DNA from: Ilumatobacteraceae bacterium | GTDB lineage: Bacteria; Actinomycetota; Acidimicrobiia; Acidimicrobiales; Ilumatobacteraceae | Direction: 5' to 3' | DNA: 33,693 nt | Assembly (NCBI GenBank): GCA_025451395.1 | Contig: JANWKM010000073.1 | Coordinates: 1 to 33,693, forward strand | In this document: one piece after another, positions 1 to 33,693 of the stretch | Numbering within the stretch: position 1 is the first letter of the stretch | Layout of the letters: every line of letters begins with the position of its first letter | Made by a program: the position numbers and the translations under genes | Notes under the pieces: generated by a model | The model's input: only the letters and a program-made list of their open reading frames with translations | Databases searched by the model: none | Told to the model about the DNA's origin: nothing

Positions 1-241
1 CGAGCCCGACGACCTCGTCGGGAATTAGCAGCACAGCTCCCCCGCCGCTGCGGCGCTTGCCGATTGCGATGTCGAGCGCGTCGGCAACGCGATGGTCCAC
101 ATCGCTATGACGTTGCGCAGAGCCGAGGACCAAGGTCTTGGCTGCGACCATGTGAAACGTCGCTGAGCGAACGGGCTGCGGATCAGTGGAGTGAAATTCA
201 CCCGCATCACCCAACGAGTCGTGTACCAACCAGTCGTGCAA
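1..241 (-). CDS. Lipoate-protein ligase A-like (biotin/lipoate A/B ligase family) protein, N-terminal fragment running off the window
   Basis: Manual minus-strand translation gives ...DPQPVRSATFHMVAAKTLVLGSAQRHSDVDHRVADALDIAIGKRRSGGGAVLLIPDEVVGL. The LVLGSAQ and RRSGGGAVLL motifs are typical of the lipoate/biotin ligase fold. Open to the left edge; start uncertain (TTG at 241, ATG at 151). Confidence 0.6.
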   Translation of the reverse strand, partial: MHDWLVHDSLGDAGEFHSTDPQPVRSATFHMVAAKTLVLGSAQRHSDVDHRVADALDIAIGKRRSGGGAVLLIPDEVVGL

Positions 242-249
242 GGGGGCGG

Positions 250-747
250 TCAGCTCGCGCGCGCGAGAAACGGTAACCAGGCGTCGGGAATGCGGGCGAC
301 TGCCGCGCTGATCCACGCGTGTTCGCGTGGAGCACACGGAGGCCGCAGCAATCTCATTCCCGCCTCGGCCGGCGTCCGATCGCGCTTGCGAAGATTGCAT
401 GGCCGGCACGCGGCCGCGACATTCTCCCAGTTGTGCAGGCCGCCGCGTGAGCGGGGCACCACGTGGTCGAGCGAGTCGGCGTGCCCGCCGCAGTATTGGC
501 ACCGGGCGTCGTCGCGCGCGAATAGCGCACGTCGCGACATCGCTGTGCGACGGGAATATGGAACCTTCACCACGTATCGCAGCTTCACGACCGATGGGCT
601 TGCGATGCTCAATCGCGCGGAGTGCACGATGTGGCCATCGCCAGCGATCAGGTCGGCCTTATCGGCGAGGATCAAGCAGATCGCCCGAAACGCGGGCACG
701 ACAGAGAGCGGCTCGTAGGTTGCATTCAACACAAGCGCGCTTCTCAT
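250..747 (-). CDS. HNH endonuclease family protein
   Basis: MRSALVLNATYEPLSVVPAFRAICLILADKADLI... with CQYCGGHADSLDHVVPRSRGGLHNWENVAAACRPCNLRKRDRTP (HNH/CxxC zinc motif). The start was moved inside the 250..873 ORF to MRSALVL. Confidence 0.85.
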   Translation of the reverse strand: MRSALVLNATYEPLSVVPAFRAICLILADKADLIAGDGHIVHSARLSIASPSVVKLRYVVKVPYSRRTAMSRRALFARDDARCQYCGGHADSLDHVVPRSRGGLHNWENVAAACRPCNLRKRDRTPAEAGMRLLRPPCAPREHAWISAAVARIPDAWLPFLARAS

Positions 748-757
748 CGGGTGAAAC

Positions 758-1012
758 CTAACGACACTTTTCTTGCAAACGGCACCATTCAAGGTAGTTG
801 AGCACATCATCGGGCACGATCGGGTGATCGGCGCGGCCGTATTGCGTGACCATTCGGAAGCGCAAGTACTCACCGGACGGCACCGGCAGGAACGGTCGCC
901 GACGCCACCACCGGCTCGGTGTGGTCCGCCGCCACTGCGCGATGGCCGTGCGCCACAATCGTGGCTGGCGCGCGACGGCGACCCCGACGGCGAGATTCGC
1001 TCGCAAGCTCAC
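758..1012 (-). CDS. Small conserved-looking hypothetical protein (84 aa)
   Basis: VSLRANLAVGVAVARQPRLWRTAIAQWRRTTPSRWWRRRPFLPVPSGEYLRFRMVTQYGRADHPIVPDDVLNYLEWCRLQEKCR. The GTG start at 1012 overlaps the acyl-CoA dehydrogenase TGA (1011..1009) as GTGA. It is the 3' end of the spurious 758..1906 frame. Confidence 0.7.
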   Translation of the reverse strand: MSLRANLAVGVAVARQPRLWRTAIAQWRRTTPSRWWRRRPFLPVPSGEYLRFRMVTQYGRADHPIVPDDVLNYLEWCRLQEKCR

Positions 1013-2223
1013 CGCGGCTCTTTGGGAAGGCCCAGCACCATTTCGCCGATGATGTGGCGCTGCACCTGTGAGGAACCCGCGTAGATCGTCCCGGCGCGCG
1101 CGTTTAAGAACGTCCCGACCCAACTCGCGGTGCTGTTCGGAGCCCCCGCGTCGTCGGTCATGAAGGCGCTCGAGGGTATTCGTCCGGTTGGTGTCATTGC
1201 TTCGGCGCCAATGATGTCGAGCGCGAGCTCGGTCACCTGTTTGTGGTACTCGCTCCAGTAGAGCTTGGAGATCGCGGCATCGGGTCCCGGCTGATGCCCG
1301 TTGAGAAACTGCGTCAACACACGCATGCCGTTGTACCGCATGATCTGTACTTTCGAATAGCAGTCGGCCAAGCGCTGACGGATGCGCGGATCGCTGGCAA
1401 CACCACGCTCGTTGGCCAACAACAGCAGTCGATCGACCTCTGCCCGAAAACGAATTGGGTTGGTTGCAGCTGCTTCGCCGCGCTCGAAGCCGAGCAACGT
1501 CATCGCAACAGCCCAACCGTTGTTGACGCCACCGACGACATCGTCTTTCGGTGCGGTGGCATCGGTGTAGAAGACCTCGTTGAATTCGCTCTCGCCACTG
1601 ATCATCTTGATCGGGCGCACTTCGATACCTGGTTGACGCATGTCGACGAGCAGGAACGAGATGCCTTTGTGCCGCGGAGCATCGGGGTCGGTACGAGCAA
1701 GCGTGAAGATGTGGTCGGCGAGGTGGCCAGCGCTCGTCCAGATCTTCTGACCATTGAGGAGCCACTGATCGCCGTCGAGCTGAGCCTTCAGCCCCAGATT
1801 GGCGAGATCGCTCCCAGCGTTCGGCTCGCTGTAACCCTGGCACCAGGTGTCGGCACCAGAAAGTATGCGCGGCAGGTGATGGCTCTTCTGTTCGTCGGTA
1901 CCCCACCGCAGCAGCGTGTTGCCCAACATCTGGATGCCGAACACATCGTTAGGGCCGCCGACCGGCACACCTGCCTTCGCGAACTCTTCGGCGATGATGA
2001 CCTGTTCGAGCGCCGACAGTCCGGCACCGCCATATTCCACCGGCCAGCCCGGTGCGAGGTAGCCGCCGTTGTACAGAACCTTTCGCCATTCGATGACGAA
2101 CGCGGTGAGTTCCTGCCCGTTGAGCTGACCGATGCCACCCCAATCGGTCGGCAACTTCTCGGCGAGGAACGCCTGCACTTTCTCGCGATACGCCTCGGCT
2201 TCCGCGGTGTACGTCGGGCGCAT
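1009..2223 (-). CDS. Acyl-CoA dehydrogenase family protein
   Basis: 404 aa with GYSEPNAGSDLANLGLKA, WLLNGQKIWTSAGHLADHIFTLARTD and ARAGTIYAGSSQVQRHIIGEMVLGLPKEPR, typical of the family. Confidence 0.93.
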   Translation of the reverse strand: MRPTYTAEAEAYREKVQAFLAEKLPTDWGGIGQLNGQELTAFVIEWRKVLYNGGYLAPGWPVEYGGAGLSALEQVIIAEEFAKAGVPVGGPNDVFGIQMLGNTLLRWGTDEQKSHHLPRILSGADTWCQGYSEPNAGSDLANLGLKAQLDGDQWLLNGQKIWTSAGHLADHIFTLARTDPDAPRHKGISFLLVDMRQPGIEVRPIKMISGESEFNEVFYTDATAPKDDVVGGVNNGWAVAMTLLGFERGEAAATNPIRFRAEVDRLLLLANERGVASDPRIRQRLADCYSKVQIMRYNGMRVLTQFLNGHQPGPDAAISKLYWSEYHKQVTELALDIIGAEAMTPTGRIPSSAFMTDDAGAPNSTASWVGTFLNARAGTIYAGSSQVQRHIIGEMVLGLPKEPR

Positions 2224-2242
2224 AACACGACGTTACCGGGTG

Positions 2243-3100
2243 CTACCTCACTGGCACTGAGCGGCGAGCCAATGCGGCTGCGCCCACCAGTGGCGCAAGT
2301 TGACCAAGACCGGCGGGAACGACAGTGAAGCCGCGCAGGAAACTGAGTTTCGCTCGCTGTTCGAGCTCGGCACGCAACGCACCGAAGAACGGTTCGCCGA
2401 AGCCGATGGCGACCGAGCCACCGATCACCGCCGTATTGAGATCGCAAATCGCTCCCAGGGATGCCAGCGCGCGCCCAATCAGGATTCCAGTACGTTCGAC
2501 GATGCCCTGCGGTGCGCGCTGCGGCGGACGGCCGGTCTCCTCCTCGATCGCCTTGCCACCGCAGTACGCCTCGACACATCCCTTGCCACCACACAGGCAT
2601 GGTCGGCCATCAGGCTCGACGACGATGTGGCCGAAGTGGCCGGCATTGCCGTGATTGCCGTCGAGTAGCCGGCCGCGACTCACTATCCCCGCACCAACTC
2701 CGGTGCCCATCGAGATGTACACGAAGTCAGAAAGTCCGACGGCCGCGCCGCACCACGCCTCGGCGAGCGCAACCGCCTTCGAGTTGTTGTCAACGATGGT
2801 GGGAAGCCCGGTCAGCAACTGCACCTCGGCAGCCAACTGAAAGCCATCGAGGCTGGGAATATGCAGCGGCGACACAGTGCCTTCGAGCGGGTTGGCGGGG
2901 CCGCCACAGCCGATACCACAAGCGACTGGGTCACCAGGAGCGGTGACCTGCACTCTTTTAATGAGCCTTGACAAAGCCGGCCACACGTCGCGTTCGGGTG
3001 TCGAGATGCGGTCGCGCACCAATACCTCACCATTCTCGTCGACGACCCCGGCGGCAAGTTTCGCCGAACCGACATCAATCGCGAGATAGCACACCGTCAT
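2243..3100 (-). CDS. ROK family sugar kinase / regulator-like protein
   Basis: MTVCYLAIDVGSAKLAAGVVDENGEV..., SMGTGVGAGIVSRGRLLDGNHGNAGHFGHIVVEPDGRPCLCGGKGCVEAYCGG (ROK CxCGxxGC signature). Confidence 0.88.
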   Translation of the reverse strand: MTVCYLAIDVGSAKLAAGVVDENGEVLVRDRISTPERDVWPALSRLIKRVQVTAPGDPVACGIGCGGPANPLEGTVSPLHIPSLDGFQLAAEVQLLTGLPTIVDNNSKAVALAEAWCGAAVGLSDFVYISMGTGVGAGIVSRGRLLDGNHGNAGHFGHIVVEPDGRPCLCGGKGCVEAYCGGKAIEEETGRPPQRAPQGIVERTGILIGRALASLGAICDLNTAVIGGSVAIGFGEPFFGALRAELEQRAKLSFLRGFTVVPAGLGQLAPLVGAAALARRSVPVR

Positions 3101-3133
3101 GCCAACGACGGTACTGGCATCCCGACATGCGAA

Positions 3134-4174
3134 ATGCCCACTCTGCCGTCTACCCTTCCAGCCGTGACGGCCACGACCTCAGAATTCGCATCGAAGTCAA
3201 AATCCCCCGCTGCCCCGGCCGGAAGCCAGCCGTCGCCGACGTTTGCCCAATTGTTCGACGCGATCACGTCGAATGTTTCGTCGGTGGTGCACGGCAACCC
3301 GCATTCGATTGATCTGGCGGTGATGTGCCTACTCGCGGAAGGACACCTCCTTATTGAAGATGTCCCCGGTGTCGGCAAGACAAGCCTTGCAAAGGCTCTC
3401 GCTGCTTCTATCGATTGCACCTGGAAACGCGTGCAGTTCACCCCCGACCTGTTGCCGACCGACCTCGTAGGCGTCGGCATTTACCAACGCGCGACCGAGA
3501 GCTTCGTGTTTCAACCCGGACCGCTGTTCGCAAACATCGTCCTCGCCGACGAAATCAATCGCGCGTCGCCAAAGACGCAATCGGCGTTGCTCGAGGCAAT
3601 GGAAGAGCGCCAGGTCAGTGCCGACGGCGTCAGCCATCAATTGCCCTCGCCGTTCATGGTGGCTGCGACGCAGAACCCTGTCGAACAAGAAGGCACCTAT
3701 CGATTGCCCGAAAGCCAACTCGACCGCTTCCTGATGCGGATCTCGTTGGGCTACCCCGGTCGCGACGCCGAGCTGGCAATCCTCGACTCGAACGGTGCCG
3801 CCGATGCGTTGGTCGCGCTGCAACACGTAGTCAGCGCAGAAGAGATCTCGCGCATGTGCATGGCCGTGCGAACCGTGCACGTCGCTCCAGTCCTGAAGAG
3901 CTACATGATCGACATCTCTGAGTCGAGTCGGTCGCATTCTGGTCTGTTGCTCGGACTGTCGCCGCGCGCAACGTTGCAGCTCGCGCGCGCGACCCGTGCG
4001 CATGCCGCCGCGCACGGGCGCGACTACGCGATTCCCGACGACGTGAAGGCAGTGGCATCACCGGTACTGTCGCACCGCGTGATGTTGCGTCCCGATTCGT
4101 CGTCGCGCGGGCTCGACGGAGTGATGGCAATCGAGGAGATTCTCGCAAGCGTGCCGGTGCCGGCGGGGCGCTGA
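3134..4174 (+). CDS. MoxR family AAA+ ATPase
   Basis: HLLIEDVPGVGKTSLAKALA (Walker A), NIVLADEINRASPKTQSALLEAMEERQVSADG, MVAATQNPVEQEGTYRLPESQLDRFLMRI. The start could also be the downstream GTG. Confidence 0.93.
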   Translation: MPTLPSTLPAVTATTSEFASKSKSPAAPAGSQPSPTFAQLFDAITSNVSSVVHGNPHSIDLAVMCLLAEGHLLIEDVPGVGKTSLAKALAASIDCTWKRVQFTPDLLPTDLVGVGIYQRATESFVFQPGPLFANIVLADEINRASPKTQSALLEAMEERQVSADGVSHQLPSPFMVAATQNPVEQEGTYRLPESQLDRFLMRISLGYPGRDAELAILDSNGAADALVALQHVVSAEEISRMCMAVRTVHVAPVLKSYMIDISESSRSHSGLLLGLSPRATLQLARATRAHAAAHGRDYAIPDDVKAVASPVLSHRVMLRPDSSSRGLDGVMAIEEILASVPVPAGR

Positions 4175-5316
4175 TGCCCACCCGCCAAGGCTGGTCGACG
4201 TTGTCGGCGGGCATCGCCTCCATAGTGCTGGGGCGCATGTTCGGGCTTATCGAGCTGTACATCATCGGATCAGCGTTGCTCGCCGGGTTCACGATCGCAT
4301 TGCTGATTGTCAATCGCCCACTTCCCAGGTTGGCAGTGCGCCGAGTGGCACGGCCAGCAACAGTCGGCGTTGGTGAACCGGCGCGCGTCGATATCCAGGT
4401 GGCGAATCGTTCGAGTGTGCGCTCGCCGAAGCTGACGCTGTGGGAACCGGTCGGCGACAAGGGAGGCGCGCCGATGCAACTCGCGCCGCTGGGTGCCGGC
4501 GAAGCAGTGAGCGCGGCGTATCGAGTACCCACGAGCCGCCGTGGCGTGGTGCGCACCGGTCCGCTGCGTGCCGAACGATTCGACCCACTCGGTCTCGCTC
4601 GCCGTTCCAACTGGCTTGCTGGCGCTGGCGAGGTACTCGTGGTGCCACAGCAACTCACCTTGGCGTTTCCGACGGCGGGCAGTGCCGGTCGCCTCGGTGA
4701 ACACCTACGCATGAAGTCGTACGGCCAATCGGGTACCGAGTTCCATTCGCAGCGCGAGTACATCCCCGGCGACGACCTGCGCCGCATCAACTGGAAGAGT
4801 TCCGCAAGATCGACGACGCTGATCGTGCGCGAGACGGCACTCGAAGGTATCCAGCGCTGCACTGTTGTGCTCGACACACTGGCCGACAGCTACGACCGCG
4901 ACGGTTTCGAGCGCGCGGTCACCGCCGCAGCCAGCGTGGTGGGCGCGGCGTCCGCCGCTGGTATCGCTGCACGGCTGGTGGCTCCTGGGCTCGACCTTCG
5001 CGGACCCGACGTCGCGCCGCTCTCATTGCGATGGTTGGCCACAGTTGAAATGGGCGACGAGGTCGTCGACCACAGCGGCGGCGGTCGTTCGGCAAGCGAC
5101 GGCCTCGGTGTCGTAGTCGTCGTGACCAGTCACGTCACATCGGTGGCGGCCGCCTCGACGAATGCGTCCGTTGCCCCCGAGGAAGTGGTCGTCGTCGTGT
5201 GCACGATGGTGCCAGCGGCGAGCAGTCGCGGTTTCACCGTCGATGCGACCAGCCTGCGCGAGCTCCATCGCAGCTGGAGTCAACTCGTCATGGGACGGAC
5301 CGCGGTGATGGCATGA
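4174..5316 (+). CDS. DUF58 domain-containing membrane protein
   Basis: N-terminal TM region, then FDPLGLARR and SGTEFHSQREYIPGDDLRRINWKSSARSTTLIVRETA (DUF58 core). Overlaps the moxR stop codon. Confidence 0.9.
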   Translation: MPTRQGWSTLSAGIASIVLGRMFGLIELYIIGSALLAGFTIALLIVNRPLPRLAVRRVARPATVGVGEPARVDIQVANRSSVRSPKLTLWEPVGDKGGAPMQLAPLGAGEAVSAAYRVPTSRRGVVRTGPLRAERFDPLGLARRSNWLAGAGEVLVVPQQLTLAFPTAGSAGRLGEHLRMKSYGQSGTEFHSQREYIPGDDLRRINWKSSARSTTLIVRETALEGIQRCTVVLDTLADSYDRDGFERAVTAAASVVGAASAAGIAARLVAPGLDLRGPDVAPLSLRWLATVEMGDEVVDHSGGGRSASDGLGVVVVVTSHVTSVAAASTNASVAPEEVVVVVCTMVPAASSRGFTVDATSLRELHRSWSQLVMGRTAVMA

Positions 5317-7571
5317 GCAGCACCGATCGCCACTACATCGAAGACGCGCAGCTGCCCGCCACGCTGTGTCTGACCGCGCTCACGGCCGCAACCGCTGTCT
5401 CGTTGTGTCGCATTTTCGCCGACTGGGATTATCTGCGACCAATGCTCGTCGTTGCTGTTGGAGTGCACGTCGTGGCGGCTGCGTTGCGTCTACTTCGTAC
5501 ACCGATTTGGGTGGCGTTTCCGGTGATGTTGCTCGGCGCGATCGAACTGCTCGGCATTGTTTTCTACCGCGACACGTTCAATGGACCGATTCCGGGTTCG
5601 CGAACCTTCGAGCTGCTCCGCATCGACATTTCGCTGGTCCTCGAGCAGTTTCCAACCGCGGTAGCGCCCGTGCCGAGCCAGGGCCTCTATGGGATCGCGG
5701 CGACGGTCGCGCTGGCGGTGTGCGCGATCCTGTCCGACACCTTCGCATTCCGCGCGATGGGACGCCTTGAGGCAATCGTGCCGACAGCAGTGCTGTTCAT
5801 CTTTACTTCCGCACTCGGCACCGACCGTCATCGCGAGTCGGTCGCCGCATTGTGGATCGGGTGTGCGCTGATCGTCATCGCCGCATTGCGTGTGCGCCAT
5901 GTGGGTAGCGGTAGTAGCTGGATGGGTTCGCGGCGATGGGGTGTCGTTGCGGCGATGCCGGCGATCCTGGTCACCGTCGGCCTGACAACGGCCGCGGCGG
6001 CCGCCCTCGCTCCACGGTTGCCTGGCGCGGGCAAGCCGGCTTTGGTCGATACTCGCAACCGCGGTGGCAGCGTGACCGAGGTACTGAGTCCGCTGGTCGA
6101 CATCCGCGCGGAAATCGTGAACCACGGCGACGTCGAGTTCTTCACGGTCGCATCGTCCGATGGCGGCCACTACTGGCGACTGGTTGGCCTGCCGGTATTC
6201 AGCGGCTCGAAGTGGGACTACACCGAGGAAGACCTCGAGCCGATGGGTAACCGAGCTGGCGATGTGATGGTGCCAGGCGCGGTCACCACACAGGACATAC
6301 GTATTAGCGAGATGACTGGGCACCTGCTACCCGCTGCGTATCTGCCAACCTCGTTGTCCGAGGACAGCATCTTCTGGGCAGGAATCACGGAGAGCCTGAT
6401 TCTTGCCGACTCCGAATTTCAACCTGGTGACCACATTGAGATCCGGTCGATCGTGCCCCACCCGTCGACGGAACAGTTGCGTGCTGCCACCACCACAGAC
6501 GCACCCGGTGACATCTACTACAAGCTTCCCGGTGGCTTCCCCGACGTCGCGCGCGAAGCGGCCGAGGCAGTAACTCGCGATGCGACAACACCGTTCGACA
6601 AGTTGATTGCATTGCAGAACTGGTTCCGAACCGACTTCGAGTACGACATCGACGTGCAGTTGGGTAACAGCAACGACGCCATCGAGTCGTTCATCCGCAT
6701 CAAGCGGGGGTTCTGCCAGCAGTTCGCCGGCACGTTCGCCGCGATGGCTCGCGCGCTCGGCTTTCCTGCACGTGTAGCCGTCGGCTTCACTCAGGGCACG
6801 GTGGGCGGCGATGGCCGATACCACGTGTTCGGACGCAACGGGCATGCGTGGCCAGAAGTTTGGTTCGACAACATCGGTTGGGTGGCGTTCGACCCGACGC
6901 CGGGCCGCGGCAACGGCGACACAACGTCGTACACCGGCGTCGAGTCAGCGCAGGACAACTCAACCGGTGGAGGCGGCGACGGTGATGGTGATGGAGCCGG
7001 TGGCAACCCCGGCCCCGCGAGCAGCCCTCCGCTGGCGACCAGTGGGATCGAAGACGGCTCAGAGACACAAGGAAGCGGCGACCCCGCAGCCACCGCCGTC
7101 CCGTCGCAAGGCAGCAGTGGTCGCGGCGGCAATTCGACCTCGTCAATACCGTTCGTGCTGCTCATCATGTGCGCCTTGCTTGGCGCTTGGATGGTGTTCG
7201 CACCACGTGTCATTCGCGCTCAGGCGATGCGCCACGCGCCGACCCGGCCCGAACGCGTCATCAGCGCCTGGCATCGCAGCCTCGGCGCGCTCTCGCTTGC
7301 TGGCGCCCCGCACCCGGGTGGTGCCACTCCACTCGAGTACGCAACCGTGGCCGAGCGTTCCACCGGTATCGACCATCACATCCTGCGCGAGATGGCAACC
7401 CACGTGACCCGCGCCGTGTACTCGCAAGGCGACATCAGCGAGCACTCGGCCGTGCGCTGCGAAATGCTCAGCGAAGAAGTCGGGAGTATTTGCCGCGACC
7501 GTATCCCCACGGCACTGCGGCTGAGGGCATTGGTCGACCCGCGCTTGATGCGCGTGAAGTACTCAGGCTGA
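5313..7571 (+). CDS. Transglutaminase-like (TgpA-type) multi-TM protein with DUF4129-like C-terminus
   Basis: Multiple TM helices, then IRIKRGFCQQFAGTFAAMARALGFPARVAVGFTQG...GRNGHAWPEVWFDNIGWVAFDPTPG (Cys-His-Asp transglutaminase core), a Gly/Asp-rich linker, another TM, and HAPTRPERVISAWHRSLGAL. ATGA overlap with DUF58. Confidence 0.92.
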   Translation: MSSTDRHYIEDAQLPATLCLTALTAATAVSLCRIFADWDYLRPMLVVAVGVHVVAAALRLLRTPIWVAFPVMLLGAIELLGIVFYRDTFNGPIPGSRTFELLRIDISLVLEQFPTAVAPVPSQGLYGIAATVALAVCAILSDTFAFRAMGRLEAIVPTAVLFIFTSALGTDRHRESVAALWIGCALIVIAALRVRHVGSGSSWMGSRRWGVVAAMPAILVTVGLTTAAAAALAPRLPGAGKPALVDTRNRGGSVTEVLSPLVDIRAEIVNHGDVEFFTVASSDGGHYWRLVGLPVFSGSKWDYTEEDLEPMGNRAGDVMVPGAVTTQDIRISEMTGHLLPAAYLPTSLSEDSIFWAGITESLILADSEFQPGDHIEIRSIVPHPSTEQLRAATTTDAPGDIYYKLPGGFPDVAREAAEAVTRDATTPFDKLIALQNWFRTDFEYDIDVQLGNSNDAIESFIRIKRGFCQQFAGTFAAMARALGFPARVAVGFTQGTVGGDGRYHVFGRNGHAWPEVWFDNIGWVAFDPTPGRGNGDTTSYTGVESAQDNSTGGGGDGDGDGAGGNPGPASSPPLATSGIEDGSETQGSGDPAATAVPSQGSSGRGGNSTSSIPFVLLIMCALLGAWMVFAPRVIRAQAMRHAPTRPERVISAWHRSLGALSLAGAPHPGGATPLEYATVAERSTGIDHHILREMATHVTRAVYSQGDISEHSAVRCEMLSEEVGSICRDRIPTALRLRALVDPRLMRVKYSG

Positions 7572-7593
7572 AGGCCAGATTCTGTGGTGCAGT

Positions 7594-7929
7594 TCAGTCG
7601 TCGGCGCGGCTGCGCTGTTGCTGGCCAAAGCGGCCGCGCACCGTTTCCGACAGGTGACTGAGACCGGCCTCGCCCAGCCGACGGGCGTGGCGCTCGGCGA
7701 ACAATGAGGCGACGACGGCGCCGATGAACGCCACGAAAGACAGGTACGGGCTGACCGACAGCAAAGCGATCGTCAGCACGAGGCAGGCAATGGCTGCCGC
7801 CATGGCTATCGCAAGCATGCGACGGTTACCGCTCGCGGCACTGTGGAGGGTGCGACCGAAACCAGGGTCGCGCTGGAGCTGCTCTTCGATCTGATGCAGA
7901 ATACGTTGCTCGTCTTCGGAGAGCGGCAT
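7594..7929 (-). CDS. DUF3040 family membrane protein
   Basis: MPLSEDEQRILHQIEEQLQRDPGFGRTL followed by two TM segments; typical actinobacterial DUF3040. Confidence 0.9.
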   Translation of the reverse strand: MPLSEDEQRILHQIEEQLQRDPGFGRTLHSAASGNRRMLAIAMAAAIACLVLTIALLSVSPYLSFVAFIGAVVASLFAERHARRLGEAGLSHLSETVRGRFGQQQRSRADD

Positions 7930-7973
7930 GGCGCCATCATCGCAGAAATCCCCACTAAGGGCAACGCGCCGGG

Positions 7974-9260
7974 TCAGCCGTCAGGCCCCTGATCGGGACC
8001 CCATTGCTGGGCACCTCGGCGTACCAGGCGCAATCCCGAGCCTTCGACGGCGCTCGCCGGACCGATTGCGGTGCTGCCGAAGCGAGACCGAATTGCGTCG
8101 ATTGTCTCCTCGGCGATGTCCCATTCTCCGCCGTTGCCGTTCTCACTGCCGTTCTCACTACTGTCGTCGTCGATGGTGAGCTGTTCCTCTGCTGGATCGC
8201 CGAGCTGACTCGCGCTGACCCCGAGAAGCCGCACACCAGCCGTTGGATCAATCGCCAGCAGCAGTGGCAGGACGGCGGCAACGATCGTGTGGGCCGTGCC
8301 AGTGGGTGCTTCCAATGTGGTCGCACGAGTAATGGTCTGAAAGTCCGCAAAACGAACCTTCAGCGTCAAGGTGCGCGCCGCCTTTCCCTGTGCGCGTAGG
8401 CGAGCGGCGACACCATCGGCCAAACGAACCAGTTCTCGGCGCAGCTCGTCGTGCGTATGCCGATCGGTCGCGAACGTTTCCTCGTGCCCGATCGATTTCA
8501 TCTCCCGCCCGACCTCGACGGGTCGATCGTCGATGCCCCACGCCAGCTGGTGCAAGTGCTCACCGTGGCTCTTGCCGACCGCGGCCACGAGCGAGTCGAG
8601 TTCCAATTCGGCCAGCTCGCGCACCGTGTGCACGCCGAGGCCACTCAGCCGTTTCAGCGTTGCCGGACCGACGCCCCACAGTGCCTGCACCGGCAAAGGA
8701 TGAAGGAATGCCAACTCCTCTCCCGGCTTCACGACGCACACACCAATCCCCTGCTTTACGCCCGCGGCAGTCGCTCGTGGCTTGGCCGCAACCGATGCCA
8801 ACTTGGCGAGGAACTTGTTTACGGCCACACCGACTGAGCAGTGCAATTGCAGTTGCTGCCACACCTGCTCGCGAATGTAATGAGCGATCTCCGGTCCGGC
8901 GCCCAGCAATCGCATTGCACCGGTGACGTCGAGGAACGCCTCGTCGAGCGACAGCGGTTCGACGAACGGGGTGACTGTTTGGAAGATGTCGTGGACCTCC
9001 GAACTCACCTGCGAGTAGAGCTCGTGATCACCGGCGAGGAAGACCAACTGTGGGCACAGTCGTCGAGCACGCGTCGAGGGCATCGCCGAATGAATCCCGA
9101 ACCGGCGCGCTTCATACGAGGCGGCGGCGACAACACCGCGGGCGCCGGTGCCGCCGACCACAACGGGTTGACCCACCAACTCGGGGCGACGACGTAACTC
9201 GACGCTGACGTAGAACGCGTCCATGTCGACGTGCAGGATCGACCGCATAGTGTCTTTCAT
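7974..9260 (-). CDS. dinB: DNA polymerase IV (Y-family)
   Basis: MKDTMRSILHVDMDAFYVSVELRRRPELVGQPVVVGGTGARGVVAAASYEARRFGIHSAMPSTRA..., PLSLDEAFLDVTG. Start at MKDTM, or the Met at 9248. Confidence 0.95.
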   Translation of the reverse strand: MKDTMRSILHVDMDAFYVSVELRRRPELVGQPVVVGGTGARGVVAAASYEARRFGIHSAMPSTRARRLCPQLVFLAGDHELYSQVSSEVHDIFQTVTPFVEPLSLDEAFLDVTGAMRLLGAGPEIAHYIREQVWQQLQLHCSVGVAVNKFLAKLASVAAKPRATAAGVKQGIGVCVVKPGEELAFLHPLPVQALWGVGPATLKRLSGLGVHTVRELAELELDSLVAAVGKSHGEHLHQLAWGIDDRPVEVGREMKSIGHEETFATDRHTHDELRRELVRLADGVAARLRAQGKAARTLTLKVRFADFQTITRATTLEAPTGTAHTIVAAVLPLLLAIDPTAGVRLLGVSASQLGDPAEEQLTIDDDSSENGSENGNGGEWDIAEETIDAIRSRFGSTAIGPASAVEGSGLRLVRRGAQQWGPDQGPDG

Positions 9261-9270
9261 ACGCGCCTCT

Positions 9271-9750
9271 TCATGTGCGCTCCGCACGGGCGGTGGCCCG
9301 ATCGGTGCCACGTAATGCGAACTGATAGTGCGTCTCGAGATCGCCGCCCAACCATGCGCTCACCGGCAGACGCACCCACAGCGGGCTGGCAGTAAGTAGG
9401 TCCAACGCGTCGACCGCGCTGGTATGACGCACCTCCTCGACGATGCCGTCGGGATCAGCGACGCAGATCTCGCCGCTCACCTGATCGCTCTCCCACGCTT
9501 CCACGATCATCTGCCATCCCATATCGGGAGCATCGACGGTGACGGTGTAGCAACGATCCGACCATGTACTCACGACCAAACCGGTCTCTTCGAAGACCTC
9601 GCGCGTCAGTCCGTCGAGCAGCGATTCGCCGTGATCGATGACGCCGCCGGGCGGAGTCCATTCCACCGAATTATCTCGGCGGCGGTTACAGACGAGTATC
9701 AGTCCGTCGCCATGACGGATGAGACCACCACCGACCAGCCAACGACGCAC
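9271..9750 (-). CDS. NUDIX hydrolase
   Basis: NUDIX box GGVIDHGESLLDGLTREVFEETGL. Confidence 0.92.
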   Translation of the reverse strand: MRRWLVGGGLIRHGDGLILVCNRRRDNSVEWTPPGGVIDHGESLLDGLTREVFEETGLVVSTWSDRCYTVTVDAPDMGWQMIVEAWESDQVSGEICVADPDGIVEEVRHTSAVDALDLLTASPLWVRLPVSAWLGGDLETHYQFALRGTDRATARAERT

Positions 9751-9777
9751 GATTCGAAGTGTAGGACTGGAGGTGCG

Positions 9778-10149
9778 TCAGCCCTCGGTGACGGTGAACG
9801 GCGCGCGTATGCCATCGCCGACCATCCCTGGCTTGCAGGCTGTGAAGTAATCACCCGGCGCAACGTCGACGACCAGGTTGCGGGTGATTCCGGGACCGAT
9901 GTCTTCGACTTCACCAACAACGCGAAGTCCATCGTCGCCGTAGAGATAGAACTCCGTGACCTCCGACCCATCGTTGGTGACTTCGAACCGGACCGTGCCG
10001 CTCGGCGCCTCGGCGGCGCTGACTTCGCACGCGTCGGCCGTGCTGCGTACCTTGATGGAACCCTCGTTACTGTCCTTGTCGTTCTCGGTACACGCCACGC
10101 AACCGATCAGAACGACGGCGAAGGTGAGGATAGAAATCGGTTGACGCAT
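9778..10149 (-). CDS. EfeO-type cupredoxin-domain lipoprotein (iron uptake)
   Basis: Signal peptide with lipobox VVLIGC; IKVRSTADACEVSAAEAPSGTVRFEVTNDGSEVTEFYLYGDDGLRVVGEVEDIGPGITRNLVVDVAPGDYFTACKPGMVGDGIRAPFTVT resembles the EfeO N-terminal cupredoxin domain. Sits 9 bp downstream of efeU. Confidence 0.82.
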   Translation of the reverse strand: MRQPISILTFAVVLIGCVACTENDKDSNEGSIKVRSTADACEVSAAEAPSGTVRFEVTNDGSEVTEFYLYGDDGLRVVGEVEDIGPGITRNLVVDVAPGDYFTACKPGMVGDGIRAPFTVTEG

Positions 10150-10158
10150 TGTTGCCTC

Positions 10159-11025
10159 TCAGGTCGCGGCCGAAGCCGGGATGTTTGCGGTTTTGGTAGG
10201 TGGAACCTTGCTTGGACCGGTTGGGCTCGACCGCAAAGCGAGGATGAACAGGGTGAGCACAGGAACGATGTAGGCGAACCACGCAACGAGTTCCAGCCAG
10301 GTCGTCTTCGGCGAAAAGTTGATGGTGCCCTTCAGCAATGTGCCGTACCACGAGCTCGGTGGGACCGCCGACGAGACATCGAACGCGAGTGAGTGCAACC
10401 CCGGCAGGATCGCCGCCTCTTGCAGATCGTGGATGCCGTAGGCCAAAACTCCGGCTGCAACGAAGACAAGCACCGCACCGGTCCACCGGAAGAACTTGCC
10501 GAGATCGAGTCGCACGGCGCCGCGATGGATGAGAAGTCCGAGCACTACTGCGGTCAGGAGTCCGAGCGCGCCGCCGACGAGCGGTTGCGTCGATGAACCG
10601 GTGGCCTGCGCGGCTGCCCACAAGAACAGTGCGGTCTCGAGACCCTCGCGGCCGACCGCGAGTGTCGCGACGAGCACCAGGCTCAAACCACCGCGACTGA
10701 TGGCCGTCGCCATGCGGCCCTCAAGCACACCCTGCAACAGACGCGACGTGCGCGCCATCCAGAAGATCATCCAGGTGACGAACGCGACGGCAACGATCGA
10801 CAAAGTGCCGCCGACAGTTTCCTGCGCCTTGAAACTGAGCCCCCGTGGACCAAATGTGAGTGCCGCCCCAGCGCCGAGCGAAACGAGCACTGCGAAGGCG
10901 ACTCCCGCCCAGACCCGTGGCAACAGGTCACGATGACCCGACTTGATCAGGTAGGCGACCAGGATCCCGACCACGAGCGAGGCTTCCAAACCCTCGCGCA
11001 GGCCGATGAGAAAGTTGGCCCACAT
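10159..11025 (-). CDS. efeU: FTR1 family iron permease (EfeU-like)
   Basis: MWANFLIGLREGLEASLVVGILVAYL and TLAVGREGLETALFLWAAAQ: two REGLE motifs, multi-TM. Start set at MWANF. Confidence 0.93.
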   Translation of the reverse strand: MWANFLIGLREGLEASLVVGILVAYLIKSGHRDLLPRVWAGVAFAVLVSLGAGAALTFGPRGLSFKAQETVGGTLSIVAVAFVTWMIFWMARTSRLLQGVLEGRMATAISRGGLSLVLVATLAVGREGLETALFLWAAAQATGSSTQPLVGGALGLLTAVVLGLLIHRGAVRLDLGKFFRWTGAVLVFVAAGVLAYGIHDLQEAAILPGLHSLAFDVSSAVPPSSWYGTLLKGTINFSPKTTWLELVAWFAYIVPVLTLFILALRSSPTGPSKVPPTKTANIPASAAT

Positions 11026-11028
11026 AAG

Positions 11029-11047
11029 TGAGGCAAGCCTAACATTT
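11029..11047 (-). promoter_or_regulatory. Candidate IdeR/DtxR-type iron box upstream of efeU
   Basis: Plus-strand TGAGGCAAGCCTAACATTT, 13/19 against TTAGGTTAGCCTAACCTAA; 3 bp before the efeU start codon. Confidence 0.5.
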
Positions 11048-11074
11048 GTGCATAGGGTCGCCCACTCAGCCAGT

Positions 11075-11178
11075 GGTCCGAGGGTTTGCTGCCGCATCCA
11101 CCCCATCCGAGGGCTACGTACCTGGATACCGGCACGTGACCCTCGGACCCCCCGAAACCTGCACGTAACCCTCGGACC
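11075..11178. repeat. Cluster of four related GGTCCGAGGG(T)TACGTGC elements, two per orientation
   Basis: Minus-oriented copies at 11132..11149 (GCACGTGACCCTCGGACC) and 11161..11178 (GCACGTAACCCTCGGACC); plus-oriented copies at 11075 (GGTCCGAGGGTT) and 11106 (TCCGAGGGCTACGT). Confidence 0.75.
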
Positions 11179-11202
11179 AAAAACTAACGACCGGCCGTGT
11201 AG

Positions 11203-11940
11203 TTAACGACCTTCCGCGCGACGTCTGCGGCGCCCGCGAAAATCGCTGACCCATAGCCGCGCGACAAGAACGCTTGCTTCGCGGATGATCGATCCCGACA
11301 TTTTCGACGAGCCTTCGACACGGTCGCGGAACGTGATCGGAAACTCGACGATCTTGCCCCCGAGGCTCACCAGGCGGTACGTCATCTCCACTTGGAAGCC
11401 GTAGCCCTCCGCTCGCACCGTTTCGAATTTCATTCGTTCGAGTGCGTCGGCGCTGTACGCGCGGTAGCCCGCCGTGGCGTCGTTGACTGCCAAGCCGAGT
11501 ACACCCGCCGCGTATCGATTGCCCCAGCGCGACAAACGGCGCCGACCGGACGGCCAGTCGACCGTTCGACCTCCCGGCACGTATCGACTCCCGATCGCGA
11601 GATCGGCGCCGTGTTCGACGGTCGCAATTAACGCCGGCAGCAGAGCCGCATCGTGAGACAGGTCGGCATCCATCTGAACGCAGATCTCGGCGCCAGCATC
11701 GATAGCCGCGCGCAATCCGGCGCGATACGCGGAACCGAGACCGAGCTTTTCGGCGCGGCGCACTACGGAGATCGCGCCCATCTCGACAGCTAATCGCTCG
11801 GCCGTGTCGGCCGTTCCATCGGGACTGCCATCGTCGACGACGACGATGCTGGCAGTCGGTACCACAGCCCGCACTCCGCGGCAGAGGATCTCGATGTTTT
11901 CGTTCTCGTTGTATGTCGGAACGACCACCGTGACGCGCAT
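11203..11940 (-). CDS. GT2 glycosyltransferase, polyprenol-phosphate mannose (dolichol-P-mannose) synthase-like
   Basis: MRVTVVVPTYNENENIEILCRGVRAVVPTASIVVVDDGSPDGTADTAERL..., VQMDADLSHDAALLPAL, GSRYVPGGRTVDWPSGRRRLSRWGNRYA. Confidence 0.9.
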   Translation of the reverse strand: MRVTVVVPTYNENENIEILCRGVRAVVPTASIVVVDDGSPDGTADTAERLAVEMGAISVVRRAEKLGLGSAYRAGLRAAIDAGAEICVQMDADLSHDAALLPALIATVEHGADLAIGSRYVPGGRTVDWPSGRRRLSRWGNRYAAGVLGLAVNDATAGYRAYSADALERMKFETVRAEGYGFQVEMTYRLVSLGGKIVEFPITFRDRVEGSSKMSGSIIREASVLVARLWVSDFRGRRRRRAEGR

Positions 11941-11972
11941 GAGCGACGAGCCTACGGCCATAGATTGACAGC

Positions 11973-12279
11973 CGTGAGCGTAAGTGGGAACGACGGAAGT
12001 TTGAACGGCAAGGAGCGGCCCCTTTCCGCGTTGCCGTCACCGCGCGTTCGCGCGGGTGCGTTCATCGCTGTGCTCGCCGGCGGCTTCGCTGGCGGCCTGA
12101 TCGGCTACACGTTGGTGAAACTGCAATGCGATGGCTCGTGTGCCGCCGCCCGCGGTATCGGACTCCTGGTCGGTGCCGTCGTTGCTGCCGGCGGCATGAG
12201 CATCGTGGCGGTACTCGTGCTGCGTGCTGTTGGAGAGTGGCGGCAGATCGAACAGCGCGAACGAGCGCGACGCTCTTGA
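11973..12279 (+). CDS. Hypothetical membrane protein (two predicted TM segments)
   Basis: VSVSGNDG...AGAFIAVLAGGFAGGLIGYTLVKL...GIGLLVGAVVAAGGMSIVAVLVLRAV. GTG start; divergent from the GT2 gene. Confidence 0.65.
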
Positions 12280-13088
12280 CAGCGCTCAGCAAAAGGGAAC
12301 GCGTCGAGTTGCTGACGCTGGCGAGTGACCTCGCGCTGGCCGCGGGAGCAATGGTTCGCGACGGGCGCGCCGAGCGCGGCATCGCCACTGCGACCACCAA
12401 GTCGTCTGCGACTGACATGGTCACCGAGTTCGACAAGGCAAGCGAAACGCTGATCGTGCGCGGCATCCTCGAGGCGCGTCCGGGCGATGCCATCATCGGC
12501 GAGGAGGGCACCGATACCGCTGGAACCAGTGGCATCGATTGGCTAATCGACCCGATCGACGGCACGACCAATTTCCTGTACGACCTTCCCGGGTGGGCGG
12601 TGTCGATTGCCGCCAGATCGATGCACGGCACCGAGATCGCCGTCGTGTTTGTGCCTACGACAAACGAGTTGTTCACCGCAATCGTTGGTGAAGGTGCGTC
12701 GCTAAACGGTAGGCGCATTCAGTGCAGCGACGCCGACGATGTCTCACTCGCGCTGGTTGCCACCGGTTTCAGCTATCAGATCGAACGCCGCCGCCAACAG
12801 GCCGCGCGCGTAGCCGCGTTGCTGCCGCGGGTACGCGACATCCGTCGCTTCGGTGCCGCCGCCGTTGACCTGTGCTACGTCGCTGGCGGTCGAGTCGACG
12901 CCTACTTCGAGCAATGGCTCGGTCCATGGGATCTTGCGGCTGGCGAGCTGATCGCTCGTGAGGCCGGGTGTCGTACCGGAAGCCTCGACGGCGGACCCGT
13001 GCGACCCGACTCAGTGTTGGTGGCGAACCCAATGCTGTTTTCCAAACTGCAAGCCCTCATCGACGAGATCGACCGCGAGATCGCCTAA
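12276..13088 (+). CDS. Inositol monophosphatase family protein
   Basis: DAIIGEEGTDTAGTSGIDWLIDPIDGTTNFLYDLPGWAVSIA and GPWDLAAGELIAREAGC. TTG start overlaps the upstream stop (TTGA). Confidence 0.9.
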   Translation: MTALSKRERVELLTLASDLALAAGAMVRDGRAERGIATATTKSSATDMVTEFDKASETLIVRGILEARPGDAIIGEEGTDTAGTSGIDWLIDPIDGTTNFLYDLPGWAVSIAARSMHGTEIAVVFVPTTNELFTAIVGEGASLNGRRIQCSDADDVSLALVATGFSYQIERRRQQAARVAALLPRVRDIRRFGAAAVDLCYVAGGRVDAYFEQWLGPWDLAAGELIAREAGCRTGSLDGGPVRPDSVLVANPMLFSKLQALIDEIDREIA

Positions 13089-13131
13089 CCGAGACCCCGC
13101 GAAAGGCAACCGGGCCTGGCATCATGGGGGC

Positions 13132-13812
13132 GTGGGTACTCGCATCTTGTCGGTTGAAGACGACGAACGCATTCGAACTGCGGTCAAGCTGGCGTTGGAG
13201 GACGAGGGCTGGACCGTCGATGAGGCAGGGAGCGGCGAAGAAGCGATCGAGCTTTTCCACCGCGCCGCGCCCGACGTCGTGTTGATCGACATCATGCTGC
13301 CGGGCATCGATGGCTTCGAGTTGTGCCGCACCCTGCGGCGCCATAGCGACGTACCGATCGTGATGGTCACGGCGCGCAACGACACGCACGATGTCGTTGC
13401 CGGCCTGGAGGCCGGTGCCGACGACTACCTCACCAAGCCGTTCGCGCCGAAGGAGCTTTCGGCACGCATCCGCGCGTTGCTGCGCCGCATTCGGCCCACC
13501 GCTCCCGGCCACGCGAAGCTGACTTTCGGCGATCTCGAGATCATTCCGGAGGAAGGCAAGGTCGTCCGCGGTGGCACCGAACTGCATCTCACCAAGACCG
13601 AGTTCCGGTTGTTATGCGAACTCGCGCAAAATCCGGGCAGCGTGTTCAGTCGCGAGAGTCTGCTCGACAAGGTTTGGGGATACGACTACTTCGGCGATGG
13701 TCGGCTGGTCGACGTGCACGTTCGTCGGCTGCGCACAAAAGTGGAGGCCGATCCGGCCAACCCGCGCCACGTCGTCACCGTGCGGGGTCTCGGCTACCGA
13801 CTGCAATCGTGA
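13132..13812 (+). CDS. OmpR/PhoB-family response regulator (MtrA-like)
   Basis: VGTRILSVEDDERIRTAVKLALEDEGW..., DVVLIDIMLPGIDGFELCRTLR, KPFAPKELSARIRALLRR, C-terminal winged helix LTKTEFRLLCELAQNPGSVFSRESLLDKVWGYDYFGDGRLVDVHVRRLRTKVE. Confidence 0.93.
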   Translation: MGTRILSVEDDERIRTAVKLALEDEGWTVDEAGSGEEAIELFHRAAPDVVLIDIMLPGIDGFELCRTLRRHSDVPIVMVTARNDTHDVVAGLEAGADDYLTKPFAPKELSARIRALLRRIRPTAPGHAKLTFGDLEIIPEEGKVVRGGTELHLTKTEFRLLCELAQNPGSVFSRESLLDKVWGYDYFGDGRLVDVHVRRLRTKVEADPANPRHVVTVRGLGYRLQS

Positions 13813-15302
13813 CCGACTCCGCCGCCGAGCAGACGCCTACCGGTAGTAAGGCTGGGCCTAGTCGATGGTTGCGATTGAGCGAGTGGTGGGAAGGGGTTCA
13901 ACCCCGACGGCTCAGCTTGCGGGTCCGCATCCTGTTGATGTTCGCGCTCGGCGCATTGTTCCTCTCGGGCTTTCTGGCAGCCGCTGCTTACAGCTTCGCC
14001 CGCAGCAGCGTCGTCAACCAACGCGACGACGCGGGCATCGAGCAGGCATATCGCAATGCGCAGGCCGCGCAGAACGATCTGCGGTTGAACGATCCCTCGA
14101 CGCAAGCCGCCATGGATCGCTTGCAATCACTCGGCGTCGCGACGTTTGCGATCAACTATCGCGGCAGCTGGTCGGCAAGCTCAGCCAAATACACCAACGA
14201 CGCGATACCGCTCAGCCTGCAACAGCGCGTGATCACCGAATCGACGCCGGCGCGAATGATCACACGCATCGACGGTCATCCTGTTCTTGTCGTGGGTATT
14301 CCGCTGACGGTGGCGGACGGCGGCTATTTCGAGTTCGTGCTCCTCGACGACGCGTCGAGCACGCTCAACAGTGTCCGACTGAGCCTGTTGTTCGCGGGGT
14401 TCATCACCACTCTTGCCGGCGCGTTGCTCGGCACGCTCGTGGCGAACCGTGCGGTGCGTCCGCTGGGCGATGCGGCGCAAGCGGCAAAGGCGATCGCTGG
14501 TGGACGCCTCGACACCCGCTTGGAACCCTCGGAAGATCCCGACCTGCGTGTGTTGGCGAATGCGTTCAACGACATGGTCGCCGCGCTGGAGGCGCGGGTC
14601 GAGCGCGACGCACGATTCGCGAGCGACGTGAGCCACGAGTTGCGCTCACCATTGATGACGTTGGCGGCCAGCGTCGAGGTCATGAATTCACGTCGCGACG
14701 ATTTGCCCGAGCGTGCGCAGTCGGCACTCGATCTGCTCGTTGCCGATGTGACTCGCTTCCAGGGTCTCGTCGAGGACTTGCTCGAGATTTCCCGGTTCGA
14801 TGCTGGCGCGATTCGACTCAACATCGAGGAGTTGCGAGTTGCCGAGTTCGTTCGGCACGCGGTCGACGTCAGCAGCATGCCGACCACGCGAGTGATCGTC
14901 AGCGAGCGCGCCGAACGCGTGGTGATCCAGGGCGACCGGCGTCGGTTGGCGCGCGTCATGGCCAACCTCATCGACAACGCGCGCGTCCACGGTGGCGGCG
15001 AGGCAACGGTCACCGTCGGCGAACCCGATGGTGAGGGCGAGCCGCTAGCTCACATTTGGATCGCGGTCGAGGATCGCGGTCTCGGCGTGCCGCTGGAAGA
15101 ACGGGCACTCGTCTTCGAACGTTTTGCTCGCGGCGCGGTTGCCGGTCGGCGCAGCTCGAGCGACGGGGCTGGTCTCGGTCTGTCGCTCGTCGATGAGCAC
15201 GCTCGCATCCACGGCGGACGCGTATGGGTCGAGGAACGAGTGGACGGCGAATCGGGTGCGCGTTTCGTGCTCGAACTTGCAGCCGACGAGGTCAACGAAT
15301 GA
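13809..15302 (+). CDS. HAMP-containing sensor histidine kinase (MtrB-like)
   Basis: Two TM segments, FASDVSHELRSPLMTLAASVEVM (H-box), VMANLIDNARVHGGGE, GLGLSLVDEHARIHGGRVWVEE. GTG start overlaps the regulator stop. Confidence 0.93.
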   Translation: MTDSAAEQTPTGSKAGPSRWLRLSEWWEGVQPRRLSLRVRILLMFALGALFLSGFLAAAAYSFARSSVVNQRDDAGIEQAYRNAQAAQNDLRLNDPSTQAAMDRLQSLGVATFAINYRGSWSASSAKYTNDAIPLSLQQRVITESTPARMITRIDGHPVLVVGIPLTVADGGYFEFVLLDDASSTLNSVRLSLLFAGFITTLAGALLGTLVANRAVRPLGDAAQAAKAIAGGRLDTRLEPSEDPDLRVLANAFNDMVAALEARVERDARFASDVSHELRSPLMTLAASVEVMNSRRDDLPERAQSALDLLVADVTRFQGLVEDLLEISRFDAGAIRLNIEELRVAEFVRHAVDVSSMPTTRVIVSERAERVVIQGDRRRLARVMANLIDNARVHGGGEATVTVGEPDGEGEPLAHIWIAVEDRGLGVPLEERALVFERFARGAVAGRRSSSDGAGLGLSLVDEHARIHGGRVWVEERVDGESGARFVLELAADEVNE

Positions 15303-15910
15303 AACGCGCTTTGGCACTCGGTGTTGCCATCGTCGCGATCGCGTCCGGCTGCGGCATTGCATCCGACGACGGCCCGCGCGACATCCCCGCCGCCGATCAG
15401 GTCGAGCTCGGCATCGGAGGCGACAGCAACGCGGGTGCGGCCATCGGCACGGCGCGTGTGTACTTCTTGTCACCCGAAGTAGTCGGGCAGGCAGCACTGC
15501 TCGAATCGGTCGCACGCGACGTGGCGGAGACACCGACCGCGCTGTTGCAAGCGTTGCTCGCCGGTCCGAACCAAACGGAGCAGGCGAATCAGTTCCGCAC
15601 TGCGCTACCGGTAGGAACCCAGTTGCTCGATGCCCGTCGACAGGGATTCATCCTGCGTGTCGATCTCTCGGCCGACGTGCTCGAGTTGTCTGGTCAGGTG
15701 CTCATCACTGCAATGGCGCAGATTGTGTACACGGCTTCCGAGATCGATGGTGTGCGCGGCGTGACGATCATGGTTGCCGGAGCTGATCAGCAATGGCCAG
15801 TCGGCAGCGGCGAACTGACCAGCACTCCCCTCACTGTCTACGACTACCCCGGCTTGGTGCCCTCGTCGCAACCCGACTACCCAGCGTTCCCATCGCCCAG
15901 CAACGCCTAA
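15299..15910 (+). CDS. GerMN/LpqB-like lipoprotein associated with the two-component system
   Basis: Lipobox ...AIASGCG; GTARVYFLS...ALLQALLAGPNQTEQANQFRTALPVGTQLLDARRQGFILRVDLSADVLELSGQVLITAMAQIVYTASEIDGVRGVTIMVAG (GerMN-type). Confidence 0.83.
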   Translation: MKRALALGVAIVAIASGCGIASDDGPRDIPAADQVELGIGGDSNAGAAIGTARVYFLSPEVVGQAALLESVARDVAETPTALLQALLAGPNQTEQANQFRTALPVGTQLLDARRQGFILRVDLSADVLELSGQVLITAMAQIVYTASEIDGVRGVTIMVAGADQQWPVGSGELTSTPLTVYDYPGLVPSSQPDYPAFPSPSNA

Positions 15911-16941
15911 CCAAAAAAGACTGCTGCGACTTCGTGGTAGAGGTGCATGTCGACCGGGCGAGTTTGGCCCACCGTGTCGGCAAGTGGAGCGGTGATTATC
16001 TCGCCGCCGCGCAGCACAACCATTTGCCCCCACGCTTCGACGTGGACGGCATCGATGGCCGCGACGCCATAGCGCGTGCTGAGTACACGATCGAAAGCGG
16101 TCGGTGTGCCACCGCGTTGGATGTGACCGAGCAGCACCATGCGACTCTCGAAGCCGGTGAGTTGTTCGATCGCGTTTGCAATTGTCTCCGCAACGCCACC
16201 AAGTCGCACATGCCCGAATTCGTCGTACACCTTGTCGCGTCGGTTCATCGTGCCCTCGAGGGGCTCGGCGCCTTCGGCAACGACGACGATCGATGCATAG
16301 CGTCCGCGCTCGTGGCGGCTGCGCAGCTGCGCACATACCGCTTCGATGTCGAACGGCTGCTCGGGAATGAGGATGGCGGTCGCACCACCAGCGATTCCGG
16401 CGTATGTTGCGATCCATCCGCTATGGCGACCCATCACCTCCACGACCATTACGCGATCGTGACTCTCGGCCGTGGTGTGCAGCCGGTCGATCGCATCGGT
16501 TGCGATCTGAACGGCGGTGTTGAACCCGAAAGTCATGTCGGTACCGACGACATCGTTGTCGATCGTCTTCGGGACTCCGACAATCGGAAGCGCGTGCTCG
16601 GCGTGCAGCTTGCACGCGACTGAGAGCGAACCATTGCCACCGATCACCACCAGCGCGTCGAGCTGCATTTCTTTGAACGTCGCGAGCACTTCCTGCACAC
16701 CATCGGCGCGGTCGTATGGGCTCCCCCGCCGGGTGCCAAGCATGGTGCCGCCCTTGGGCAGCATGCCGCGCAACGAGGAAACGTTCAGCTCGGTGAAGCG
16801 TCGCTCGCGCACGCCATCCCAAGCATCGTGAAAGCCGATCAATTCGTCGCCGTAGACCAATTCGCCCTTGCGAACCACGGCGCGGATAGCCGCGTTGAGG
16901 CCAGGGCAGTCGCCCCCACCTGTCAGAATGCCGACGCGCAT
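15907..16941 (-). CDS. pfkA: 6-phosphofructokinase (group III-like)
   Basis: MRVGILTGGGDCPGLNAAIRAVVRKG, VVIGGNGSLSVACKLHAEHALPIVGVPKTIDNDVVGTDMTFGFNTAV, VEVMGRHSGWIATYAGIAGGA, LLGHIQRGGTPTAFDR. Confidence 0.95.
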   Translation of the reverse strand: MRVGILTGGGDCPGLNAAIRAVVRKGELVYGDELIGFHDAWDGVRERRFTELNVSSLRGMLPKGGTMLGTRRGSPYDRADGVQEVLATFKEMQLDALVVIGGNGSLSVACKLHAEHALPIVGVPKTIDNDVVGTDMTFGFNTAVQIATDAIDRLHTTAESHDRVMVVEVMGRHSGWIATYAGIAGGATAILIPEQPFDIEAVCAQLRSRHERGRYASIVVVAEGAEPLEGTMNRRDKVYDEFGHVRLGGVAETIANAIEQLTGFESRMVLLGHIQRGGTPTAFDRVLSTRYGVAAIDAVHVEAWGQMVVLRGGEIITAPLADTVGQTRPVDMHLYHEVAAVFFG

Positions 16942-16992
16942 GGGAAAATCGTACGGCTCAACCGACCAAGAACGACAGGGTGTTGACTGGGA

Positions 16993-17343
16993 ATGAAGTG
17001 GGATTCTTCGCGGACCGTTCCGTGGAAGCGGTTGAGCATTGAATGGCTGATCGTCGCGGTGATCGTTGCCATCGTGTCGTTCTCGGCCACTGATAACCGC
17101 TCGCCAACGAGCTATGTATCCCTGCTGCTGGGCGGGGTCGTGTACCTCGCCGTCGGTGCCGTGATGGCCAAGTTCGGCTATCAACGCAAGTCGTTGAAGC
17201 AAATGCGCGCCGAGGTAGCCGCTGCTCCGCGACGCGCGACCCAAGAAAAAAGCGCAGCGTCGCCGACGGTGCGGCCGAGGCCAGCACCGACGAAACGAAC
17301 CTCGGGTGGCCCTGGGCACCGGCCAGCCAAGCGCCGCCGATGA
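16993..17343 (+). CDS. Hypothetical membrane protein with basic C-terminal tail
   Basis: MKWDSSRTVPWKRLSIEWLIVAVIVAIVSFSAT...SYVSLLLGGVVYLAVGAVMAKFGYQRKSLKQMRAE...PRPAPTKRTSGGPGHRPAKRRR. Two TM segments; overlaps the glpK start by 4 nt. Confidence 0.7.
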   Translation: MKWDSSRTVPWKRLSIEWLIVAVIVAIVSFSATDNRSPTSYVSLLLGGVVYLAVGAVMAKFGYQRKSLKQMRAEVAAAPRRATQEKSAASPTVRPRPAPTKRTSGGPGHRPAKRRR

Positions 17344-18857
17344 GCACGCCAGGCCGTTGTGTGATCGCGATCGATGCAGGTACGACCGGCGTGCGCAGTC
17401 GGGCGATCTTCGCCAAAGGAAGTAGCAACGATCCCACAATCCCGTCGTACCGCGAGTTCACACAGCACTTCCCCGAGCCCGGTTGGATCGAGCACGACGC
17501 CATGGAGATTTGGAATGCCGTCAAGGAAACGTTAAACGACGTCGTGCAACGCATCGGTGTCGGCAACGTCGCCGCCATCGGAATCACCAACCACCGCGAG
17601 ACCGTGCTTGCCTGGAACCGGCGCACCGGTGTGCCGTACGGAACCGCCATCGTCTGGCAGGACAGGCGCACCGCCGCGCGCTGCGATCAACTCGCCGCCG
17701 ACGGTTTGTTGGCGAAGGTCCGCGAAACGACCGGGTTGGTTCTCGATCCTTACTTCTCAGGCTCGAAGGTCGAATGGTTGCTCGCCAATCGCTCGATCCC
17801 CATCGACGACGATCTGGCTATCGGCACGATTGACGCGTGGCTGCTCTGGAACCTGACCGGCGGTTCGGTGCACGCCACCGACCCGTCGAACGCGAGCCGC
17901 ACGATGCTGTTCGACATTCGCAATCTGCAATGGAGCGCCGAGATGTGCGCCATGTTCGGCGTTCCGATGTCGGCGCTGCCGGTAGTCATGCCATCGAGTG
18001 GTCGCTTCGGCGTCACGTCCGACGCGTGCGGAGTGCCCGCCGGCATTCCGATCTCGGGCATCGCTGGCGATCAACAAGCCGCTCTCTTCGGTCAGGCTTG
18101 TTTTGCGACGGGCATGGCGAAGAACACCTACGGCACGGGCAGCTTCATTTTGCTCAACGTTGGCCAACAGTGCCCGCCCGTAGCGGAGGGAATGCTCACG
18201 ACTGTGGCCTGGACTATGGGGGGAAACGGCACGGTCGCTGACGGATCGACGACCTACGCGCTCGAGGGTGCAATCTTCGTCACCGGCGCGGCGGTGCAGT
18301 GGCTGCGCGACGGGCTCGGCGTGATCAAGAGCGCAGCCGAGGTTGGTCCGCTGGCCGCATCGGTCTCCGACAACGGCGGCGTCTATCTCGTGCCCGCATT
18401 CGCCGGCCTCGGTAGCCCGTGGTGGGATCCGTACGCGCGCGGCACAATCGTCGGCATCACCCGCGGCAGCACGAAGGCGCACCTCGCACGCGCAGTCGTC
18501 GAGGCGATGGCGTATCAGACGCGCGATGCGATGGACGCGATGGCGGCGGCGGCCGGCGTCGAGATGAGCGATCTGCGCGTCGACGGCGGCGCTTCGGCCA
18601 TGGACGACATGCTGCAGTTCCAGGCCGATCAGTTAGGCGTCACGGTCCGCCGCCCAGTCGATCAAGAAACGACTGCGCTCGGAGCCGCGTATCTCGCGGG
18701 GTTGGCCGAGGGGGTGTGGCCGTCGCTCGATGCGATTGCGGCCGAGTGGTCGGTGGAGGCTGTGTTCAAACCCGCACCCGATCGAACGCTTGCCGATCTC
18801 GGTCATGCAACCTGGCGACGGGCAGTAGATCGTTCGCGCGATTGGGTAAGTCACTAA
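17340..18857 (+). CDS. glpK: Glycerol kinase (FGGY family)
   Basis: VIAIDAGTTGVRSRAIF, AIGITNHRETVLAWNRRTGVPYGTAIVWQDRRT, FSGSKVEWLL, GIAGDQQAALFGQACFATGMAKNTYGTGSFILLN, LRVDGGASAMDDMLQFQADQLGVTVRRP. Confidence 0.93.
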   Translation: MSTPGRCVIAIDAGTTGVRSRAIFAKGSSNDPTIPSYREFTQHFPEPGWIEHDAMEIWNAVKETLNDVVQRIGVGNVAAIGITNHRETVLAWNRRTGVPYGTAIVWQDRRTAARCDQLAADGLLAKVRETTGLVLDPYFSGSKVEWLLANRSIPIDDDLAIGTIDAWLLWNLTGGSVHATDPSNASRTMLFDIRNLQWSAEMCAMFGVPMSALPVVMPSSGRFGVTSDACGVPAGIPISGIAGDQQAALFGQACFATGMAKNTYGTGSFILLNVGQQCPPVAEGMLTTVAWTMGGNGTVADGSTTYALEGAIFVTGAAVQWLRDGLGVIKSAAEVGPLAASVSDNGGVYLVPAFAGLGSPWWDPYARGTIVGITRGSTKAHLARAVVEAMAYQTRDAMDAMAAAAGVEMSDLRVDGGASAMDDMLQFQADQLGVTVRRPVDQETTALGAAYLAGLAEGVWPSLDAIAAEWSVEAVFKPAPDRTLADLGHATWRRAVDRSRDWVSH

Positions 18858-18873
18858 TGAAAGGAAAAACGTT

Positions 18874-19473
18874 ATGACCAGCACAGTTGTTCCTGGTGGC
18901 CACGGACGGGCAGTTCGAGTGAAGTCTGGACAGACGGTCCGCGTCGTCAACACGCACGGAACGCAGGTCGTCGACTTCTGGGCGATTCGCGCCGACCGAC
19001 CCGAGATCGCCATGTCGATGCAGCACTCGCGCATTCCGTGGCGCAACCTCCGTCCACATCCGGGTGATGGCATGCTCGATGAAGAACGCTCGACGATCAT
19101 GATCCTCACCGAGGACACAAGCCCAGGTGTGCACGACACGGTCATCGCCGCGTGTGATCCGTTTCGGTACGCGCAACTCGGCGCTGCGCCCGATCATCGA
19201 TCATGCTGTGGCAACTTCACCGAGGCGTTGGCCGAGCTTGGGGTTGCGCGCAAAGCGGCGGTGCCGGCACCGCTCAACCTCTTCATGAACATTCCGTGGG
19301 ACTCCGAAGGCAACATCGAATTCCTGCCAACGGTCTCGGCCGCTGGTGACAGCGTGACGTTTCAAGCGGAGGTCGACCTCATCGTCATCGCATCCGCCTG
19401 CCCGATGGACATTGTGCCGATCAACGGTCCCGGCGGAGGCAAGCCCGTCGACGTCGAACTGATTGTCGAGTAA
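18874..19473 (+). CDS. DUF1989 / urea carboxylase-associated family protein
   Basis: VRVKSGQTVRVVNTHGTQVVDFWAIRADRPEIAMSMQHSRI..., CCGNFTEALAELGV, PLNLFMNIPWDSEGNIEFLPTVSAAGDSVTFQAEVDLIVIASACPMDIVPINGPGG. Confidence 0.85.
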   Translation: MTSTVVPGGHGRAVRVKSGQTVRVVNTHGTQVVDFWAIRADRPEIAMSMQHSRIPWRNLRPHPGDGMLDEERSTIMILTEDTSPGVHDTVIAACDPFRYAQLGAAPDHRSCCGNFTEALAELGVARKAAVPAPLNLFMNIPWDSEGNIEFLPTVSAAGDSVTFQAEVDLIVIASACPMDIVPINGPGGGKPVDVELIVE

Positions 19474-19478
19474 CCCTC

Positions 19479-19985
19479 TTGACCAAGCCGCTGGAACCCG
19501 ACTGCATCCACGTGGTCATAGAGATTCCGCGTGGCAGTCGCAACAAGTACGAGATCGATCACGATAACGGCCGCATCTTCCTCGATCGCAGGCTCTTCAC
19601 CGCAACCACCTATCCAGCCGACTACGGCTTCATTCCCGAGACACTCGGCGGCGACGGCGATCCCCTTGACGCGCTCGTGCTGTTGGAGGACCCCGTGTAT
19701 CCGGGCGTGTGGGTGCAGGCACGCCCGGTCGGAGTCCTGTATATGCGCGACGAAGCCGGAGAGGACGCCAAGATCCTCTGCGTACCACCCAGCGAGCCGC
19801 GCTGGCAGGCCGTACACGACATCGCTGACCTGACACCGCAGCTTGTGCAAGAGATCAAACACTTCTTCGAGGTGTACAAAGCGCTCGAGCCCGACAAGAC
19901 GTCGTCGACGACCGGACTGGCCGGCCGCGAAGCCGCGTGGGACGAGATTCGCCAAGCTCGTGCCAACTTCCGCCCGAAAACCTGA
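19479..19985 (+). CDS. ppa: Inorganic pyrophosphatase (family I)
   Basis: IEIPRGSRNKYEIDHDNGRIFLDRRLFTATTYPADYGFIPETLGGDGDPLDALVLLEDPVYPG. TTG start. Confidence 0.95.
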   Translation: MTKPLEPDCIHVVIEIPRGSRNKYEIDHDNGRIFLDRRLFTATTYPADYGFIPETLGGDGDPLDALVLLEDPVYPGVWVQARPVGVLYMRDEAGEDAKILCVPPSEPRWQAVHDIADLTPQLVQEIKHFFEVYKALEPDKTSSTTGLAGREAAWDEIRQARANFRPKT

Positions 19986-20002
19986 ACCCATCAACGGAAC
20001 GC

Positions 20003-20935
20003 TTAGTGCAGGTCGGCGAGCATGGCGGCACCGATCGCGCCAGCGCGTTCGCCGAGTTGGGCGAAGACGAGCGCGGGGTGCGGGCGAAGATCGGGGGCGT
20101 AGAGCAATTCGCCGAACCAGTGCCGGATCGGTGCCAGGAACACATCGGCGCCGACAGCGAGACCACCACCGAGTACGAACATTGCAGGATCGAGAATGTT
20201 GGTCAGGTTGACGAGACCGAGCGCTACCCAGCGGCCGTAGTCGTCGACGACGGCCAACGCATCGGTGTCGCCCTCGCGTGCCGCACCGGTGACGTGTTCA
20301 CCGCGCACATCTCCTGGCTTGCCACCCGCCAACTCGATCGCGCGCGCAACCCCCTGGCCATCGTGCGCGCTGTGCGCGAGCCACGCGAGACCAGCACCCG
20401 ACGCGTAACGCTCCCAACAACCGCGACGACCGCAGAGACATGGCCGGCCATCGGGGTCGACCACCATGTGGCCGATCTCGCCGGTGAAACCATTTGCTCC
20501 GCGAATCAGCACGCCACCGGCGATCACGCCACCGCCGATGCCGGTACCAAGCGTGACCATGACGACATCGTCGACACCGCGTGCGGCACCGACCTTCCAT
20601 TCCGCAGCACCGGCGCAGGTGGCATCGCTGTCGACATACACGAAACAACCAAACTCCTTGCCGAGTAATTCACCAACACGCAGATTCTTGATCTCAACAA
20701 GGTTCGGTGCCGCCCGGATTACGCCGCTGCGATCGACAAGGCCAGGCATGCCGACACCAATCGAGTCCCACGGCTTCATCGACTGCGCGAGTTCGATGAC
20801 GGTTTGGATCAGCTCGTCGGGGTGCTGAGGCGTGGGGCGGCGTTGCTGGTCGATCACCGCGCCGTGTGCGTCGATCGCGACCGCCATGCACTTCGTGCCG
20901 CCGATATCGATGCCGAGCCGGCGCGACGAGTTCAT
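20003..20935 (-). CDS. ROK family glucokinase-like kinase
   Basis: MNSSRRLGIDIGGTKCMAVAIDAHGAV, MVTLGTGIGGGVIAGGVLIRGANGFTGEIGHMVVDPDGRPCLCGRRGCWERYASG. Start set at the ATG overlapping the upstream stop (ATGA). Confidence 0.92.
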   Translation of the reverse strand: MNSSRRLGIDIGGTKCMAVAIDAHGAVIDQQRRPTPQHPDELIQTVIELAQSMKPWDSIGVGMPGLVDRSGVIRAAPNLVEIKNLRVGELLGKEFGCFVYVDSDATCAGAAEWKVGAARGVDDVVMVTLGTGIGGGVIAGGVLIRGANGFTGEIGHMVVDPDGRPCLCGRRGCWERYASGAGLAWLAHSAHDGQGVARAIELAGGKPGDVRGEHVTGAAREGDTDALAVVDDYGRWVALGLVNLTNILDPAMFVLGGGLAVGADVFLAPIRHWFGELLYAPDLRPHPALVFAQLGERAGAIGAAMLADLH

Positions 20936-21366
20936 GCCTCCGCGCGTGCCTTGAGTTCGCGGACCGTGTTGAGAATGCGCACTTCGGCGCGGCGCTTCAC
21001 GAAGCCGGGGAGCGGAACTACCAATTCGATCGCGAGGTCGTAGCGCACCTCGGTGCCACCGTTCGCCGCCGGCGAGATGTTGTACGCGCCGTCGATGGTG
21101 CGCATGATGTCGCCGCGCACCATATGCCACGCCAGCACGTTCGGTGCCTGCGAGTAGTCGTAGCTGAGCGTGTAGTGAGTGCTGCGGCCGAGCGCCGACG
21201 CTCGGAATTCGACCTGATCGGGCCTGCCCTCACCATCGCGCCCGCGAATGATGACGTCTTTGACGTCCTTGGCCCACTCGGGGTACCCCTCGAAGTCGCA
21301 CGCGATGGCCCATACCCGCTCGGGCGCCGCAGCGATGGTGATGGTCTGTGACGCCTTTTCTGCCAT
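20932..21366 (-). CDS. SRPBCC / polyketide cyclase-like protein
   Basis: MAEKASQTITIAAAPERVWAIACDFEGYPEWAKDVKDVIIRGRDGEGRPDQVEFRASALGRSTHYTLSYDY..., typical START-like fold protein. Confidence 0.87.
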   Translation of the reverse strand: MAEKASQTITIAAAPERVWAIACDFEGYPEWAKDVKDVIIRGRDGEGRPDQVEFRASALGRSTHYTLSYDYSQAPNVLAWHMVRGDIMRTIDGAYNISPAANGGTEVRYDLAIELVVPLPGFVKRRAEVRILNTVRELKARAEA

Positions 21367-21382
21367 GGAGATATGCCCGATC

Positions 21383-21865
21383 TTACGGTTGGCCGATCTT
21401 ACGGTTTGAGGGTTTCGCCGCCGAATTGACCCGCGGCCCGTAGGAACCGTACCTCGCAGCCCACGCTCCGTTCATGCCAATGCCGAACATCGGCACCAAG
21501 ACGCCGAAGGCCAGGGCGTTCAGTTGGCTGTCCTCGAGGCCGATCACTCCGACGGCGGCAGCGCCCAGCGAAGCGAGCACCTGCACAACCAACGACACGA
21601 GCAGTGCGCGTTTGACCGGCGGCGGTGCGGTCGCACCGGTGAGCAGGTAAAGGTTGGCGACACCAACCTCCTCGACGCGTGACCGCTCGAGCGCTGCGGC
21701 ATAGGCCCACAGCGTCGCGGTCACCCCGATGGCGAAAAGCGCTACCGAGATAACCGCAATCAGAATCTGTGCCGCGCGTTCCGTGCGCAACGGCACCGCA
21801 ATCGCCAGCGCGACGAGGAAGACACCGGTGCCGACTAGGTCTGCGCGCACGAGCCGTGAGTTCAC
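21383..21865 (-). CDS. Hypothetical multi-TM membrane protein
   Basis: LVGTGVFLVALAIAVPLRTERAAQILIAVISVALFAIGVTATLWAYAAALERSRVEEVGVANLYLLTG...LLVSLVVQVLASLGAAAVGVIG; about four TM segments. Confidence 0.75.
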   Translation of the reverse strand: MNSRLVRADLVGTGVFLVALAIAVPLRTERAAQILIAVISVALFAIGVTATLWAYAAALERSRVEEVGVANLYLLTGATAPPPVKRALLVSLVVQVLASLGAAAVGVIGLEDSQLNALAFGVLVPMFGIGMNGAWAARYGSYGPRVNSAAKPSNRKIGQP

Positions 21866-21869
21866 GGCG

Positions 21870-22994
21870 TCAGTCTGTCAGCGCGCCCAGTGCCACTCCT
21901 AGACGATGCGCCAGCACGTCGTAAGAGAATTCGTGCACTGCTCTATGGCGCGCAGCTGAACCCATCGCACGCGCGAGCACAGGGTCGTCGAGCAACGTCT
22001 CGAATGCAAAGGCGACGTCGCGCGGGTCTTCGGGGTGGCGCACGACGATGCCCGTACGCCCGTCGTCAACCGCCTCGGCAGCACCCCCCGAATCGCCGGC
22101 GACCTGCGGCACACCGCATGCCGCTGCCTCCAGGAACACGATGCCGAAGCCCTCTTGCTCCAAACCGCCCCAGCGGTTGCGACAGAGCATCGCGTACATG
22201 TCGGCGCATCCATACAGGCGGGGCAGGTCGTCGTTGTCGACCCGGCCGAGAAAGACAACGGGTGCTGCAAGCGAGATAGCGAGTTCGCGCAATCGCTTCT
22301 CGTCGCGCCCACTGCCTGAGATCGCGAGCACGAGTCGTGGACGGCGACCGCGCAGGATTGACGCCGCCCGAATGGCGGTGTCGAAACCCTTGCGCGGTAC
22401 CAGGCGGCTGATGCTGACGATGACTTCTGCATCCTCCGCGAACCCAAAGTGAGCGCGCGCCGACGATCGCTCGGCGTCGGTGAGTGGGCGGAAACGTTCG
22501 GTGTCGACACCTGGTGGCACGACGGTGATCGGCAACGTTCGCCCGGCGGCTTGCTCGGCTTCCCTGGCGGGATACCCGCCCGCAGCGACGACGTGGCGCG
22601 CACGTCGCAATACGTAGGCCAACGTTTGCTTGCTCAGCGGAAGGCGGCCGGGAACTGTCACCTCGGCACCGTGAAGCACGACGTCGTAGGGCAGCTTCAA
22701 CGAAGGCCCGACCAAGCCGAGCGGCAACGCAGGGTCGAGCACGACCAGGTCGGCGTTAACGGCGCGCGCCATGGTGTCGATATGTCGAACCATCCACGGA
22801 TGGGGCAGCAAGAACGGCTCACGTGTGCGCTCGATGTGGAACGGTTGCGCGGCGTCGAATTCGGCGGCACCGTGATACGGGCTGGTCAGCACCGCAAACG
22901 AATCCGGGGGCAACCGGCGCCACCACTCCCACAGCAACGATTGAATGCCGCCGATCTTCGGCGGGAAGTCGTTGGTGACGAGCAAATGCTTCAC
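21870..22994 (-). CDS. GT4 glycosyltransferase (PimB/MgtA-like)
   Basis: VKHLLVTNDFPPKIGGIQSLLWEWWRRLPPDSFAVLTSPY..., VVPPGVDTERFRPL, ISRLVPRKGFDTAIRAA, EQEGFGIVFLEAAACGVPQVAGDSGGAAEAVDDGRTG. GTG start. Confidence 0.92.
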   Translation of the reverse strand: MKHLLVTNDFPPKIGGIQSLLWEWWRRLPPDSFAVLTSPYHGAAEFDAAQPFHIERTREPFLLPHPWMVRHIDTMARAVNADLVVLDPALPLGLVGPSLKLPYDVVLHGAEVTVPGRLPLSKQTLAYVLRRARHVVAAGGYPAREAEQAAGRTLPITVVPPGVDTERFRPLTDAERSSARAHFGFAEDAEVIVSISRLVPRKGFDTAIRAASILRGRRPRLVLAISGSGRDEKRLRELAISLAAPVVFLGRVDNDDLPRLYGCADMYAMLCRNRWGGLEQEGFGIVFLEAAACGVPQVAGDSGGAAEAVDDGRTGIVVRHPEDPRDVAFAFETLLDDPVLARAMGSAARHRAVHEFSYDVLAHRLGVALGALTD

Positions 22995-24073
22995 GCAGGC
23001 ACCTCGTCCACACCTAGTCGTTGCATACACAGCCGCTGTGCAGCCCACTCGGCGTGCTCGCGCAGGATCGGATCGTCGTGGACGAGGTATTCGCGCAGGA
23101 CGTCCTGCACTTCGCCACTTGAGTCACCGATGTTGCCAAGCACGACGAGTGCGTTGCGACGAATCCATCGCGGGTCGCGATCAGCGAGATACCACGGGCT
23201 CCATTGCGCAACGAGTTCGGCGTCGGAGCACGTCAATAACTCGAGTACCGAGAGCCAGGCCTTCGGCGCGTCTTGCGCAGGCGCTCGATTGCTCGGCCCG
23301 AAGCGAATCGTCGGCGGGCACACCTCTTGGCAGTCGTCGCAGCCATAGATGCGATCACCCACCAACTCTCGCAACGCCACCGGGATCGTCCCGGGCTTCT
23401 GCAAAACCCACGCCAGGCAACGAGTCGCGTCAATGACGCCCGGCTCGATGATCGCTCGTGTTGGGCAGACGTCGAGGCAGCGACGACAGGCGCCACATCC
23501 GTCCTCGACCGGTTGCTGGTGTATCGGTAGCGCGGCGGTCGTCACCACACAACCGAGCACGAACCAACTACCGGCACCGGGGAGCAGCAGGTTGGCGTTC
23601 TTACCGAACCAGCCGATGCCTGCCAACTGCGCAACCTCGCGGTCGACGATCGAGTTGTCGTCGACGAACGCGACTGCGCGGAATCCATCGGCGCGCAGCC
23701 GGCGTGCCACGGCCCGCAATGCCGCGCGCAGAGGGGCGTAATGATCGACCCAGGCGTAGCGCGCGACCCGCGCCTGCACGCCCTTCGGGCGCGGCGCATC
23801 GTCGAGCAGGTACGGGCGAGCCGCGACAAACACGGACTGCGCATCGGGGACCGCCCGCCGGGGATTGGTGGATCGAGACGGGTTGCGGAACGTGAACTGC
23901 ATTCCGTCGGTCAGGCCGCGCCGAAGCCGATCGTCGATCGCCGTTCGAGCCCGCGACAACACTTCCGCCGGAGCAACCCCAGTGTGGGTGACGCCGAATG
24001 GCTCGGTGATTTGCGCCAATCTGGCGAGGTAGGCCGCGTCGGTGGCCGGCGGCGGCGAATCAGCGGGCCTCAC
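22991..24073 (-). CDS. queG: Epoxyqueuosine reductase
   Basis: DDNSIVDREVAQLAGIGWFGKNANLLLPGAGSWFVLGCVVTT, CGACRRCLDVCPTRAI and YGCDDCQEVCPPT (two 4Fe-4S motifs), C-terminal HEAT-like segment. GTG start inferred. Confidence 0.93.
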   Translation of the reverse strand: MRPADSPPPATDAAYLARLAQITEPFGVTHTGVAPAEVLSRARTAIDDRLRRGLTDGMQFTFRNPSRSTNPRRAVPDAQSVFVAARPYLLDDAPRPKGVQARVARYAWVDHYAPLRAALRAVARRLRADGFRAVAFVDDNSIVDREVAQLAGIGWFGKNANLLLPGAGSWFVLGCVVTTAALPIHQQPVEDGCGACRRCLDVCPTRAIIEPGVIDATRCLAWVLQKPGTIPVALRELVGDRIYGCDDCQEVCPPTIRFGPSNRAPAQDAPKAWLSVLELLTCSDAELVAQWSPWYLADRDPRWIRRNALVVLGNIGDSSGEVQDVLREYLVHDDPILREHAEWAAQRLCMQRLGVDEVPA

Positions 24074-24254
24074 GATGACGCAGCGTAGGCACCAGTCCGG
24101 CCGCAGCGAGCAACTCGACCGCACGAAGTTCGTCGGCATCGAAGGTCATGCGCTCGCGTTGCGCCGGTGCGAGCAGGTGCGTCACGACGCAATCGGCGCA
24201 TGTGGCCGTGCGTTGCATGACACAGGAGTCGCAGGAGATAACGAGCGTTGACAT
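24060..24254 (-). CDS. Small Cys-rich conserved-looking hypothetical protein
   Basis: MSTLVISCDSCVMQRTATCADCVVTHLLAPAQRERMTFDADELRAVELLAAAGLVPTLRHREAR (two CxxC pairs). Overlaps queG. Confidence 0.8.
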   Translation of the reverse strand: MSTLVISCDSCVMQRTATCADCVVTHLLAPAQRERMTFDADELRAVELLAAAGLVPTLRHREAR

Positions 24255-24302
24255 AGCTGGAAGCATGGCAACGGGGTCTCACAGAGTCGTTGAAGGGACT
24301 GG

Positions 24303-25376
24303 TTAGCGGCGCGCGAGGGCAAGAAAGGTGTTGCTACTGACGACATTGGCTCCAGCGGCGCGGACATCGGCAACGACTGCCTGATCGTTGGTGATCACCA
24401 CGACCGGCCTGGCAACGTCGAGCGCGGCCACCTCGGCGCGAAGGACATCATCGGCCGTCACGCCTTCGGGCGAGTACGACACGCGAATCAGGCGCCGCTT
24501 CGGTGAGGCTGCGCCGACCACCGACGACCCGTCGAAAACCACGTGCAACTTGGTTCCCCAGCGGCGGGCAATGTTCTCGGCCGCATCGATGCACGCCGTG
24601 CGCTGCGCCTCGAGCGACAACGACTTCCAACCCAACTTGGCGACGTTGTAACCATCGACCAGAACAGTCACTCCCGCGACGCGCAGCATGTGCTCACCCG
24701 CCGCCTCGCTGTTGCCGAGCAGACCGCCCGGGACCGCGATCGGCCTGCGCGTGCGTCGGGTGCGCGGCACCTTGGCTGGCGGCTTGCGAGTTTTGGCAGT
24801 CGGTGCGGCGATCGGTGGTTCCGCCTTCGTGTGCTTCTCGGCAGCGCGCTCCAGTTGCTTCACCTGTGAGCGTGCCGCAGCCAACTCTGCTTTCAGTTGA
24901 CGCATATCGGCAGCGACGGTCGCGCGCGCTGCACGCTCCGCCTCCAGTTGCTCGGAAAGTCGCGCCGATTCCAATCGCGACCGCGCGGCGACGGCTTCGG
25001 CGGCGCGACGGCGCTTCTGTTCGCGGCGCAGATCCCCGGCTTCGTCGGCTTCCACGGCGCCATTGGTCGCAGCTTTCGCGGCGGCCGCTTGCCAACCCTC
25101 GGGGCGAGTGAGCCACAGCATTCCGACCTCGTCGATCAAGTCCCCCGTGGCAACAACACTCAGGCGATGCAGGAAGTCGCTGTCGCTCTCGACTGCGGCC
25201 CTCAGCGGCGTCAACGCCGATGGCGGCAGTTTGTGGAATCGCAGGTATGGCTTAACCCCGGAGGGAACCGGCATCGGCGGCCGCAGTTTCACGCCAATCG
25301 CTGCAATCGCGACAGCGAACTCGAGTGCCGACCGCAGCGATTCGTCGGGAAGTTCGGCGGAAACGTCGGCGGGCAT
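24303..25376 (-). CDS. NYN (YacP-like PIN/NYN RNase) domain protein with internal coiled coil
   Basis: C-terminal VTVLVDGYNVAKLGWKSLSLEAQRTACIDAAENIARRWGTKLHVVFDGSSVVGAASPKRRLIRVSYSPEGVTADDVLRAEV...VVVITNDQAVVADVRAAGANVVSS; central Ala/Glu/Arg coiled coil; basic linker. Confidence 0.9.
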   Translation of the reverse strand: MPADVSAELPDESLRSALEFAVAIAAIGVKLRPPMPVPSGVKPYLRFHKLPPSALTPLRAAVESDSDFLHRLSVVATGDLIDEVGMLWLTRPEGWQAAAAKAATNGAVEADEAGDLRREQKRRRAAEAVAARSRLESARLSEQLEAERAARATVAADMRQLKAELAAARSQVKQLERAAEKHTKAEPPIAAPTAKTRKPPAKVPRTRRTRRPIAVPGGLLGNSEAAGEHMLRVAGVTVLVDGYNVAKLGWKSLSLEAQRTACIDAAENIARRWGTKLHVVFDGSSVVGAASPKRRLIRVSYSPEGVTADDVLRAEVAALDVARPVVVITNDQAVVADVRAAGANVVSSNTFLALARR

Positions 25377-25401
25377 CTGGTCAGGCTAACGAGCGACCTG
25401 A

Positions 25402-25436
25402 TCGAACGCCTGTTCTTGACACGAACGGGCGTTCGT
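25402..25436 (+). promoter_or_regulatory. Two tandem LexA/SOS-box-like palindromes
   Basis: TCGAAC-GCCT-GTTCTT at 25402..25417 and ACGAAC-GGGC-GTTCGT at 25421..25436, both matching the CGAAC-N4-GTTC core. Confidence 0.65.
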
Positions 25437-25452
25437 GCTCAACTGGGCCGCT

Positions 25453-27099
25453 GTGCAGCGCTCGCTCGACGATCTGGGCACGCCGCTCGCCGATGTCACG
25501 TTCTGCGTCCTCGACATCGAAACGACGGGAAGCGACCGTGGTGGCGACCTGATCACCGAGATTGGCGTCGTCAAAGTGCGACGCGGCGAGTGCCTGGGCA
25601 CGATGGCCACACTGGTCAACCCTGGCAAAGCGATCGCTCCCAGCGTCGTGGTACTTACCGGCATCACACAGTCGATGGTGGCCACTGCACCGCGCATCGA
25701 ATGCGTGTTGCCCTCGTTGCAAGAGTTCGTCGGCGATGCGGTCATCGTCGGCCACAACGTCGGCTTCGACATGGGCTTCATCAACGCCGCCCTGCTGCGC
25801 AGCGACCGCGCATCGTTTCGCAACATCGTCATCGACACGTTGCCTCTCGCCCGCCGGTTGATGCGCGACGAAGTACCCAACTGTCGACTGGGCACGCTTG
25901 CCACTCGTCTCCGGCTCGATCACAAGCCAACGCACCGCGCGCTCGACGACGCGCTCGCCACCACCGACCTGTTGCACCTGCTGCTTGAGCGCGCAGCTGG
26001 CCTCGGCGTGTTAGGTCTCGATGATCTGGTGTTGCTACCAAAGATGGGCGGCCATCCGCAGGCGGGGAAATTGAAGCTCACGCATCACTTACCGCGCGCG
26101 CCGGGCGTGTACCGCTTCCTCGGCGCGTACGACGAGGTTCTCTACGTCGGCAAGGCCACCAATCTGCGCCAACGCGTGCGCAGTTACTTCGGAAGCGATG
26201 ATCGCCGCAAGATCGGGCCGCTGTTGCGAGAGACGCAGCGACTCGCGCACACCGCTACAAGCGATCCGATCAGCGCCGAGATACTCGAGCTTCGGTATCT
26301 GCACCGCTTGAATCCGCGATACAACCGCGTGGGCACTACGTGGCAGAAGTACTGCTATGTGCGCATCACGACCGAGGAGGCATGGCCGCGACTCGTGATC
26401 ACTAGCGAACCTGCGGCTACCGGTGTGCACATCGGGCCACTCACTTCACGATCGACGGCCACCGCCTTCATTGAGGCGGTGCAATCGGCACTTCCCATTC
26501 GGCGGTGTGGCACCAAGATCGGCAAGAACTACAAGCCCCCCGTCGACGCAGTGCCGTGCGCCGGCGCCCGACTCGGTGTCGCGCTGTGCCCGTGCAGCGG
26601 CACAGCCGACGAGGCGACCTATTGGCGGATTGTTGCGCAGGTTGTCGCGGCCTGCACGACCTCGCCACAGCTTGTACTCGATCCGCTGTGGACGAAGATT
26701 GCAGAGCTCGCCGCCGGTCGCCGCTACGAGGAAGCGGCGAGCATGCGCGACCGCGCGACGGCGTTCGCGGGCGCCATCACTCGCCAGCGCCGGTTCGACC
26801 AACTTCGCTCGGCCGGTGAGGTCGAGGTGCAGATCCACGACACCACGCTGCAGATTCGCGATGGCGTGCTGCTGACTGTGCAACAGCCGGGCCAGTTCGC
26901 CACCGAACTCGAGCTCGCGCCACCGGTGGCGCCAGCATTTCCGGTGACCCTCCCCCGCCAGGCCGCCGACGAGGTGTTGTGTCTCGCTCGCGCCATCGAC
27001 CGCGCCAGTTTTCACGCACGACTGCACAGTTGCACTGGCGAGTGGGCATGGCCGACGACTCCGGTACCTGAGGTCACTCGTCTTCATGCTGCTGCTTGA
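25453..27099 (+). CDS. DnaQ-like DEDDh exonuclease fused to a UvrC-type GIY-YIG endonuclease domain
   Basis: FCVLDIETTGSDRGGDLITEIGVVKV, VGHNVGFDMGFINAALL, HRALDDALATTDLLHLLL (DEDDh), then LPRAPGVYRFLGAYDEVLYVGKATNLRQRVRSYF (GIY-YIG). The alternative GTG at 25435 lies inside the second SOS-like box. Confidence 0.92.
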   Translation: MQRSLDDLGTPLADVTFCVLDIETTGSDRGGDLITEIGVVKVRRGECLGTMATLVNPGKAIAPSVVVLTGITQSMVATAPRIECVLPSLQEFVGDAVIVGHNVGFDMGFINAALLRSDRASFRNIVIDTLPLARRLMRDEVPNCRLGTLATRLRLDHKPTHRALDDALATTDLLHLLLERAAGLGVLGLDDLVLLPKMGGHPQAGKLKLTHHLPRAPGVYRFLGAYDEVLYVGKATNLRQRVRSYFGSDDRRKIGPLLRETQRLAHTATSDPISAEILELRYLHRLNPRYNRVGTTWQKYCYVRITTEEAWPRLVITSEPAATGVHIGPLTSRSTATAFIEAVQSALPIRRCGTKIGKNYKPPVDAVPCAGARLGVALCPCSGTADEATYWRIVAQVVAACTTSPQLVLDPLWTKIAELAAGRRYEEAASMRDRATAFAGAITRQRRFDQLRSAGEVEVQIHDTTLQIRDGVLLTVQQPGQFATELELAPPVAPAFPVTLPRQAADEVLCLARAIDRASFHARLHSCTGEWAWPTTPVPEVTRLHAAA

Positions 27100-27946
27100 C
27101 ATCGCGTCGCTCGATCACTGCGCCCACACGGTCGATGCGCAAGATCTTGCTGTGTCCCTCGGAGGGCAGCGTTGCTGCGATCGACTCGGCGTCTTTGACC
27201 GCACACATCACCGCAACCGCCGGTCCGGATCCGCTGAGCCATGCCGCCCATGCGCCGGCGTCGAGCGCGGCTGTTAGCGCGTCACGTGAGGGTTTCGCGT
27301 TTGCCAGGCGAAGAGTCTGGTGAATTCGATCGGCGGTCGCGGCGCGCAACGCGCCGATGTCACCAGCCACCAACGCGGCGACCAGCAATGCCGTGCGCCC
27401 GATGTTGTGCACTGCATCGGCGAGCGCCACCGTTTCCGGAAGTTTCCGGCGCGATTCGTCGGTCGACGTTGCGAACGAAGGCACCCACATCACCATCGCC
27501 GGGTCGAGCTGTACCGGAACTCGGACGACATGCCCAGCAGCCGTGGCCACGACGCCGCCATACAGCGACGCCGCCGCATTGTCGGCATGGCCCTCCAACT
27601 CGGTCGCGAGACGCAGTAGTTCTGGCATCGCCTGCTGCAACCGGTCGCTGTCGACACCGCGACGTTGCCCGTGCGCCGCGACCACCCCGCCGACGCGCAC
27701 CGCGCCACTGAATCCCATCCCACGGCCCACCGGTATCGACGAGCGCACGCTCACCGAACCTTCCCCGCCACCGCGGCGAAACGCGATCGTTGCCGGGTGG
27801 TGCTCATCGAGCAGTTGCGCGTCGGCCAACTCCAACTCGTGCTCGATGGGTTCGGCAATGACATCGGCATACACCGTCAGCGCCATGCCAAGCGCATCGA
27901 AGCCTGGTCCCAAATTCGCCGACGAAGCCGGAACCCGAACAATCAT
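27074..27946 (-). CDS. thrB: GHMP kinase, homoserine kinase-like (ThrB)
   Basis: MIVRVPASSANLGPGFDALGMALTVYADV, IPVGRGMGFSGAVRVGG, ELEGHADNAAASLYGGVVATA, AWLSGSGPAVAVMC. Start overlaps the trpD stop. Confidence 0.8.
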   Translation of the reverse strand: MIVRVPASSANLGPGFDALGMALTVYADVIAEPIEHELELADAQLLDEHHPATIAFRRGGGEGSVSVRSSIPVGRGMGFSGAVRVGGVVAAHGQRRGVDSDRLQQAMPELLRLATELEGHADNAAASLYGGVVATAAGHVVRVPVQLDPAMVMWVPSFATSTDESRRKLPETVALADAVHNIGRTALLVAALVAGDIGALRAATADRIHQTLRLANAKPSRDALTAALDAGAWAAWLSGSGPAVAVMCAVKDAESIAATLPSEGHSKILRIDRVGAVIERRDVKQQHEDE

Positions 27947-29007
27947 CAGTGACCAAACTCTTCGACGGCCGACTGCGACACTTCGACCCACTTCGCCAAA
28001 GTTGCCTGCGCGCTCCCCGAGTCGATCGATTCCGTCGCCGTGATCAAGCCCTTCTCCAGCGAAGAAGCGGTGTCGGCCACCACGAGGGCCGCCGCCGCGT
28101 TGAGCAGCACGATGTTGCGATGCGCGCCGTGTTCGCCGCCGAGGACGCGGCGCACGACGTCGGCGTTGAAGTCAGGTTTCCCGCCGACGAGTTCATCGAG
28201 GATGGCCGGTGCCAAGCCGAGCGCCACTGGGTCGATGGAGAAGCTCCGCACTGCGTCGCCATCGAGCGCCAACACGGTGGACGAGCCGGTGGTCGTCAGT
28301 TCATCGAGGCCATTGCCGTGCACGACCCACGCACGCTTTGAGCCATGCAAGCGCAGCGACGCCAACATGCGTTCCGCGACCGCCGGATTGGCGACGCCGA
28401 TGAGGTGTCGCTGCACGCGACCTGGGTTGGCCATCGGGCCGAGCAGATTGAACACCGTCGGGATACCGATTTCTCGGCGACTGGGCGCCGCGAACCGAAA
28501 CGCCGGGTGATAGCGAGGAGCCAGGCAGAAACCAATCCCCGCTTCTTCGATGCAGCGCGCAACTCCTTGCGGCGCGAGCTCAACGGCAACCCCGAGCTCT
28601 TCCAGCACGTCGGCCGTGCCGCACTGCGAACTGGCGGCCCGTGCGCCGTGCTTGCACACCGGCACACCGGTGCCGGCGGCGACGATGGCGGCCATCGTGC
28701 TGACATTCACGCTGTGGCTCCGGTCGCCACCGGTTCCGACGACGTCGATCGCCGCCCCGCGCAGTTCGTCGGGTAGCGGCACGATTTCTGCGGCTTCCAG
28801 CACCGCGTCGAGGAGCCCGGAGATCTCCTCCGGCGACTCGCCCTTGGCGCGCAGTGCGACGACGAACCCGATCAGCTGGGCCGCGGTGGCATCGCCCGAG
28901 AGAATGGTGGCCATCGCGGCACGGGCGTGCGCCGCCGGAAGGTCGCGCTTCTCGAGCAGCTCGGTCAGCAACGCCGGCCAACCGCCGAACTCGTCGATAC
29001 GACTCAT
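27946..29007 (-). CDS. trpD: Anthranilate phosphoribosyltransferase
   Basis: IDVVGTGGDRSHSVNVSTMAAIVAAGTGVPVCKHGARAASSQCGTADVLEELGV, FNLLGPMANPGRVQRHLIGV. Confidence 0.96.
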   Translation of the reverse strand: MSRIDEFGGWPALLTELLEKRDLPAAHARAAMATILSGDATAAQLIGFVVALRAKGESPEEISGLLDAVLEAAEIVPLPDELRGAAIDVVGTGGDRSHSVNVSTMAAIVAAGTGVPVCKHGARAASSQCGTADVLEELGVAVELAPQGVARCIEEAGIGFCLAPRYHPAFRFAAPSRREIGIPTVFNLLGPMANPGRVQRHLIGVANPAVAERMLASLRLHGSKRAWVVHGNGLDELTTTGSSTVLALDGDAVRSFSIDPVALGLAPAILDELVGGKPDFNADVVRRVLGGEHGAHRNIVLLNAAAALVVADTASSLEKGLITATESIDSGSAQATLAKWVEVSQSAVEEFGH

Positions 29008-29029
29008 TCGTTCAGGCTAGAAGGTCGCC

Positions 29030-29269
29030 CTAGGCGGTGCGACGCCGCTGGCGGATCAGCCGGCGTCGTTCACGCTCGGTGGCACCGCCCCAAACTCCCG
29101 ACTTTTCACGCACCTGCAGCGCGTATTCCAGGCAGGCGACCCGCACGCCGCATTCGGCGCACACATGCTTTGCCTCAAGTGCGTCGTCATCATCGTCGGG
29201 ATAGAAGACGCTGGGGTCGAGTCCCCTGCACGCCCCCAGCTGACGCCACACGATCTCTTTGACCGACAC
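29030..29269 (-). CDS. WhiB-family Fe-S transcriptional regulator
   Basis: LGACRGLDPSVFYP...KHVCAECGVRVACLEYALQVREKSGVWGGATERERRRLIRQRRRTA: four Cys plus GVWGG. Confidence 0.96.
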   Translation of the reverse strand: MSVKEIVWRQLGACRGLDPSVFYPDDDDDALEAKHVCAECGVRVACLEYALQVREKSGVWGGATERERRRLIRQRRRTA

Positions 29270-29380
29270 GAACTCTGCCCCCGTTTAGTCAGTAACTGCG
29301 GGACCCCTCCCGCAACGACCTGAATCTACGTTCGCGCCCATCGGCAAAGCCAGCCCAGAATGTGCGATTTCTGCGCGATT

Positions 29381-29962
29381 TTAAGGGCGAAGATCGCGCA
29401 ACAGTTCGGCCTCGGTGGCAGCCGGCAGCATGGCCGATTCGCGATACGCCGGGTGATCGATCTCCAGCGTGACGCCCTCGGCGAATACCGCTACCTGGTC
29501 GGGTGTGAAGTGGAAGGTGATGTAATGAACGGCCGCCGTGATCTCGTCGCGTGTGAGTTGGGCGGCATGCTCGGCCCGCACGACACCCCGAACCGTGGCG
29601 GTTGGCAGCCGGAAGAGCACCGAGTTCTCGATGCCCACCAGGCGCGGCAACCATTCGCGCATCTGGTCGTCGGACGTCAGCTCGATGAACAAGGTTGCGC
29701 ACAGCTGACCCGGCTCGGGGATGAGCGGGTTGTACACGTCGAGTTCTTGCTGGATGCCGTCGTCGGTGAAGATGCGCTCGACGCGGGCCATCTCCTGAAT
29801 CTGGTAGCGCATCGTCTCGCGACTTTCGAACATCACTGAGACAACCGTGCCGATGGCAACCCGCCGGCAACGCTTCAGTTCGATCACCTGCGCGCGGAGT
29901 GCGTCGCGCTCGCGTTCGTAGGCCCGTGCGTCGGCGATATCAGCAAGGGTCAGTTTGCGCAT
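29381..29962 (-). CDS. DUF3501 family protein
   Basis: MRKLTLADIADARAYERERDALRAQVIELKRCRRVAIGTVVSVMFESRETMRYQIQEMARVERI...EIDHPAYRESAMLPAATEAELLRDL, DUF3501-like. 12 bp downstream of the Fe-S protein gene. Confidence 0.82.
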   Translation of the reverse strand: MRKLTLADIADARAYERERDALRAQVIELKRCRRVAIGTVVSVMFESRETMRYQIQEMARVERIFTDDGIQQELDVYNPLIPEPGQLCATLFIELTSDDQMREWLPRLVGIENSVLFRLPTATVRGVVRAEHAAQLTRDEITAAVHYITFHFTPDQVAVFAEGVTLEIDHPAYRESAMLPAATEAELLRDLRP

Positions 29963-29974
29963 GGTCCTTCACCG

Positions 29975-31285
29975 CTACTGATCTTCTTCCACAATCCCGT
30001 ATGCACGCGCGATCAATTGCAGCGGGTGCAGCGGCTCCTCACCGGTTTGCTCGTTGATGGCGGTGTTGGCCAGGTGACAGTCACCGGCGACCACGTCGCC
30101 GCCCGCCGCGTGAATCTCGTCGGCGAGCTTGCGTGCGATCGGGATGCTGATGTCGCCGTTCTCGGCGCGCAAGCCCCACATACCGTCGATGCCGCTGCAC
30201 TGCTGCACCAGTTTGACCTTGGCCCCGGTCAGCTTCAGCAGATCGCGGCTCTTCAGTCCGATGTTTTGTGCCTTCAAGTGGCAGGGCGTGTGATACGTGA
30301 TCGTTGCCGGCACGAAGCCCTCAAACTCGATATCGAGGCTGGTGCCCTCGGCCTTGTGCACGTTCATCAAGTATTCGGAGGCGTCGTAGGTGCGCGAGGC
30401 AACCAGTTCGGCGTCTGCCCCGCCGACGTAGTCCATGTAATCCTTTTTGAGCACGTATCCACAGGTCGGCTGCGGGACGACGACGTCGTGGCCCTTGCGG
30501 ACAGCGGCCGCAAGTACGGCGACGTTCTTCGTGGCCACTTTCGTGAACTGATCGACGTCGCCGCTGTGCAGCCACGGCGCACCGCAACATGTGGCACCAC
30601 CGACGAGCGAGCACTCGATGCCGTTGCGTTCGTACACCTTCACCAAGTCGTGACCGATCTGCGGTTGCTGATACTCGACGAGGCAGGTGGGGAACACGGC
30701 GACGCGTCCTTGCCGTTTCGCGATGCGAACCTTGGGGCGCTTGTTGAACCAGGTGGTGAACCGCTGCCGGGCGTAGGGCGGTAACAACCGAACGCTCGAC
30801 ACTCCCGTTGCTTTCTCCATCACCTTGCGCACCACAGAACCCGGCTTGGCACCGAGCATCTTGTTGGCGAGCGGGGCCGTCTTCGTCGCCACCTTGCCCA
30901 ACAGATCGGTGTGGCCCATCACCGAGTCGGTTACTCGGTCACGCAGCGAAACCTGTTTGGTGGCATGGCGCATTGCGTCGGAACGCAGCATCAGCCGTGG
31001 GAAGTCGATCGCCCACTCATGCAACTCGGGCGTATACGGGCAGTTGACGTAGCACAGCTTGCACTGGAAGCACTCGTCGACGACCTGATCCTGCTGCGCG
31101 GGAGTCAGCCGCCCCGCATCTTGATCCTCATGCCGGTCGATCATCTCGAACAGCGTCGGGAACGAGGTGCAGTACTTGAAACACAGCCGACACCCGTGGC
31201 AGATCTCAAAGACGCGAGTGAGTTCTCCGCGCAGGTCCGCCTCGTCGAAATACGACGGGTGCTTCGGGTCGTAGATGATGTTCAG
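29975..31285 (-). CDS. GlpC/HdrD-like (Fe-S)-binding oxidoreductase with two 4Fe-4S motifs and CCG-type domains
   Basis: The ORF track starts at 31144. The in-frame upstream sequence encodes [46 protein letters not shown] (first CxxCxxCxxxC), then [28 protein letters not shown]...CSGIDGMWG. Start tentatively CTG at 31285; no ATG/GTG/TTG in the interval. Confidence 0.85.
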
Positions 31286-31290
31286 TGGAT

Positions 31291-31314
31291 CTACAGCTCT
31301 ACTGCTCTACAGCG
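31291..31314. repeat. Three tandem imperfect octamers (CTACAGCT-CTACTGCT-CTACAGCG)
   Basis: Direct reading; the first copy in minus-strand order carries the rubrerythrin TAG stop (31309..31307). Confidence 0.9.
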
Positions 31315-31720
31315 CTTCGAGTCCCTGGCCGAAGCGACCGGCGTGGCTCTTCTCGGCGCGGGCAAGCGTCTCGAACCAATCGGCGATCTCGGATAGACCT
31401 TCTTCGCGTGCTGTCTTCGCGAACCCGGGGTACATCTGTGTGTACTCGTAGGTCTCGCCAGCAATCGCTGACTTGTAATTGTCGGACGTGTCGCCGATCG
31501 GTTCGCCGGTAGCGGGGTCGCCGACCTGTGCGAGGTACTCGAGGTGACCGTGCGCATGCCCGGTCTCGCCTTCGGCGACCGAGCGGAACAGCGCTGCCGC
31601 GTCGGGGTAACCCTCGACATCGGCCTTCTGTGCGAACCACATGTAGCGACGGTTGGCCTGGCTCTCGCCGGCGAACGCCTCTTTCAGGTTGTCGTGAGTC
31701 TTGCTGCCTTTGAGGCTCAT
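31307..31720 (-). CDS. Rubrerythrin family diiron protein (no C-terminal rubredoxin domain)
   Basis: [52 protein letters not shown] and [23 protein letters not shown]...[15 protein letters not shown]: two ExxH-type ferritin-like helices. Confidence 0.93.
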
Positions 31721-32205
31721 TTGTTTGCTCCCTTGTTACTGGATGGTTTGGTTATTGATCTCTTGTTGGATTGTTTCTGTGTTCGTGTTGTCTTGGATAG
31801 ACAGGCAGCGCAAAGCCCGCTGAATACGATGCGCGCCCGCTCCGTTTGAAAACCGTCGAGGTTACGCACGCGTAACCGATCGAGATCGTCGACGTACACA
31901 TCGTGCAGCTCGCCGCAACGATCGCATTGCGCGTGATGGTGTTCGGTGACGTTCGGATCGAAGCGCGTCGAGCCGCCGGCCGACTGCACCATCTGCAACT
32001 CGCCCATCGCGGCCAAGTCGTTCAGCGTCTGGTACACGGTGCGCAGCGAGATGCCAGGCATCATCTTGCTCGCCGTAGCAAAAAGCGCTTCGACGGTCGG
32101 ATGTGTCTCGTTGTCGTGCAGCAGCGTGAACAGCAGTTGCCGCTGCGGCGTGACCTTCAGCCCGCGGGCTCGGAACACTCGGGTCAGTTCAGCTGGGGCG
32201 AGCAC
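31717..32205 (-). CDS. Fur family transcriptional regulator (PerR-like)
   Basis: LTRVFRARGLKVTPQRQLLFTLLHDNETHPTVEALFATASKMMPGISLRTVYQTLNDLAAMGELQMVQ...RFDPNVTEHHHAQCDRCGELHDV...CAAC. ATGA overlap with rubrerythrin; GTG start inferred. Confidence 0.93.
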   Translation of the reverse strand: MLAPAELTRVFRARGLKVTPQRQLLFTLLHDNETHPTVEALFATASKMMPGISLRTVYQTLNDLAAMGELQMVQSAGGSTRFDPNVTEHHHAQCDRCGELHDVYVDDLDRLRVRNLDGFQTERARIVFSGLCAACLSKTTRTQKQSNKRSITKPSSNKGANK

Positions 32206-32231
32206 GTCCAGGACTCTACTCGCAGCGATGG

Positions 32232-32256
32232 CTAATTTGCAAGCGGTGCAGATTAG
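32232..32256. promoter_or_regulatory. Candidate Fur-family operator (inverted repeat) between divergent fur and glpD
   Basis: CTAATTTGCA-AGCGG-TGCAGATTAG: 10-nt arms with one mismatch and a 5-nt spacer. Confidence 0.55.
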
Positions 32257-32309
32257 GTGGGACGACCGACCGATGGCTACCAACGGGCCGGACTAATAGG
32301 CTGCCCGTA

Positions 32310-33693
32310 ATGCCCGCGGCCCAAACCCACACCGGTTTCGATCGACGCGAGATGCTCCTGCGACTGGAAGACGAGACGTTCGACGTGCTCGTGATCGGCG
32401 GCGGTATCACCGGCGTCGGGGCCGCGCTCGATGCTGCCAGCCGAGGGCTGCGGACGGCACTTGTGGAGCGCGACGACTTTGCTTCGGGCACCTCCTCGAA
32501 GAGTTCGAAGTTGGTGCACGGCGGGTTGCGCTACCTACAGGACGACCCCCGGCTTGTGTATCAAGCCCTCCGCGAGCGCAAGCGGCTGCGCAGCAATGCC
32601 CCTCACCTCGTGAAGGTGTTGCCATTCCTGCTGCCGGTGCTGACCAAGGATGGCGTCGTCTCGCGCAAGATCGCCCGTGCCTTGGGATCAGCGATGTGGA
32701 TGTACGACCTCACCGGCGGTTGGCGCATTGGCAAGTTTCATAAGCGCCTGCGCAAGGGTGCGGCGCTCGCTCACATGCCAACGATGCCGAAGGATCGTCT
32801 GGCCTCTGCATACCTGTATTACGACGCCACGGCCGACGATGCCCGCCTCGTCGTCACAATCGCGCGTACGGCTGCGGCGCACGGTGCTGCGATCGCTAAC
32901 CGATGCAATGTCGTCGAGTTGACGAAGACTTCGGGTCACGTTGACGGTGCGGTTGTCGAAGCGGACGGTCGTCGCTTCGCGGTGCGCGCCAGTGTCGTCG
33001 TCAACGCCGCGGGTGTGTGGTCCGACGACGTGCGAGCGCTCGACGAGACGACTCACCCGGATTCCATTCGCCCGGCGAAGGGTGTTCACATCACCGTGCC
33101 ATGGGAGAAGGTGCGCAACGACGTTGGAGTCGTCATTCCGGTGCCCAAGGACAAGCGCAATTTGTTCGTGGTGCCGTGGATTGCACATGGCGATGGCACG
33201 TTCGAACACACTTACATCGGCACCACCGACACCGACTACGACGGCCCACTGATCGATCCCCAATGCACCAAGGAAGACATCGACTACATGTTGCGGGCGG
33301 TGAACGCAAGTGTCACGACGGGTATCACCGAAGCCGACATCACCGGCGTGTGGGCGGGTCTGCGCCCGTTGGTGAAAGCTGCGTCGTCGGGACGCACGGC
33401 CGACCTTTCCCGCCACCACAAAGTACGAGTGAGCCCCAGCGGTGTGGTCAGCGTCACCGGCGGCAAACTGACGACCTATCGGGTGATGGCGCAAGACGCG
33501 ATCGACAAGGCGGTCGAGCGATTGGGTATGCGGGCACGTTGTCGCACACGCAACCTGCCGTTGCTGGGCGCGGTCGGGTACACCGACCAACCGGTGGGCA
33601 CTCCGCCCGCACACCTCGCCGACCGCTATGGGGGATTCGCCGTTGAAGTCGCAGCGCTGATATTCGGCGACGCCTCGCTCGGCGATGCGTTAG
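32310..33693 (+). CDS. glpD: Glycerol-3-phosphate dehydrogenase (FAD), truncated by the window edge
   Basis: FDVLVIGGGITGVGAALDAASRGLRTALVERDDFASGTSSKSSKLVHGGLRYL (FAD-binding), VTGGKLTTYRVMAQDAIDKAV. Not in the ORF track because it has no stop inside the window. Confidence 0.95.
   Translation, partial: MPAAQTHTGFDRREMLLRLEDETFDVLVIGGGITGVGAALDAASRGLRTALVERDDFASGTSSKSSKLVHGGLRYLQDDPRLVYQALRERKRLRSNAPHLVKVLPFLLPVLTKDGVVSRKIARALGSAMWMYDLTGGWRIGKFHKRLRKGAALAHMPTMPKDRLASAYLYYDATADDARLVVTIARTAAAHGAAIANRCNVVELTKTSGHVDGAVVEADGRRFAVRASVVVNAAGVWSDDVRALDETTHPDSIRPAKGVHITVPWEKVRNDVGVVIPVPKDKRNLFVVPWIAHGDGTFEHTYIGTTDTDYDGPLIDPQCTKEDIDYMLRAVNASVTTGITEADITGVWAGLRPLVKAASSGRTADLSRHHKVRVSPSGVVSVTGGKLTTYRVMAQDAIDKAVERLGMRARCRTRNLPLLGAVGYTDQPVGTPPAHLADRYGGFAVEVAALIFGDASLGDAL

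Follow-up and report, generated by a model that had tools for sequence, protein, structure and literature searches.

E. coli Cho is an SOS-induced homologue of UvrC: it corresponds to the N-terminal GIY-YIG nuclease of UvrC and its gene is under LexA control, whereas uvrC is not. The gene analysed here would resemble cho in these respects, but Cho lacks the DnaQ exonuclease domain to which the GIY-YIG nuclease is joined in the present protein. The fusion belongs to the family NF005907/PRK07883 ('DEDD exonuclease domain-containing protein'), which we take to include M. tuberculosis Rv2191. It passes the family cut-off (490 bits versus 454), and the regulatory box described below is absent in part of the phylum.

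The actinobacterial LexA/SOS regulon, described in S. venezuelae (PMC9380542) and in mycobacteria, relies on the box CGAAC-N4-GTTCG; lexA, recA, dnaE2 and alkB are shared targets, and some promoters carry multiple boxes. The same box occurs at our locus, with the difference from S. venezuelae that a gene for a DnaQ–GIY-YIG fusion is among the few exact targets in the genome; this gene was not found in the main text of the S. venezuelae paper (PMC9380542), which contains none of the words 'uvrC', 'exonuclease' and 'DnaQ'. In Bacteroidetes, both SOS motifs of that group predict a GIY-YIG domain exonuclease (COG0847) as a target (PMC8565304). A predicted target of this kind is common to both networks; the Bacteroidetes use another LexA-like repressor family and other motifs, and belong to another phylum. 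Searches combining Rv2191 with LexA, or DnaQ with GIY-YIG and LexA, returned nothing relevant, and no report of an SOS-controlled GIY-YIG exonuclease in Actinomycetota was found in the literature searched, to which subscription journals mostly did not belong.

The DNA analysed, called the window throughout, is a stretch of 33,693 nucleotides from an Ilumatobacteraceae bacterium. Our main reading is that the promoter of its DnaQ–GIY-YIG nuclease gene is under LexA (SOS) repression, to which we give a probability of roughly 0.93.

Boxes and promoter layout at the nuclease gene

The features of the locus are as follows.

25402-25417, no strand: LexA (SOS) box 1, TCGAACGCCTGTTCTT (TCGAAC and GTTCTT around GCCT); overlaps the -35 element at its right end
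25421-25436, no strand: LexA (SOS) box 2, ACGAACGGGCGTTCGT (ACGAAC and GTTCGT around GGGC); exact consensus, fills the -35/-10 spacer
25416-25421, plus strand: putative -35 element TTGACA; TTGAC invariant and at a fixed distance in 16/16 nearest relatives
25439-25444, plus strand: putative -10-like element TCAACT, placed by its spacing of 17 bp from the -35; a weak match
25453-27099, plus strand: gene for a DEDDh (DnaQ-type) exonuclease fused to a UvrC/Cho-like GIY-YIG nuclease, 548 aa, GTG start, NF005907
24303-25376, minus strand: divergent gene with a C-terminal NYN_YacP domain (PF05991, 4.7e-16), a possible second target
25383-25388, minus strand: TAGCCT, -10-like element for the NYN gene, whose ATG lies 6 nt further on; the distance to the 14-mer of box 1 is 14 nt

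A first-pass annotation of the window had reported two tandem boxes, 3 bp apart, at 25402-25436, and both their sequence and their coordinates are exact: two 16-bp sites separated by a 3-bp gap lie between the divergent NYN and DnaQ–GIY-YIG genes. The exact pattern CGAACN4GTTCG occurs only once in the window, as box 2. Six matches with one mismatch were observed versus 2.7 expected, so that a lone degenerate match proves nothing; the case for the boxes was built on the exact site, the pairing, the genome-wide distribution and the conservation, rather than on one-mismatch matches alone.

Orthologues of the gene at 25453-27099 were gathered, with their upstream DNA, from named genomes and a set of 198 belonging to the order. 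The 16 nearest relatives, the window included, all follow the arrangement CGAACN4GTTC-TTGAC-(1-2 nt)-CGAACN4GTTCG-NNN-TNNNNT-(5-9 nt)-GTG/ATG, with a -35/-10 spacer of 17-18 bp. Box 1 adjoins the -35 and box 2 fills the spacer, so that in all 16 sequences the predicted LexA operators overlap the promoter. The TTGACA-like -35 had already been drawn across the boxes in the first-pass annotation, at the correct position, and is backed by this geometry. Among more distant relatives TANNNT is frequent at the place of the -10. Order-wide, 70 of 76 boxes are followed by an in-frame ATG or GTG 12-20 nt past the box 14-mer, versus three out-of-frame start triplets in the same interval for the other two frames combined; the layout is regular enough to call start codons from the box alone. 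Seven loci (L041, L042, L086, L102, L117, L126 and L138) have paired boxes 15 bp apart centre-to-centre, not 19-20.

The conserved geometry of box, promoter and start codon suggests that the mRNA of the nuclease gene is probably leaderless, with its 5' end at or near GTG 25453, 8 nt after the putative -10. Since the promoter fits a leaderless transcript, we take this GTG as the start codon, as the first-pass annotation had preferred. GTG 25435, in the same frame, was rejected: it lies within box 2 and 5' of the predicted transcription start. The M. tuberculosis lexA transcript is itself leaderless (PMC2897130).

It had also been proposed that the NYN gene (ATG 25376, minus strand) may be damage-regulated, in which case the two boxes could serve as a bidirectional operator for both genes. 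Within the family, and frequently outside it, the nuclease gene has the NYN_YacP gene as a conserved divergent neighbour (L026-L043), and TANNNT stands 6-8 nt before the NYN start, in a leaderless-like arrangement, in 16/16 nearest relatives. In the window, TAGCCT lies close enough to box 1 for the likely NYN -35 to fall within that box, and the corresponding distance is 13-14 nt in 9 of the 16 nearest relatives (window included). However, it is 23-72 nt in the other seven, and in more distant relatives hundreds of bases separate the NYN start from the box; on the nuclease side, by contrast, the geometry is fixed. The overlap of box 1 with the likely NYN -35 is seen in the window, but its spacing is not conserved. 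We consider a bidirectional operator less likely than not; co-regulation of the NYN gene in the window is possible.

LexA boxes in the same genome and genus

Repression of the nuclease promoter by LexA presupposes that the boxes are those of the genome's own LexA. The genome of the window (G000, a 1.8 Mb, 63% complete bin) was searched for exact CGAACN4GTTCG. Six sites were found, every one at an SOS or repair gene: two at lexA and one each at dnaE2 (18 nt 5' of the ATG), uvrB (15 nt 5' of the GTG), alkB and the nuclease gene (box 2). The alkB site, on contig C131, lies 19 nt 5' of the ATG of an alkB-like 2OG-Fe(II) oxygenase gene, with TAATTG in between; an rRNA methyltransferase ORF at this box was dropped, as the alkB-like gene on the opposite strand fits better. 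The uvrC gene of this genome has no box. Looser CGAACN4GTTC sites are mostly intragenic and were left out of the argument.

The only lexA of the genome, on contig C147, encodes a full LexA (wHTH plus S24 peptidase; LexA_DNA_bind, 6.8e-25). Its upstream region (L005:1486-1617) holds six boxes of graded quality, with 0-2 mismatches; the last of them overlaps a TACGCT -10-like element 6 nt before the lexA ATG. Comparison with lexA of the same genome had been proposed by the first-pass annotation as a check on its match to the actinobacterial LexA core, and it came out positive: because its own lexA carries these boxes, two as exact copies, the LexA box of this genome is the motif that the annotation named.

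Two genomes of the same genus extend this picture, their dnaE2, uvrB and alkB being named from near-identical N-terminal sequences. G376 has exact boxes at dnaE2, alkB, uvrB and the nuclease gene, plus one probable chance site. G102 has them at lexA, dnaE2, recA and the nuclease gene, plus other sites, some probably due to chance. recA was not found in the 63% complete bin of the window; it is present in G102, where exact boxes precede it. G376 (97% complete), which has the other boxed SOS genes, yielded neither recA nor lexA; the two genes lie about 8 kb apart in G102, and a single assembly gap may explain the absence of both. G102 also has a 246-aa gene (L230:1528-2265) whose ATG lies 13 nt after an exact LexA box, and its position near dnaE2 suggests that it is imuA-like.

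These sites bear on the possibility that the palindromes are bound by another regulator sharing the motif. Half-sites can be common to related S24 or HTH repressors, and our evidence comes from sequence only. Yet identical boxes stand at lexA itself, dnaE2, uvrB and alkB of the same genome, and LexA of S. venezuelae has the same motif, tCGAAC-N4-GNNCGa (PMC9380542), which makes another regulator very improbable.

Conservation of the boxes among orthologues

Boxes with at most one mismatch were counted in the interval -150 to +15 of 80 distinct orthologues besides the window, from Acidimicrobiales and kin; no two upstream regions were identical. A box is present in 75 of the 80 and exact in 70, and 34 carry two or more. 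With the window included, the counts are 76/81 versus a mean of 1.1 in dinucleotide shuffles, and 71/81 versus 0.07 for exact boxes. Upstream regions of uvrC from the same order (n = 20) gave one one-mismatch match and no exact one. One-mismatch matches are not rare in the window, but chance palindromes in GC-rich DNA are refuted by this conservation of both position and sequence, and their probability is negligible.

Five of the 80 orthologues have no box in the interval. At one locus (L083, genome G134) the full boxes are lost and a half-like site (ACATCTGTTCG) is left after TTGACG; this genome has lexA. Outside the order, an exact box was present in 4/4 genomes sampled from the same class. 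In other classes of the phylum a box lies within 300 bp of 36 of 54 orthologues and is exact in 31 (0.5 and 0, respectively, in mononucleotide shuffles of the 54). No box was found upstream in an Actinomycetota branch with other N-termini, and the box-less proteins include a group that aligns from about residue 10 on, with seemingly longer N-termini.

Given the presence of these sites upstream of almost every relative of the gene in the order, its induction by DNA damage is very probable. We envisage that LexA dimers on the two operators, covering the -35 and the -35/-10 spacer, would keep RNA polymerase off the promoter. DNA damage would lead to RecA filaments and to self-cleavage of LexA, whereupon a leaderless mRNA could be made from at or near GTG 25453.

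The nuclease and its place in the damage response

The encoded protein has an RNase_T/DEDDh domain at residues 19-173 and a GIY-YIG domain at residues 218-291, with the PolC exonuclease 2p1j and the UvrC GIY-YIG domain 1yd6 as nearest solved relatives. Both active sites are intact: the DEDDh residues D21, E23, D106, H161 and D166 and the GIY-YIG residues Y220, Y231, K234, R241, E279 and N291 are invariant in 47/47 orthologues. A UVR (UvrB-binding) motif was suspected by eye at residues ~415-440 and was not reported by Pfam.

By analogy with the SOS-induced Cho of E. coli, the enzyme might act as a damage-induced back-up incision nuclease alongside UvrA and UvrB, its exonuclease trimming from the nick, a tentative proposal that falls a little short of even odds. 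It is also conceivable, although we lean against it, that SOS control is ancestral in Actinomycetota and that the enzyme is a 'cut and trim' machine, coupling GIY-YIG incision to its own 3'-5' resection, that would supplement a non-SOS UvrC.

SOS control of a COG0847 GIY-YIG exonuclease was already predicted in Bacteroidetes; the conservation found here is unusually strong. Taken together with that report, our results suggest that DnaQ–GIY-YIG fusions are recurrent SOS repair enzymes. They would make an uncharacterised, widespread nuclease, presumably that of the Rv2191 family, part of the response to DNA damage in a large Actinomycetota group whose members are mostly uncultured.
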